In this document: piece after piece, positions 1 to 55,776 of the stretch
Layout of the letters: each line of letters starts with the position of its first letter
Position numbering within the stretch: position 1 is the stretch's first letter
Origin: Verrucomicrobiota bacterium
GTDB lineage: Bacteria; Verrucomicrobiota; Verrucomicrobiia; Limisphaerales; JACQFS01
Length of the DNA: 55,776 bases
Direction of reading: 5' to 3'
Assembly: GCA_016199935.1 (NCBI GenBank)
Contig: JACQFS010000157.1
Span: 1 to 55,776 of the forward strand
Position numbers and translations under genes: made by a program
Notes under the pieces: generated by a model
Told to the model about the DNA's origin: nothing
Databases searched by the model: none
Seen by the model: only the letters and a program-made list of their open reading frames with translations

Positions 1-183
1 CGCCCACTGTTCCTTGGCGCCGTCGATCTGGCGGAGGTTGTTCACACACGCGTTGGCCTGGGCGGTCGAACGCGCCTTCACGAAGTTGGGGATCGCGATC
101 GCGGCGAGGAGGCCGATGATGGCCACGACGATCATGATTTCCACCAGCGTGAAGCCGGCTTTGCTGCTATGGTTGGTCTTCAT
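1..183 (-). CDS. Prepilin-type N-terminal cleavage/methylation domain protein (partial, runs off window start)
   Basis: The 61 visible codons begin with a short basic leader, then Gly10-Phe11 with Glu15 at position +5, followed by a hydrophobic stretch of about 20 residues. This is the class III (type IV pilin or type II pseudopilin) signal that prepilin peptidase cuts after Gly10. The rest of the gene lies outside the window. It is a close duplicate of the pilin at 467-823: from base 61 to 198 the two DNA copies differ by one substitution. The product is expected in the inner membrane or in a pilus or pseudopilus. The start is the ATG at 183-181, matching the paralogue; only a weak AG-rich stretch precedes it. 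A sigma54-like promoter and a structured leader lie upstream. The exact role is unknown. Confidence 0.85.
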   Translation of the reverse strand, partial: MKTNHSSKAGFTLVEIMIVVAIIGLLAAIAIPNFVKARSTAQANACVNNLRQIDGAKEQWA

Positions 184-218
184 TTGTGTTTGTCTTTCAG
201 TTGTTGCGGCGTGAACGC

Positions 219-271
219 GGCAGAAGGCTGGTTAGTTTGATTACGATTGCGTTCACAGATTGCCTTCTGCC
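219..271 (-). promoter_or_regulatory. Structured leader of pilin copy 1 (hairpin plus crossing inverted repeat)
   Basis: A perfect 10-bp inverted repeat (219-228 with 262-271) lies in the predicted 5' leader of the partial pilin gene. A second 6-bp inverted repeat (gtgaac at 211-216, gttcac at 251-256) interleaves with it, which would allow a pseudoknot in RNA. The second pilin copy keeps the same architecture at 850-913 with compensatory changes in the 10-bp stem. Seen directly: the repeats. Inferred: that they act as RNA structure rather than as a protein-binding site. Confidence 0.5.
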
Positions 272-294
272 AACCGCACTTTGAACCCATCCTT

Positions 295-310
295 AGCACC
301 GCCTGTGCCA
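295..310 (-). promoter_or_regulatory. Sigma54 (RpoN)-like promoter for pilin copy 1
   Basis: The minus strand reads TGGCACAGGCGGTGCT, which fits the -24/-12 consensus TGGCAYR-N4-TTGCW with one mismatch (G for T next to the -12 GC). An equally good element with the same spacing sits in front of the second pilin. Pilin genes are classical RpoN targets in other bacteria. The inferred leader is about 100 nt. Confidence 0.55.
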
Positions 311-385
311 ATTAGCCCCAAGGCGCCTGGCTGGGCGGAAAGTGGTGGCCGCCAAATCGATTATCCCCGCGATCCGTCTCACCGC

Positions 386-417
386 AAAAAGGGCTTGGGG
401 AAAAGATCCCCAAGCCC
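386..417 (-). terminator. Rho-independent terminator of pilin copy 2
   Basis: A perfect 10-bp inverted repeat (391-400 with 408-417) with a 7-nt loop is followed on the minus strand by five T residues (390-386). It lies about 50 bp downstream of the stop of the 467-823 pilin gene and upstream of the promoter of copy 1, so it separates the two transcription units. Confidence 0.9.
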
Positions 418-466
418 GTTGAGCTTCTCCGATGCGGAGAAAAGTTCTGGTGGCGGGTGCCGTCGC

Positions 467-823
467 TTACGGCAACACGTGGTTGGTCAGCGAGCCGACG
501 TTGCCGCAGGCCGGCTTGGTCGCGAGGTCGCCGATCGTGTAGTCAACGCTGCCCACGGGGCACGTCGGCATGCCGCCCTTGATGTAAGCCGCGACGTTGG
601 TCGTGCTCGGGGTGGCCGTGGCGGCCGCCTTGGTCTCCAGCGCCCACTGTTCCTTGGCGCCGTCAATCTGGCGGAGGTTGTTGATGCACGCGTTGGCCTG
701 GGCGGTCGAACGCGCCTTCACGAAGTTGGGGATCGCGATCGCGGCGAGGAGGCCGATGATGGCCACGACGATCATGATTTCCACCAGCGTGAAGCCGGCT
801 TTGTTGCTATGGTTGGTCTTCAT
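467..823 (-). CDS. Prepilin-type N-terminal cleavage/methylation domain protein
   Basis: A 118-residue pseudopilin-like protein. Residues 1-10 form the leader ending in Gly10. Phe11 and Glu15 are the processing and methylation/assembly residues, and residues 11-31 are the hydrophobic helix. The helix continues into an amphipathic segment (about 32-55), and the small C-terminal domain has three cysteines (ANAC, PTC, PAC). Such short proteins are abundant in PVC bacteria and are thought to be exported by a type II secretion or type IV pilus-like machine. No assembly genes are nearby. The next gene downstream is a near-identical partial copy. The unit has its own sigma54-like promoter (938-953), leader hairpin (858-913) and terminator (386-417). 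The start is the ATG at 823-821. Confidence 0.9.
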   Translation of the reverse strand: MKTNHSNKAGFTLVEIMIVVAIIGLLAAIAIPNFVKARSTAQANACINNLRQIDGAKEQWALETKAAATATPSTTNVAAYIKGGMPTCPVGSVDYTIGDLATKPACGNVGSLTNHVLP

Positions 824-857
824 TTGTGTTTGTCTTTCTGTTGAGCGGCGTGAACCC

Positions 858-913
858 GACGGAAGGCTGTTTTAGTTGTTGATGGCGATTGCGTTCACTC
901 ATTGCCTTCCGTC
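858..913 (-). promoter_or_regulatory. Structured leader of pilin copy 2 (hairpin plus crossing inverted repeat)
   Basis: A perfect 10-bp inverted repeat (858-867 with 904-913) and an interleaved gtgaac/gttcac pair (850-855 with 893-898) have the same layout as upstream of copy 1. Relative to copy 1, two base pairs of the 10-bp stem have changed on both sides, so pairing is kept (ggcagaaggc/gccttctgcc against gacggaaggc/gccttccgtc). This supports selection on pairing. Confidence 0.55.
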
Positions 914-937
914 AACCGCGATTTGTTCAACTTACTT

Positions 938-953
938 AGCACCGCTCATGCCA
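938..953 (-). promoter_or_regulatory. Sigma54 (RpoN)-like promoter for pilin copy 2
   Basis: The minus strand reads TGGCATGAGCGGTGCT. It matches the RpoN -24/-12 consensus with one mismatch, the same one as in copy 1, and with the same distance to the leader hairpin. No enhancer-binding activator gene is in the window. The remaining bases up to the fcl start at 1168 show no feature I can name. Confidence 0.55.
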
Positions 954-1167
954 GCCGGATCAGGCTTGGGCTTCGCAAGAATGCCACTCACACTCGATGG
1001 ACTTCCCTCGGGAAAATTTCGCCCCCTGTTTCTGGCCGCGCAATTTTGCGACCTTGTGTCCAACGGGATGTCCAACGTTGGCGGTGTCCTGAACCGAAAC
1101 AAGACACGCGCAACCCGGCGTGTGCCGAGGCTTGCCGCGCGCACATCCGCCTCATTACAGTCACCGC

Positions 1168-2106
1168 ATGGGTATCGCGAAAAACGCACGCATTTATGTC
1201 GCCGGTCATCGTGGATTGGTCGGCAGCGCCATCTGGCGCGAACTCCAGGCGCAGGGCCACACCCAACTCATCGGCCGGACTCGCGCCGAGCTTGACCTGC
1301 TCGATGCCGCCGCGGTCGCCAAATTTTACGCCGCGGAGAAACCCGACTACGTCTTCGTCGCTGCCGCGAAGGTCGGGGGCATCCAAGCGAACAACACCCA
1401 GCCCGCCGTGTTCCTCTATGAGAATCTCGCGGTGCAAAACAACCTCATCCACGGCGCGCACGTCGCGGGCGTGAAGAAACTCCTCTTCCTCGGCAGCTCG
1501 TGCATCTACCCCAAGCTTGCGCCGCAGCCGCTCCGCGAGGACGCCCTCCTCTCCGGCCCGCTCGAGCCGACCAACGAGTGGTATGCCATCGCCAAGATTG
1601 CCGGCATCAAGATGTGCCAGGCCTACCGCCGCCAATACGGCTGCGACTTCATCAGCGCGATGCCGACCAACATGTATGGGCCGAACGACAACTACGACCT
1701 CCAGGGTTCGCACGTTCTCCCCGCGCTCATCCGCAAATTCCACGAGGCCAAGTCGCGCGGCGACGCCACCGTCACCTGCTGGGGCACGGGCGCGCCGATG
1801 CGCGAATTTCTTTACGCCGACGACCTCGCGCGCGCGTGCGTCTTCCTGATGGAAAATTACAGTGACGAGCAGTTCATCAACGTCGGCTTTGGCAGCGACC
1901 TCACCATCAAGGAGCTCGCCGAGACCGTCCGCCGCATCATCGGCTTCAAGGGCGAGATCGTGTGGGATTCCTCGAAACCCGACGGCACCCCGCGCAAGCT
2001 GATGGACAGCTCCCGCCTCTTCGCCCTCGGTTGGCGCCCACAGGTGTTACTCAAAGAGGGAATCAAGCTCGCCTACGAGGATTTCAAGAAGCGCTACGGC
2101 GCGTGA
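1168..2106 (+). CDS. fcl: GDP-L-fucose synthase
   Basis: A 312-residue short-chain dehydrogenase/reductase-fold epimerase-reductase that converts GDP-4-keto-6-deoxy-D-mannose to GDP-L-fucose with NADPH in the cytoplasm. The NADP-binding glycine motif GHRGLVG is at residues 13-19, GSSCIYP at 109-115 supplies the catalytic Ser and Cys, and Tyr139-xxx-Lys143 is the catalytic pair. The length is normal for the family. The ATG at 1168 is preferred over the GTG 48 bp upstream because the nucleotide-binding strand begins right after it. It would use the product of the Gmd enzymes encoded nearby on the other strand. The 3' end is followed at once by an iterated-heptamer hairpin. Confidence 0.95.
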
Positions 2107-2109
2107 GGC

Positions 2110-2202
2110 GGTAAGGGGCAAGCGGCAAGGGGTAAGAGGTAAGCGGAAAGCGCACCGTCGCCAGCAGCCCCTTCCCTCTTACCTCTTGTCGCCCCTCACC
2201 CC
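2110..2202. repeat. Iterated-heptamer inverted repeat between fcl and gmd paralogue
   Basis: Six uninterrupted 7-bp steps (ggtaagg, ggcaagc, ggcaagg, ggtaaga, ggtaagc, ggaaagc) fill 2110-2151. The opposite arm, 2168-2202, is built from 7-bp steps such as cctctta and cctcttg. The stop codon of the minus-strand gmd paralogue (2196-2198) lies inside the second arm. It may act as a bidirectional terminator between convergent genes, but there is no clear T-tract. Confidence 0.85.
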
Positions 2203-3167
2203 TTCAGCTCCGCCTCCGTCATCCGCCGCACCATCTCGGTGAAGCGCACCTCCGGCTTCCACCCGAGCACGCGCGCGGCCTTCGCGGGATTCCCCACCAG
2301 CCGTTGCGGCTCGGCGGGGCGCATGAAGCGCTCGTCGCGACGCACGTATTTCTCCCACTCGAGGCCGACCGTTGCGAAGGACAGCTCCACCACCTCCTGC
2401 ACCGAATGCAGTTCGCCCGTGGCGAACACGAAATCCTCCGCCGTCGCATGATTCAGCGAGCGCCACATCGCCTGCACGTAATCCGGCGCCCAGCCCCAGT
2501 CGCGCTTCGCCGACGTGTCGCCGATGAGCAGCTCCTTCTGCTTGCCGAGCTTGATCGCGGCGGCGGCCATGCAGACCTTGCGCGTGAGGAAGTTCTCACC
2601 GCGCCGCGGCGACTCGTGGTTATACATGATGCCGTTGACGGCGAACATCCCGTAGGTCTGCCGATACACCCGCACCGATTGCGTGGCGAAGGCCTTGGCG
2701 ATGCCGTAGGGGCTGACCGGGTCCATCGGCGTCGTCTCGTCCTGCGGCATCTGGGCGGGCTTGCCGAACATCTCGCTCGTGCCGGCGTGGAACATCCGCG
2801 GCGGCCTGGGCATGTCGCGCATCATCTCCAGCAGCCGCAACGTCCCCATCGCCGTCAGGTCGCACGTGCTCTCGGGGATCTCGAAGCTCAGGCCCACGTG
2901 ACTCTGGCCGGCGAGGTGATACAGCTCATCCGGCGCGATCTTGTGCAACACCCGGCGCATCGTCGTCGGGTCGTCGAGGTCGGCGTAATGGAGGAAGAGG
3001 CGTTTGCCGTAGATCGCGGGGTCGGAGTAAAGGTGGACGAGGCGGGAACGGTCGAGGCTGCTGGTGCGGCGGACCATGCCGTGGACCTCGTAACCCTTGT
3101 CGAGCAACAGCTCGGTGAGATACGAGCCGTCCTGACCGGTGATGCCGGTGATGAGCGCCTTAAGCAT
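2196..3167 (-). CDS. GDP-mannose 4,6-dehydratase family protein (divergent paralogue)
   Basis: A 323-residue extended-SDR enzyme with the Gmd signature ITGITGQDG at residues 6-14, the RR pair (VRRTSS) that binds the NADP phosphate, a GTSEMFG motif in place of the usual SSSEMYG, and SPYGIAK with the catalytic Tyr and Lys. The start is the ATG at 3167-3165, exactly before the Rossmann strand; a longer reading frame is rejected. It keeps the catalytic residues but differs from the canonical Gmd at 4768-5787 in the substrate-side segments. It could be a second dehydratase or a GDP-4-keto-6-deoxymannose reductase (Rmd-like). The sequence alone does not decide between these. Its stop codon is in a heptamer repeat. 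Confidence 0.85.
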   Translation of the reverse strand: MLKALITGITGQDGSYLTELLLDKGYEVHGMVRRTSSLDRSRLVHLYSDPAIYGKRLFLHYADLDDPTTMRRVLHKIAPDELYHLAGQSHVGLSFEIPESTCDLTAMGTLRLLEMMRDMPRPPRMFHAGTSEMFGKPAQMPQDETTPMDPVSPYGIAKAFATQSVRVYRQTYGMFAVNGIMYNHESPRRGENFLTRKVCMAAAAIKLGKQKELLIGDTSAKRDWGWAPDYVQAMWRSLNHATAEDFVFATGELHSVQEVVELSFATVGLEWEKYVRRDERFMRPAEPQRLVGNPAKAARVLGWKPEVRFTEMVRRMTEAELKG

Positions 3168-3227
3168 GGGCGGAGTGTTCAACGAGCCGCGCAAGGGATG
3201 CAAACCTGAACACGCGCCAAACCTCGT

Positions 3228-3674
3228 TCATGGCTTACGGGCATAAGAATTCGTCTTCCCACTTGCACTTAGAAGTTTAAGCGCCGACTTGCTGATGGAG
3301 ACCACACGATTTGAACCCTCCTCGTTGAGCGGTGGGCCTTTGCCAATCACATTCTTTGTCGGCTTCGAATAAAGATCGCCTCCCTGCACTCTCCAGACAC
3401 CTTCCTGCGCCATTGTTTGCGTAACCTGCTGCTCAGAACCCCATGTTCCACGCCAAACTATCGTGGCATTCGTCCGAATTTCCATCTCGCTTCGCACCCA
3501 GCGTCCACTTGCGTTCGTCGCGGATATCAGCCATGTGCCAATCAATTGAGTTCGTATCTCCGCGTCTGATCGCGCTTTGCCGGCTTGCTGTTCCGCTGCG
3601 CTCGTTTTCGTTTCGCATTCGCCCAGCAACAAGGCGACAGCGAACAACACGATCACCGACAGTTTGGTTTTCAT
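3228..3674 (-). CDS. Hypothetical secreted protein, possible lipoprotein
   Basis: 148 residues. Residues 1-18 form a signal peptide (MKTK followed by a hydrophobic core). Cys20 follows Leu-Gly-Glu, which resembles a lipobox but has Glu at -1, so lipidation is doubtful. The mature part has a motif 'LIGTWLI', then beta-rich sequence with alternating polar and hydrophobic residues. That resembles the small lipocalin-like or DUF-type 'IGTWxx' domains of secreted proteins. No function can be assigned. It stands alone between gmd and a repeat island, and its codon use is less GC-rich than its neighbours', which may mean a separate origin. Confidence 0.65.
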   Translation of the reverse strand: MKTKLSVIVLFAVALLLGECETKTSAAEQQAGKARSDAEIRTQLIGTWLISATNASGRWVRSEMEIRTNATIVWRGTWGSEQQVTQTMAQEGVWRVQGGDLYSKPTKNVIGKGPPLNEEGSNRVVSISKSALKLLSASGKTNSYARKP

Positions 3675-3697
3675 GGCTGTTTTCTATTGGAGCACCC

Positions 3698-4125
3698 CGT
3701 CGCCGTCGAGTTCGGAGTGCGTTCGCGGTTTCGCCCCGGAGCGCGGGCCGTCCCGGCCCGCAGCGGCCAGAGAGGTCAGGGCGCGTTGAGATTTACCGAA
3801 CCTGTCTCGCCCTGCGGAGCCGCTGCGGACGGGGACCGCCCGCGCTCCGCCCGCGCAGCGCCGGAGGCGCGGCAGAAAGTAGCCCACGGCGTCAGCCGTG
3901 GGTTCGCCCCCCCCCCAAGCCCCGGAGGGGCGACAGAATCGTCCCGCCGCCCATCCGTTTCCTCTGCCGCCCCTGACGGGGCTTGCCCCCTTGCCCTCGA
4001 AAACCCACGGCTGACGCCGTGGGCTACTCTCTGTCGCCGCTCCGCGGCTGGTCCCGCGCATCGCCGTCGAGTCCGGAGTGCGTTCGCGGCTTCGCCCCGG
4101 AGGGCGGCCCTTCCCGGCTTGCCGC
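3698..4125. repeat. Nested palindromic repeat island
   Basis: The block is bounded by an imperfect direct repeat of about 60 bp (3701-3760 and 4062-4124). Inside are a GC-rich palindrome (arms near 3738-3766 and 3820-3848), a perfect 27-bp inverted repeat (3878-3904 with 4002-4028, containing 'cccacggctgacgccgtggg') and, within that, a further imperfect pair around ccccggaggggcgacaga and its complement. No convincing gene is present. The arms look like REP or MITE-type elements inserted one inside another. The long reading frames here are by-products of high GC. Confidence 0.8.
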
Positions 4126-4277
4126 CATAATGGGCGGAAACACTCCCCGCCTGCCTTCACGTTACTTTAATGCCTGCGTAAAGCTGCATCGGCCTCCCAG
4201 GCGTTGTTTGGGCCAATGCAAACATCGGTAATGGGCAAAAAGGGCTCTTTTTAGCCGTTCCAGATATTCATAGCAGG

Positions 4278-4613
4278 CATCCTGACGTCGGGAAGGCCAC
4301 TTCCAGTTTTCACAACGGGCATCCTGACGCCGGGAAGGCCACTTCCAGTTTTCACAACGGGCATCCTGACGTCGGGAAGGCCATTTCCAGTTTTCACAAT
4401 GGGCATCCTGACGTCGGGAAGGCCATTCCGAGTTTTCGGCATGGGCATCCTGACGTCTGGAAGGCCGTTCCGAGTTTTCGGCATGGGCATCCTGACGTCT
4501 GGAAGGCCATTCCGAGTTTTCAGCATGGGCATCCTGACGTCCGGAAGCCCATTCCAAGTTTTCGGAACGGGCTTCCGGATGCCCGGATGGTCATTCCGGG
4601 TTTTCGGATCTGG
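4278..4613. repeat. 42-bp tandem repeat, eight units
   Basis: Units begin at 4278, 4320, 4362, 4404, 4446, 4488, 4530 and 4572, each starting near catcctgacg and ending near gttttc followed by ca(a/t)ggg-like sequence. A degenerate ninth unit seems to precede at about 4240. The period is exactly 42, so several frames on both strands stay open (14-residue protein repeats on either strand). This does not by itself show coding. Units in the middle are most alike, while the outermost unit (4572) is the most divergent, as expected for repeat expansion. There are no spacers, so it is not CRISPR. Confidence 0.9.
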
Positions 4614-4690
4614 CACCGTAAACCTCTTCCGCTGGGTGAGGGATTCTCGTCCGGCGGCCTCACTCTCCCCTCCTTGGCGGCTCCCAGATG

Positions 4691-4722
4691 AAAAAAGGGC
4701 CGGCTGTCTTCACAGCCGGCCC
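4691..4722 (-). terminator. Rho-independent terminator downstream of gmd
   Basis: A perfect 11-bp inverted repeat (4697-4707 with 4712-4722) with a 4-nt loop is followed on the minus strand by six T residues (4696-4691). It lies 45 bp beyond the stop of the gmd gene at 4768. Confidence 0.92.
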
Positions 4723-4731
4723 CATATTGCT

Positions 4732-4761
4732 TTCGCGGAAATTCGCGTGGATTCGCGGATC
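4732..4761. repeat. Three 10-bp iterations
   Basis: Three successive decamers, ttcgcggaaa, ttcgcgtgga and ttcgcggatc, lie between the terminator and the end of gmd. A related decamer word (gcgcgaat type) recurs at 29236-29310. Confidence 0.7.
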
Positions 4762-4767
4762 AACCCC

Positions 4768-5787
4768 TCACCCGCGCACGGCGATCTTGCCGGAGCGGTG
4801 GTCTTCCAGAAGCTGCATGTCCGCGTCCACCATCAGCCTGGTGAGCGCCTCGAAGGTGGTCTTGGGTTTCCAGCCGAGTTTCTTGCGCGCCTTGCTCGCG
4901 TCGCCAATGAGCAGCTCGACCTCGGCGGGGCGGAAGTAGCGCGGATCAATCTCCACGAATTTCTTCCAGTTCAACCCCACGTGGTCGAAGGCGACCTCGA
5001 GGAATTCCTTCACCGAGTGCGTCTCGCCGGTGGCGATGACGTAATCGTCCGGCTTCTCCATCTGGCACATGAGCCACATGGCCTCGACGTATTCCTTGGC
5101 GTAACCCCAGTCGCGCTTGGCGTCGAGGTTGCCCAGGTAGAGCTTCTTCTGGAGGCCGGCTTTGATCTGCGCGACGGCGCGCGTGATCTTGCGCGTGACG
5201 AACGTCTCGCCGCGGCGCGGGGATTCGTGGTTGAAGAGGATGCCGTTGCTGGCGTGCATGCCGTAGGACTCGCGGTAGTTCACCGTGATCCAGTAGGCAT
5301 AGACCTTGGCGCAGCCGTAGGGCGAGCGCGGGTAGAAGGGCGTGGTCTCCTTCTGCGGCACTTCCTGCACCAGCCCATACATCTCGGAGGAGGAGGCCTG
5401 GTAAAAGCGCGGCTTGATGCCGACCTCGCGGATGGCTTCGAGCAAACGGATCGCGCCGGTGCCGGTGATGTCGGTGGTGTATTCGGGCGAGTCGAAGCTG
5501 ACGCGCACGTGGCTCTGCGCGGCAAGATTATAGACCTCGTGCGGCTGGATCTCGGAGATGAGCCGGGCGAGCGCGCTGGAATCGCTGAGATCGCCGTAGT
5601 GGAGGAACAGGCTGGCCTTGGAGTTGTGCCGGTCGGCATAGATGCCGTCGAGCCGGCCGGTGTTGAACGTGCTCGCGCGGCGGATGATGCCGTGGACCTC
5701 GTAGCCCTTGGAGAGGAGCAGCTCGGCGAGATAGGAGCCGTCCTGTCCGGTGATGCCCGTGATGAGCGCCTTTTTCACTTTTGCCAT
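4768..5787 (-). CDS. gmd: GDP-mannose 4,6-dehydratase
   Basis: A 339-residue canonical Gmd that makes GDP-4-keto-6-deoxy-D-mannose from GDP-mannose, the precursor of GDP-fucose and related deoxysugars. ITGITGQDG is near residues 9-17, IRRAST binds NADP, SSSEMYG carries the catalytic Ser and Glu, and SPYGCAKVY carries the catalytic Tyr and Lys. Length and start (ATG at 5787-5785) are typical. No Shine-Dalgarno sequence is visible. It ends at a strong terminator (4691-4722). Its product is the substrate of the fcl enzyme at 1168-2106, so the region probably supplies deoxyhexose for surface polysaccharide. The 262 bp upstream contain nothing recognisable. Confidence 0.96.
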
Positions 5788-6049
5788 AATTCGTGTGCGA
5801 GCCTGAGATTATTTTCGCGCCGCTGCAAGCCCGGAAGCCTTTCCACCGGAATCCGGCGGCGCGCGACGGAACCAGCAAACGCAATGCCGCCGGGGGTTTC
5901 GGGTGATTTAACCGCATCGTCACGCATTGAATGTTGAACGGCCACGTTTCAGGAACACGATTTGCTGACTTGCGGATTCAACAAGCCCGCGGTTCCGGTG
6001 TCGAACAACCTCACCACCGGCGCGGAATGGTGAAACGGAACGCAATCAA

Positions 6050-6295
6050 ATGAAAGCAACGCTCGTCATCCCCTCGCCCAAGGCGGTGCGGAAGTATCAG
6101 TTGGCCACGCCGGCGCGCCCCCATGCCCGCCGCAGCCTGCGCATCCTCGGCGCGACCTTCGCGCGCGTGCTCAATGGTGTCCTCTTCCGGGACTTGCGCG
6201 ACGTGCTCGGCGCCCGCATCGAGACGGACGACGTGGCGGCCGTGGCGGCGCTGCTGAAACTGTCCGAGAACGAGCCGGGGTTGGTGAGGAAGTGA
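6050..6295 (+). CDS. Small hypothetical protein
   Basis: 81 residues, rich in Arg, Ala and Leu, with no signal peptide or membrane segment. The first half is basic (KAVRKYQ, RPHARRSLR) and the second half acidic and helical. No family is recognised. It stands alone between gmd (divergent) and the cytochrome gene (convergent). Its stop codon is followed within a few bases by the 15-bp arm of a heptamer hairpin. It could be a regulatory or binding protein, but that is only a guess from composition. Confidence 0.5.
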   Translation: MKATLVIPSPKAVRKYQLATPARPHARRSLRILGATFARVLNGVLFRDLRDVLGARIETDDVAAVAALLKLSENEPGLVRK

Positions 6296-6401
6296 GGGAG
6301 GGGAAAGTATTCAGTTTTCAGTTTTCAGTTTTCAGTAATCAGTTGTGTGCGGCAGTCGGTTCGGCACTGAACACTGAATACTGAACACTTTCCCCTCCCT
6401 C
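6294..6401. repeat. Iterated-heptamer hairpin with perfect 15-bp closing arms
   Basis: Arm one holds the 7-bp steps gtattca, gttttca (three times) and gtaatca (6307-6341). Arm two holds tgaacac, tgaatac and tgaacac (6368-6388). A perfect 15-bp inverted repeat (6294-6308 with 6387-6401) closes the structure. It separates convergent genes. The word gtattca is also found at 24839-24859. Confidence 0.88.
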
Positions 6402-6402
6402 C

Positions 6403-8373
6403 TCACTGCGGCGTCGGCATCTTGCTCCCGAGCTTCAGGTATTCCCACACCGCGTTGATCTGCTTGTTCGCGTCGCCGCCGTGGACCTCCGTGAGCGGAC
6501 TCTGCGGGTAGTCGGAGAAATAAACCGGCATCTTCGTCTGCGGATCAATCAAGGTCGGGTTCATCAGCCAGCGGTCGTAGTAGGAACGCAGGATGCGCTC
6601 GCCGGTGTAGGCGAAGTTGATCCCCGCGCTCTCGAACACCTGCGTCGCGCCGAACTCCCCGACCGCGTGACACGCGATGCACGAGAACCCGCCGTCGCTC
6701 GACACGAGCTTGCGGCCGAGCTTCGACTCCGCGTCGTCCACCGGCGGCTCGGCGGGGGTGTTCGCCGGCTGGCCGTGCAACGCGGCAAGACCGTTCGCGA
6801 GCATCTCGGCGCGCGCGGGGAAACCGGGCATCCGTGATTCAAGCCAGTTGCGCGGTTTGTATTTCACTTTGCCCGCGATGAACTGGGCCGCCCATTCGGG
6901 CCGCAGCTTGCCGCCGAGAATCTCCAGCCGCGGGAAACCGTCCACCTGCCCGTGGCAGTTCGCGCATTGCAGCACGGCCGTCTGGCGCTGCGCGTATTCC
7001 GCCGGGGTATGGCGCGCGAGCGAAGCGCGGTCCGTTGCGGCGAACGCCGCCAGCGCCGCGCGCTCGTCCGCCGTGAGTGCGTAGAATGGCGCCTTGTCCT
7101 CCGCCTGCTCCGCAACGCACGCCTTCGTCCAGTTCGCCGCGGCGAGTTCGGCGAGCGGCTTTGCCTTGAACTGATTGTCCAGTTTGAGCGTGTGGCAGTT
7201 GAGGCAGCCCGTCGTCTGCACGAGCAGTTTGCCGTGCTCGGCGTCGCCCTTCGACGCGGCCACGGGCGCGTCGGCGTCGCTGTTCAACCACGCGGCGACG
7301 GCCTGCACCTCGTCGTCGGTGAAATGGAAGTTGGGCATCCGGCTCCACGCGTAGTGGACGTCCGGCAGCTTGAGGAAGGCGGCGAGGTAACCCTCGGGAA
7401 ATTTTTTCTTCACGTGCTTGAGCGCGGGACGCTTCGCGAGGTCCGGCTCGCTGCCCGGCAGACTGTGGCACAGCGCGCAATGCACCTTGGTCGCGAGTTC
7501 CTTGCCCATCTCAACCAGCTCCGGACTTGCCGCCTTCACGTTCGGGGCGACCTCGCTCGTCTTCAACGTGGCGAGAAAGGTGGCGATGTCCGCCGCGTCC
7601 TGCGCCGCGCTCGCGCCGTGGAGCATCTGCGGCATCCGCGCCGTCGCGCGGCCCGCCTTCGGGTCGGTGATCCATTTCGCCATCCACGCCTGGCCGCGCC
7701 GCGTGCCGATGCCCTCGAACGTCGGCGCGTCATACGCCAGTTCGGGCGAGCCGATGGCCGCGTCGCCGGCGATGTGGCACTTCACACAGCGCCTTTCAAA
7801 AATCAGCCCGCGCCCCTTCGCCGCGGCGAGCGACTTGGCGAGCGCCGCGTTGTCCGCCGCGTGCGTGAGCTGCCCATCGAGGATCGGCTGCGCGAAGCTA
7901 CCGCGCGGAATCCACTTCAGCCGCAGCCACGACTCGCCCGTGTCCGGCGAGGTGTAGCTGACCTTCAACGCGTTGGCCCCCTTGTTCAGGCGCACGGGCT
8001 TGGACGGCTCCGACTTCTTTCCGTCAGACTCCAGCACCACCGCGCCGCCGGCCTCGACCTTCACCGCGCCGTTCAACTCGGCGGCGAAGGCGTAGTCGCC
8101 GCGCAGGTCCACGTTCACGAAGCCTTCCCACGTCGCGGAAAATTTCCCGGCGGGCAGAAACGGCGAGACCGGCTGCCCGGCGGCGACGTGGAGCGCGACG
8201 TTCGGCAACACCGCGAGATCGCTCGCGCCGCCGACGGTGTAGGTCACCGCGAGGCCCGGCTCCGCCTTCGCCGCGGGCGCAGGCGCCTGCGCGAGGAGGG
8301 CGAGCGGGAGGAAAGCAAACGCGGCGAGGAATAGGCGGAGGCCGGCGGCGTGGGTGAAACGGGTGGTCTTCAT
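6403..8373 (-). CDS. Secreted PA14-domain, pentahaem c-type cytochrome protein
   Basis: 656 residues with a signal peptide (about 1-30). Residues 40-155 resemble a PA14-type carbohydrate-binding beta-barrel. Five CxxCH haem sites follow: CVKCH 196-200, CALCH 299-303, CLNCH 390-394, CANCH 470-474 and CIACH 565-569. Axial Met candidates lie in RMPQM, RMPNF, RMPGF and KMPVYF. Proteins joining PA14-like and cytochrome c domains are typical of Planctomycetes and Verrucomicrobia and probably pass electrons from periplasmic oxidation of sugars. The ATG at 8373-8371 is preferred to one 21 bp upstream because the signal peptide starts there. The adjacent beta-propeller (8949-11408) is a plausible partner. 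Confidence 0.88.
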   Translation of the reverse strand: MKTTRFTHAAGLRLFLAAFAFLPLALLAQAPAPAAKAEPGLAVTYTVGGASDLAVLPNVALHVAAGQPVSPFLPAGKFSATWEGFVNVDLRGDYAFAAELNGAVKVEAGGAVVLESDGKKSEPSKPVRLNKGANALKVSYTSPDTGESWLRLKWIPRGSFAQPILDGQLTHAADNAALAKSLAAAKGRGLIFERRCVKCHIAGDAAIGSPELAYDAPTFEGIGTRRGQAWMAKWITDPKAGRATARMPQMLHGASAAQDAADIATFLATLKTSEVAPNVKAASPELVEMGKELATKVHCALCHSLPGSEPDLAKRPALKHVKKKFPEGYLAAFLKLPDVHYAWSRMPNFHFTDDEVQAVAAWLNSDADAPVAASKGDAEHGKLLVQTTGCLNCHTLKLDNQFKAKPLAELAAANWTKACVAEQAEDKAPFYALTADERAALAAFAATDRASLARHTPAEYAQRQTAVLQCANCHGQVDGFPRLEILGGKLRPEWAAQFIAGKVKYKPRNWLESRMPGFPARAEMLANGLAALHGQPANTPAEPPVDDAESKLGRKLVSSDGGFSCIACHAVGEFGATQVFESAGINFAYTGERILRSYYDRWLMNPTLIDPQTKMPVYFSDYPQSPLTEVHGGDANKQINAVWEYLKLGSKMPTPQ

Positions 8374-8538
8374 GCGCTCAAATTGGAGGCGCAAATTGCC
8401 AGAATCTTTAGCGGAGGCAAAGGGGAAATGGAGCGAGCGACGATGTGGGCTCGACGCCCTGTCTCGTCGCGGCTAAGCTCCGACAGTCGCGCCGGTGCAG
8501 CAGCACAAAGTGCCGGCATCTGCTCCGAGTTTTTCATT

Positions 8539-8916
8539 ATGGCCGCAAACCTCGATTTAGGTCCAAACATTCAAGAGGATGATCCGATCCGTAAGTTCAT
8601 TCTCCTCGTCTTGTGGCAAGTGCAGGAGGATCGCGCTACGGAGTTGGTCATCGGCGTTACCTCTGCACCCGAGAGCGGCGCGCCCATCACATACAAGGTT
8701 GACGGAGTTTGGTATGAAATGACGCCGTTCCCATTGAACCTCCGGCCCAAGATCGTCGCCGAACTTGAACGAATGGCAAAACTGTCAACGGATGAAAAAT
8801 ACCCCAAGGATGGTGTGCTGGCTGAAAAAGTCGCGGGCATCTGGCTCATGTGGAGGCTCGTCGTTAAGGAGCCAAACGCGGAATGCGTGCTTACGCCCGT
8901 GCAACATGGTGATTGA
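8539..8916 (+). CDS. Small protein resembling the N2 domain of GspE/PilB-type ATPases
   Basis: 125 residues, without signal peptide or membrane segment. The pattern 'ATELVIGV...ITYKVDGVWYEM...LERMAKLS' matches the order of the N2 domain of type II secretion and type IV pilus assembly ATPases (A-S-D-I-H-I-E-P, then Y-R-I-D-G, then a helix ending M-A-x-L). The Walker A/B ATPase core that should follow is absent. The start is the ATG at 8539; the longer frame reaches into non-conserved sequence. The likeness is from memory of the motif, not from an alignment. It may be a stand-alone regulator or a relic. There are no secretion genes beside it. Confidence 0.5.
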   Translation: MAANLDLGPNIQEDDPIRKFILLVLWQVQEDRATELVIGVTSAPESGAPITYKVDGVWYEMTPFPLNLRPKIVAELERMAKLSTDEKYPKDGVLAEKVAGIWLMWRLVVKEPNAECVLTPVQHGD

Positions 8917-8948
8917 AACCGTTTCACCGAAATTAGCGAACGGGCTTT

Positions 8949-11408
8949 TTACGGAATCACGTGGATCGTCGCCATCACTTCCTGCTCGATGGGCGTGCCG
9001 TCCTTGGCCTTGAGCAGGAACTTGAGGAGCAACTGCTGCACGGGCTTCAGCCCCGGAATCTCCAGCGTCACGGTCTTGCCGTCGGCGGAGAGCTTGGCGG
9101 ACTTCACGTCGAGCTTGTCGTGGCCCAGCTTGCCGGGGTCGAGCGCGGAGACTTCGTGGGCACCATAGTTATTTTCCGGCCGCGGGGCGCGCACGACGTG
9201 GCCGTCGGGCGAGCGCATGTCATTGGCGAAGGTCTCGAGGTAGTTCCACATTTCCACGCCGTAATTCTGCACGTCCTTCGCGTCCGCCTCGGCGAGCGGC
9301 TGCGTGAAGGTGAGGTGCAGGCCGGCCTTGTCCACGCGGAGATCGCGCACGGTGTAGAGCGGCTTGCCGGTGTAGCGCACGCGGTCGAAGCCGCCCTCGC
9401 GCGCGGCGACAGTCTGCCAGCCGCGCAGGCCCATGACGTAAAGCTGGCCGTCCTTGGGATTGAAACGCGGGCGCATCGCGGAGGAGGTGAACTTCACCGG
9501 TATCCGCACCGCCCCGCCCTGCATGAGGTCGCCGGCTTTTTGTTTCATGATGAGGTAGAGCGCGCACTGGCCGTAGCTCGTGTGGAGCAACTCGCCCGAG
9601 AGCGGCCCCCATTTGTCGCCGGTCACCCACGCCTGGCCGCCGCCGGAATTGTCCCAGCCCTTGGAGAACCACATGAGCGGCGTGCGCTTGTTCGGATTCG
9701 CGCGGATGTCGGAATCCGGCTGCACGATGGACTGGCCGCCGGGCTTCACCCAATCGAGCGGGCACACGGGCACCCACGTGCCCTCGTTGTCGCTGCTGGT
9801 CACCTGCCCGTCGGGGCTGACGCCGATGCCGTTGGGCGCGCGGAAGCCGCGGGCATACACGTCGAGGTTTTTTCCGTCCTTGGAAACCTTCAGGATCGCG
9901 CCGGCGTGCTCGGTGATGGTGCCGAAATTAAAACTCCCGCCGTCGTCGCCCGGCAGCGTGCCGAAGCCGCGCCCGCCGCCGCGCACGGGGCCGGCCTTGG
10001 CGAAATAAAAATTCCCGTCGCGATCCGTCTGGAGGTCGAAGACGAATTCGTGAAAGCCGGTGGAGGAGGTGATCTGGTTGTTGAAGTTCTCGTAGTAGTC
10101 GCACTCGCCATCGCCGTTGAGGTCGTGGTAGCGCGTGATCTGGTCGCGGCCCGAGGTGTAGATCACGTCGTCCACGATCTTGAGGCCGAGCGTCTCGAAG
10201 CCGCCCGAGGCGAAGCGCCGCCACGTGAGCTTCTCCAGCTTGTCGTCAATGCCGGAGACGATCCACACGTCGCCGTCCCATGTGCAGACGGCGGCGCGTT
10301 TGCCGTCGGAGAAAAAGTCGAACGCGCTCGGGCGGAAGCGGCGGTCCCACGGATTTTTTTCCGGCACGGGCAAAACGTCGGTCACGTAGGCGCCGTCGCG
10401 CGAACTGCTCATCTCGAGGATGCCGTGCGTCTCGACGGTCTGCGGCCAGCGCGCGGGGCCGCCCTTCTCGAACGCCGGCATCTCTGGCTTGCCCTTGAGC
10501 AGCGACGCGAACTTGTCCTGCTCCGCCTGCTCGCCGCGCCAGAGCACGAGTTGGAAGAGCGAGGCCGGCGTGCCCTTCGCGATCTTCATCACGATGCGAT
10601 TCCTGTCGGCGATGGCGAACGTCACGCCCGCGGGCGCGCCGACGAGGCCGGCGGAGAGGATGCAGCAATCGCCCTTGAGCAGCGACGCGACGCGGCCCTC
10701 GACCTTGCCGTCGGCGTCCTCCATTTCGCAGACCATCATCGCGAGGTCGCGCGTGGCGGTTTCGGTTTTGAAATTGCGGACGAAGCCGGTCAGCCCGTCC
10801 GCGGCGGTGGTCGTGGGATGCTCCCAGACTTTCGTCCCGCCGACGGTGTAGTGGAGCACGACCTTTTCGCCGACGAGGTAGAGGCCATTCCAGCGGCCCT
10901 GCGCCTCGGGGATGGGACCGAAGGGTTCCTTGCGCGGATCCTTGAACGAGCCGCTCGCGTCCGCCCAGCCCGGCAGCATCGGGGTGCCGAAACGCTGCTC
11001 GCCCGCAATGACCGGCCAGCCCCCGTGCATGCCGTTGAACGTGACGCCGTAGAACTGCATATAGTTCCCCGTCCAGCCGGCGGAAACGCGGAGGAGATCG
11101 GTGTCGAAGCAAATGTTCGCGCCGTTGGCGAGCTTGATGGCGATCCCCTTCATCGCGTTGTCGCCGGGTTTGGCGGCGCGGTCGGCGATCGGTTTTCCAT
11201 CGGGCGAGAGCGCCGGCCGGCCGTAACGATCCACGCGCGGCGCGGTGTTGGTGACGATGCGCGAGCCGACCACGGAAATCTGGAACGGAAAATCCTGCTC
11301 GAATGGGAGGAGTTGCTTCGGCGCGGGCGCGGGTGCCGGCGCGGCCAAAGCATTGATGGCGGCGAGCACGGGCGCGAGGAGCTGAAGCAGGGGACGGACT
11401 TTTTGCAT
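8949..11408 (-). CDS. Large secreted beta-propeller (sugar-dehydrogenase-like) protein of PVC type
   Basis: 819 residues with a signal peptide (about 1-22). An N-terminal region (about 25-330) carries blocks such as WTGNYMQFYGVTFNGMHGG, a style common in PVC secreted proteins (recalled as DUF6797). A region of about 340-650 contains blade-like repeats (TWDGDVWIVSG, LKIVDDVIYTSGRDQ, DRDGNFYFAKAG, GFRAPNGIGVSPDG), as in soluble PQQ glucose/sorbosone dehydrogenase-like propellers. The C-terminal part has a beta-sandwich look. Four cysteines occur, but there is no haem motif. It likely acts in the periplasm in sugar oxidation with the nearby cytochrome. The start is the ATG at 11408-11406. Confidence 0.8.
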   Translation of the reverse strand: MQKVRPLLQLLAPVLAAINALAAPAPAPAPKQLLPFEQDFPFQISVVGSRIVTNTAPRVDRYGRPALSPDGKPIADRAAKPGDNAMKGIAIKLANGANICFDTDLLRVSAGWTGNYMQFYGVTFNGMHGGWPVIAGEQRFGTPMLPGWADASGSFKDPRKEPFGPIPEAQGRWNGLYLVGEKVVLHYTVGGTKVWEHPTTTAADGLTGFVRNFKTETATRDLAMMVCEMEDADGKVEGRVASLLKGDCCILSAGLVGAPAGVTFAIADRNRIVMKIAKGTPASLFQLVLWRGEQAEQDKFASLLKGKPEMPAFEKGGPARWPQTVETHGILEMSSSRDGAYVTDVLPVPEKNPWDRRFRPSAFDFFSDGKRAAVCTWDGDVWIVSGIDDKLEKLTWRRFASGGFETLGLKIVDDVIYTSGRDQITRYHDLNGDGECDYYENFNNQITSSTGFHEFVFDLQTDRDGNFYFAKAGPVRGGGRGFGTLPGDDGGSFNFGTITEHAGAILKVSKDGKNLDVYARGFRAPNGIGVSPDGQVTSSDNEGTWVPVCPLDWVKPGGQSIVQPDSDIRANPNKRTPLMWFSKGWDNSGGGQAWVTGDKWGPLSGELLHTSYGQCALYLIMKQKAGDLMQGGAVRIPVKFTSSAMRPRFNPKDGQLYVMGLRGWQTVAAREGGFDRVRYTGKPLYTVRDLRVDKAGLHLTFTQPLAEADAKDVQNYGVEMWNYLETFANDMRSPDGHVVRAPRPENNYGAHEVSALDPGKLGHDKLDVKSAKLSADGKTVTLEIPGLKPVQQLLLKFLLKAKDGTPIEQEVMATIHVIP

Positions 11409-11529
11409 AAGCGCAGGGGACGGTTCCAAACGCGGCCGTTTCCGTCAAACACTCCCGCACCTCTTTCGCGCCACAGAAACCTTTTGACCGCAACTCGCGC
11501 ATCGTTATTCTCTGCGCCCTGTTTGCTTT

Positions 11530-12783
11530 ATGGCGAAACTGACTGTCAAAGACCTGAATCTGCGCGGCAAGCGCGTCTTCGTGCGCGTGGACTACAACGT
11601 GCCGATGGAGGAGCAGGACGGCCAGATGGTCATCAACGACGCGACGCGCATCAAGGAGACGCTGCCCACGCTCGAATTTCTGATCGCCCAGGGCGCGCGC
11701 CTCATCCTCGCCGCGCATCTCGGCCGGCCCAAGGGCCAGCGCGAGCCTTCGATGTCGCTCCGGCCCGTCGCCGCGAAGCTCGCCGAAATGCTCGGCCGCC
11801 CGGTCGCGTTCGTGGATGATTGCATCGGCGAAAAAGTCGAGAAGACGGCCGGCGTGCTGAAGGACGGCGACATTCTGCTGCTCGAAAACGTCCGCTATTA
11901 CAACGAGGAGGAGGCCAACGATCCCGCGTTCGCCGAGAAGCTCGCGAAGATCGCGGACGCTTACGTGAATGACGCGTTCGGCGCGGCGCATCGCGCGCAC
12001 GCGAGCACGGAAGGCGTGGCGCGCATCGTCGCGAAGCGCGGCGGCAAGTGCGCGGCAGGTCTGCTGATGGAGCGCGAGTTGAAATTTCTCGGCGACGAGT
12101 TGGAGAAACCCGCGAAACCGTTCGTCGTGATCCTCGGCGGCGCGAAGGTGAGCGACAAGATCAAGGTCATTGACCGCCTGCTGGAGAAGGCCGACACGAT
12201 TCTCATCGGTGGCGCGATGGCTTACACGTTCAAGCTCGCGCAAGGTTTCAAGGTCGGGAAGTCGCTCGTCGAGCCGGACAAAACCGACGTGGCGAAGGCC
12301 GCGCTGGAAAAGGCGAAGGCGCGCGGCGTGCAGTTCCTCCTGCCGACGGACAACACCGTCGTCACGACGGTGAAGACCGACAAGCTGAACAAAAAGGGCA
12401 AGCCCATCATGGAGTTCACCAACCCGCGCACCAACGCGGAGCCGAACATCCCCGACGCCGAGGAAGGCGTGGACATCGGCCCCGCGACGGCGGTGGCGTT
12501 TCGCGAGGCAATCCTCGGTGCGAAGACGATTCTGTGGAACGGCCCGATGGGAATTTTTGAGGACAAACGTTTCGCCATCGGCACCAACGCCGTCGCGCAG
12601 GCCGTCGTCGAGGCGACCGCGAAGGGCGCGAAGAGCATCATCGGCGGCGGCGACAGCGTGAAGGCGTTGAACCAGGCCGGCCTCGGCGACCAGGTGACCT
12701 TCATGAGCACCGGCGGCGGCGCGAGCCTCGAGTTCCTCGAAGGCGCGGCGCTGCCCGGCGTCGCGGCGCTGAGCGAAAAATAG
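11530..12783 (+). CDS. pgk: Phosphoglycerate kinase
   Basis: A 417-residue cytoplasmic glycolytic enzyme that transfers phosphate from 1,3-bisphosphoglycerate to ADP. RVDYNVP (about 19-25) and HLGRPKG (about 64-70) form the substrate site. The C-terminal GGGDSVKA and STGGGASLEFLEG motifs bind nucleotide. Length is normal for bacteria. It is first in the order pgk-tpiA-secG, a common bacterial arrangement, with 34 bp to tpiA. A half heptamer repeat fills that gap. Confidence 0.98.
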   Translation: MAKLTVKDLNLRGKRVFVRVDYNVPMEEQDGQMVINDATRIKETLPTLEFLIAQGARLILAAHLGRPKGQREPSMSLRPVAAKLAEMLGRPVAFVDDCIGEKVEKTAGVLKDGDILLLENVRYYNEEEANDPAFAEKLAKIADAYVNDAFGAAHRAHASTEGVARIVAKRGGKCAAGLLMERELKFLGDELEKPAKPFVVILGGAKVSDKIKVIDRLLEKADTILIGGAMAYTFKLAQGFKVGKSLVEPDKTDVAKAALEKAKARGVQFLLPTDNTVVTTVKTDKLNKKGKPIMEFTNPRTNAEPNIPDAEEGVDIGPATAVAFREAILGAKTILWNGPMGIFEDKRFAIGTNAVAQAVVEATAKGAKSIIGGGDSVKALNQAGLGDQVTFMSTGGGASLEFLEGAALPGVAALSEK

Positions 12784-12788
12784 TCCGC

Positions 12789-12816
12789 TTACGAATCACT
12801 CCTTACTCGTTACGAA
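12789..12816. repeat. Four heptamer steps in the pgk-tpiA gap
   Basis: The units ttacgaa, tcactcc, ttactcg and ttacgaa fill the gap up to one base before the tpiA start codon. The wording matches the right-hand arms at 15772-15799, 49444-49471 and 54762-54789. The opposite arm is missing here. Confidence 0.75.
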
Positions 12817-12817
12817 C

Positions 12818-13585
<768 letters not shown>

Positions 13586-13597
13586 GCAAAATAATTT

Positions 13598-14041
13598 ATG
13601 GGCATCCTCATCGCACTCCTCACGTTCATCCTCGTGGTGAACTGTCTCTTCCTCATCCTGCTCGTCCTCGTGCAGCTTCCGAAAAAGGACGCCGGCGCGG
13701 GCATGGCGTTCGGCGCGGGCGCGGGCGACGCGCTCTTCGGCGCCGGCTCGGGCAACGTGCTGACCAAGGTGACCAAATATTCCGCCGGCATCTTCCTTGG
13801 GCTGTCGGTGCTGCTCTCGGTGATGAACATCAACCACCACAAGAGCACGGGCAGCTCGGACGAGTTGCGCCGCGAACTGGAGAAAAAAGCGAAGGTGCCC
13901 GCCGCCATGCCGGCTGCGACCGCGCCGGTGCAGCAACCGGCTGCCACTCCCGTCGCGACGAATCTCGGCGCGCCGAGTAACTTCACGATCGACCTGCCGA
14001 AGCCGGCCGCCGCGCCCGCACCCGCGCCGCAGAAGAAGTAA
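13598..14041 (+). CDS. secG: Preprotein translocase subunit SecG
   Basis: 147 residues. Two membrane helices (about 1-24 and 56-76) are joined by a Gly-rich cytoplasmic loop with the typical 'FGxGxGDxLFGxGxxNVLTK' pattern of SecG. A long Ala/Pro-rich tail (about 95-147) is unusual compared with the compact SecG of E. coli, although such tails are frequent in some phyla. It assists SecYE/SecA-driven export in the inner membrane. It is last in the pgk-tpiA-secG operon, ending 21 bp before a strong terminator. Confidence 0.93.
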   Translation: MGILIALLTFILVVNCLFLILLVLVQLPKKDAGAGMAFGAGAGDALFGAGSGNVLTKVTKYSAGIFLGLSVLLSVMNINHHKSTGSSDELRRELEKKAKVPAAMPAATAPVQQPAATPVATNLGAPSNFTIDLPKPAAAPAPAPQKK

Positions 14042-14062
14042 TTTCGCCGACCTGAAGTCGCG

Positions 14063-14100
14063 AGCGCCGCCGGAAAAATTCCGGCGGCGCTTTGTTGTTT
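14063..14100 (+). terminator. Rho-independent terminator after secG
   Basis: A perfect 13-bp stem (14063-14075 with 14079-14091) with a 3-nt AAA loop is followed by a T-rich run (ttgttgttt). It ends the pgk-tpiA-secG unit. The next repeat hairpin starts three bases later. Confidence 0.93.
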
Positions 14101-14102
14101 CA

Positions 14103-14189
14103 GGGATGAGGGATGAGGTATGAAGGATGACCACAAGCCGATGCGCTGGCTCCGTTTCATACTTCATACCTCAGCCCTCATCCTTCTGG
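14103..14189. repeat. Iterated-heptamer inverted repeat overlapping the start of the peptide-binding protein gene
   Basis: Arm one consists of gggatga, gggatga, ggtatga and aggatga (14103-14130). Arm two consists of tttcata, cttcata, cctcagc, cctcatc and cttctgg (14155-14189). The arms are mutually complementary. Arm two encodes most of the lipoprotein signal peptide, and arm one contains an alternative upstream ATG. Confidence 0.88.
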
Positions 14190-15736
14190 CCGCCTGCTCC
14201 GGCTCGGGGCCGCGCGCCGATCTCGTCATCCTCAACGGCGCCGAGCCGGAGTCGCTCGATCCCGGCATCGTCACCGGGCAGCCGGACATTCGCGCCAGCG
14301 GCGCGCTCTTCGAGGGGCTTACGCGCTACGACGCGAAGACGGGCGAGCCCATCCCGGGCCTCGCGGAGCGCTGGGACATTTCGGAGAATCGGAAAACCTA
14401 CACCTTCCACCTCCGCTCGAACGCCGTGTGGTCCACTGGCGAACCGATCACGGCGCGCGACTTTGTTTACTCCTGGCTCCGCGTGCTCGCGCCCGAGCTG
14501 GCGGCGGAATACTCGGGCCAGCTTTTTTTCATCAAGAACGCCGAGGAGTTCAACACGGGCAAGCTCACCAACGCCGCGCTCGTCGGCGTCCACGCGCTCG
14601 ACGACCGCACGCTGCGCGTCGAGCTGCACAGTCCGATTCCGTTTTTCCTGAGTCTTTGCGCGTTCAGCACGCTGGCCGTTGTGCCTCAATCGCACATCGA
14701 GAAACACGGCGACCGCTGGCTCTCGGTGCAACCGATTCCTTGCAGCGGCGCCTACGAGCTCGTCGAGTGGCGGCTCAACGACCGCATCCGCGTCCGCAAA
14801 AACCCGCGCTACTGGGACGCCGCGAACACGCGCAACTCCGTCGTGGACCTCCTCCCCGTCAGCTCGCCGAACACCGCGCTGAATCTTTTCCTCAAAGGCG
14901 AGGCTGACATCGTGTGGGACAAAACACTCGTGCCCGTCGAGTTGCTCGACGCGCTGCGGCAGCGGCCGGATTTTCACAGCTTCGATTACATCGGCACCTA
15001 CTTCATCCGCTTCAACCTCACGAAGGAACCTTTCAAAGACGTGCGCGTGCGTCAGGCACTCGCGCTTGCGGTGGACAAGCGCCGACTCGTCGAGCGCATC
15101 ACGCGCGGTGGCGAGCGCGTCGCGGAAAGTTTCACGCCGCCCGGCACCGCCGGCTACGCGCCGCCCGCGGGCCTCGGCTACGATCCGGCGCGCGCGCGCC
15201 GCCTGCTCGCCGAGGCGGGCTATCCCGGCGGCAAGGGCTTTCGCCGTTTTGACTACCTCATGAACTCCGCGGCCGGCGGCGGCGCGAAGATCGACGAAAA
15301 AATCGGCGTCGAGCTGCAGGCGATGTGGAAACAGGAGCTCGGCCTCGACGTCGAGCTGCGCACGCAGGAGTGGAAGGTCTATCTCGCCTCGCAGCGACAG
15401 CTCGATTACGACACGTGCCGCAGCAGTTGGATCGGCGACTACAACGACGCGAACACGTTCCTCGACATGTTCATGAGCAATAACGGCAACAACCGCACCG
15501 GCTGGAAGAGCGAGCGCTACGACGAGCTCGTGCGCCGCGCGAACCAGCAGCCCGACCCGCGCGAGCGCGAGCGCATTTTCCAATCCGCCGAGATGCTGCT
15601 GCTGCGCGAGGAAACGGTGGTCGCGCCCATTTATTTTTACGCCGGATTTTTCGCCTTCGACACGAACCGGATCGAGGGCATCTGGCCGAACATCATTGAC
15701 CAGCATCCGATCAATGCGATTGGGCGTAAGAAGTAA
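14141..15736 (+). CDS. oppA: ABC transporter periplasmic oligopeptide-binding lipoprotein
   Basis: 531 residues of solute-binding protein family 5 (OppA/DppA). The signal peptide ends in the lipobox L-A-A-C with Cys19, so it is anchored in a membrane as a lipoprotein. Hallmarks are EPESLDPG near the mature start, the FxGLxRYD-type segment, DFVYSWLRVL, and LALAVDKRRLVERI with TPPGTAGY towards the middle. It captures peptides for the two permeases encoded downstream. The ATG at 14141 is preferred over the one at 14120 because it gives a standard signal peptide. Oddly, residues 5-16 are encoded by heptamer repeats and the last codons plus the stop by another repeat (15724-15751). Confidence 0.9.
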   Translation: MRWLRFILHTSALILLAACSGSGPRADLVILNGAEPESLDPGIVTGQPDIRASGALFEGLTRYDAKTGEPIPGLAERWDISENRKTYTFHLRSNAVWSTGEPITARDFVYSWLRVLAPELAAEYSGQLFFIKNAEEFNTGKLTNAALVGVHALDDRTLRVELHSPIPFFLSLCAFSTLAVVPQSHIEKHGDRWLSVQPIPCSGAYELVEWRLNDRIRVRKNPRYWDAANTRNSVVDLLPVSSPNTALNLFLKGEADIVWDKTLVPVELLDALRQRPDFHSFDYIGTYFIRFNLTKEPFKDVRVRQALALAVDKRRLVERITRGGERVAESFTPPGTAGYAPPAGLGYDPARARRLLAEAGYPGGKGFRRFDYLMNSAAGGGAKIDEKIGVELQAMWKQELGLDVELRTQEWKVYLASQRQLDYDTCRSSWIGDYNDANTFLDMFMSNNGNNRTGWKSERYDELVRRANQQPDPRERERIFQSAEMLLLREETVVAPIYFYAGFFAFDTNRIEGIWPNIIDQHPINAIGRKK

Positions 15737-15799
15737 GGAGTAATCCGTAATCCAGAAACCAGACCAGCTCCTTTACGAATTACTCCTTACTCATCACGC
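15724..15799. repeat. Iterated-heptamer inverted repeat between oppA and oppB
   Basis: Arm one: gcgtaag, aagtaag, gagtaat and ccgtaat (15724-15751), which includes the oppA stop codon at 15734-15736. Arm two: tttacga, attactc, cttactc and atcacgc (15772-15799), ending four bases before the oppB ATG. Similar words occur at 49392-49471 and 54699-54789. Confidence 0.9.
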
Positions 15800-15802
15800 C
15801 CC

Positions 15803-16717
15803 ATGTATTTTCTAAAGCGCATCCTCACCCTGCTGCCGCTGACGCTGCTCATCACGCTGCTGGCGTTCGTGCTCGTGCGTGTGTCGCCGGGCGGGCCGTT
15901 CGACAAGGAGCGCGCGCCGGCCTCGCCGGAAATCGAGAAGCAGCTCCGGGCCAAGTATCACCTCGACGAATCGTGGCCGCGCCAATACCTCCGCTTCCTC
16001 GGCGGCGCGGTGCGCGGCGATCTCGGGCCGTCGCTCAAGTATCGCAACCACAACGTCACCGACATTTTGCTGCAAGGTCTGCCCGTCTCCGCGCTGCTCG
16101 GCACGCTCGCGTTCGGCTTCGCGATGGGCCTCGGGATTCCGTGGGGCGTGTTCATGGCGGTGCGCCGCGGCGAAGGCGGCGATCACACGGCGGGTTTCCT
16201 CGCGCTGCTCGCGGTGTGCGTGCCGGGTTTCGTCATCGGGCCGCTGCTCGTCATGGTGCTCGCGATCAAGCTGGACTGGTTTCCCGTCGCCCTCTGGGCC
16301 TCGCCGTGGCACGCGGTGCTGCCGACGATGGCGCTCGGACTTTTCTACGCGGGAAAAATTTCACGGCTGCTGCGCGAGAGCATGAGTGGCGTGCTGCACC
16401 TTGAATTTGTGACCGCTGCCCGCGCGCGCGGCGTCGGCAACCCGGCGCTGCTGATGAAGCACGCGCTGCGCGTGGCGATCCTGCCGGTCGTCTCCTACTC
16501 GGGACCGATGCTCGCGGATTTGCTCACGGGTTCGTTCGTCATCGAAAATCTTTTTCAAATTCCCGGCATCGGCGTGTTCCTCGTGAACAGCCTCCAGAAC
16601 CGTGACTACCCGATGACCGCCGGGCTGGTGATGGTCTTCGCGGTGCTGCTGCTCACGCTCAATCTGCTCGTGGACCTGCTCTACGTGAAACTGGATCGGA
16701 GGGTGAAACTGGAATGA
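15803..16717 (+). CDS. oppB: Oligopeptide ABC transporter permease (OppB/DppB type)
   Basis: A 304-residue inner-membrane protein of the binding-protein-dependent transport family. It has an N-terminal helix (about 9-29) and about five more after residue 95. The EAA-like loop 'EFVTAARARGVGNPALLMKHALR' lies at about residues 197-219 and docks the ATPases. It ends in an ATGA overlap with oppC, so the two are translationally coupled. No ATPase (OppD/F) is encoded nearby, so those subunits must come from elsewhere. Confidence 0.93.
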   Translation: MYFLKRILTLLPLTLLITLLAFVLVRVSPGGPFDKERAPASPEIEKQLRAKYHLDESWPRQYLRFLGGAVRGDLGPSLKYRNHNVTDILLQGLPVSALLGTLAFGFAMGLGIPWGVFMAVRRGEGGDHTAGFLALLAVCVPGFVIGPLLVMVLAIKLDWFPVALWASPWHAVLPTMALGLFYAGKISRLLRESMSGVLHLEFVTAARARGVGNPALLMKHALRVAILPVVSYSGPMLADLLTGSFVIENLFQIPGIGVFLVNSLQNRDYPMTAGLVMVFAVLLLTLNLLVDLLYVKLDRRVKLE

Positions 16718-17625
16718 GCACCGCCTCGACTCCCGTTTCCAACTGGCGCCGCTTCACGCGCAACCGCCCCGCCGTCGCGAGCGCCGCGGTGCTCGGCGCG
16801 CTCGTGCTGCTCACGCTCGCGTGGCCGTGGCTCGCGCCGTATCGGCCGGAGGCGCTGGGCGACGCGCAGTTCGCGCCACCGGGCGGGGCGCACTGGTTCG
16901 GCACGGATTTCCTCGGGCGCGACCAGCTCACGCGGATGTTCTACGGTGCGCGCGTCTCGCTCGCGGTCGGCGCGGCGGGCGCCGCGGTGAGCCTGGTCCT
17001 CGGCGTCCTGTGCGGCGCGGTCGCGGGCTACGTCGGCGGGCGGGTGGACGGAATCCTGATGCGCTTCGTGGACATCCTTTATTCGCTGCCGTCGGTCGTG
17101 TTCGCCATCGTGCTGATCGGGACATTTGAGCCGATGCTGAAGGCGTGGCTGGTGAAGAACTTTTCCGAAAGCGTCGTGCCGCTCGCGCGACCGCTGCTGC
17201 TCTTCACCTCGCTCGGCGCGGTGTCGTGGCTGACGATGGCGCGCATCGTCCGCGGGCAGGTGCTGTCGCTGCGGCACCGGTTGTTTGTGGAGGCGAGCCG
17301 CACGGCGGGCGCGACGCACGTCGGCATTTTGCGGAAACACATTCTGCCGAACATCGCCGGCATCGTGATCGCCTACCTCACGCTGACGATTCCGACGGTG
17401 ATCCTTTACGAGTCATTCCTGAGCTACCTCGGCCTCGGCATCCAGCCGCCGCACGCGAGCCTCGGCACGCTCATCGCCGAGGGCGCGGGGCAGATCAATC
17501 CGATCCGCGTGTATTGGTGGATGCTCGTCTTCCCCGGCGGCCTGCTCGCGCTGCTGCTGCTCGCGCTCAACTTTCTCGGTGACGGCCTGCGCGATGCGCT
17601 GGAGCCGCGCGGCGGCGCGAAGTGA
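16714..17625 (+). CDS. oppC: Oligopeptide ABC transporter permease (OppC/DppC type)
   Basis: 303 residues. It carries the OppC N-terminal domain (residues 8-60, with RFTRNRPAVASA and a first membrane helix), the motif HWFGTDFLGRDQLTRMFYGARVS typical of OppC and DppC, and the coupling loop 'FVEASRTAGATHVGILRKH' near 190-208. It forms the translocation channel with OppB and starts within the oppB stop codon. Only three bases separate its stop from that of the convergent gene at 17629, so no terminator can lie between them. Confidence 0.94.
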   Translation: MSTASTPVSNWRRFTRNRPAVASAAVLGALVLLTLAWPWLAPYRPEALGDAQFAPPGGAHWFGTDFLGRDQLTRMFYGARVSLAVGAAGAAVSLVLGVLCGAVAGYVGGRVDGILMRFVDILYSLPSVVFAIVLIGTFEPMLKAWLVKNFSESVVPLARPLLLFTSLGAVSWLTMARIVRGQVLSLRHRLFVEASRTAGATHVGILRKHILPNIAGIVIAYLTLTIPTVILYESFLSYLGLGIQPPHASLGTLIAEGAGQINPIRVYWWMLVFPGGLLALLLLALNFLGDGLRDALEPRGGAK

Positions 17626-17628
17626 AAA

Positions 17629-19074
17629 TCATTTTGCGCCCGGCGGCTTCACGGCCGGCGGCGCGTTGGTCGCGGCCGGCAGGTTCAGCGCAGTGCGCAG
17701 TTGCTTCTGCAACTCCGGGTGCAGCCCGCCTTCCGGCGCCAGCACGCGGCCGAGCACTTGGCGCCGAAAATCCTCCATCGGCTTGAGGGCCATGCGTTGC
17801 TGCTGGGTGGCGAATTTCTGCTGGTGCCAGGTCCACACCTTTTGCGCGAGCGCGTTCAAGCCCGCGGCGTGATCGGCATCGCCGATCGCGAGCTGGTAAT
17901 ACGCGGTCGAGATCATGCCCTCGATGACGGCGATCACGCGGTCCAGGGACGAGCCCCTGAGCTGGTCATTGAGCCGCGCGAGGGCGAACTCGTCGAGCGT
18001 CTGCCCGGCGGGCGCGGCCTCGGGGTAGCGTTCGCGCAGCTTGCGGAACCACGCCGCCGCCTCGCTGGTCCGGTTGTGAACGTAGAGGAGATAGACCGCG
18101 TCCTTCAGGAAATTCATGTGGCCGACGCGGATGCGCTCTTCCATGTCGGGCTGCCCGGCCATCATCCGCTCGTAGGCGCCGTCGGCTTTGGGGATGATGT
18201 CGAGGTTCGGGCCGTATTCGAAACGCTTCTCCGCGTAGATCGGAATGAGCCGGCCGCGCCGCACGGACTGCTGCATGCACTGGTAGATCACGATGCGCAG
18301 TTGGAACTCGTTGGCGCCGGCGCTGTGCTCCAGGCCCAGCAGCGCCCAGTAGATCGCGTGCGCTTCCGGCAGCCGCCAGTCGAGCGGGCCGTAGAGCCGG
18401 TCCACCTCCTGCATCCGCGCGGGGTCGAGCTTGAGTTTTTCCCGCAACAGCTTCGCGCGCGCCCGCGCGTCGTCGGTCTGGGGGTCGAGCAGTTCGCGGT
18501 AATCGGGCAGGGGCGACGTGCCGAGGACGCGCGACATTTCGTTCACCCACTGCTGCTTGTAGTAATTGTGCGCGTCGTCGAGGTAATAGCCGATCTTGTG
18601 CTGGTAAAACCACGCCAGCTCGCGGTAGAGCAGCCCGTCTTTGGGATTCAGGGGGACGGCTTCGTCGCGGAGCAATTCGATCCCGCGCAGCACCCAGCGC
18701 CAGCGGTCGGCCGGGTCCTGAAACTTGACGGAAATGTTGTAGACCATGTTCCAACTCTGAAAGAGCCAGACGGTCGTAAAATGCGGTTCGAGCTTCGTGA
18801 TCCAATCCGCCAGTTGCACCATCTCGAAATAATGTCCCTCGTCCTGCATCTGCGTCGCGCGGACCCAGAGCACGTTGGCGATGAGGCCGCGGAAACCGCC
18901 GAGCGCGACGGTGGTGAACGCCAGCACCGGCGGCGCGTTCTTCAGCGGCTCGACGCGTGTGAGTCCGAGCGCGGCGCGGTCGCGGTTGAGCGCGCGCTGC
19001 ACCTGCGCCGTGCCCATCCACGCGACCGCCGCGAGGGCGCACAGGCCGAACCGGTATGCGCGACGATTTTTCAT
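17629..19074 (-). CDS. Hypothetical membrane-anchored helical-repeat protein
   Basis: 481 residues. One N-terminal membrane segment (about 8-22) is followed by a largely helical region with repeat-like segments (DWITKLEPHFTTVWLFQSWN, LYRELAWFYQHKIGYYLDDAHNYY, AVYLLYVHNRTSEAAAWFRKLRERYP) that resemble TPR helices. The C-terminus is Pro/Ala-rich. No enzymatic motif is seen. Its ATG overlaps the stop of the ABC-2 permease by four bases, so it belongs to the ATPase-permease operon and may be an accessory of that exporter. The start is the ATG at 19074-19072. Confidence 0.75.
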   Translation of the reverse strand: MKNRRAYRFGLCALAAVAWMGTAQVQRALNRDRAALGLTRVEPLKNAPPVLAFTTVALGGFRGLIANVLWVRATQMQDEGHYFEMVQLADWITKLEPHFTTVWLFQSWNMVYNISVKFQDPADRWRWVLRGIELLRDEAVPLNPKDGLLYRELAWFYQHKIGYYLDDAHNYYKQQWVNEMSRVLGTSPLPDYRELLDPQTDDARARAKLLREKLKLDPARMQEVDRLYGPLDWRLPEAHAIYWALLGLEHSAGANEFQLRIVIYQCMQQSVRRGRLIPIYAEKRFEYGPNLDIIPKADGAYERMMAGQPDMEERIRVGHMNFLKDAVYLLYVHNRTSEAAAWFRKLRERYPEAAPAGQTLDEFALARLNDQLRGSSLDRVIAVIEGMISTAYYQLAIGDADHAAGLNALAQKVWTWHQQKFATQQQRMALKPMEDFRRQVLGRVLAPEGGLHPELQKQLRTALNLPAATNAPPAVKPPGAK

Positions 19075-20456
19075 GACCGGCCCGGTGCCCGGGCGAGTTC
19101 GCGCCGGTGAAAGATGGTGATGCCGATGGCCGCGAACAGGCCGCCGGCCAGCAGCACGATCTGCGCAAACGCCCGCGCGAGTTGGGTCCACGTGATGCTC
19201 CGGCCCGAGCTGAGCGAATCGATGGGCGAGAAATCCCGCACCACGTTGATCAGGCGCAGCACCGCCTTGAACGCCGGCACCGCAACGAGGTCCACCCACG
19301 AGTGTTTCATCGCCTCCTCCTCGCCCGGCGTGATGAGGCCGCCCTGCTCCACCACCGACGCCATCGTCCCGCTCGCGAGCACGACGACCAGCGCCGTCAA
19401 CGCCACGAACGCCGCGACGGGAAACGAAAGCCCGCTGCCCGCCGCGAGCCCGAGCGCCGCGAGCAGCGCGAGCCAGAACAAAATGATGAGCAGCCCGCGC
19501 GCGAAGTTCAGCGCGAAGCCACTCTCGCGATACAGCACCTCCAGTCCGTCCTCGAGCGGGAACAGCAGCGCGGTCTCGCTGCGGTTCGCGCAATCAATCA
19601 CGAGCCGTCCCTGCTCATCGAGCAGGTTCGGCGGCACCAGCAGTTCGAGGAACGCCTGCGCCGGCAGCCGCGTCTCCTTCAACCGCACGCGCGCCTGGTT
19701 GAGCGGGCCGACCTCCCAAATCGTCGCGAAGGTCGCCGCGCCGCCGGGATTTTGCGCCGCGAAAAAACGCACGCGCAACGCCAGCGGCCGGTCGCGCACC
19801 GCCGCGCGTGCGTCGCTGAGATCAATGATCCAGCGACGCAGATGATTCGGCGGCACCACCTGGTGGGCGGCCAGCACCTGGTCGTGCAATTGCGTGCGCA
19901 ACTGATCCACGTTCAATGTCTCGCCCTCGGGCCGCTTGCGCACTTCGCTCACGGCGCGCTCCAGCTCGGCCTCGACGTCCGGCACTTTTTCCTTCGCCGA
20001 GGCGCGCGCGACGAGCACCTCGTTGAAGAGCGCGGCGCGCTGGTTAACCGGCTCGGTCGGCAGCCGGTTCGCACGCGACAAGACCATCGCGTAAACCGTC
20101 CCGCCCGCGAGCGCGAGCAGCGCGGCGTTGAGCGCCACGATGCCGAGCCATTTGCCCAGCCACACCTGCCAGCGCGCGACCGGCTTCACGTCCACCATCT
20201 GCAACTGGCACTCCTCGATCTCGCGTGCGAGCGAGCCGCACGCGATCCACAGGGTCGCAAAGCCGAGCAGCACCGTGATCGTGCCCAGCGTGTAGGTCAT
20301 CATGATCTGCGCGAAACCGCGCGCCGTCCCGTCGTCCTTGATCACCAGCGGCAGGCCGACCACTGCGAGCAACAGCAGCACCGCCATCACCGCGAAGACG
20401 CGGTAACGCAGCGCGGCCTTCACGGTGAGCCAGGCGATGGAGAGGAGCGGGCGCAT
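19071..20456 (-). CDS. ABC-2 family transporter permease
   Basis: 461 residues. One membrane helix at the N-terminus (about 17-37), two more at about 60-80 and 100-125, a large extracytoplasmic loop of about 200 residues (NRLPTEP...ESGFALNF), and a C-terminal helix bundle. This is the ABC-2/GldF or YhgE-like exporter layout. It pairs with the ATPase encoded 109 bp upstream. The ATG at 20456-20454 is preferred because the upstream extension (to 20483) would be encoded by the heptamer repeat at 20474-20594. The substrate is unknown. Confidence 0.82.
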   Translation of the reverse strand: MRPLLSIAWLTVKAALRYRVFAVMAVLLLLAVVGLPLVIKDDGTARGFAQIMMTYTLGTITVLLGFATLWIACGSLAREIEECQLQMVDVKPVARWQVWLGKWLGIVALNAALLALAGGTVYAMVLSRANRLPTEPVNQRAALFNEVLVARASAKEKVPDVEAELERAVSEVRKRPEGETLNVDQLRTQLHDQVLAAHQVVPPNHLRRWIIDLSDARAAVRDRPLALRVRFFAAQNPGGAATFATIWEVGPLNQARVRLKETRLPAQAFLELLVPPNLLDEQGRLVIDCANRSETALLFPLEDGLEVLYRESGFALNFARGLLIILFWLALLAALGLAAGSGLSFPVAAFVALTALVVVLASGTMASVVEQGGLITPGEEEAMKHSWVDLVAVPAFKAVLRLINVVRDFSPIDSLSSGRSITWTQLARAFAQIVLLAGGLFAAIGITIFHRRELARAPGRS

Positions 20457-20473
20457 CAGAGACTTCAAATGGC

Positions 20474-20594
20474 CAATGTCCAAGGACCAATGTCCACGGA
20501 GGCTTCAAGACCCAAGGACCAATCAGCCACGGACATGGCGAACCACATTGGAAACTGGAGTTTGGTCATTCCTTGGTCCTTGGACATTCCCCCT
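20474..20594. repeat. Iterated-heptamer inverted repeat between ABC permease and ATPase
   Basis: Arm one: caatgtc, caaggac and caatgtc (20474-20494), with further related steps to about 20528. Arm two, around 20560-20594: ggtcatt, ccttggt, ccttgga, cattccc and ccttggg. Arm two encodes the last residues (KGECPRTKE) and stop of the ATPase. Confidence 0.82.
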
Positions 20595-21810
20595 TGGGTT
20601 TGTTCAGCAGCCCCGAGAGCTTCTCGTTTGCCTTCGACAAATCGGCGGGCGGAGCCGAAGGCGCTGAGGGTTTCGCGGCGGGCGCTTTCGTCGGCTCCGG
20701 CGCGGGTTGCTGCGTGAGCTGTTTCAACTTCGCTGCATCAATCGCCGGCTGCATCGGACTCGCCGCCGCCGGCTCCGCTGGCTTCGGTTCCTCGACTTTT
20801 GCCGCAGCAAGCCGTTCCAGCACACGATCGGTTTGTGACTTGGTTTCCTCCGCACCGCCGCGCAGGTAGGCGGCCACGCGGTTGCCGCTAGTCGCGCCGC
20901 TCGTTTCCGCGCCCTGCCGCGCGCGGTTCACCACGTCGAGGAAGTAGCTCTCCAGATTCTGCGTCGGGTTGTCTATTTGGATTTTGTCCGCGGCCACGTC
21001 GTGCCGGATGAGCGCGAGCACTTTCTCCAACGTCTCGCGCGGGAGCGACGGCGAGGTGATGCGCACCGCGTCGCGGTTGGAGAGCAGTTCCTTGAGCGTG
21101 CCCTGCGCCTGGATTTTTCCGCCGTAATAAATCACCACGCGGTCGCACACGTCCTCCACGTCGCTGAGCAGGTGGCTGCTGAGGATCACCGTCTTGCCGC
21201 GGCGCGCGAGGGCGAGGATGAGATCCTTCACCTCGCGGCAGCCGATCGGATCAAGCCCCGCCGTCGGCTCGTCGAGGATGACGAGGTCGGGGTCGTTGAT
21301 GAGCGCCTGCGCGAGGCCGATGCGGCGCTGCATGCCCTTGGAGAATTCGCCCACCGCGCGCGTCGCCGCCTGCTTGAGGCCCACCATGTCAATGAGCTGC
21401 TCCACGCGCGCGTCGCGGTCGCCGGGCGCGAGCTGGAAAAGATTGCCGAACAGTTCGAGCGTCTCGCGCGAGTCGAGGTAGCGGTAGAGATACGATTCCT
21501 CCGGCAGATAACCGATGCGCGACTTGGTCGCGACGTGCCGCGGCGACTTGCCGAAGACTTCGATCTGCCCCTTGGTCGGATACAGCAGGCCGAGCAGCAT
21601 CTTGATGGTCGTGGATTTTCCCGAGCCGTTCGGGCCGAGCAGGCCGAACACCTCGCCGCGCCGCACGTCGAAGCTCACGTCATCCACCGCGCGCGCCTTG
21701 GGCCGGCCCCAGAAATCCTTGAAGACCTTTGTCAGTCCGCGCACGGCGAGGACGGCCTCGGAGTGCGGAGCGGCGAGTGCGGAAGTCGGAGTGGGGTCGG
21801 TGGCGGTCAT
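20566..21810 (-). CDS. ABC transporter ATP-binding protein (ABC-2 exporter type)
   Basis: 414 residues. Walker A GPNGSGKST is at 59-67, the signature FSKGMQRR near 157, Walker B LVILDEP near 175, and an H-loop SSHLLSDVE. The ATPase domain ends near residue 245. It is followed by a long Ala/Pro/Lys-rich tail (about 310-414), which is unusual. It energises the permease encoded downstream. The start is the ATG at 21810-21808, one base after the stop of the Doc toxin gene, suggesting coupled translation. Its first 20 residues and its last 12 are encoded by heptamer repeats. Confidence 0.9.
   Translation of the reverse strand: MTATDPTPTSALAAPHSEAVLAVRGLTKVFKDFWGRPKARAVDDVSFDVRRGEVFGLLGPNGSGKSTTIKMLLGLLYPTKGQIEVFGKSPRHVATKSRIGYLPEESYLYRYLDSRETLELFGNLFQLAPGDRDARVEQLIDMVGLKQAATRAVGEFSKGMQRRIGLAQALINDPDLVILDEPTAGLDPIGCREVKDLILALARRGKTVILSSHLLSDVEDVCDRVVIYYGGKIQAQGTLKELLSNRDAVRITSPSLPRETLEKVLALIRHDVAADKIQIDNPTQNLESYFLDVVNRARQGAETSGATSGNRVAAYLRGGAEETKSQTDRVLERLAAAKVEEPKPAEPAAASPMQPAIDAAKLKQLTQQPAPEPTKAPAAKPSAPSAPPADLSKANEKLSGLLNKPKGECPRTKE
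21759..21793. repeat. Five heptamer steps inside the ABC ATPase N-terminus
   Basis: The units cggagtg, cggagcg, gcgagtg, cggaagt and cggagtg encode the non-conserved start of the protein (TSALAAPHSEA region). This is a case where the iterations lie wholly in a coding sequence, in a segment not conserved in ABC ATPases. Confidence 0.75.
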
Positions 21811-21811
21811 C

Positions 21812-22195
21812 TCACGGTTGGTGAAACTTGCGGATCACGTTGGCCAGGTCGGTCTTTGTGATTCGTTTTTTGGCGATGGCGATCATGGCTTCGTAGAGCG
21901 TCCCGTCGTCTTCACGAAACGGAAGACCGTTGATTCGCAAGAACATGATCGAGACAGCCACGCCGGTTCGTTTGTTGCCGTCGTTGAACGCCTGCGACTC
22001 CGCGACGTGAAAGGCATAGGCCGCGGCAACTTCTGACAGGTCACCGGCACCGTAGTAAAAGACGTTCTTCGCGGAGGCGAGGGCCGACTCGACCAATCCA
22101 AGGCTGCCGATTCCTTCCAGCCCGCCAAACCGCCGCAGCGACTCGTCATGCAAGTAGAGCGTCTCGACGAGCGTGATGAAGCGCGGCTCCGGCAT
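21812..22195 (-). CDS. doc: Doc-type toxin (death-on-curing/Fic fold)
   Basis: 127 residues. The Fic/Doc core motif reads QAFNDGNKR at 68-76 in place of H-x-F-x-(D/N)-(A/G)-N-K-R, so the catalytic His position is Gln while Asp72, Asn74, Lys75 and Arg76 are kept. Doc toxins phosphorylate EF-Tu, and other Fic proteins AMPylate. Whether this one is active is uncertain. The small antitoxin gene ends two bases upstream, the usual antitoxin-toxin order. The ABC ATPase gene starts one base after its stop. Confidence 0.85.
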   Translation of the reverse strand: MPEPRFITLVETLYLHDESLRRFGGLEGIGSLGLVESALASAKNVFYYGAGDLSEVAAAYAFHVAESQAFNDGNKRTGVAVSIMFLRINGLPFREDDGTLYEAMIAIAKKRITKTDLANVIRKFHQP

Positions 22196-22197
22196 GG

Positions 22198-22395
22198 CTA
22201 CCGGGCCAGCTTGCGGAACAACTCCGCGTTCGTCTTGAACATGTCGTCCGCGATGGCCTTGAACTTGTCGTCCACTTCGGGGTGTTGGCCGCCGGCCGCG
22301 CTGTCGGAAATTTTGTCGCGCACGTAGGCGAAAACGCGCTGGCGCTCCTCGGTGGGGAGGCTTTCGATTTCAGCGATGATTTGCGTGGCGCTCAT
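22198..22395 (-). CDS. Putative antitoxin of the Doc pair
   Basis: 65 residues: an N-terminal helix (ATQIIAEIESLPTEERQRVFAYVRDKI) of the kind seen in small addiction-module proteins, then an acidic, Phe-containing C-terminal helix (FKAIADDMFKTNAELFRKLAR) suited to wrapping a Fic-fold toxin. It is not clearly Phd-like. The identity rests on size and on its position directly upstream of doc with a 2-bp gap. The start is the ATG at 22395-22393. Confidence 0.75.
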   Translation of the reverse strand: MSATQIIAEIESLPTEERQRVFAYVRDKISDSAAGGQHPEVDDKFKAIADDMFKTNAELFRKLAR

Positions 22396-22456
22396 GGGGG
22401 GGAATGTATCGGCTTTGAATCAGCGAGGCAAGCCACGCGCCGGGGGGATTGCCTGT

Positions 22457-22852
22457 TCATCCAAATTTACCTTCTTCCGAGCCGCCGGCCCGCGGCTTCC
22501 GGCAGCTCTTCATCAGTTTTCGGCTGCTCTGATAGTTCCAGACCGCCATTACGATCAGGATCAATCCGATTAGAAAAAAAGCGTCGCCATGCTCGGATCG
22601 AGTCCCGAACAAGATGAACAACGCTCCGATGATCGTCCAATAAATTGCCTGACCGAGGTGGGTCTCCCCCGCTTTTCGGTATGTGGCGATTGAGTAGTCA
22701 ACTGCTTCGTCATAGAGCTTCACACGAGCCTCACATCTGCCCTTGCACGCGATACCGATGCCCAAGTCTGCCAGACACTCAGCGCAAAGCCCTTTCTGGC
22801 ATCTTTTGCAAATGCCGACGCTGGTGATTTGCGGGTGGTAAAAACAATTCAT
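22457..22852 (-). CDS. B-box-like zinc-finger membrane protein
   Basis: 131 residues. A Cys/His cluster Cys3, His6, Cys15, Cys18, Cys23, Cys26, Cys36 and Cys40 has the spacing of bacterial B-box-type zinc fingers (C-x2-H, C-x2-C, C-x2-C, C-x3-C). Two membrane helices (about 66-83 and 89-106) and a basic cytoplasmic tail follow. Such proteins are membrane-bound with a cytosolic zinc finger; the function is not known. It is downstream of the P-type ATPase gene with a 38-bp gap on the same strand, so the two are probably co-transcribed. Confidence 0.75.
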   Translation of the reverse strand: MNCFYHPQITSVGICKRCQKGLCAECLADLGIGIACKGRCEARVKLYDEAVDYSIATYRKAGETHLGQAIYWTIIGALFILFGTRSEHGDAFFLIGLILIVMAVWNYQSSRKLMKSCRKPRAGGSEEGKFG

Positions 22853-22890
22853 TCGGCTCGTTCGCCTGCGCGGATGTTGGTTCGGGCCGG

Positions 22891-24828
22891 CTACTTTTTC
22901 TCCGTCGCGAAATGCTCCATCTCCTCGCCGCTGCGCACGAGGCGGCCGCTGTTGAACACCACCAGGAGCGAGCCGGCGACGTTCAGCGCGGCGGCGAGCA
23001 CGGGGTTGATGTATTTGAGCGCCGCCAGCAGCAGCCCGCCGATGACGAACAGCACGCCGAGCAGAAAATTCTGGTTGATGACCGACCGCGTCGCGCGCGA
23101 GAGGCGGATGAGGAAGGGCAGGCGCTGGAGATCATTGTTCATCAGCGCCATCGTCGCGCTGTGGATCGCCACCTCGCTGCCGGCGGCGCCCATCGCGATG
23201 CCCATGTCGCCGGCGGCGAGCGCGGGCGCGTCGTTCACGCCGTCGCCCACCACGGCCACGCGGTAGCCCTTGGCCTTCATGGCGCGGACGAACTCGACCT
23301 TGTTCTGCGGCAGACATTCGGCGGCGACTTCCTCGCAGCCGATCTCCTTGGCCACGCGCGCGGCGACGGGCTGGCGGTCGCCGGTGACCATCGCGATGCG
23401 GCGGACTTTCAATTCCGTCAGCTCCGCGAGCGCGGCCTTCGCCTCGGGGCGGACGTGATCCTGCAAACCAACCCAGCCGATGAACTCCCCGCCGCGCGCG
23501 ACGAAGAGCAGGCTGAAACCTTCCGCCTCGCTCAGGTCCACGCCCTTGAGGAAATCATCGCCGACGCCGTTGTCCTTGAGCCATTGCGCACGGCCGACGA
23601 GCACTTGGGCGCCTTCGAGATTCGCGCGCACGCCGCGGCCGGCGGTCTCGGAAAAATCCGCCGGCTCGCCCAGCGGCACGCCGGCTTCCTCCGCGAGTGT
23701 GGCGATGGCTTTGGCCGTGGGATGGTTGGAATATTTTTCCGCCGTGGCGGCGATGCGCAGCAATTCGGCGGGCGCGATGTTGTTCGCGGGCGCGAGGCGG
23801 CTCACGACGAGCTTGCCCTCGGTGAGCGTGCCCGTTTTGTCGAAGACGAACGCGTTGATGCGCGCGGCGAGTTCGATGTCGCCGACGTTCTTGATGAGAA
23901 TGCCGAGTCGCGCGGCGGCGGAGAGCGCGGCGACCATCGCCGTGGGCGTGGCGAGGATGAACGCGCCGGGGCACGCGACGATGAACACCGCGATCACGCG
24001 GCTGAAATCCGTGGTGAAGGCCCACACGAGCGCGCCGATGACGAGCACGAGCGGCGTGTAATAGCCCATGTATTGGTCCACGAGCCGCATGATGGGCAGC
24101 TTGGTCTGCTCGGCGGCGAGGATGAGTTCGCGCACGCGGCCGAGCGTGGTGTCGCCGCCCGCGCGCGTGACGCGGACTTCGAGGACGCCGGTGAGATTCT
24201 GCGTGCCGGCGAAAACTTCGTCGCCGGATTTTTTGTCCACGGGCAATGACTCGCCGGTGATGGTGGCCTGGTTGAGCGCGCCCTGGCCGTTCAACACCAC
24301 GCCGTCGGCGGCCACCACGTCGCCGGGGCGGATGCGGATCACATCGCCGACGGAAAGTTTGGCGACCTCGATTTCCTCCTCCCGGCCGGCGACGAGGCGG
24401 CGGGCCTTGCCGGGCGTGAGCTTGATGAGCGACTCGATGGAACGGCGCGCGCCCTCGGCGGTGCGGGTCTCGATGATTTCGCCGAGCAGCATGAAGAACG
24501 CGATGATGCCCGCCTCCTGATAATGCCCGGACGCGAACGACGCGAGCACGGCGATGGCGACGAGTTCGTTGGTGCGGAGGAAGCCCCGGCGCAAATCGTT
24601 GAGCGCGGTGAGCACGATGGGCCAGCCGAGGATGAGCGCGCCCAGCATCGCGCTGAACGCCGCGGCCGCGTCGGCCCCGGTGAAGAGCCGGCCAACGATG
24701 AAGGAATTGATGACGAGAATGAGGCCGAGCACGGCGGCCCAGACGCGGACGGGCAGGCGCTCGGGTTCGGGTGCGGGTGCGGCGGGTTCAAGGGCCGGAG
24801 TCGGAATTGAAATGGCGTCGGCGGGCAT
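22891..24828 (-). CDS. P1B-type heavy-metal translocating ATPase
   Basis: 645 residues. The actuator TGES motif begins at 191. A membrane CPG motif (286-288) takes the place of CPC, as in several Zn/Cd/Pb-type members. The phosphorylation site DKTGT is at 330-334, and the hinge GDGVNDAPAL lies near 540. There is no N-terminal CxxC metal-binding domain, only a Pro/Ala-rich stretch before the first helix. It exports a soft metal cation across the inner membrane at the cost of ATP. The exact metal cannot be told from the sequence. It is downstream of the SPFH cluster on the same strand with an 84-bp gap that holds three heptamer steps. Confidence 0.93.
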   Translation of the reverse strand: MPADAISIPTPALEPAAPAPEPERLPVRVWAAVLGLILVINSFIVGRLFTGADAAAAFSAMLGALILGWPIVLTALNDLRRGFLRTNELVAIAVLASFASGHYQEAGIIAFFMLLGEIIETRTAEGARRSIESLIKLTPGKARRLVAGREEEIEVAKLSVGDVIRIRPGDVVAADGVVLNGQGALNQATITGESLPVDKKSGDEVFAGTQNLTGVLEVRVTRAGGDTTLGRVRELILAAEQTKLPIMRLVDQYMGYYTPLVLVIGALVWAFTTDFSRVIAVFIVACPGAFILATPTAMVAALSAAARLGILIKNVGDIELAARINAFVFDKTGTLTEGKLVVSRLAPANNIAPAELLRIAATAEKYSNHPTAKAIATLAEEAGVPLGEPADFSETAGRGVRANLEGAQVLVGRAQWLKDNGVGDDFLKGVDLSEAEGFSLLFVARGGEFIGWVGLQDHVRPEAKAALAELTELKVRRIAMVTGDRQPVAARVAKEIGCEEVAAECLPQNKVEFVRAMKAKGYRVAVVGDGVNDAPALAAGDMGIAMGAAGSEVAIHSATMALMNNDLQRLPFLIRLSRATRSVINQNFLLGVLFVIGGLLLAALKYINPVLAAALNVAGSLLVVFNSGRLVRSGEEMEHFATEKK

Positions 24829-24838
24829 GGGGCGGAAA

Positions 24839-24859
24839 GTATTCAGTGTTCAGTATTCA
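24839..24859. repeat. Three heptamer steps
   Basis: gtattca, gtgttca and gtattca lie just upstream of the P-type ATPase start. They share a word with the hairpin at 6294-6401. No complementary arm is present. Confidence 0.7.
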
Positions 24860-24912
24860 GTCCGCGATGAACGCGAATCGAAATCGGCGTGCGCCGGGGT
24901 TCAGTCGGCGGT

Positions 24913-26019
24913 TCATGGCCGGATGGGTTCACGGTTGATCTGATCCTGCTGCGTGGCCGCCTTCTGCGGTTCGCGGTTCAACTGCAACCTCAGTTCGCGC
25001 CGCTGGTTTTCGCCGGGCACCGGCAGCACGAACTTGTCCTGCGCGTTGGTGAGCACGCGCTGCATCGTCTCGGTGAGCAGGCGCTGCTCGAACATCGCCG
25101 GGTCCTTCCGATACGACGGGAGCTGCGCGAGAAAATAATTCGCGTCCGCCGCGACGGACTGCACGACCTGGTTGCTCGCGGTCACGCCGGCGCTGACGAT
25201 GGCGTTCGCCTCGCCGACGGCCTTGCGCGTGAGCTGGTCGGCCTGGCCGCGCGCCTCGCTGATTTTTTTCCCGCGGTCCTGCGCCGCCGACTGCACGGCC
25301 TCGAACGCCGGTCGCACCGCGAGCGGCGCGCTCACTTTCACCTCGCTCGGCTCGAGGGTGATGCCGAGCTTGAGCGCGTCCACCTGCTGCTGCACGCGGG
25401 CGAGGAGCACTTCCTTGAAGCGCGCGGTGTCGCGGTAGAGCGCCTGGTCGGCGGTGAACTGCGCGGCGGCGTGGAAGAGCGCGCTGTCGAGCACGTGCTG
25501 CACGAGCTCGGTGGCGTTGGTGAAATCAAACTGGTAGTCGAGCGCGGTGGCCGGGGTGATGCGGTAGTTCAACGTCGCGCGGACGTGGATGATGTTGCCG
25601 TCGCCGGTCAGCGCGTAGCCATCGGCGCCGGGCTGGAGCGAAGGGCGCGGCGCGGGTTCCTTGCCGGTGGCCTCGAGTTCGGGCGTGGTGGCAAACCAGC
25701 CCGCGGTCGAGACGACCTTGTGGCTCTGCCCGACGGGAATGAGCACGACCTTGTCAATCGGCGCGGGGAACGCCCAGTGGATGCCGGGCTTGAGCAGCGC
25801 CTCGGTGCCGGTGCCGAGCGGCCTGCCGAAACGCAGGACGACGGCGACCTCGTTCGGCTGCACGGTGAACAGGCCGGTGCCGAGGAACACGACCACGAGC
25901 AGCGCCATCAGCAGTTTCACGATCTTGAAACTGCTGTGCAGCGCCTCGGAGAGCGCCTGCGTGCCGGCGTCGTCCGCGGGCGCGGGCGTCGGCTTCAGGA
26001 TGGGGGTTGGCTCGGGCAT
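24913..26019 (-). CDS. SPFH/band-7 domain protein, HflK-like
   Basis: 368 residues. A Pro-rich cytoplasmic N-terminus and one membrane helix (about 34-52) precede the SPFH domain. It begins TVQPNEVAVVLRFGRP and contains the HflK-typical 'GIHWAFPAPIDKVVLIPVG'. A helical coiled region (about 240-300) and a Gln/Arg-rich tail follow. HflK-type proteins form large cages or rafts in the inner membrane, usually around FtsH. The start is the ATG at 26019-26017. It is last of three consecutive SPFH genes on this strand, and no protease gene is in the window. Confidence 0.85.
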   Translation of the reverse strand: MPEPTPILKPTPAPADDAGTQALSEALHSSFKIVKLLMALLVVVFLGTGLFTVQPNEVAVVLRFGRPLGTGTEALLKPGIHWAFPAPIDKVVLIPVGQSHKVVSTAGWFATTPELEATGKEPAPRPSLQPGADGYALTGDGNIIHVRATLNYRITPATALDYQFDFTNATELVQHVLDSALFHAAAQFTADQALYRDTARFKEVLLARVQQQVDALKLGITLEPSEVKVSAPLAVRPAFEAVQSAAQDRGKKISEARGQADQLTRKAVGEANAIVSAGVTASNQVVQSVAADANYFLAQLPSYRKDPAMFEQRLLTETMQRVLTNAQDKFVLPVPGENQRRELRLQLNREPQKAATQQDQINREPIRP

Positions 26020-26073
26020 CGGTGCGTTGAAATTAGTTCGTGCGTATTGCGGCGGCCTCACCCCTCACCCCGG

Positions 26074-26179
26074 CCCTCTCCCCGTTGAGGGGAGAGGGAG
26101 AAGGCGCGGGCGTCTCTCGTTTGGTGTCCACCCTTCAAGGCGTTCGCGGCGCGGGGACACGCTGAAGCGTGGACACCAA
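26074..26179. repeat. Two inverted repeats in the HflC-HflK gap
   Basis: A perfect 10-bp stem (26074-26083 with 26089-26098; ccctctcccc, 5-nt loop) and a second perfect 11-bp pair (26121-26131 with 26169-26179; ttggtgtccac). No T-tract follows, so a terminator is not evident. Both lie in the 197-bp gap between the two SPFH genes. Confidence 0.75.
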
Positions 26180-26216
26180 GCGCGATCCGCGGACATTTTG
26201 TTCATCGCGGTGTGCA

Positions 26217-27128
26217 TCAGCGTTTCGGCGCGCCGGGGGTTTCGGTCGCGCCGCCCTTGAGCAAATTGAACGGCGGCGTCTGCTGGTCGAGGATCAGCGT
26301 GGCGCGATCTTTGAGCGAGGCTTCGAGCGCCTTCAGTTCGAGGAGGAAATTGGCGAGCTTCGGATTCTGCTCGAAGACGCTGAGCGACTTCGCGGCCTCG
26401 GCCTCGGCCTGGCCGCGGATGCCCGTCGCCTCGGCCTCGGCCTTGGCGAGGATTTCCTGGCGTTGACGCTCGGCCTCGGCGCGGATGCGGATGGCCTCGG
26501 AATCGCCTTCGGCCTGGATTGCTTTCACGAGGCGTTGTCGTTCCTCCTTCATGCGATCGAACACCTTGGCCGTCACGCTCTCCGGGAGGCCGAGCTGGCG
26601 GATGCCGACGAATCTCACCTCGATGCCGTAGCTCTCGCGGGTGCGCGCGCGGAGGCTTTCCTCCATCTGCTTTTCGAACTCGTCGAACTTCAGCCCCGTC
26701 GCATTGGCGGAAACAAAATCATCGAAGACATGCCGCGCCGCCATGCTGCTTTGCGTATCGCGGACTTGCCTGCCAAGGGTCTGCTCCGCGAGTGAGAGGT
26801 CGCCGCGGTCAAAGCGTTCGAGGAAAAGTTTCGGGTCGGCGATGCGCCAGCCGACGAACACGCTGATGAGCAGCACGCGGCCGTCCTTGGTCGCGGTCTG
26901 TTCGAGCTTGGACTCGTAGCTCTGGATGCGGCTGTCGAACTCGTAGATGCGCTGGATGGGCCACGGCATTTTCGCGTAGAGGCCCGGCTCGGCGATGGTG
27001 CGCGAGTAGCGGCCGAACGTGGTGACGATGGAAACCTTGCTCTGCGGCACCTGGAAGGTGAACAGGAGCAGGAGGAAAATCACCAGCAGCACGGCGCCGG
27101 TGACGAGGGTGAGGCGGGAGCTTTTCAT
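26217..27128 (-). CDS. hflC: SPFH/band-7 domain protein, HflC-like
   Basis: 303 residues. One membrane helix (about 7-25) is followed by the SPFH domain (VPQSKVSIVTTFGRYSR, then GLYAKMPWPIQRIYEFDSRIQSYES), the characteristic 'VFVGWRIADPKLFLERF' and a long Ala/Glu/Arg coiled-coil (about 195-245: RMKEERQRLVKAIQAEGDSEA). This fits HflC well. It would pair with an HflK-type protein from one of the flanking genes. The start is the ATG at 27128-27126. Confidence 0.9.
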   Translation of the reverse strand: MKSSRLTLVTGAVLLVIFLLLLFTFQVPQSKVSIVTTFGRYSRTIAEPGLYAKMPWPIQRIYEFDSRIQSYESKLEQTATKDGRVLLISVFVGWRIADPKLFLERFDRGDLSLAEQTLGRQVRDTQSSMAARHVFDDFVSANATGLKFDEFEKQMEESLRARTRESYGIEVRFVGIRQLGLPESVTAKVFDRMKEERQRLVKAIQAEGDSEAIRIRAEAERQRQEILAKAEAEATGIRGQAEAEAAKSLSVFEQNPKLANFLLELKALEASLKDRATLILDQQTPPFNLLKGGATETPGAPKR

Positions 27129-27142
27129 AACGGGGGGAAAAC

Positions 27143-27236
27143 TTTGAACCCTGAACTCGGAACCTTGAACTTTGAACGGCGCGCGCGAACGCGGGTTCGA
27201 AGTTCAAAGTTCAAGGTTCGAGGTTCGAGGTTCATT
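27143..27236. repeat. Iterated-heptamer inverted repeat between two SPFH genes
   Basis: Arm one has five steps: tttgaac, cctgaac, tcggaac, cttgaac and tttgaac (27143-27177). Arm two has six: gttcgaa, gttcaaa, gttcaag, gttcgag, gttcgag and gttcatt (27195-27236). This is the longest and cleanest example in the window. It fills almost the whole 120-bp junction. Confidence 0.93.
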
Positions 27237-27248
27237 TCGTTTCTTTCA

Positions 27249-29138
27249 TCAATGCTTCTCCGCCTTCTTCTCCGTGCCCGGCAGCGTCACGTCGAGCAGG
27301 TCGGTGCGGATTTTGTCTTCGAGGTTCAGGTTGATCACTTCGGAGGCGTTGCTCGTGCCGAGCACGAGCTTGCGCACCGGCGCGACCGCGGCGGTGAGGG
27401 TCTGGAGATACTGGCGGCGGACGTAAACCTCCGGCGACGCGCGGAAGGCGGCGAGCTGGTTGGTGAACTGCCCCGCCGTCGCCGCGACGCTGCTGATGCG
27501 CGCGAGCTTGTAACTCTGGGCTTCGCTGACCTTCTTGTGCGCCTCGGCGCCGGCCAGCGGCACGCGCTCGGCGCGCTCGCCCTCGGCCACCAAAATTTTC
27601 GCCTGCTTCTCCTGATACGCGCCGATGACGTCCTCGTAAGCCGCCGCGAGCGCGACGGGCGGATGGATGTCGTTCATGCCGACGAAGACGACGGCGACGC
27701 CGAGGCCGAGCGCCTCCACGCGTTGCTGAATGCGGCGGCGCAATTCCTCCGCCGCCGTGAGCCGGCCGGCAGCGAGGAGCTGATCGTAGTCGAGGCCGAC
27801 GAGGAGCTTGGTCGCCTCGCGGAAGGCGAGCTGTTCCAAAAGTTTCGCGCTGTCGGCGTGGCCGCGCGCCCAGTGGAGGACGTTCGTGACCTCGAACTGC
27901 ACCGGGATGCCGACGGTGATGAGGTTCACGGGCACGGACTGTTCGCCCGGCCCGGTGGCGGCGCCGCTCCCGCCGGTCGAGACGAGGAAATTAAATTCCT
28001 CATCGTTGTGCGCCTTGGTCCAGAGCAAAACTTTTCCCTCGTCGTGATGGCCGGTCTCCTCCCTGCCCTCGCCGCCGATGGTGATGGTCTGGAGCGAGCG
28101 CGTGCGGAAGCGCTGCACCTTGTCCACGGGCCAGGGCATTTTGAAATGCACGCCCGCTTCGAGCACGGCGCGGCCGTCCACGGGGCGGCCGAAACGTTCG
28201 AGCAATCCCTCCTCGCCCGGCTCGATGATGACGAAGGTCGTGAACAGCACGAACGCGACAAGCTGCGCGACGAACAGTTGCAGCGCGCGCTCGGCGATGA
28301 AGCGGAAGAAGCCGGTCTCGGAAACCTTGAAGCCGAACTGGTAGTCGAGCGCGTGAGCGAACGTGCGCACGATGCCCTCGGGCTGGCCCACGAGCCCGAT
28401 GAGCCGCGACTCGTAGAGCAGTCGCGCGACGTGGCCCTTCACGCGCGGGCGGTAAATTTCCAGCACGAGCGTCGCGAGCGTCTCGAGGGCCGCGAGCGCG
28501 AGCACGGCGCAAAAGCAGCGGCTCACCCAGAGGTCGAGCTTCGGCACGCCGAGGTGCGCGCCCGCCGCGGTGCCGGCGACGATGAAGCACACGACGGCGT
28601 TGAGCAGCAGGTAGCCCGCGCCGGGCCGGAGCAGGCGCTGGTTCTCGATGCGCGCGACGCCGGCGGCATATTTGCCGAGCACGAAGAGCGCGAGCGCGAG
28701 CAGCGCGAAGAGCGTCATCAGCAGCGTCGCGGCGTCCGGCTTCGCGGGCCCGGGCTTGAGCCAGCCATTCCACAACGCCACGGCGGCGAGGCCCTGAATC
28801 AAAAACAGCGCGACCGTGAAGACCGGCACCGCGACGCGCTCGAACTGTTCGCGCGCCCGCCGGGCCGGACGGATCTCGGCGTCGGCGGCGGCGAAGAGCG
28901 CGGCGCTTGCGCGGTTTTTGTTCAGCTCGTCAACCTCGAGATTTTCCAACTGCTCGCGCGCCTCCAGCCGCATCTGAAACCAGCTCACGAGCGCGGCGAG
29001 AAAGCCGATGAGGAGAAACGCGGAGGCGTCCAGCGCGCTGGCCGAGCCGGCGGCGCGCGCGAGCCCGAACGCCCCCGCCGCCGCGAGCAGGAGCGCGAGG
29101 AGGTTCAGCAGGCCGGTGCGCTGGAGGTTGCGTTCCAT
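27249..29138 (-). CDS. SPFH/band-7 domain protein with N-terminal multi-helix membrane region
   Basis: 629 residues. The first about 300 residues are mostly membrane helices (about seven: near 10-30, 38-57, 105-125, 138-158, 170-190, 203-225 and 287-307). An SPFH domain with an HflK-like start (IEPGEEGLLERFGRP, GVHFKMPWPVDKVQRF) and a C-terminal helical region (QEKQAKILVAEGERAERVP) follow. HflK proper has a single membrane helix, so the polytopic N-terminus is unusual. It is first of three SPFH genes transcribed together. No function beyond membrane scaffolding can be claimed. Confidence 0.85.
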   Translation of the reverse strand: MERNLQRTGLLNLLALLLAAAGAFGLARAAGSASALDASAFLLIGFLAALVSWFQMRLEAREQLENLEVDELNKNRASAALFAAADAEIRPARRAREQFERVAVPVFTVALFLIQGLAAVALWNGWLKPGPAKPDAATLLMTLFALLALALFVLGKYAAGVARIENQRLLRPGAGYLLLNAVVCFIVAGTAAGAHLGVPKLDLWVSRCFCAVLALAALETLATLVLEIYRPRVKGHVARLLYESRLIGLVGQPEGIVRTFAHALDYQFGFKVSETGFFRFIAERALQLFVAQLVAFVLFTTFVIIEPGEEGLLERFGRPVDGRAVLEAGVHFKMPWPVDKVQRFRTRSLQTITIGGEGREETGHHDEGKVLLWTKAHNDEEFNFLVSTGGSGAATGPGEQSVPVNLITVGIPVQFEVTNVLHWARGHADSAKLLEQLAFREATKLLVGLDYDQLLAAGRLTAAEELRRRIQQRVEALGLGVAVVFVGMNDIHPPVALAAAYEDVIGAYQEKQAKILVAEGERAERVPLAGAEAHKKVSEAQSYKLARISSVAATAGQFTNQLAAFRASPEVYVRRQYLQTLTAAVAPVRKLVLGTSNASEVINLNLEDKIRTDLLDVTLPGTEKKAEKH

Positions 29139-29191
29139 TTCGCTTCAACCGTGCACGCGCGCGGTTCTTTTCGGATGACTTCTGGTTTTTA

Positions 29192-29352
29192 ACGCAAAGA
29201 CGCAAAGGCGCAAAGGCGCGGGAGGAAGAATTTTATCCGCGAATCTGCGCGAATTTGCGCGAATGAGTTTCGGCGGAGGACATTCGCGCGAATTCGCGCA
29301 GATTCGCGGACAAGAAATTTTTGCGCCTGTGCGTCTTTGCGCCTTTGCGTTG
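29192..29352. repeat. Nested iterated hairpin: outer period 8, inner period 10
   Basis: Outer arms: acgcaaag, acgcaaag and gcgcaaag (29192-29215), with ttgcgcct, gtgcgtct, ttgcgcct and ttgcgttg (29321-29352). Inner arms: tccgcgaatc, tgcgcgaatt and tgcgcgaatg (29236-29265), with cattcgcgcg, aattcgcgca and gattcgcgga (29281-29310). It occupies most of the 329-bp gap before the SPFH gene. No gene is visible there. Confidence 0.9.
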
Positions 29353-29467
29353 AAATTCCCCCGCCTCGTTCCGCCTGAAGCGCGAAATCGGAACGGAATT
29401 TTCCCGCATTTCGCGTGAGCGGCGAGCATTTCGCGTCCGCGGACATCGGTGTTGCGCCGTGATTTCA

Positions 29468-30427
29468 TCAATTGAGTTCCCGATCTTCAAACAATAGCAA
29501 GGCCGCTGCCAGCGCCGCACCGAGGTAGGCGACGACGTAGCCGAACGCCTTGCCGACGTAGCCCCACGGGATGGACTTCGTGTCTTCGAGCGCGTCGGCC
29601 ATCCAGAAGAGCTGCCAGTTCGGCACCACCGCGTAGAGCACGCCGGCCCACCACGAGCCATTTTCCGCGCGCGTGCCGAGGAGGTAGTCGGACATCAGGC
29701 CGAGCAGAAAAACGCCGGTGCAGATCGCGAGCGTGGGCACCATGTCGAACCGCGTCGAGCACGCCAGCGCGACGGCGGCGAGGATCCACAGCGCGAAGAG
29801 AATCAGCACCGCCGCCGGCACCAGCCGCCAGTCCACATTGTGTGCGTCGCCCGAGCGGTCCGTGACCGCGCCGGCGGAGAAGATGATCACGGCGGCGAGG
29901 GTGACGAGCACCACCACGGCGAGCATCGCGTCGGCGGTGAAGTTGCGGTGGAGGAAGTAATTGCTGAACGCCCCCGCCGCGTAGGCCAGCACGACGGCGC
30001 CGAAGAAGATGAGCAGTGAGCGCGTGTCCGCATCACCGTAGGCGTCGAAGGCCATGCGACTGGCGATCAGCGCGGCAAGGGTGTTGACGTAGGTCAGCAG
30101 CGTGATGGCCCCGGCGAGGCCGGCGAATTTTCCGAGGATGAACTGCGCGCGCCCGACCGGTTTGGAGAGCACGACGAGCGCGGTGCCGGTGCGGATTTCA
30201 TGCGCGACGCTCGCCGAGGCGCTGATGACGGCGCCGAAGAGGCCGGCCAGCAGCATCACGGCGAGCACGCTGTCCTTCACGAGCTTGAAGTCCTCGCCGA
30301 AGCCGAAGTAGGGCACCGAGGCGAGAAACACGGCGAAGGACGCGGAGGCAGTCATGAGGAGCAGGAACACCGGCTGGCGCACCAGTTCCATGAAGGCGTT
30401 GGCCGCAATGGTCGCGAATACCCGCAT
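29468..30427 (-). CDS. ABC-2 type permease (multi-pass membrane protein)
   Basis: 319 residues with about seven membrane helices. The N-terminus (ATIAANAFMELVRQPVFLLLM), then 'AVISASASVAHEIRTGTALVVLSKPVGRAQFILGKFAG', is the signature of ABC-2 permeases (an amphipathic helix followed by E-x-R-x-G-T and L-S-K-P). No ATPase gene lies next to it. The nearest ABC-2 ATPase gene is at 20566. It is upstream of the SPFH cluster on the same strand, separated by the nested hairpin. The start is the ATG at 30427-30425. Confidence 0.85.
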   Translation of the reverse strand: MRVFATIAANAFMELVRQPVFLLLMTASASFAVFLASVPYFGFGEDFKLVKDSVLAVMLLAGLFGAVISASASVAHEIRTGTALVVLSKPVGRAQFILGKFAGLAGAITLLTYVNTLAALIASRMAFDAYGDADTRSLLIFFGAVVLAYAAGAFSNYFLHRNFTADAMLAVVVLVTLAAVIIFSAGAVTDRSGDAHNVDWRLVPAAVLILFALWILAAVALACSTRFDMVPTLAICTGVFLLGLMSDYLLGTRAENGSWWAGVLYAVVPNWQLFWMADALEDTKSIPWGYVGKAFGYVVAYLGAALAAALLLFEDRELN

Positions 30428-30495
30428 CGTTTGAGTGCCGGGAGGTTACGAGCGGACGGGGCGATTGCAAAGATTTATCCCGGCCGGCGAAGGCC

Positions 30496-30602
30496 GGAGC
30501 GCGGGTCGTCCCGGCCCGCAGCGCGTGAGCAGTCGGTGGGTGTTGGAAATACCCGAACCTCGCCTTGGGGCCGGCACCGCTGCGAGCCGGGACGGCTCGC
30601 GG
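30496..30602. repeat. Dispersed GC-rich palindrome, copy 2
   Basis: Imperfect inverted repeat with arms near 30496-30522 and 30577-30602, related to the elements at 3738-3848, 51761-51869 and 53631-53740. The loop contains the family's 'ccgaacct' segment. It ends ten bases before the stop codon of the SurA-like gene. Confidence 0.75.
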
Positions 30603-30612
30603 TCCGATCCGC

Positions 30613-31587
30613 TCAGAAGTAACGCACGAGCGACTTGGCGCGGAGGCGCTCGATGTATTGCTTCTGCTGGCGGGCGCGCTCGTCCTCGATCAGCTTCTGC
30701 TCGACCTCGGTGCGCACTTCGCTCAAGGCCTTGGTCTGTGCCACCTTCACGGCCTCGACGTTGAGGAGGTAGGCGGCTCCGGGAAGTTCGACGACCTCGC
30801 TCATTTCGCCGGCCTTGAGCTTGAAGGCGACCTCCGTGAGTTTTTCCTGGAGCACGTTGCGGTCAATCCAGCCCCAGTCGCCGCCCTGGGATTTCTGCGA
30901 GCCTTCGGAGTAAAGCGCGGCCATCTCGGCGAAGGCGGCACCGGTCTGCACCTTGCCGCGGACTTCCTCGAGAAGTTTCCGGGCCGCGCCGGGGACCGCG
31001 ACGTTTTCCTTCACGACGATCATGCGCAGCTTCACCTGGCCGGCCTGCTGATACTCGTCGCGATGCGCGGCGTAATAATTTTCGATCTTCGCCGGGGAGA
31101 TGATGATGTTGCCGGAGACGCGCTGGCTGCGCAAAGCGCTCACGATGAAATCGTCGCGGACCTGCTGGCGGTAGGCCTCGTAGGTGATGCCCTGCGAGTT
31201 GAGCGTCTGCGTGAGCGTGCGGCGGTCGCCGAAGCGGTCGCGAATGCGGTCCTTGATCTCGTCCTCGATGAGGGACTCGGGGAGGTTGTAGCCGGCGGTC
31301 CGGAAATCGTGCAGGATGAGCTGCCGCACCACGAGATCCTCGGTCCCGCTCTGCCGGGCCTCGGCGCGCTTCTGCTCGAACAGCTCGGGGCGGTCGCCGT
31401 ATTGGCGGTAGAGAATCTCGACAAACGGCGCGATGTGCCGGTCCACGTCGGCGAGGGTGATGACGGCGTCGTTGACGATGACGGCGATGGCGTTGGCCAG
31501 GCGCGGCTGTTGGGACGGGGCGGTCTGCGCGGACGCGGCCAGTGGCAGCGCGAGCAGCAGGAGCGAAAATAGTCGGCGAAGTTTCAT
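30613..31587 (-). CDS. Periplasmic peptidyl-prolyl isomerase/chaperone, SurA-like
   Basis: 324 residues. Signal peptide about 1-21. A SurA_N-like helical domain starts with 'AIAVIVNDAVITLADVDRHI' and continues to about residue 175. One parvulin (PPIC) domain follows (about 180-275: LRMIVVKEN, FAEMAALYSEGSQKSQGGDWGWI), then a C-terminal helix. E. coli SurA has two parvulin domains and this one has one, as is common elsewhere. It likely assists folding of outer-membrane proteins. The ATG at 31587-31585 is preferred over the GTG immediately upstream. Confidence 0.9.
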   Translation of the reverse strand: MKLRRLFSLLLLALPLAASAQTAPSQQPRLANAIAVIVNDAVITLADVDRHIAPFVEILYRQYGDRPELFEQKRAEARQSGTEDLVVRQLILHDFRTAGYNLPESLIEDEIKDRIRDRFGDRRTLTQTLNSQGITYEAYRQQVRDDFIVSALRSQRVSGNIIISPAKIENYYAAHRDEYQQAGQVKLRMIVVKENVAVPGAARKLLEEVRGKVQTGAAFAEMAALYSEGSQKSQGGDWGWIDRNVLQEKLTEVAFKLKAGEMSEVVELPGAAYLLNVEAVKVAQTKALSEVRTEVEQKLIEDERARQQKQYIERLRAKSLVRYF

Positions 31588-31638
31588 CACTGCGCCCAGA
31601 CGCTAGGGAAATGCGCGGAGCCGGTCAAGTATCGCGGC

Positions 31639-33678
31639 TCACGAGGCGCGCCCGGCGAAAATTCCCTGCCGCCGCGCCATGTCGGCAAACGTCCCGCCGC
31701 GCTGGAGCAGTTCGTTGAACGTGCCCTCCTCGACGATCTGGCCTTTCGAAAGGACGATGACCTTGTCCATGTTCGCGAGCGTGCTGAGGCGGTGGGCGAC
31801 ACAGACGACGGTGCGGTTCTGCTCGATCCGCTCGATCGCCGCCTGCACCTCGGCCTCGGACTGCGAGTCGAGGGACGAGGTGGCCTCATCGAGCACGAGG
31901 ATGGGCGCGTTGCGGATGAACGCGCGCGCAATGCAGATCCGCTGCTTCTGGCCGCCGGAGAGCGTCGCGCCGCGCTCGCCAACCATCGTGTCGTAGCCCT
32001 CCTTCCGGCACGCGATGAAGTCGTGTGCATCGGCGGCGCGCGCCGCAGTCTCGACCTCCGCGCGCGTCGCGCCGGGCCGGCCGCACGCGATGTTCTCGGC
32101 CGCGGTCTGGTCGAAGATGACAATTTCCTGGCTCACGAGCGCGAGTTGCGTGCGCAGATCCGCAGTGGACATCTCGCGCAGATCGCGGCCGTCCACCGTG
32201 ATGCTGCCGCCGGTCGGGTCGTAAAAGCGGAAGAGCAGATTCACGAGCGTGCTCTTGCCCGAGCCGCTTTCGCCGGCGATGCCGAGCTTCATGCCGCGCG
32301 GGATGACGAGGCTCAGGTCGCGCAACACGGGCGTGCCGGCGTAGGCGAAGTTCACGTTGCGAAACTCGACCGCGCGCGCGAACGGCGCCAGCGGCGCGGG
32401 CGCAACGGCCTCGCGCACGGAAACTTTTTCCTCGAGCAGTTGCACCAGCCGTTCCACGCCCGGCCCGGTGAGCTTGAGCATCAGGTGGACGGTCGAAAGT
32501 TTTTTCACCGGCTGATAAATCATCGCCACGCCGGTGAGGAACGCGACGACATCCGGCAGCGACTTGTGCGTGGCGAAGATGAACACCAGCAGCACGCCCA
32601 CGCCGGTCATGGCGATGGTCTCGATGATCGGGTTGGCCTGCTCGCGCATCTGCACGGCCTTCATCGTGTGCCGCACCAGCTCGCGCGACACCTTGCGGAA
32701 GCGCCCGATCTGGTCGGCCTCGAGGTTGAACGCCTTGATCACGCGCACGCCCGCGAGGAACTCGACGAGCAGGTTGGCCTGCTGCACGCCCGCGCTCACG
32801 CCCGCGCGCGCGGCGCGGCCGAGCTTGCGGCCCAGCACGAGCAGCGGCACCACGCACAGCCCGAAGAAGAGCATCGAGAACAGGGTGAGCTGCCAGTTGA
32901 CCAGGCACAGCCCGGCGAACAACCCGATGATGGTGACGGGCTCCTTGACGAGATCGGAGAAGCCGAAGCTGAGCACGCGCTGCAACAGGCCCACGTCCTC
33001 GTTCACGCGCTTGAGCAGGTCGCCCATGCGCGAGCGGTTGAAGCTCAGGCAGTAGCTGCTCAGGTAGCCCGCCGCGCCGCGCAGGAAAACGAGGATCGGC
33101 AGAAAGAGCAGGCCGCCGATGATCTGCCGCGTGTCCGGCTTGCGGCCCATCACTGGCAGCCAGGGATCGAGCACGCGGTTCACCGTCGTTTGCACCGCGT
33201 AAAGTTTTGCCCGCACGCCGAAGCGCGCGGCCGGAAGGTTCGCGACCGTGAGCGAAGCCACGACCGGCCCGCAGTTCCACGCGCCGTTGCCCACGCTGAA
33301 GATGAACGAGTCGGCGCCTTGAAAATTTGACCCGGGCGAATAAGTCACCTTGCCGGCGCGCGCGTCGAAGCCGCTCAATGTGCCGTTGGCCGGCTGCGTG
33401 ACCAGCGCCCAGACGAGGTTGGTCGGCGCGTCTCCTTCACCGGCCAGCGCGAGCGGCGCGGCGCGATTCACCGTCACCGTGAAAAACCGCGGATGCGCGT
33501 GCGCGACCTCGCCCGAACCGCCCGCGTTCATCCGCTCGATGAGCGTTTTCATCGCCCACACGAAGCTCGCGTTCAGCAGACCGAAGAGCACGCCCACCAG
33601 CACGCCGGCCGTCAGCCGCGCCCAATACGGCCGGAGATAAAACCAGCCGAACCGGAAGATGGTGCGCAGGTTGTTCAT
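31639..33678 (-). CDS. ABC exporter (MsbA-like) with a cadherin-like insertion in the first periplasmic loop
   Basis: 679 residues. TM1 is at about 18-42. Residues 66-148 form an inserted beta-rich domain with the tandem-95/cadherin-like pattern 'TQPANGTLSG...VTYSPGSNFQGADSFIFSVGNG'. TM2 (about 187-207) and the remaining helices follow. ATPase motifs: Walker A GESGSGKST 469-477, Q-loop near 517, LSGGQ 573-577, Walker B ILVLDE 593-598, and His in VAHRLST. A second oddity is that about 25-30 residues usually found between the end of TM2 and 'FFxRxRxGDLxxRV' seem to be missing near 210-214, although the frame is open. It may export lipids or polysaccharide precursors. Confidence 0.9.
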   Translation of the reverse strand: MNNLRTIFRFGWFYLRPYWARLTAGVLVGVLFGLLNASFVWAMKTLIERMNAGGSGEVAHAHPRFFTVTVNRAAPLALAGEGDAPTNLVWALVTQPANGTLSGFDARAGKVTYSPGSNFQGADSFIFSVGNGAWNCGPVVASLTVANLPAARFGVRAKLYAVQTTVNRVLDPWLPVMGRKPDTRQIIGGLLFLPILVFLRGAAGYLSSYCLSFNRSRMGDLLKRVNEDVGLLQRVLSFGFSDLVKEPVTIIGLFAGLCLVNWQLTLFSMLFFGLCVVPLLVLGRKLGRAARAGVSAGVQQANLLVEFLAGVRVIKAFNLEADQIGRFRKVSRELVRHTMKAVQMREQANPIIETIAMTGVGVLLVFIFATHKSLPDVVAFLTGVAMIYQPVKKLSTVHLMLKLTGPGVERLVQLLEEKVSVREAVAPAPLAPFARAVEFRNVNFAYAGTPVLRDLSLVIPRGMKLGIAGESGSGKSTLVNLLFRFYDPTGGSITVDGRDLREMSTADLRTQLALVSQEIVIFDQTAAENIACGRPGATRAEVETAARAADAHDFIACRKEGYDTMVGERGATLSGGQKQRICIARAFIRNAPILVLDEATSSLDSQSEAEVQAAIERIEQNRTVVCVAHRLSTLANMDKVIVLSKGQIVEEGTFNELLQRGGTFADMARRQGIFAGRAS

Positions 33679-33741
33679 GTTTCGCGAGCATGGTCACGGC
33701 ATCCCGCCGCGAGTCAAACAGTTTGCTCGCCCACGCGCGCC

Positions 33742-34506
33742 TCAAACCGCGCTCTGCCGTTCGCCGCGCACGTAACCTTCGAGCGCGTCCGCCACGAGCG
33801 GCAGCGCGCGGTTGCCGAGGTGCCAGCCGTCGAAAAGAAATTCGCCGCGCGTCTGCAGATCGTTCGTCACGAGCCGGCTGAAAATGCTGGCGAAGCCGTG
33901 GTCGCGCTCGACGCACACGGCGCGCATCTGCGTGTTGAAGCAGCGGGTGAATTCGTTGCGCTCGCGCGGGCTGCCGAACTGCGGCAGGCCGGGGACCTTC
34001 TCCGCCGTGTTCAACGACGAGCCGGTCACCGCCCACACCACCGGCCGCCAGCCCGCGCGCGCCACGTCGGCGAGGAACGCGGCGTAGTTGGCCGTGATGC
34101 CGCCGATGACCGTCGCCATCGGTGCGCCCTGGCGCTCCATCTGCCGCTGCACGTGGACGCGGCAATCAATCTCCCCAAAACAAAAAACCACCTCCGCGCC
34201 CGGCGGCACCTCGGCGCGCAAAACTTCAAACGCCAGCTCGCGCCCGCGCGCCGTGGCTCCCTCGCGCGCGAGCGACCACGCGAGCACCGGGCCGCGGTGG
34301 AACACGCGCAGGTTCGGAAACACGCCGCGCCTCCGTTCCGGCCAGAACGGCTGCAGCCGCTCGCGCCCGGCGAAGACGGACACATGGCTGTCGCCGATGA
34401 TGTAAAACGTCCGCCCGAGCGCGGCCAGGCGCGGCCGGATCGCGGCGGCCTCGCGGCGCGCGGCGAACCGGCGGCGGAGTTTGGCGAAGGCGCTCGGCGA
34501 GTGCAT
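33742..34506 (-). CDS. SGNH/GDSL-type hydrolase
   Basis: 254 residues. Block I is IIGDSH with Ser40, the FGEID segment resembles block III/V, and DGWHLG (Asp226 and His229) near the end completes the usual Ser-Asp-His set. There is no signal peptide, so it is cytoplasmic unless exported otherwise. The substrate is unknown; esterases and acyl- or glycan-modifying enzymes share this fold. It is co-directional with the ABC exporter gene 64 bp downstream, which fits modification of an exported glycoconjugate. The start is the ATG at 34506-34504. Confidence 0.8.
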   Translation of the reverse strand: MHSPSAFAKLRRRFAARREAAAIRPRLAALGRTFYIIGDSHVSVFAGRERLQPFWPERRRGVFPNLRVFHRGPVLAWSLAREGATARGRELAFEVLRAEVPPGAEVVFCFGEIDCRVHVQRQMERQGAPMATVIGGITANYAAFLADVARAGWRPVVWAVTGSSLNTAEKVPGLPQFGSPRERNEFTRCFNTQMRAVCVERDHGFASIFSRLVTNDLQTRGEFLFDGWHLGNRALPLVADALEGYVRGERQSAV

Positions 34507-34660
34507 CGGCGGATGGTTACGACCGGCGGCGGGGCACGTCAACGAACCTCGGCAGCGCATCGATCACTTCACCGCTTGCACTCCGGCGGAAGTTTTGCTT
34601 TCTTCTCGCGCCGCCGCGGAACGTTACGGCGGCCGAAGGAACCTAATTTTCAAATCGAAC

Positions 34661-34977
34661 ATGTCGCACCTGCGTCCGCGCCCGTTGGGCTCGCCCAACA
34701 GCTACTCGCCGAAGAAGACCATCAAGCCCGTCCATTTTGTCTGCCTCGCGCCCGACGCGAAGCAGGTCGTGGTCACGGGCGACTTCAACGACTGGCACCC
34801 GACCGCCGCGCCGATGAAGCATCACGTGGACGGCGCGTGGCATCTGGACATTTTTTGCCGCCGGGCCACCACCACTACCTGTTCCTGGTGGACGGCAAGC
34901 CGACGATGGACCCGCGCGCGCAGGGCATCGGGCGGAATGAAAAGGGTGAGAAGGTTTCGCTGGTCGCGGTGTCGTGA
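34661..34977 (+). pseudogene. Glycogen-binding (CBM48/AMPK-beta-like) domain protein, frameshifted
   Basis: The first frame gives MSHLRPRPLGS..., 'TIKPVHFVCLAPDAKQVVVTGDFNDWHP' and 'HVDGAWHLDIF' (residues 1-65). It then loses homology, while the +1-shifted frame continues with 'LPPGHHHYLFLVDGK' and 'DPRAQGIGRNEKGE' to a stop at 34977. Together this is a normal early-set glycogen-binding domain of about 105 residues. The break coincides with a run of six T (34851-34856); seven would restore the frame. It may be a true mutation, a sequencing slip, or a site of polymerase slippage. The gene lies between divergent and convergent neighbours, on its own strand. Confidence 0.75.
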
Positions 34978-34981
34978 GGCG

Positions 34982-35086
34982 GGCGGGGGGAGAAAGGGGG
35001 AAAGGGAGCGGGGGAGAAAATTCTCGTGCGCGTTTATGTCTGCTCTGGATGGTCCTCGCTCCCTTTCTCCCCCGCCCCCTTTCCCC
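34982..35086. repeat. Iterated-octamer inverted repeat at the end of tadA
   Basis: Arm one: ggcggggg, gagaaagg, gggaaagg and gagcgggg (34982-35013). Arm two: ctcgctcc, ctttctcc, cccgcccc and ctttcccc (35055-35086). Arm two is inside tadA and encodes the tail around GGKGAGEKGSE. Confidence 0.85.
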
Positions 35087-35573
35087 CCGGCGCTTTTTTC
35101 TTCGCCCGCTGTTCCTCGAAAAAATTCACGAGCAACGTCCGGCACTCCTGCTCGCGCACGCCGTGCGTGATGGCGCACTGGTGATTGAGCGTGGAAAACT
35201 GGAGCAGGTTCAGCGCGCCGCCCGCCGCGCCGCCTTTCGGATCGCCCACGCCGAACACCACGCGGCCCACGCGGCAATGCACGATGGCCCCGGCGCACAT
35301 CGGGCACGGCTCCTTCGTCACGTAGAGCGTGCATTCGTTCAGCCGCCAGTCGCCGACGGCCTCCTCCGCGGCGGTGAGCGCGAGCATCTCGGCGTGCGCG
35401 GTGGCGTCCTTCAGTAGCTCCACCTGGTTCGCCGCGCGCGCGATGATGCGGCCCGCGCGCACGACGACCGCGCCGACGGGCACCTCCTCCGCCTCGTAAG
35501 CCGTGACGGCCTGGCGCAGCGCCTCGCCCATGAAGTAGTGGTCGCTCTGGAGATCAATGATGGGGTCGTCCAC
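35034..35573 (-). CDS. tadA: tRNA-specific adenosine deaminase
   Basis: 179 residues. It converts adenosine 34 of tRNA-Arg(ACG) to inosine. The zinc site HAE (60-62) and PCPMC (89-93) is complete; 'DHYFMGEALRQA' and 'VPVGAVVV' match TadA. The last about 20 residues (Lys/Gly/Glu-rich) are not conserved and are encoded by an octamer repeat arm. The GTG at 35573-35571 is favoured because TadA proteins have about ten residues before DHYFM; an ATG at 35533-35531 is the alternative. It is followed upstream by the NUDIX gene on the same strand. Confidence 0.93.
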   Translation of the reverse strand: MDDPIIDLQSDHYFMGEALRQAVTAYEAEEVPVGAVVVRAGRIIARAANQVELLKDATAHAEMLALTAAEEAVGDWRLNECTLYVTKEPCPMCAGAIVHCRVGRVVFGVGDPKGGAAGGALNLLQFSTLNHQCAITHGVREQECRTLLVNFFEEQRAKKKAPGGKGAGEKGSEDHPEQT

Positions 35574-35577
35574 GGGA

Positions 35578-35612
35578 TTTTTGATTTACGATTTACGATT
35601 TGTGATTTGGGC
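35578..35612. repeat. Five heptamer steps between tadA and the NUDIX gene
   Basis: tttttga, tttacga, tttacga, tttgtga and tttgggc. The steps encode the end of the NUDIX protein (ITNRKS) including its stop at 35586-35588. Only one arm is present. Confidence 0.82.
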
Positions 35613-36104
35613 GGGGAGCGATTCGGCAATTATCCAATCATTGCGCCCGTCCGAGTGGCAGCGGCAGTGCGCGGCGAAAAATCCCCCGCGATGCTGCCAG
35701 AAGAGCGGCCAGATTTTTTCGCGGTCCGTCTGCGGGAGTGAAATGCCGTCAAGCGCGGCACGGGAGAAAAACTGGAAGCGCCCCTCGCGCATCGGTGGCG
35801 GCACTTTTCCCAGACGCGGCTGCACCTCGAAGAGGAACATCAGCCAGTGCGCCTGTCCTTCGTAGCCGTGTTCGCTGACGAGTCCGGTGAGGTGCAGGTC
35901 GCGCGGCGTGAGTTCGAGGCCGAGTTCCTCGTGCGCTTCGCGGGCGGCGCAGGCGTGGGGCGATTCGCCGTCGTCCTGATGCAGTTTGCCGCCGGGCGGG
36001 GACCACAAACCGCGGTTCGGCTCCTGCGCGCGTTCGAGCAGGAGGACTTCGCCGCGCTCGTTGAAGCAGTAGAGCAGCGTGGCGATCTTGTAGGGCAGCG
36101 GCAC
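35586..36104 (-). CDS. NUDIX hydrolase
   Basis: 172 residues. It opens 'PYKIATLLYCFNERGEVLLLERA', and the Nudix box 'GGKLHQDDGESPHACAAREAHEELGL' has the REAHEELG core with two extra residues before GES compared with the classic spacing. The C-terminal 'ISLPQTDREKIWPLF' resembles 8-oxo-dGTP-type diphosphatases. It probably cleaves a nucleoside diphosphate derivative. The GTG at 36104-36102 is preferred. An ATG at 36158 would add 18 residues encoded by the octamer repeat at 36118-36149. The last few residues come from a heptamer repeat. Confidence 0.88.
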   Translation of the reverse strand: MPLPYKIATLLYCFNERGEVLLLERAQEPNRGLWSPPGGKLHQDDGESPHACAAREAHEELGLELTPRDLHLTGLVSEHGYEGQAHWLMFLFEVQPRLGKVPPPMREGRFQFFSRAALDGISLPQTDREKIWPLFWQHRGGFFAAHCRCHSDGRNDWIIAESLPAQITNRKS

Positions 36105-36117
36105 GCGTGGAGTTTTA

Positions 36118-36187
36118 ACGCAAAGACGCAAAGACGCAAAGGCGCAAAGAGTTTTCACTCCCTGCGCCTTTGCGTCTTTGCGTTGAA
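36118..36187. repeat. Iterated-octamer inverted repeat
   Basis: Arm one: acgcaaag (three times) and gcgcaaag (36118-36149). Arm two: gcgccttt, gcgtcttt and gcgttgaa (36164-36187). The same octamer word forms the outer arms at 29192-29352, about 7 kb away. It fills the 84-bp gap between the NUDIX gene and the PQQ-like gene. Confidence 0.92.
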
Positions 36188-36188
36188 A

Positions 36189-37511
36189 TCAACGGCTCGC
36201 GACGGGCGCGGGCTTGCCGATGCAGAAGAGCTTCGTGTTGGTGCGGATGAAAAGCTGGCCGCTGGCGACGGACACGACCGAGCGCGTTTCGTTGTCGCCC
36301 GGTTCGCCCATCGCGGCGTTGTTGAGCACCGCGCCGTCGGCGGCGTTCACCACCACCACGTCGCCGGCGAAGTTCATCAGATAAATTTTCCCGTCGGCCC
36401 CGGTCGGGCTGGCTTCGTATTTCTTCGTGCCGGGCGTGGCGACGGTCCACTTGACCTTGCCGGTTGCCGGCTCGACGCGGGAAAGTGATTTGGTGTTGTC
36501 GGAAAGGATGAAGAAATCGCCCTGGTAAAAAAGCGGTGTGGGAACGTCGGCCGTGATGGACGAGGGCTTCTCGCTTTTCCACGCGATGGCGGAGTCGGGG
36601 AGCTTGCCGTTGCCGCCGAGTTTCACGGCGAAGACGGGCTCCTTCTTCGGCGCGCACGCGAGCACCACGCCGCCGCCCGCGACGGCCGAGGGCACGAGCC
36701 GCCAGTGGCCGATGCGCTGATCGTTCCACGTGCCCCAGCGCCAGAATTCCTTGCCCGTCGCCGGGTCGTGGCCGGAGATCATGTCGCCGCCGAGGACGAG
36801 CAGTTCCCAGCGGCCGTTGTGCTCGAAGGGCACCGGCGTGCTGAACGCCTCGCGCGACTCGGCCTGCGCCTCGGTCGGACACACGTGACGCCAGAGGGTC
36901 TTGCCGGTCGCGGGATCGAGCGCGAGCAGGTAGGACTCCCCGCCAATTTTGCCGTGGTCGTGCACGGGCTGGTCACGTTGGAGAACCTGAATGTAGAGCT
37001 TGCCGTTGAAAAGCAGCGGGCTGGCGGAGTAGGTCCACTGGTAGGCGAACTCGCCGTAATCTTTCTGGATGTTGCGCTGCCAGATTTTTTTGCCCGTCAC
37101 GTCGAAGGCCACGAGGTCGCCATTGCCGTAGTAGAAGAACACGAGCTTCCCGTCCGTCACGGGCGAGGGCGAGGAGTAATTGCTCTTGTTATCGCGCGAG
37201 TAGCCGTCGGCGATTTTATTTTGCCACACGATCTTGCCGGTCTTGCGATCGAGGCACATGGCGACGAGCGATTGCGAATTCTTGTCGCCGGAGGAAATGA
37301 AAACGGCGTTGCCGAAGATGATCGTTGCCGAGGCGCTCGGCCCCGGCATCGGCACGGCCCACGCGACGCCTTCGGTTTTGCCGAACTTCGCGGGCAGGCC
37401 GGTCTCGGGCGAGGAGCCGTTGAAGTTCGGCCCGCGCCACTGCGGCCAGTCGGCGGCGTGAAGCGCGGTGGCGGCGAACGCGAGCGAGGCGAGGAGGCGG
37501 ATGACTTTCAT
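36189..37511 (-). CDS. Secreted PQQ-like beta-propeller repeat protein
   Basis: 440 residues. Signal peptide 1-19 (ending LHAA), then the PVC-typical opening 'DWPQWRGPNFNG'. Propeller blades carry repeated motifs of the type LDRKTGKIVWQN, FDVTGKKIWQRN, LDPATGKTLWRH, HDPATGKEFWRW, VEPATGKVKWTV and VNAADGAVLNN. These quinoprotein-like blades usually lack bound PQQ in this group, and the protein may be a scaffold or a sugar-processing enzyme in the periplasm. The ATG at 37511-37509 is clear from the signal peptide. The stop lies directly beyond an octamer arm. Confidence 0.9.
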   Translation of the reverse strand: MKVIRLLASLAFAATALHAADWPQWRGPNFNGSSPETGLPAKFGKTEGVAWAVPMPGPSASATIIFGNAVFISSGDKNSQSLVAMCLDRKTGKIVWQNKIADGYSRDNKSNYSSPSPVTDGKLVFFYYGNGDLVAFDVTGKKIWQRNIQKDYGEFAYQWTYSASPLLFNGKLYIQVLQRDQPVHDHGKIGGESYLLALDPATGKTLWRHVCPTEAQAESREAFSTPVPFEHNGRWELLVLGGDMISGHDPATGKEFWRWGTWNDQRIGHWRLVPSAVAGGGVVLACAPKKEPVFAVKLGGNGKLPDSAIAWKSEKPSSITADVPTPLFYQGDFFILSDNTKSLSRVEPATGKVKWTVATPGTKKYEASPTGADGKIYLMNFAGDVVVVNAADGAVLNNAAMGEPGDNETRSVVSVASGQLFIRTNTKLFCIGKPAPVASR

Positions 37512-37626
37512 GGTCGGCGGAGTGTGCGGGGAAACAATTTGTCAGGCCAGCCCATTTCGCGGCGGCAGGAACCAGACGCAGCGATGGAGCGGTTGATTCA
37601 GCGCGCCGCGAGGACGTTTCAACGAT

Positions 37627-38559
37627 CTACTTGGTCTCGAACGCGGCCCAGCGCAGCGCCTCCAAAATGTGGCGGCGGCCGAAGTCGGTGTTCAAGGCGC
37701 GCGGATCGTGACCGATGGCCGTGTAGAAGAATCGTCCGCCCTCCGTCTCGCGAGTCCAGGCGGCGGGGTGATCCGCGCCCATCGGCTTCACATTCATCTC
37801 GCGGAACTTTGCGCGCACGGGATCGAACGTGGATTCATCCAGGCGCAGGAGCACTTGGACGTTCGGCTGGCCGGTGACGGCGCGATCGAAGCAAAGCCAC
37901 TCCTCGTTGATCCGCAACTCGGGGGCGAAACGTTTCACGGCCGGATTATCGAGCGCGGCGGGATCGACCACGAGGCGGGCCGGGGCGCGATCCGAGTCGG
38001 CGACAAAATCGCACCCGACGAGTTTCGCATACCAATCCCACGCGCCGTGATGCACCGCGGCCGCGTGGATCGCAACGATGCCGTGACCCTGACGGAACCA
38101 GGTGATGAGCGCCTCGCGCTGCTCCTTGTTCAGGTCCTCGCCGAAATTCGTGGTGCTGTTGAGCAACAGCACCTGGTAGCGGCTCAGGTCGTCGAGATTG
38201 AACTTCGAGGGATCGTCGGTCTGGTCGATGTTCACGCCGTTGTCCAAACCGAAATGGAAGAACCAATGATTGGTCGCCGAGAGTGTGGCGTGCACATACC
38301 ACGCGGACTTGCTGTAGATCAGGACGTTTTCCAGCGAGCGGGGATGGGGCTTGAGGCCGGCCTTGGTGGCCTCGGCGACGCCGAGCCCCTTGGTGGACAG
38401 GTTCGCCTTGTAGCGCTCCTCGGCGCTTTTGGATTTGCTGTCGGCGGGGTCCTTGCCGAAAGCCCGGCTGAAAGGCAAGGCGGCCAAGACGGCGGCTTCG
38501 ATGGCCGTCGTCTTCAGCATGGCGCGACGGGTGACACGAGCGGAGGGCGATGGATTCAT
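37627..38559 (-). CDS. ThuA-domain protein with Tat signal
   Basis: 310 residues. The Tat-type signal RRAMLKTTA near residues 11-19 is followed by a hydrophobic stretch, so the protein is exported folded. The ThuA (trehalose-utilisation, glutamine-amidotransferase-like) fold is shown by 'VLIYSKSAWYVHA', 'GIVAIHAAAVHHGAW' and the C-terminal 'HPAAWTRETEGGRFFYTAIGHD'. ThuA proteins are tied to disaccharide or sugar catabolism, but their reaction is poorly defined. It is close to the GMC oxidoreductase pair and two propellers, all likely in periplasmic sugar oxidation. The start is the ATG at 38559-38557. Bases 38560-38897 hold nothing I recognise. Confidence 0.88.
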   Translation of the reverse strand: MNPSPSARVTRRAMLKTTAIEAAVLAALPFSRAFGKDPADSKSKSAEERYKANLSTKGLGVAEATKAGLKPHPRSLENVLIYSKSAWYVHATLSATNHWFFHFGLDNGVNIDQTDDPSKFNLDDLSRYQVLLLNSTTNFGEDLNKEQREALITWFRQGHGIVAIHAAAVHHGAWDWYAKLVGCDFVADSDRAPARLVVDPAALDNPAVKRFAPELRINEEWLCFDRAVTGQPNVQVLLRLDESTFDPVRAKFREMNVKPMGADHPAAWTRETEGGRFFYTAIGHDPRALNTDFGRRHILEALRWAAFETK

Positions 38560-38897
38560 GGTGAGAGGTTCGGAATGTGGCGGGTGGATGGTGCGAGGTC
38601 GGCTATTTTTTCAGCGGGACAAATGCGTCAGGTGAGCGTGACCGAAACAGATTCTGGGATTGGGCATTGGTGGGCATTGGAACACGGCGCAGTGTGTCAT
38701 GGGCCCGCCATGTTTCAAGGCGCTTGCGTCCATCGAACGCCATTGGGTAGGCTGAACGGGCGATTTGAAACTCGCTCCCGACCATTCGGGCGGGCCACGG
38801 CAAGGTTGTCCAATGTTTCAGTGCATTGCGCGCCGGAACGGTGGCACAGCCTCAAATGGACCGAGCCTGTGATCGCGGAAGCGATTGGTAGCAATGT

Positions 38898-38984
38898 GCC
38901 GGCGTGGCGGAATTGGCAGACGCGCTAGACTCAAAATCTTGTGACCTAACGGTCGTGTGGGTTCGACCCCCTCCGCCGGCACCA
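38898..38984 (+). tRNA. tRNA-Leu (CAA)
   Basis: An 87-nt type II tRNA. Acceptor GCCGGCG pairs with CGCCGGC (38974-38980), the discriminator is A, and CCA is encoded (38982-38984). The D arm contains aattggcagac, and the anticodon loop is CTCAAAA with anticodon CAA. The long variable arm (tgacc...ggtcg) is typical of leucine tRNA. The T arm gives GTTCGAC. The anticodon stem has one T-T mismatch in my fold. Confidence 0.95.
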
Positions 38985-39020
38985 TTTGCAAAGTGAGATC
39001 GGAAAAAGGGACGCGAAAAA

Positions 39021-39740
39021 TCAAACCACCGTCTGCGTGACGCCCAGTTTCTCCAGGACTTCCCTGGGCGGGCCGTCGAACTGCGTGAGCGGGACGTTGC
39101 CGACGTAGCCGAGGGCGTGCCAGCCGGGTTCGGTGGAGTAGTAGGCGCTGGCGGCGAGGTTGCGGAAGACGCCGAAAAATTCGGCGCCCTTGCTGAATTC
39201 TTTCTTCACACCGGTGCGCGTGCAGATGTCGTCGCAGATGGCGTGCTGCTGCACCGAGGTGAGCGCGGTGAAACTTTTCTGGAAGCGCTTGTGAGATTCG
39301 TCCTCGATCCATTGCAGGCCGGGGAGAATTTTCGCGCGATCCTTCTGCTGGTCGGGATAGGGCGCGCTGATCCATTCATCCATCATCTCGGGCACGTGGA
39401 CTTCGCTCGCAGCGGGGCCGAGGTGGTCGGCGGGCAGAATCACGTCGGCCAGTGCGGTGACGAGTTTGCGCTGCGCGGCGGGGAGGGTGAGCGGCCAGAC
39501 ATCGCCGGGCTTGAAGTAGCCGGCGGTGTTGGTGTCGGTGCCGTAGCCCTTGGTCGCGGGCGGAGTGGCGGCGCCGAGATTGGGCGTGGCCGTGCCAGCG
39601 GTGAATTCTGGAATTGCGCTCGCGGCGGCCGCGGCGGCGAACCATTTCATCACCGCGCGGCGAGGGAGGCGGGCTTCGCCGATGGCCGATGGCTTGGGGC
39701 TGAGAGCCGATGCAGGACGACGGGCGGCTTTTGTTTTCAC
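39021..39740 (-). CDS. Gluconate 2-dehydrogenase subunit 3-like protein (Tat-exported)
   Basis: 239 residues. A twin-arginine signal (RRAVMKW followed by an Ala-rich stretch, about 24-44) comes first. The mature domain has the subunit-3 style 'LTLPAAQRKLVTALADVILPADHLGPAASEVHVPEMMDEW'. In the family this small subunit accompanies a flavoprotein dehydrogenase, helps its export and links it to the membrane. The GTG at 39740-39738 overlaps the stop of the GMC oxidoreductase gene by four bases (GTGA), which decides the start. Confidence 0.9.
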   Translation of the reverse strand: MKTKAARRPASALSPKPSAIGEARLPRRAVMKWFAAAAAASAIPEFTAGTATPNLGAATPPATKGYGTDTNTAGYFKPGDVWPLTLPAAQRKLVTALADVILPADHLGPAASEVHVPEMMDEWISAPYPDQQKDRAKILPGLQWIEDESHKRFQKSFTALTSVQQHAICDDICTRTGVKKEFSKGAEFFGVFRNLAASAYYSTEPGWHALGYVGNVPLTQFDGPPREVLEKLGVTQTVV

Positions 39741-41533
39741 AGATTTCCCTTCCTCGCCTGCTCGACGATGAAATCGCCCGCGCGCCAGGCGAGCGCCATG
39801 ATGGTGAGCGTGGGGTTCTTGTCGGAGTTCGACGCAAAGGGCGCGGCGTCGCAAAGGAAGAGGTTCTTCACGTCCCAAGTCTGGTTCCAGCCGTTGCAGA
39901 CGGACTTCTTCGCATCCGCACCCATCAACGCGCCGCCGACTTCGTGGATGACCTTGCCGGGCGCGGCGATCGCGTCGCGCGGGGATTTGGGCGTGCCACG
40001 GACTTTGCCGCCCATCGCCTCGATGAGCGCGGTGTAGGATTTGATCGCGTGCGCGGCGAGGTTCAACTCTTGGTCGGTCCACTTCCAATGCCAGCGCAGG
40101 ACCGGGATGCCCCACTTGTCCTTCACGGCCGGGTCGAGGTCGGCGAAACAGAATTCGTTCGGGACCATTTCGCCGCGCGCGGTGTAGCCGACGAAGGAGC
40201 CGTAGTAGCGCCGCGCCTCCTCCTTGAACTTCGTGCCATACGCGCCGCGGCCGAGGTCGTCGGAGAGCGGATTGCGTCCGCCGGGCATGGAGCGCGAGCC
40301 GTTGAACTCGGTGTGGTAGCCGCGCGCGAAATCGAGCCGGCTGGCGTGCTGTTCCGTGTAGAGCCACCACGGCGCGTAGAAGTGCGGGCCGCCCGCGCCG
40401 TCCTCGTTGTGCGCCGGGAGATTTTCCAGCGCGGGCACATGGCCGGAGACGGAGACGCCCACGGAATCGGTGATGTATTTGCCGACGAGGCCGCTGGAGT
40501 TGGCGAGGCCCTGCGGATGTGGCGCGCTCTTGGAGTTGAGCAAAATGCGCACGCTCTCGGCGCTGCTGGCGGCGAGCACGACGGCCTTCGCCTTCACGCG
40601 CGCCTCGCGGCCAGTGGTCTTGTCAATGTAGAGCACGCCGGTCGCCTTGCCGTTTTTGCCGAGCGTGACCTCGCGGGCGTGGGCGTTGGGAATAATGTCG
40701 AGATTGCCCGTGGCCAGCGCGGGTGGGAGATGAACGGTCGTGCTCTGGTAGTTAGCGCGGATGTTGCAACCGCGGTGGCAGTCGGTCGCCCAGAAACACG
40801 CCGCGCGCGCCCGCATTGAGTCGGCGACGATTTTTTGCGCGCGCGGATTGCCGGGGTGGAGCTTCGCGGGGAGCGTGTCGGCATCGAGCAGCTTCGTGAG
40901 AACGGCGCGGTGGATGGAAATGATGGGCATCCCGATTTTCTTCGCGTGCTTCTGCGCGTAAAGCTCGGCCGCGCGGCCCTTGGGCGGAGGAAGCAGCACA
41001 CCCGGCGGCGAGTCGGGTGTGTTTTCCAAACCCTCGTTCGAACCGAAGACGCCCACGAGCATCTCGACTTTGGTGTAGTAAGGCTCCACGTCCGCGTAAG
41101 TAATGGGCCAGTCGAAGCCGAGGCCGTCGCGGGAGCGGGGCTTGAAGTCGTAGGGGCCGTTGCGCAGCGAGATGCGGCCCCAGTGGTTCGTGCGCCCGCC
41201 GAGCATTCGCGCGCGCCACCACCAGAACTGCTCCTCGGCCTTGGTGCTCGCCTGCGTGTAAGGTTCGCCCGGCACTTCCCAGCCCCCGTCAATCGTCGCG
41301 TCGGCGAAGCCGTAGGGCTTGCCCGGCGTCGGCGCGTTCATCAGCGGAATCTGGTCCGGCCGCTGGAACATCGCCGACTCGGTGCCCGGGTCGTAGGCCC
41401 GCCCCGCTTCGAGCATCACGCACTTCAATCCGGCCAGCGTGAGCGTGTAGGCCATCTGCCCGCCGCCCGCGCCGGAGCCGACGATGGCGACATCGTATTC
41501 GGGCTGCGCTTGGCTGCTGGCGATGATCGGCAT
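39737..41533 (-). CDS. GMC-family FAD oxidoreductase (gluconate dehydrogenase large subunit type)
   Basis: 598 residues. FAD-binding GSGAGGG at 19-25, then 'MLEAGRAYDPG', 'MLGGRTNHWGRISLRNGPYDF', the 'CHRGCNIRANYQST' cluster, 'KAVVLAASSAESVRILLNSKS' and a C-terminal 'HEVGGALMGAD'...'ASNSDKNPTLTIMALAWRAGDFI'. It oxidises sugars or polyols, with electrons passed on to a cytochrome. The Tat-exported small subunit is translationally coupled downstream, so it probably rides out with that partner, as it has no signal of its own. The start ATG at 41533-41531 is chosen because the FAD-binding strand follows; the longer frame is not conserved. Confidence 0.92.
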   Translation of the reverse strand: MPIIASSQAQPEYDVAIVGSGAGGGQMAYTLTLAGLKCVMLEAGRAYDPGTESAMFQRPDQIPLMNAPTPGKPYGFADATIDGGWEVPGEPYTQASTKAEEQFWWWRARMLGGRTNHWGRISLRNGPYDFKPRSRDGLGFDWPITYADVEPYYTKVEMLVGVFGSNEGLENTPDSPPGVLLPPPKGRAAELYAQKHAKKIGMPIISIHRAVLTKLLDADTLPAKLHPGNPRAQKIVADSMRARAACFWATDCHRGCNIRANYQSTTVHLPPALATGNLDIIPNAHAREVTLGKNGKATGVLYIDKTTGREARVKAKAVVLAASSAESVRILLNSKSAPHPQGLANSSGLVGKYITDSVGVSVSGHVPALENLPAHNEDGAGGPHFYAPWWLYTEQHASRLDFARGYHTEFNGSRSMPGGRNPLSDDLGRGAYGTKFKEEARRYYGSFVGYTARGEMVPNEFCFADLDPAVKDKWGIPVLRWHWKWTDQELNLAAHAIKSYTALIEAMGGKVRGTPKSPRDAIAAPGKVIHEVGGALMGADAKKSVCNGWNQTWDVKNLFLCDAAPFASNSDKNPTLTIMALAWRAGDFIVEQARKGNL

Positions 41534-41801
41534 GGGACAAATCAATAGCGGTGGCGGGGAATCGGTCAAACCTCGACTTTGCAGGGGTTTTCGAGGGGCG
41601 GCGTTAGACGGGGGCATGCCGCTGACATTCAAACACTATTTTTTCCCCTGCCAAAAGCCCCTCGACAACCCGCCGGCCCTGTGGCACAAGGTTCGCAGCC
41701 ATCGTCCACAAGCCAGATTCCGAAGGTGAGTCGCCTTTGGAAATGAAATTGGCCGGACAGAGGCAAAATCGGGCAAATGCCCATAGTTGAAAGGAACCAA
41801 A

Positions 41802-42008
41802 ATGAAGTTCATCACGACCCTCGCTGCTGTTGCGTTCTTGGGTGCCATGACGCTCGGCGCCGCCGAGCTCAAGGGCAAGATCAAAGAAGGCGGCTGCTGC
41901 GACAAGGCCATCAAGGCCGGCAAGACCTGCGAGCATCCCTGCTGCGTTGAGGCCGCCAAAGACGGCAAAGTCTGCGCCAAGTGCAACAAGGAAAAGAAGT
42001 CCTCCTAA
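41802..42008 (+). CDS. Small secreted Cys-rich protein
   Basis: 68 residues. Signal peptide about 1-20 (ending LGAA). The mature 48 residues have seven cysteines as CC, C-x3-CC and C-x2-C (GGCCDK, TCEHPCC, VCAKC) and many Lys residues. The paired cysteines suggest metal binding or disulphide cross-links; the function is unknown. Unlike most genes here it has a good ribosome-binding site (aaagga, about 8 bases before the ATG at 41802) and a neat terminator, suggesting strong independent expression. Confidence 0.85.
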   Translation: MKFITTLAAVAFLGAMTLGAAELKGKIKEGGCCDKAIKAGKTCEHPCCVEAAKDGKVCAKCNKEKKSS

Positions 42009-42048
42009 GCACACCTCGCTCAATTTTGAGTTGGGCGAACTTTCCAGA

Positions 42049-42080
42049 CGGCCGGTTGCGCAAGCAGCCGGCCGTTTTTC
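42049..42080 (+). terminator. Rho-independent terminator after the Cys-rich gene
   Basis: A stem acggccgg with ccggccgt is extended by a T-G wobble and tgc/gca to about 12 bp, closed by a GCAA (GNRA) tetraloop and followed by five T. End coordinates are accurate to a base or two. Confidence 0.9.
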
Positions 42081-42121
42081 GTTTCCATCGCGACGTTGCT
42101 TTCCGGTCCGCTTTGGGGCAA

Positions 42122-43912
42122 ATGTCTGCTCTCGTGATGACTAAGTCGTGCCCAGTTGTATTGTGGAGAATCCCGCCGCTCGTCTGGGTCGTGTCCGTGC
42201 TGCTGGCGCTGGACACGGGTGCCACGGCTCAGTTCGTGACTGACTTCAACCCCAAGTTCGCGCAGGTGGGGCATCAGAACTCAGCCATCGTCATCACCGG
42301 CTCTGGCTTCAACAACGGCAACGTGGCCTTTCTGTCTTTCAACGGCGTGTTTGTGGGGGGCGCCATCACCTCGGACACGCAGATCAACGTCACCGACCTC
42401 CCCACCAACGTGACCACCGGCTTCATCTGTGTTCACGACACCAACCAACTGCCGCTTGCCTGCAGTTCGCAGCAATTCATCATCACCGGCCCCGGCCCTT
42501 ACTTCACCGGATTCTCAAACGCCTTCGGTCAGGCCGGGACGACGGTGACGATCACCGGCCTTAACTTCAATCCTCCGACCGTCACGTCCGTGAAGTTCAA
42601 CGGCGTGGAGGCGGCCATCGTCAACACCGCGACGACGGACCAGATTGGCGTGCAGGTGCCCGCGGGCGCGACCACCGGGCCGATTACCGTGGCGACGACC
42701 TCCGGCACGAACAGCACCGCCACGAACTTTTTCGTCAAACCGATCATCACGGGCTTCTCGCCAACCAGCGGCATCTCCGGGGACAGCATCACGATCAGCG
42801 GCACCAATTTTCTCGGCGCCACGCAGGTGATCTTCGGCTTGCTTCCGGCGGCCGGATTCACTCCCAGCGATAATTTCTCGATCGCGGCGACGGTGCCTGT
42901 CGGCGCGAAACGCGGAAAAATCTTTGTCTCCACGCCGGCGGGCACGGTTTTCTCGACCAACAACTTTCTCGTGCCGCCAAAAATTTTCTCCTTCACCCCG
43001 ACCAACGGTCCGGTGGGCACGCTCGTGACCATCGCGGGCACCAACTTCCTCGAAGTCACCTCCGTCACCATCGGCGGGGCCAGCGCCACCATCAACAGCA
43101 GCAACGTCGCCGGCAACCAACTCACCGCCACGGTGCCGGCCGGCGGCGTCAGCGGGCCCATTACGGTCACCACGCTTTCCGGAGCAGACACGACTACGAA
43201 CAAGTTCTTCCTTCCGCCCGCCATCACCTCCGTGCAGCCGAACGGCGGGATCGAGGGCGACCCGGTATCCATCAACGGTTCGAATCTTACGGACGTCCTC
43301 GCCGTGAAATTCAACGGCGTCGCCGCAGTGTTCGCCACGAATCCGATCATCGCCAACCAACTCACCACCACCGTCCCGCACGGTGCGCTCACCGGGCGCA
43401 TCACCGTGCAGACGCCGGGCGGGATCGCGACCAACTCGGAAAATTTTCTGATCCTTCCGGCCATCACCGGCTTTGCGCCGGCCGGCGCGCCGCCGGGCGA
43501 CACTGTCGTGATCACCGGCACGAACTTCACGACCAACGCCTCCGTCGTTTTTTCCGCGAGTGTCCCGGCCGTCACCACCTACATTTCGCTCAACGAAGTC
43601 CGCGCCACCGTTCCGACCAATGCCGTCTCCGGCCGCCTGCGCGTTGCGACCGATGGTGGCGTCGCGGTGAGTTCGGAGGATTTCACGGTGCTCTCGCTGC
43701 TCACCTCGCTCGTGCTCACGCGCACCAACGGCGCGGCCGTCGTCTCGTGGCCGACGAACGTGGACGGCTGGCGGCTGCAGGGCGCGGCGAGCCTGACCCC
43801 GGTCATCAACTGGACCAACAACACCGCGCCCACCTCCGTCGTCAGCGGCCGGTTCACCGTGACGAACCCCGCCGCCACGCCCGCCAGCTTTTTCCGGTTG
43901 GTGCGGCCATGA
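42122..43912 (+). CDS. Secreted IPT/TIG-repeat protein
   Basis: 596 residues. Signal peptide ending ATAQ (about residue 37). Six IPT/TIG-like immunoglobulin domains of 80-90 residues follow, each beginning with the pattern 'P-x-I-x-x-F-x-P-x-x-G-x-x-G-x-x-V-x-I-x-G-x-N-F' (for example GFSPTSGISGDSITISGTNF). The last about 70 residues ('VVSWPTNVDGWRLQGA'...'FFRLVRP') form the C-terminal domain often seen in secreted Pedosphaera-type proteins, possibly an outer-membrane or surface sorting module. It is probably adhesive or a cell-surface scaffold. An ATG at 42137 is an equally good start. Confidence 0.88.
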   Translation: MSALVMTKSCPVVLWRIPPLVWVVSVLLALDTGATAQFVTDFNPKFAQVGHQNSAIVITGSGFNNGNVAFLSFNGVFVGGAITSDTQINVTDLPTNVTTGFICVHDTNQLPLACSSQQFIITGPGPYFTGFSNAFGQAGTTVTITGLNFNPPTVTSVKFNGVEAAIVNTATTDQIGVQVPAGATTGPITVATTSGTNSTATNFFVKPIITGFSPTSGISGDSITISGTNFLGATQVIFGLLPAAGFTPSDNFSIAATVPVGAKRGKIFVSTPAGTVFSTNNFLVPPKIFSFTPTNGPVGTLVTIAGTNFLEVTSVTIGGASATINSSNVAGNQLTATVPAGGVSGPITVTTLSGADTTTNKFFLPPAITSVQPNGGIEGDPVSINGSNLTDVLAVKFNGVAAVFATNPIIANQLTTTVPHGALTGRITVQTPGGIATNSENFLILPAITGFAPAGAPPGDTVVITGTNFTTNASVVFSASVPAVTTYISLNEVRATVPTNAVSGRLRVATDGGVAVSSEDFTVLSLLTSLVLTRTNGAAVVSWPTNVDGWRLQGAASLTPVINWTNNTAPTSVVSGRFTVTNPAATPASFFRLVRP

Positions 43913-43991
43913 CCCCGCCGGGTTGTTTGCCGAAAAAAGTTTCCACCCGCGGCGAAATTTGTTCGTCTGAGGGCCGTTGAAAATCCGCCCC

Positions 43992-45734
43992 ATGCCCACG
44001 TTGAGTTTCCGCATCAAACTGGTGCTCGCCATGATGTTCATCGTGGCGGGCGTGACGGCGACGACGCTCTTCCTGACGAGCCGCAAGATCAACACGACGT
44101 ATCAGGATTTGTTCGAGCGGCAGTTCGAGGCGCAGATCGAGACCTTCACCGAGGCGCAGGAGCTGCGCCTGGAGCCGTTCAGCGCGCTGAGCAAGCTCAT
44201 CGCCCAGTCGCCCCGCGTCATTGCCGCGCTCCGATCCACGAATATTGATGCCGCGCTGCTCTACAGCAATTCGGTGCCCGATCTGCAGGCCTACACCGAC
44301 GAGGGGCCGCGCAGCCCGCGCCAGCCGCGCGCCAGCTACTGGGGCTTCCTCGATGCGAGGGGCCGCACCATCCAGCCTCCGCGCGGCCTCGGGCTGTCGG
44401 AAAGCGGCAAGCGTTTTCAGGAGCAAATGACCTTTGCGAGGCTGGCGATGTCGAGCAAGGACAAGCAGGAGATCGGTTACACGCCGCCGCCCGGCAAGGA
44501 TCATCGCGGCCAGCCGCACGAGGTGATCTTCACCAAGATCATTGATCCGCAGGCAAAAAAAGTTCTCGGCGCACTCGTGGTTGGATTCCCGTTGCCGGAT
44601 CAGGAGCAACGCGCGCTGGTGAAGGTGAGCCGGATCGCGACTGGCATCCTCATCGGCACGAACATTTTTTCCAAAACCATCCCCGCCGAACTGCTCAAGC
44701 CCGTCGCCGATCTCGTCGCCGCCGACGTGAAGCACGGCCAGCACGCGCACCGCGACCTCACCGTAAAAGTGGGCGGCGTGCCGCACCGGGTTTTTTACAC
44801 GCCCATGAACGAGGAATCGGAATTCCCGACCGCGTATCAGGTCGGGTTGTTTTCACTCCGGGAAGTCTTCGAGCAGGAAGCCGATCTGCAGACGAAGGTG
44901 CTTGCCTTCGGCGCGGCGATGCTGCTCGCCGCGCTCGTCCTGAGCCTGATCCTCGCCAACGGTTTCGCCCTTCCGCTCCAGATGCTCGTCCGGGCCACCG
45001 AGGAGATTCAGCGCGAAAACTACGACTTCAAGGTGCCCGTCCGCAGCCGCGACGAACTCGGCAAGCTCGCCGAGTCCTTCAACCGCATGGCCGACGGCCT
45101 CGCGTTGCGTGACAAATATTTCAACGTCCTCAGCATGGTCGCCGACAAGGACGTGGCCGACGAACTCCTCAAGGGCCGCATCGCGCTCGGCGGCGAGTTG
45201 CGCGAGGTGACGATCCTGTTCTGCGACATCCGCGGTTTCTCCGCGCTCACGCAGGCGATGCCGCCGCAGGAAGTCATTGCGCTGCTCAACGAGCACATGA
45301 CCGCGCTCACTGAAGTGGTCCACGCCAACGGCGGTGTGGTGGACAAATTCATGGGCGACAATCTCATGGCCCTCTTCGGCGCGCCCAAGAGCACGCCCCG
45401 CGACGCGGTGAACGCCGCGCGTTGCGCCCAGCAGATGCTCGCCGAGCGCACCCGTCTCAACGCCGGCGCGAAACACCAGATCGCCGTCGGCATCGGCATC
45501 GCCACCGGCACCGTCGTCGCCGGCTGCATGGGCTCGAAGGAGCGCGTGGATTACACCGTGCTCGGCGAGCGCGTGAACCTCGGCGCACGCCTCTGCACGC
45601 ACGCCGGCCCGATGGAAATCCTCCTCGACGACGCCACGCGCGCGAAGCTCGGCGAGCAGACTGCCGTCGAGCAGTTGCCCGCGCTGCGCCTCAAGGGCTT
45701 CACCGACCCGGTGCCGGCGTGGCGACTTGGGTGA
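43992..45734 (+). CDS. Membrane-bound class III adenylate/guanylate cyclase
   Basis: 580 residues. TM1 is at about 8-28, a periplasmic sensor region (about 30-300) resembles Cache folds, TM2 lies near 305-325, HAMP is at about 325-375, and the cyclase catalytic domain runs from about 400 to 570. CDIRGF gives metal-binding Asp412, Lys452 in VDKFMGD is the adenine-selecting Lys, and Asp456 is the second metal ligand. All catalytic positions I can place are intact, so cAMP formation is likely. The start ATG at 43992 is preferred to a TTG at 43977. It precedes the MacAB-type export genes on the same strand, separated only by a 23-bp inverted repeat. Confidence 0.92.
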   Translation: MPTLSFRIKLVLAMMFIVAGVTATTLFLTSRKINTTYQDLFERQFEAQIETFTEAQELRLEPFSALSKLIAQSPRVIAALRSTNIDAALLYSNSVPDLQAYTDEGPRSPRQPRASYWGFLDARGRTIQPPRGLGLSESGKRFQEQMTFARLAMSSKDKQEIGYTPPPGKDHRGQPHEVIFTKIIDPQAKKVLGALVVGFPLPDQEQRALVKVSRIATGILIGTNIFSKTIPAELLKPVADLVAADVKHGQHAHRDLTVKVGGVPHRVFYTPMNEESEFPTAYQVGLFSLREVFEQEADLQTKVLAFGAAMLLAALVLSLILANGFALPLQMLVRATEEIQRENYDFKVPVRSRDELGKLAESFNRMADGLALRDKYFNVLSMVADKDVADELLKGRIALGGELREVTILFCDIRGFSALTQAMPPQEVIALLNEHMTALTEVVHANGGVVDKFMGDNLMALFGAPKSTPRDAVNAARCAQQMLAERTRLNAGAKHQIAVGIGIATGTVVAGCMGSKERVDYTVLGERVNLGARLCTHAGPMEILLDDATRAKLGEQTAVEQLPALRLKGFTDPVPAWRLG

Positions 45735-45740
45735 GCGCAC

Positions 45741-45808
45741 GGAGCGCCGAGCACCGCCTCGGCACGAATCTCGACGACGCACGGAGCCGAGGCGGTGCTC
45801 GGCGCTCC
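45741..45808. repeat. Perfect 23-bp inverted repeat between cyclase and adaptor genes
   Basis: Arms 45741-45763 and 45786-45808 are exact complements with a 22-bp loop. They start six bases after the cyclase stop. There is no T-tract. Confidence 0.9.
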
Positions 45809-45873
45809 AACTCCCGCCAACTGCGCGTTTGCTTCCCGCCACCCGCCGCGTAAGCTCGCGCCCACACTCGCTC

Positions 45874-47052
45874 ATGAAGAAATGGCTCATCACGCTCGCC
45901 GTCCTTGCCGTCACCGGATATTTCGGCTGGCAGCAGTGGACGAAATGGCAGGCGCAGCAGCAATCGCAGGCCAAGTCCGCCGCGCGCAAGACCACCGCCA
46001 CGATTGAGAAGCGCGACATCCGTTTCAACATCAACGCCGCCGGCGAGATCGGCCCCGCCGAGCAGGTTTCTGTCCGCCCCGAGATCAACGGCCGCATTTC
46101 CGAGCTGCCGGTGGACATCGGCGACCAGGTGAAAAAGGGCGCGCTCCTCTTCGCGCTCGACGATTCCGATTTGCAGATCGAGCGCTCGCAGCGCAAAACC
46201 GAGATCGAAGGCGCGAAGCTCACGCTCGAAAAATCCGAGCGCAACCACAAGCGCGCCATCGAGCTCTTCGCGCAGAACCTCATCTCGCAGGAGGCGCACG
46301 ACGACGCGCGCACCGACTTCGAGCTGGCGAAAAATTCCCTCCAGCGTTTGCAGCAGACGCTCGCGCTCGTCGAGGACAAGCTCACCAAGACCAAGATCAA
46401 CGCGCCCTTCGATTGCACCGTGCTCACGCGGCCCGTCTCCGCCGGTCAGGCCGTCTCCGGCACCGGCGGCATGAACGCCGGCACCGAGGTCCTCGCCATC
46501 GCCAACCTCACCGACATGATCATCAGCTCGCACATCAACCAGGCCGACGTCACGCGCCTGAAGGATGGCATGGAGGTGAAGGTCGAGGTCGAGGCCATCA
46601 ACGGCCTCGTGCTCACCGGCCGCGTCGAGCGCATCGCGCCGCAGGCCACGATTAAAAATGCGATCAAGGGTTTCGTCACGCACATCGGGCTCAAGAACGC
46701 CTACGGCAAAGTCCGCCCCGGCATGACCGCCAACCTCACCATCCCGCTCAGCACCGCCGACGACGTGGCGTCCGCGCCGCTCGCCGCCATTTTCACCGAA
46801 CAGGGCGAGCGCTTCGCCTACGTCCGGAAGCCCGCGGTTGAGGACGAGGAGCCGCAATGGGAAAAGCGCCCCGTGACCATCGGTGTGTCCGACTATGAAT
46901 TCGCCGAGGTGCAGAGCGGCCTCGCCGTCGGCGACACCGTCTCGCTCGTCACGCCGGAAAAATCCACCGACGCCCCCGACGCGAAGCCGAAGGAGAAGGT
47001 CGAGAAGAAGTCGGCGAAGAAGAAAGACGGCGGGAATGGCGCGGCGAACTGA
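45874..47052 (+). CDS. Periplasmic adaptor (MacA/RND membrane fusion protein family)
   Basis: 392 residues. An N-terminal membrane anchor (about 3-20) is followed by a lipoyl/barrel half (TIEKRDIRFNINAAGEI, VSVRPEINGRISELPVDIGDQVKKGALL), a helical hairpin (about 100-175), the second lipoyl half (INAPFDCTVLTRPVSAGQAVSG) and a beta-barrel and membrane-proximal part. The C-terminal tail is Lys-rich. It links the inner-membrane ABC exporter to an outer-membrane channel, which is not encoded here. The ATG at 45874 is fixed by the membrane anchor. Confidence 0.9.
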   Translation: MKKWLITLAVLAVTGYFGWQQWTKWQAQQQSQAKSAARKTTATIEKRDIRFNINAAGEIGPAEQVSVRPEINGRISELPVDIGDQVKKGALLFALDDSDLQIERSQRKTEIEGAKLTLEKSERNHKRAIELFAQNLISQEAHDDARTDFELAKNSLQRLQQTLALVEDKLTKTKINAPFDCTVLTRPVSAGQAVSGTGGMNAGTEVLAIANLTDMIISSHINQADVTRLKDGMEVKVEVEAINGLVLTGRVERIAPQATIKNAIKGFVTHIGLKNAYGKVRPGMTANLTIPLSTADDVASAPLAAIFTEQGERFAYVRKPAVEDEEPQWEKRPVTIGVSDYEFAEVQSGLAVGDTVSLVTPEKSTDAPDAKPKEKVEKKSAKKKDGGNGAAN

Positions 47053-47054
47053 AA

Positions 47055-47175
47055 CCACGAATGGACACGAATAGACTCGAATGGCCGGCACAGCCCTGGG
47101 AGCGCTGGCATCCTGCCGGCGAGTTTCTTTTCCTGACGTGCTGCGACTCGCCGGCAGGATGCCAGCGCTCCCAGG
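47055..47175. repeat. Three decamer steps plus perfect 30-bp inverted repeat
   Basis: The decamers ccacgaatgg, acacgaatag and actcgaatgg (47055-47084) are followed by a perfect 30-bp inverted repeat (47095-47124 with 47146-47175, 21-bp loop). It ends ten bases before the ATPase start codon, so the hairpin would sit over the ribosome-binding region. The arms contain ggcatcctg, as do the 42-bp repeats at 4278. Confidence 0.92.
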
Positions 47176-47185
47176 TTTCCCCCGT

Positions 47186-47920
47186 ATGCCGCTAGTCGAA
47201 CTGCGCGACGTTCGGAAGCTGTATCACCTCGGCGGCGAGGAAATTCGCGCGCTCGATGGTGTCTCCGCCGACATCGAGGCGGGCGAGTTCATTTCCATCA
47301 TCGGCCCGTCGGGCAGCGGCAAGTCAACGCTCATGCATATCCTCGGCTGCCTCGACTCGCCCACGAGCGGCACCATCAAGCTCGACGGCGTGATGATTGA
47401 GAAAGCATCGCCGCGCGAACTCGCGCGCATCCGCAACGAGAAAATCGGGTTCGTCTTCCAGTTCTTCAACCTGCTCCCCAAACTCAACGTCCTCCAGAAC
47501 GTCGAGCTGCCGATGGTCTATAGCGGCGTGTCATCGCGCGAACGCCACACGCGCGCGATGGACGCGCTCAAGCTGGTGGGCATGGAAAACCGCGCGAAGC
47601 ATCGCCCCATGCAGCTCTCCGGCGGCCAGCAACAACGCGCCGCCATCGCCCGCGCGCTCGTGAATCGCCCGAAGATCGTCTTCGCCGACGAGCCGACCGG
47701 CAATCTCGACTCCGTCACGGGCGAGGCAATCCTCCAGCTCTTCCGCCAGCTCAGCCTCGAAGGCCGCACCATCGCGCTCGTGACTCACGATCCGGAAATC
47801 GCCGCCGTCACGCCGCGCCGCATCGAGATTCGCGATGGGAAAATTGCGAAGAATGTGGATACCCGGCTCTCCGGCCAGCATGACGGGCCGAAGTTCAACC
47901 TCGCGCAGCCAGCTCCATGA
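47186..47920 (+). CDS. ABC transporter ATP-binding protein (MacB/LolD family)
   Basis: 244 residues. Walker [10 protein letters not shown] at 40-48, the family-typical '[24 protein letters not shown]', signature LSGGQQQR, Walker [13 protein letters not shown] and H-loop VTHD. It powers mechanotransmission-type exporters (MacB, LolD). In this operon it must serve the two permeases encoded downstream. The ATG at 47186 fits the family; the upstream extension runs through the 30-bp inverted repeat. The 3' end is two bases from a heptamer repeat and its stop is part of it. Confidence 0.94.
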
Positions 47921-48033
47921 ATGACGAATTCCGAATGACGAATGGCGAATGGGCCGGGCTAAGTCAGGTTTGGCTCCTCGCTCGTTCGAGCTTCGCCGTG
48001 CCTTTGCCATTCGTCATTCGTCATTCGTCATTT
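47918..48033. repeat. Iterated-heptamer inverted repeat between ATPase and permease 1
   Basis: Arm one: tgaatga, cgaattc, cgaatga, cgaatgg and cgaatgg (47918-47952). Arm two: gccattc, gtcattc, gtcattc and gtcattt (48006-48033), ending five bases before the permease ATG. The ATPase stop codon is the first three bases of arm one. Confidence 0.93.
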
Positions 48034-48038
48034 TCCCG

Positions 48039-49397
48039 ATGAACTTCCTGAACGCCTTCGCCGTCGGCTTGAAGGAAATCTGGGCGAACAAATTTCGCGC
48101 CGTGCTCACCATGGCGGGCATCATCCTCGGCGTCGCGTCGCTCGTGGCGATGACCGCGCTCGTCAAGGGCATCGAGAACGGCCTGCGCGAGGCGATGATC
48201 GCGGTCGGCGGATTGGAGCGCATCACCATTTACCCCGCGCCCGTGCCGGCGGAGCAGCGGCACCGGATGGACGAGGCGGTCGGCTTCACGATGAACGACG
48301 TGCAGGCCCTCCGCCGCAGCGTGCCGCTCGTCACCGAGCTGACTCCCGAGATCCGCCTCACGGGCACCCTCGCGCGCGGGCGCAAACATTTCCGCCCCTA
48401 CTACCTGATCGGCTGCTGGCCCGGTTGGACGCAGGTGTATCAATACGAGGTCGAACACGGCCGCCTCTTCAACGACGTGGATGACGACGAGGCCCGCAGC
48501 GTCTGCGTCATCGGCACCACCGTGCGCGACGAGTTGTTCGGCTCGCCCAAGGAACTGGGCCGCGAGGTGATTCCGCTCGGCGAGAAGATCACGATCAACG
48601 GGCAGCTCGTCACCATCATCGGGATGTTCAAGCATTTCGAGAGCGAGACGGATCGCAAGAAACGCGAGCTCGAGCAGGCGCATCCCCCGGCGGCCGCGCC
48701 GAAGAAGGGCACGGTGAAACGCCGCGCCTCCAACCGCAGCTCCACCACCGTCTTCGACGTGAAGAACGGCGCCGTCATCCTGCCCATCAACACCGCGTGG
48801 ATGAAATTTCACGTCAGCCCGGTCAGCCCGCTCGTTCCCGATCCGCAGCTCACCGGCCTCTCGCTCAAGATCGGCGATCCCGAGGCGATCGGGACCGCGG
48901 TGCAGCAGGTGCGCAACGTCCTCATGACCACGCACCACGGCATCGAGGACTTCGGCCTGTTCACCGCGGAGAAATGGTCCGAGGGCATTGACGACGCGGT
49001 GGTCGGCGCGCGCATCAGCGGCGGGATCATCGCGGGCATCAGCCTGCTCGTCGGCGGCATCGGCATCATGAACATCATGCTCGCGAGCATCACCGAGCGC
49101 GTGCGCGAGATCGGCATCCGCAAGGCCGTGGGCGCGAGCTTCCGCGACGTGTTCCTCCAGATCCTCGTCGAGAGCGTGGTCATCGCCGTCATCGGCGGAC
49201 TGCTCGGACTCGCCGCCTCGACGGGGCTGGTGAAAGTGATCGGCTCCTTTTCACCGACCGACAACTCGCCGCAGATCACGCCCATCGCGATGCTGGTGGC
49301 GTTCAGCTTCAGCGTCGGCGTGGGCGTGCTCTCCGGGCTGTATCCGGCGTTCAAGGCGGCGCGGATGAATCCAATCCAGGCGCTGCGTTATGAATAA
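48039..49397 (+). CDS. MacB-like ABC permease 1 (FtsX domain)
   Basis: 452 residues. TM1 (about 17-38) is followed by a large periplasmic MacB_PCD domain (about 40-320). The C-terminal FtsX helices include 'IGIMNIMLASITERVREIGIRKAVGAS' (about 343-369), and the end is 'YPAFKAARMNPIQALRYE', the canonical MacB terminus. It partners the ATPase and adaptor encoded just upstream. A neighbouring gene (49479) encodes a close paralogue of the same length, probably forming a heterodimer with it. The last codon and stop lie in the next heptamer arm. Confidence 0.93.
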   Translation: MNFLNAFAVGLKEIWANKFRAVLTMAGIILGVASLVAMTALVKGIENGLREAMIAVGGLERITIYPAPVPAEQRHRMDEAVGFTMNDVQALRRSVPLVTELTPEIRLTGTLARGRKHFRPYYLIGCWPGWTQVYQYEVEHGRLFNDVDDDEARSVCVIGTTVRDELFGSPKELGREVIPLGEKITINGQLVTIIGMFKHFESETDRKKRELEQAHPPAAAPKKGTVKRRASNRSSTTVFDVKNGAVILPINTAWMKFHVSPVSPLVPDPQLTGLSLKIGDPEAIGTAVQQVRNVLMTTHHGIEDFGLFTAEKWSEGIDDAVVGARISGGIIAGISLLVGGIGIMNIMLASITERVREIGIRKAVGASFRDVFLQILVESVVIAVIGGLLGLAASTGLVKVIGSFSPTDNSPQITPIAMLVAFSFSVGVGVLSGLYPAFKAARMNPIQALRYE

Positions 49398-49471
49398 GGA
49401 GTAAGGAGTAATGCGTAAGCCCTTTTCCCAGCACGCGTGTTTGCGGATTACGGATTACTCCTTACTCGTTA
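49392..49471. repeat. Iterated-heptamer inverted repeat between the two permeases
   Basis: Arm one: gaataag, gagtaag, gagtaat and gcgtaag (49392-49419), containing the stop of permease 1. Arm two: cggatta, cggatta, ctcctta and ctcgtta (49444-49471). The same words recur at 54699-54789. Confidence 0.92.
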
Positions 49472-49478
49472 GTCTCCA

Positions 49479-50837
49479 ATGATCCTCCTCAACGCCATCC
49501 TCATCGGCCTGAAGGAAATCTGGTCGCACAAGTTCCGCTCCGCGCTCTCGATCCTCGGCATCGTGCTTGGCGTGTGCAGCCTCGTCGCGATGGCCGCCAT
49601 CGTGAAGGGCATGGAGAATGGCATGAAGGAATCGCTCATCGCCTACGGCGGCCTCGACAAGGTGCTGCTCCGCGAGCAGCCCGTGCCCGCGTGGCAGGAA
49701 CACCTCGCCGACCAGGCGCCCGGCCGCACGATGAAGGACGTGCTCGCGCTGACCAAAAGCGCGCCGCTCATCCGCCTGCTCTCGCCTGAGATGGACCTGC
49801 CCCGCGCCATCCTCTCGCGCGGCGGGAAAAATGTCGCGCCGTCGGAGTTCATCGGCGCGTGGCCGGCGGTGCTGGAAATGAACCTGCACACCGTCGCGCA
49901 CGGCCGCTTTTTCAGCGAGCTGGACGACCGCGAGGCGCGCAACGTGATGGTCATCGGCACCGGCATCCGCGACGCGCTCTTCGGTTCGCCCGAGGAAGTC
50001 GGCCGCGAGATCATCCCGCTCGGTGAAAGAATTTCCGTGAGCGGCCAGAGCTTCACGATCATCGGCATGTTCGAGCACTACGAGAGCATCGCGGACAAAC
50101 GGAAACGGGAGACGGCCTTGAAAAAAGCGGTGCCGGCCGATTCGAAAAAAGGCCCCGCCTTCTCCCCGCAACGCAACCGCACGAGCTACGCCTTCTGGCG
50201 CAAGAACTACGTCGCCTACATTCCGCTCAACACCATGTGGGTCCGCTTCCGCTCCGCCGCCGGCGCGGGCGACACGCCCGACCCGCGGCTCAGCGACATT
50301 GACATGAAGGTGGCCGACCTCGACCTCATCGAGCCCGCGCTGCAACAGGCGAAAAATGTTCTGCTCATGACGCACAACGGCATCGAGGATTTCACCTTCA
50401 CCACGCAGGAGCAGAGCATCGAGCAGATCAAGACCACCATCGGCAACGCGCAGCGCAGCGGCGGCCTCATCGCGGCCATCGCGCTGCTCGTCGGCGGCAT
50501 CGGCATCACGAACATCATGCTCGCCAGCATCACCGAGCGCGTGCGCGAGATCGGCATCCGCAAGGCCATCGGCGCGACCACGTTCTCCATCTTCATGCAG
50601 ATCCTCGTCGAGAGCGTCGTCATCGCCATCATCGGCGGCGCGGTGGGCGTCGTGACCTCCTTCGCCCTCGTCCGCGGCATCAGCGAGGTCGTGCCGGGGG
50701 AAAATGTGCCCGTCGTCACGATGACCGCGCTCGCGCTGGCGTTCGGCTTCAGCGCCGGCATCGGCGCGCTCGCCGGCGTGTGGCCCGCGATCAAGGCCTC
50801 GAAACTCGATCCAATCCAGGCGCTGCGTTACGAGTGA
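49479..50837 (+). CDS. MacB-like ABC permease 2 (FtsX domain)
   Basis: 452 residues, a paralogue of permease 1 with the same domain order: TM1, the periplasmic MacB_PCD domain, then FtsX helices with 'IGITNIMLASITERVREIGIRKAIGAT' and the end 'WPAIKASKLDPIQALRYE'. The periplasmic domains have diverged most (for example 'LLSPEMDLPRAILSRGGKN' against 'LTPEIRLTGTLARGRKH'). Equal lengths and adjacency point to gene duplication and a heteromeric exporter. Heterodimeric FtsX-type pairs are known from LolCE. It ends the operon; the next gene starts 24 bp on. Confidence 0.92.
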   Translation: MILLNAILIGLKEIWSHKFRSALSILGIVLGVCSLVAMAAIVKGMENGMKESLIAYGGLDKVLLREQPVPAWQEHLADQAPGRTMKDVLALTKSAPLIRLLSPEMDLPRAILSRGGKNVAPSEFIGAWPAVLEMNLHTVAHGRFFSELDDREARNVMVIGTGIRDALFGSPEEVGREIIPLGERISVSGQSFTIIGMFEHYESIADKRKRETALKKAVPADSKKGPAFSPQRNRTSYAFWRKNYVAYIPLNTMWVRFRSAAGAGDTPDPRLSDIDMKVADLDLIEPALQQAKNVLLMTHNGIEDFTFTTQEQSIEQIKTTIGNAQRSGGLIAAIALLVGGIGITNIMLASITERVREIGIRKAIGATTFSIFMQILVESVVIAIIGGAVGVVTSFALVRGISEVVPGENVPVVTMTALALAFGFSAGIGALAGVWPAIKASKLDPIQALRYE

Positions 50838-50861
50838 GCGTAGCGTGCCGAACTCCGCGAA

Positions 50862-51755
50862 ATGAAAATTCTCATCACCGGCTCCACCGGACTCGTCGGC
50901 CGCGCGGCCACCGCGGAACTCACCCGCGCCGGGCACGAGGTCTGGCGGCTCATGCGCCAGTCGCCGGACAGCCCGCGCGACTTGGTGTGGGATCCGGCCG
51001 CGGGAAAAATTCCGACCGCGCAACTTGAGGGCTTCGAGGCCGTCCTGCATCTCGCGGGCGAAAACCTCGCCGGCGGACGCTGGACCGCCGCGAAGAAGCA
51101 GCGCATTCGCGACAGCCGCGTGCTCGGCACACAATTGCTCGCCGAATCACTCGCGCAACTCCACCGGCCGCCGAAAATTTTTCTCAGCGCGTCGGCCATC
51201 GGCATCTACGGCAACCGCGACGATGAGTTGCTGACCGAGGCGAGCGAGGTGGCCGATGATTTTCTCGCGCGCGTGTGCCGCGAGTGGGAGACCGCGACGC
51301 AGCCGGCGGAGCGCGCGGGCATGCGCGTCGTCCACCTGCGCTTCGGCATCATCCTTTCGCCGCGCGGCGGGGCGATGGCGAAAATGCTGCCGCTGTTCCG
51401 GCTCGGCCTCGGCGGCGTGGCCGGCGGCGGCGCGCAGTATTGGAGCTGGGTTTCCCTCGACGATGCCGTGGGCGTGATCCAGCACGCGCTCTTCACCGAA
51501 TCGCTGCGCGGCCCGGTGAACGTCGTCGCGCCCGAGCCGGTGACGAACCGTGAGTTCACCAAGACCCTCGGTCGCGTGCTGCATCGGCCCACGATTTTTC
51601 CCGCGCCCGCCTTCGCACTGCGGCTCGCGTTCGGCGAAATGGCGGACCCCACCGTGCTCGCCAGCGCGCAAGTGCAGCCGGAGCGCCTGCTCGAAACGCG
51701 CTACGAGTTTCGACATCCGCAGCTCGAGCCGGCGCTGCACGAGTTGCTCGAGTGA
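50862..51755 (+). CDS. TIGR01777-family NAD-dependent epimerase/dehydratase
   Basis: 297 residues. A Rossmann opening 'MKILITGSTGLVGRAA', 'VLHLAGENLAGGRWTAAKKQRI' and 'SASAIGIYGNRDDELLTE' match the TIGR01777 (YfcH) family. The C-terminal domain (about 240-297) has the typical 'PAPAFALRLAFGEMAD...QVQPERLLETRYEF' pattern. The reaction is unknown; the family is cytoplasmic and widespread. The start ATG is 24 bp after the permease stop, so it may be co-transcribed. Confidence 0.93.
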   Translation: MKILITGSTGLVGRAATAELTRAGHEVWRLMRQSPDSPRDLVWDPAAGKIPTAQLEGFEAVLHLAGENLAGGRWTAAKKQRIRDSRVLGTQLLAESLAQLHRPPKIFLSASAIGIYGNRDDELLTEASEVADDFLARVCREWETATQPAERAGMRVVHLRFGIILSPRGGAMAKMLPLFRLGLGGVAGGGAQYWSWVSLDDAVGVIQHALFTESLRGPVNVVAPEPVTNREFTKTLGRVLHRPTIFPAPAFALRLAFGEMADPTVLASAQVQPERLLETRYEFRHPQLEPALHELLE

Positions 51756-51760
51756 CGGCG

Positions 51761-51869
51761 GAGCGCGGGCCGTCTCGGCCCGCAGCGGTTGCGAAGGGAG
51801 AGGAGCATGAAACTTTTTCGAACGCGTTCCGTCTTGCGGTGCCGCTGCGGGCCGGGACGGCCCGCGCTC
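51761..51869. repeat. Dispersed GC-rich palindrome, copy 3
   Basis: A 28-bp inverted repeat (51761-51788 with 51842-51869) with one mismatch. It belongs to the family of 3738-3848. It fills most of the 160-bp gap before the exonuclease gene. Confidence 0.88.
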
Positions 51870-51915
51870 CGTCCCGCATTGCCTCCCGCGGTGACTCGGC
51901 TAGTCTCTCCCCGCC

Positions 51916-52932
51916 TTGAACACGCCGCTCCTCCACGTTACCGAGCATGGTCTCTACTGCGAGGCCGGCGGGTTTCACATTGACCCGACGCGGCACGTCG
52001 AGCGCGCGCTCATCACGCACGCACACGCGGACCACGCGCGGCCCGGCTCGCGCAGCTACCTCGCGCCGCCGACGGGCGCGGTGATCTTGCGCGCGCGCTA
52101 CGGCCAGCATTTGAAAGTGCAGCCGCTTCCCTTCGGCGAGCAGTTGAACCTCAATGGCGTGACCGTCTCCTTTCATCCGGCCGGCCACATCCTCGGCTCG
52201 GCGCAAATCCGCGTGGAGCACCGCGGCGAGGTGTGGGTGGTGAGCGGCGATTACAAGACGGAGCGCGACGCGGCGTGCGAGGCGTTCGAGCCGGTTCCCT
52301 GCCACACGTTCATCACCGAGAGCACCTTCGCGCTGCCGGTTTTCAAGTGGCAGCCGCAGGCGGAGATTTTTTCCGAAATCAATTCGTGGTGGCTCGCGAA
52401 CCAGTCCGCCGGCCGCACCAGCGTGGTCTTCGCCTACGCGCTCGGCAAGGCGCAGCGCGTGCTCGCCGGCGTGGACGCATCCATCGGCCCGATCTTCCTC
52501 CACCCGGATGCGCGGACGTATCTGGCGGCGTATCAGGCGGCGCGCGTGCCGCTGCCCGAGGCGCCCGGTGCGACGCCGGAAAATGTCGCCGCCGCCCGCG
52601 GTCGCGCGCTGGTCATCGCGCCGAGATCGGTGACGCGCACGCCGTGGCTGGAAAAATTCGCGCCCTTCACCACCGCGTTCGCCTCCGGCTGGATGCACCC
52701 GGACTCGCCGATGAAGCGTCCCGGCACCGACGCTGGCTTCGCACTTTCCGATCACGCGGACTGGGACGGCATCCTCGCGACGATCCGCGCGACGGGCGCC
52801 GAGCGCGTGCTCGCGACGCACGGCTTCACCGGCCAACTCGTGCGCTGGCTCAAGCTCAACGGCTGGGACGCCGCCGAACTGCCGTCACAGCCCGAGCCGC
52901 GCGACAAGAAGCAGATGGAACTTTTTGCGTGA
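51916..52932 (+). CDS. Ligase-associated DNA exonuclease (metallo-beta-lactamase/beta-CASP type)
   Basis: 338 residues. The metal site HAHADH is at 35-40, 'HPAGHILGSAQI' and 'VVSGDYKTE' follow, and 'FALSDHADWDGI' lies near the C-terminus. This is the order of TIGR04122-type exonucleases, which work with an ATP-dependent DNA ligase and a helicase in bacterial DNA repair. No ligase gene is next to it in this window, which is unusual. There is no ATG near the conserved start, so the TTG at 51916 is taken. 'LLHVTEHGLYCEAGGFHIDP' fits the family N-terminus. Confidence 0.9.
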   Translation: MNTPLLHVTEHGLYCEAGGFHIDPTRHVERALITHAHADHARPGSRSYLAPPTGAVILRARYGQHLKVQPLPFGEQLNLNGVTVSFHPAGHILGSAQIRVEHRGEVWVVSGDYKTERDAACEAFEPVPCHTFITESTFALPVFKWQPQAEIFSEINSWWLANQSAGRTSVVFAYALGKAQRVLAGVDASIGPIFLHPDARTYLAAYQAARVPLPEAPGATPENVAAARGRALVIAPRSVTRTPWLEKFAPFTTAFASGWMHPDSPMKRPGTDAGFALSDHADWDGILATIRATGAERVLATHGFTGQLVRWLKLNGWDAAELPSQPEPRDKKQMELFA

Positions 52933-52940
52933 GCCGCCGT

Positions 52941-53561
52941 TCAGGCAAAGCCGCGCACGATGAATTCGCGGATCACGTCCAGCTCCGCCTCGTCCGCGAT
53001 GGTGTGCTCCTTCACGAACTCGTGCCACTCGATGTGCAGTCCCTCGGCCTTGAGCGTGTTGATCTGCTCGCGCGTCATCGCGAAGGGGATCACGCGGTCA
53101 TCCGTGCCGTGCGTGACGAGCGCGCGCTGCTGCAACGCCACGGGGGAAAGTTCGGCGAGTAATTTCTCCGGGTCGCTCACGTAGCCGCTGATGCCGACGA
53201 GGCCGGCGAGTTTGTGCGGATAGCGCAGGCCCGTTTCCAAAGTCATCAGGCAGCCCTGCGAGAAGCCGAAGAGAATCGTCTGCTCGCTCGGGAAGCCCGC
53301 CGCGCGCTGGCGGTCGAGCAGGTCGGTGAGGAGTTTGCGGCTGCGGCCGATGCCCACCGCCGAGTCGCGCACGATGTCATACCAGGACCAGCCGCCGTAG
53401 TATTCGTCCGGCGCATTGACGAGGAGAATGTTCAGCCACGGCAGATTCAGCGCGCCCGGCAGCCAGCGGTAGCCCTCCATGCTGTCGCCGAGGCCGTGCA
53501 GCGCGATGAGCAACCGGCGCGAGTCGCGTTGCGCGGCAGGTAGAAGATCGGTCGTAAGCAC
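52941..53561 (-). CDS. Phospholipase/carboxylesterase family alpha/beta hydrolase
   Basis: 206 residues. 'LLIALHGLGDSMEGY' forms the oxyanion region, GFSQG carries the nucleophile Ser, and the Asp in HGTDDRVIP and the His in VKEHTIADE complete the triad. It resembles YpfH and small acyl-protein thioesterase-like carboxylesterases. There is no signal peptide. The GTG at 53561-53559 is chosen: the longer frame enters a palindromic repeat and a decamer repeat, which encode nothing conserved. It is convergent with the exonuclease gene, 8 bp apart. Confidence 0.88.
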   Translation of the reverse strand: MLTTDLLPAAQRDSRRLLIALHGLGDSMEGYRWLPGALNLPWLNILLVNAPDEYYGGWSWYDIVRDSAVGIGRSRKLLTDLLDRQRAAGFPSEQTILFGFSQGCLMTLETGLRYPHKLAGLVGISGYVSDPEKLLAELSPVALQQRALVTHGTDDRVIPFAMTREQINTLKAEGLHIEWHEFVKEHTIADEAELDVIREFIVRGFA

Positions 53562-53572
53562 GGGGCGATTTA

Positions 53573-53768
53573 ACCACGGATGGAAACGGATGAACACGGA
53601 TGTTTTGCCCGCGAAACACGCGAATGGAACGGAGCGCGGACGGTCCCCGTCCGCAGCGGCTCCGCAAGACGGGACGGGTTCGGATAATCGCAAACCGTTT
53701 TGCATCTGCGGCTGCTGCGGGCCGGGCCGGCCCGCGCTCCGTTCGCGTCATTCGCGTGTTTCGCGGGC
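53573..53768. repeat. Composite repeat: decamer steps, 20-bp inverted repeat and GC-rich palindrome
   Basis: Three decamers (accacggatg, gaaacggatg, aacacggatg at 53573-53602) are followed by a perfect 20-bp inverted repeat (53607-53626 with 53749-53768). Inside it is a copy of the dispersed GC-rich palindrome (53631-53740), with its loop in the opposite orientation to the copy at 3738. The block separates the divergent esterase and tyrA genes, both of which start with GTG, so any promoters must lie in or beside it. Confidence 0.9.
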
Positions 53769-53818
53769 GAACCATTTCCACCTTCCCACTCGCGCGCCCC
53801 GCAACTATCTTTCGCGCC

Positions 53819-54697
53819 GTGCATTTCCAAAAAGTCAGTCTCCTCGGCGTCGGCCTGCTCGGCGGGTCGATCGGGCTGGCTTTGAAAAAGCGCAAGCTCG
53901 CCGCGCGCATCGAGGGCTTCGTGCGCCGCGACGCGAGCATCGCCGAGTGCGAATCGCTCGGGGTGGTGGACCGGGCCTCGCGCGACCTCGCCACGGTGGT
54001 GAAGGACGCCGACCTCGTCATCCTCTGCACGCCGCTGGCGCAGATGCGCGAACTGACGGCGCAGTTCACGCCGCACCTCAAACGCGGCGCGCTCGTGACG
54101 GATGTCGGCAGCGTGAAGGCGAGCGTGGTCGCGGAACTCGAAGGGCCGGTCGCGAACGCGGGCGGGATTTTCATCGGCAGCCATCCGATGGCCGGCTCGG
54201 AGGCGGCGGGACCGAAGGCGGCGCGCGCGGATTTGTTCGAGGGCGCGGCCTGCGTGCTCACGCCCAACGCGCGCAGCACTCCGGCGGCGCTCAAGCAGCT
54301 CGACGAATTCTGGTCCGCCCTCGGCGCGCGCACGCTCCGCCTCTCGCCGGAAATCCACGACGACCTCGTGGCGCGGTGCAGCCACCTGCCGCACGTGGTC
54401 GCGGCCGAACTGGCGAACTACGTCCTCAGCCCCGCGCATCCCAAGGAACAGGCGCTGCTGTGCGCGAACGGCTTTCGCGACACCACGCGCATCGCCAGTG
54501 GCTCGACCGAGATGTGGCGCGACATCGCGCTGGCCAACCGCACCAAGCTCGCGCGCGTGCTCGGGGTGTTCATCGAGGATTTGCAGGAACTCCAGCTCGC
54601 GCTCGAACGCGGCGACGCGCGCGCCATCGAGGAATTTTTCGAAACGGCGAAAGTGCGTCGCGACGCCTGGGTGGACGGCGGGAAGTCGCCTGAATGA
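53819..54697 (+). CDS. tyrA: Prephenate dehydrogenase (TyrA family)
   Basis: 292 residues. 'VSLLGVGLLGGSIGLALKK' is the NAD-binding motif of this family. 'ADLVILCTPLAQ', 'LVTDVGSVKASV', 'GSHPMAGSEAAG' (with the His of the active site) and 'FRDTTRIASGSTEMWRDI' are all diagnostic. It oxidatively decarboxylates prephenate or arogenate on the way to tyrosine. It is followed by aroA, so this is part of an aromatic amino acid operon. The GTG at 53819 is required, because the Rossmann strand starts right behind it and no ATG is in range. Confidence 0.95.
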   Translation: MHFQKVSLLGVGLLGGSIGLALKKRKLAARIEGFVRRDASIAECESLGVVDRASRDLATVVKDADLVILCTPLAQMRELTAQFTPHLKRGALVTDVGSVKASVVAELEGPVANAGGIFIGSHPMAGSEAAGPKAARADLFEGAACVLTPNARSTPAALKQLDEFWSALGARTLRLSPEIHDDLVARCSHLPHVVAAELANYVLSPAHPKEQALLCANGFRDTTRIASGSTEMWRDIALANRTKLARVLGVFIEDLQELQLALERGDARAIEEFFETAKVRRDAWVDGGKSPE

Positions 54698-54698
54698 A

Positions 54699-54789
54699 GC
54701 ATAAGGAGTAAGGAGTAATGTGTAAGAAGATTTCCGAGCGCTGTGTGTGGTCGCAGCCTTTTGATTACGGATTACTCCTTACTCATTAG
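54699..54789. repeat. Iterated-heptamer inverted repeat between tyrA and aroA
   Basis: Arm one: gcataag, gagtaag, gagtaat and gtgtaag (54699-54726). Arm two: tgattac, ggattac, tccttac and tcattag (54762-54789). The aroA ATG follows four bases later. Nearly the same words occur in the oppA-oppB and permease 1-permease 2 junctions. Confidence 0.92.
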
Positions 54790-54793
54790 CCCC

Positions 54794-55776
54794 ATGCCTC
54801 TGCCCGACCTCATCGAAATCGTCCCGCTCACCGCGCCGGTGCGCGCGGAGATCACCGTGCCCGGCTCCAAGAGCATCACCAACCGCGCGCTGATTCTCGC
54901 GGCGCTGTCGGAGGGCGAGACGACGTTGCGCGGCGCGTTGTGGAGCGAGGACACGCAGGTGATGGTCGAGTGCCTCCAGGAACTCGGCTTCATGGTGAAC
55001 GTCGCGCCCGACCCGGACGAGGCGTGCAACCGCACGATCACGGTCTATGGCTTCGCCGGCAAAGTGCCGCGCGGCGGGACGGAGGCGCAGCCGCTGGAGT
55101 TGTTCGTGGGCAACGCGGGCACGGCGGCGCGGTTCCTCGCGGCGATGGTGTGCCTGGGCGAGGGCGTTTATCGGCTGCACGGCGTGCCGCGGATGCACGA
55201 GCGCCCGCAGGCGGCGCTGTTCGCGGCGTTGCGCGAGCTGGGCTACCGCGTGGATTCGGCGAATGACAGGCTGCCCGCGCTCATCCACGGCGGCGGGCCG
55301 AGGCCGGGGGCGAAATGCCGGGTGAGCATCGAGGAGAGTTCGCAGTTCGCGAGTGCGTTGCTTTTGGGCGCGAAGGCAGGCGGTTGGAAGGTGGAGATCG
55401 TTGGGGAGAATGCCGACGAGTCACCTTATGTGGCGATGACGGTGGCCATGCAGAATTCCTTCCGCAAATTCGGGAGTGTATTTCCGGTGGATGCAGACGC
55501 TTCGAGCGGGAGCTATTTTTGGGCGGCAGGTTGGCTTTGGCCGGACGAACTGAACTTTCCAATTCAGGTCAACCATTGGCCGGTCAATGACTGGCAAGTG
55601 GACTCGCAGTTTCCGATCGTGCTGAATCAGATCAAAGCCGGGCGTCGGCGGGTTTCGAGACAACACGATTTGGGCGACAGCATCATGACCATGGCCGTCA
55701 TCGCTCCATTCGCAGGCCATTCGATTGAGCTGACTGATTTGGGCAGATTGCGCCTTCAAGAATGCGAGCGCGTTCA
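54794..55776 (+). CDS. aroA: 3-phosphoshikimate 1-carboxyvinyltransferase (EPSP synthase), 3' end outside window
   Basis: The 327 codons present start at ATG 54794. Visible motifs are VPGSKSITNRAL (about 21-32, phosphoenolpyruvate and shikimate-3-phosphate binding), GNAGTAARFL, ESSQFASALLL, a DASSGSYFWAAG segment in the second domain, and GDSIMTMAVIAPFA. The last bases reach RLQECERV, the family's 'K-E-(S/C)-D-R' segment, so roughly 100 residues are missing. It makes EPSP in the shikimate pathway in the cytoplasm. It sits directly downstream of tyrA across the heptamer hairpin. Confidence 0.95.
   Translation, partial: MPLPDLIEIVPLTAPVRAEITVPGSKSITNRALILAALSEGETTLRGALWSEDTQVMVECLQELGFMVNVAPDPDEACNRTITVYGFAGKVPRGGTEAQPLELFVGNAGTAARFLAAMVCLGEGVYRLHGVPRMHERPQAALFAALRELGYRVDSANDRLPALIHGGGPRPGAKCRVSIEESSQFASALLLGAKAGGWKVEIVGENADESPYVAMTVAMQNSFRKFGSVFPVDADASSGSYFWAAGWLWPDELNFPIQVNHWPVNDWQVDSQFPIVLNQIKAGRRRVSRQHDLGDSIMTMAVIAPFAGHSIELTDLGRLRLQECERV

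Follow-up and report, generated by a model that had tools for sequence, protein, structure and literature searches.

The signal-peptide region of an oppA-like gene in a Limisphaerales bacterium (Verrucomicrobiota) is very probably an exapted hairpin of heptamer repeats, as sequence comparisons indicate. The gene (positions 14120–15736, forward strand) encodes a solute-binding lipoprotein (Pfam SBP_bac_5, E = 1.2e-89) and is located in the window, the term used here for the whole analysed stretch of 55,776 nucleotides (contig JACQFS010000157.1). Relatives were taken from the Limisphaerales (Pedosphaera relatives), an order of soil- and water-dwelling bacteria, all from families other than that of the window. 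Of 85 distinct oppA orthologues, 14 carry a period-7 array in the 63 nt preceding the lipobox cysteine, compared with 0 of 1955 control windows of equal size from gene bodies.

The hairpin between secG and oppA

The upstream gene secG (13598–14041, forward strand; Pfam SecG, 1.3e-13) is followed on the same strand by a terminator-like stem-loop with a T-rich tail, detected by sequence scan at 14062–14092. The hairpin is positioned about 10 nt past this stem-loop, between secG and the oppA-like gene, and consists of an inverted repeat whose arms (14104–14130 and 14157–14183) are 27 nt long each, 93% complementary and separated by a 26-nt loop. On the forward strand, the left arm forms a period-7 array at 14102–14130 composed of the four heptamers GGGATGA, GGGATGA, GGTATGA and AGGATGA, and it includes a GAGGG (14108–14112) assigned by eye as Shine-Dalgarno-like. 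The right arm (14157–14183, forward strand) is built up of four pyrimidine-rich heptamers and codes for the h-region FILHTSALIL. The units of the arms are of the RRKATGA type or its complement, and the identity at an offset of seven nucleotides averages 82% over both arms. The RNA fold predicted for 14092–14200 has an energy of −51.8 kcal/mol (z = −5.8), with one candidate start codon, ATG 14120, paired and another, ATG 14141, unpaired in the apical loop. Together with the Markov control described below, the arm length and complementarity, the period-7 array and the z-score of the fold confirm the heptamer-repeat hairpin claimed in an earlier note on this DNA.

The reading frame contains these two ATGs ahead of the lipobox. 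The open reading frame starts at 14120–14122 (forward strand) within the left arm, where an in-frame ATG had indeed been claimed, while the ATG in the hairpin loop (14141–14143, forward strand) yields MRWLRFILHTSALILLAAC. The earlier assignment of the right arm to residues 5–16 is close when counted from ATG 14141 (about residues 6–15) and fails when counted from ATG 14120 (about residues 13–22). In genome L002, the sole in-frame ATG is also found at −75 from the cysteine codon, which matches position 14120 of the window. The lipobox L-A-A-C occupies 14186–14197 on the forward strand with its cysteine codon at 14195–14197. Both MRWLRFILHTSALILLAAC and the longer form from ATG 14120 possess the basic n-region, hydrophobic h-region and lipobox cysteine of a lipoprotein signal peptide. 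From its hydropathy and the retained lipobox we infer that the repeat-coded signal peptide is still functional.

Upstream of the hairpin, the window has a CTG (14052–14054, forward strand) where, by eye, the relative L002 has an ATG; this CTG may be what remains of an earlier start of oppA or of a leader open reading frame. The L002 frame from the ATG ahead of the stem-loop stops, again by eye, at a TGA of the left arm. Read in this way, CTG 14052 and the TGA of L002 would be consistent with a hairpin that displaced an older start. A search for a sigma-70-like promoter upstream gave no candidate. In 22 of the 85 orthologues a terminator-like stem-loop lies within the oppA frame, downstream of an in-frame ATG; there, the T-run of the stem-loop codes for part of the signal peptide, and the stem-loop often gives a recurring N-A-L...R-A-F motif. 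The automatic calls of secG ends and terminators, which are rough at some loci, were kept out of the main statistic.

Heptamer units in orthologous signal regions

The period of seven stands out among the orthologues, since arrays of any other period occur in only 0–2 signal regions each. With a threshold of 11 matches in 14 positions, 14 arrays were seen against 1.65 expected from shuffled sequences, and with 12 matches in 14 positions 12 were seen against 0.3 expected; the remaining 71 of the 85 orthologues have no detectable array in the 63-nt scan. The units, and with them the encoded peptides, differ substantially. TTTTGCC codes for FCLLPFAFCLL in L107, L120 and L124 (with a variant in L092), TTCTGCA for FSAFCILYL in L006, CTCTGAC-like units for LLTSALCLLTSG in L111, CTCATAC for FIPHASYLIL in L002 and TTTACG-like units for LRLALYVLL in L021. 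The unit type of the window hairpin is common to three genomes only (L001, L002 and L101). The maximum hydropathy of the heptamer-coded signal peptides falls inside the range of the orthologues, although their mean of 2.61 is slightly below the 2.80 of the others (p = 0.048). The earlier suggestion that a repeat had rewritten the signal peptide thus gains good support from a significant subset of orthologues built from different heptamers, with continued function read from the features described above. The orthologue comparison it called for indeed revealed unrelated signal peptides, and no orthologue showed the observation named beforehand as speaking against it, namely identical signal-peptide DNA lacking repeats.

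Mapped onto the supported branches of the mature-protein tree, the presence of the array changes at least five times, where each change may be a gain or a loss, and the identity of the unit changes 11 times. A clade of nine genomes (SH-aLRT 100) with mature OppA proteins 88–97% identical contains heptamers in every signal region, with at least six kinds of unit. Within the pair L131 and L129, whose mature OppA proteins are 96.7% identical, L131 has two copies of TGTTGCC and L129 two copies of GTTTGCC; the identical change in each of the two repeat copies implies that the copies changed together. Between L101 and its sister L120 (93.8%), everything between the stop codon of secG and the lipobox is replaced, including the terminator, and the replacement in L101 is a hairpin of the TTCATAC kind, as in the window and in L002. 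The latter two relatives, L002 and L101, are distant genomes from the same groundwater project and share, upstream of oppA, GATGAATTATGA and CATACTTTCCCTCCTCCTC beyond the heptamers; transfer, convergence and assembly error might each account for these shared bases.

Heptamer repeats elsewhere in the genome and in known systems

Heptamer repeats are widespread in the genome of the window. In 299 kb of it, 19 strict period-7 arrays and few of other periods were detected, whereas an order-2 Markov version of the same 299 kb gave none at this threshold. For 16 inverted-repeat pairs the best period is 7, with units as variable as GTAATGC, GAATGAC, AAGTTCA and GTATGAG, among others. The heptamer hairpins are mainly intergenic and often occupy the entire gap, as does a second one in the window, which was found by the repeat scan at 15719–15804 (forward strand) and fills the oppA–oppB gap. 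A search of the genome for a near-identical full-length second copy of the oppA hairpin was negative; other matches are of arm length or correspond to about 75% identical hairpins of the TCAT type with different loops, and arms of TCATNNY units with other loops are present on more than 12 further contigs. This pattern differs from that of MITEs or palindromic mobile elements, whose dispersed copies share a single complete sequence and terminal inverted repeats, and comparison with Rfam gave no match at the gathering score of any family. The short, mostly intergenic 7-nt arrays are those of the heptamer tandem-repeat class (STRR, TAACTGA and GGGNATC kind), except that many units coexist within one genome in place of one dominant fixed unit. 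The window also harbours similar hairpins built of 8- and 10-nt units (29190–29350 and 36116–36183), a tandem array with a 42-nt unit in about eight copies with 89% matches (4276–4605), and four copies of a GC-rich inverted repeat (CGGAGCGCGGGCCGTC...) without period 7 (3737–3849, 30495–30606, 51759–51871 and 53627–53744), which would seem to be a dispersed family of palindromes in its own right.

Other proteins were surveyed in 651 kb of the same genome, exclusive of the window and of stretches chosen for this repeat type; the gene calls came from a codon-usage model of our own, and the class counts are therefore approximate. In a sulfatase (L033:4288–4440), a heptamer hairpin constitutes the predicted signal peptide (MKKFKAQSSKLKE...LLLTFELCPLSFAAG), with the left arm as n-region, the right arm as h-region and the Pfam domain beginning at residue 55. 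In a 3-keto-disaccharide hydrolase (L195:13209–13380), a 52-nt, 83% complementary heptamer hairpin spans the predicted signal peptide; both arms are inside it, and the Pfam domain begins at residue 61. A second sulfatase (L218) has a heptamer arm within its predicted signal peptide. The linker of a MutL-like protein (L200:3799–4184) contains two different in-frame heptamer arrays, and a heptamer hairpin immediately precedes the start of this protein. Four different arrays are found in one gene at L212:9225–12902, and an in-frame TCATCC-type heptamer array at L214:4810–4843 in a protein that appears LarC-like by eye.

Cyanobacterial STRR are likewise mostly intergenic heptamer arrays. The GGGNATC heptamers of Xanthomonas and Nostoc (Rehm 2015, PMC4692102) resemble the repeats described here in being mostly intergenic with a preference for four units. 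They differ by a fixed G-rich unit, a proposed G-quadruplex role and under-representation in coding DNA, and the sections of that paper describing them report no inverted arms, unlike the present case. TAACTGA direct repeats of Beggiatoaceae and Cyanobacteria are situated in gaps near start codons (MacGregor 2015, PMC4679880). Like the repeats of the window, they have one strand with stops in all frames and another that is readable, and some lie at protein ends; in contrast, they comprise a single unit with only one indirect repeat, and a signal-peptide role is not mentioned in the relevant parts of the article (PMC4679880). Rickettsia palindromic elements are also inserted in frame within protein genes, yet they are families of about 100–150 bp with conserved sequence (PMC10969869, PMC2229807), whereas the arms found here are short, composed of 7-nt units and fixed neither in sequence nor in length. 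A further parallel is the Yersinia YPAL/RU-2 element, a small palindromic repeat that forms part of the predicted YPO1552 signal peptide (Delihas 2007, in PMC2229807). As far as the account in PMC2229807 describes it, this case concerns one locus and a MITE-like element of fixed sequence, unlike the conserved importer gene, varying heptamer units and several lineages involved here. Searches of the open-licence literature yielded neither a paper on heptanucleotide repeats in Verrucomicrobia nor an earlier case in which heptamers of varying unit had repeatedly reshaped a conserved gene's signal peptide. Repeat-derived protein segments are already known; repeated reshaping of a signal peptide by heptamers of varying unit appears to be new with respect to this literature.

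Alternative readings and proposed capture of the hairpin

Low complexity and an abundance of Leu, Phe and Ala characterise signal peptides, such that period 7 might be conceived as a by-product of amino-acid or codon bias instead of a trace of repeat DNA. This is scarcely credible, because codon bias predicts multiples of three (6, 9, 12), which are not enriched, while period 7 alone is, and because like heptamers also form inverted arms and occur in gaps that are not translated. A true start downstream of the repeats, or repeats left untranslated, would leave no repeat-coded signal peptide at all, the two ATGs being candidate starts. Yet only 11 nt without an in-frame ATG separate the right arm from the cysteine codon, the protein would have no h-region without the arm, and the lipobox cysteine (Cys26) is invariant in alignment A1; we regard such a start as very improbable.

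More weight is due to the proposal that the hairpin is mainly a regulatory mRNA structure, whose stem hides ATG 14120 and the Shine-Dalgarno-like GAGG and thereby controls translation of the importer, the coding effect being incidental. The strong predicted fold with its paired first and exposed second ATG is in line with this, as are similar predicted folds in L002 and L101. But in L131, L129, L107, L111 and L021 the signal peptide contains the array although no left arm matches it, and similar hairpins occupy the gaps between many unrelated genes, convergent ones included. We therefore consider a mainly regulatory role unlikely, although translational control by the modelled hairpin is possible. 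Several orthologues lack the opposite arm while retaining the array. What is conserved is therefore not the hairpin, and capture of the repeats as coding sequence is held as the main explanation.

For this capture we propose the following scenario. The hairpin would have arisen in, or been inserted into, the secG–oppA gap. Its purine-rich left arm, with TGA stops and several ATGs, would then have disconnected the gene from whatever older start lay upstream and, at the same time, supplied a start codon and the Shine-Dalgarno-like GAGG, while the stop-free pyrimidine-rich right arm could have served as h-region at once. As 7 is not divisible by 3, a heptamer array codes for the identical cyclic heptapeptide in all three frames. 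Most right-arm units contain no stop and have positive mean hydropathy, and the peptides read from the opposite strand are mostly hydrophilic, interrupted by a stop, or both. The pyrimidine-rich arm would thus provide a ready h-region, being stop-free and hydrophobic in any frame, and the opposite arm would tend to end upstream frames because its strand often has a stop; the element may have been captured as start and signal peptide for the reason that its pyrimidine-rich arm is mostly hydrophobic in any frame. Signal peptides tolerate much sequence change. Selection would subsequently act on hydrophobicity and the lipobox only, and the units would for this reason keep changing by continual exchange or homogenisation.

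In a tentative and rather doubtful generalisation, the heptamer hairpins of the Limisphaerales might represent ready-made signal-peptide cassettes by which secretion tags are repeatedly made and replaced throughout the order. The purine-rich arm would give the start codon, the Shine-Dalgarno sequence or an n-region containing Lys/Arg, and the pyrimidine-rich arm the h-region; the L033 sulfatase and the L195 hydrolase, with both arms inside the signal peptide, may serve as examples. For the oppA-like gene itself, capture of the repeats would constitute a replicated natural case in which non-coding (“junk”) repeat DNA became a required part of a protein. The raw material of the signal peptide would be identifiable, and its change visible between genomes with more than 90% identical mature proteins. 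The frame-independence of a 7-nt unit would explain why such a repeat works as a signal peptide, and the idea that signal peptides originate from repeats would become testable by simple export assays.
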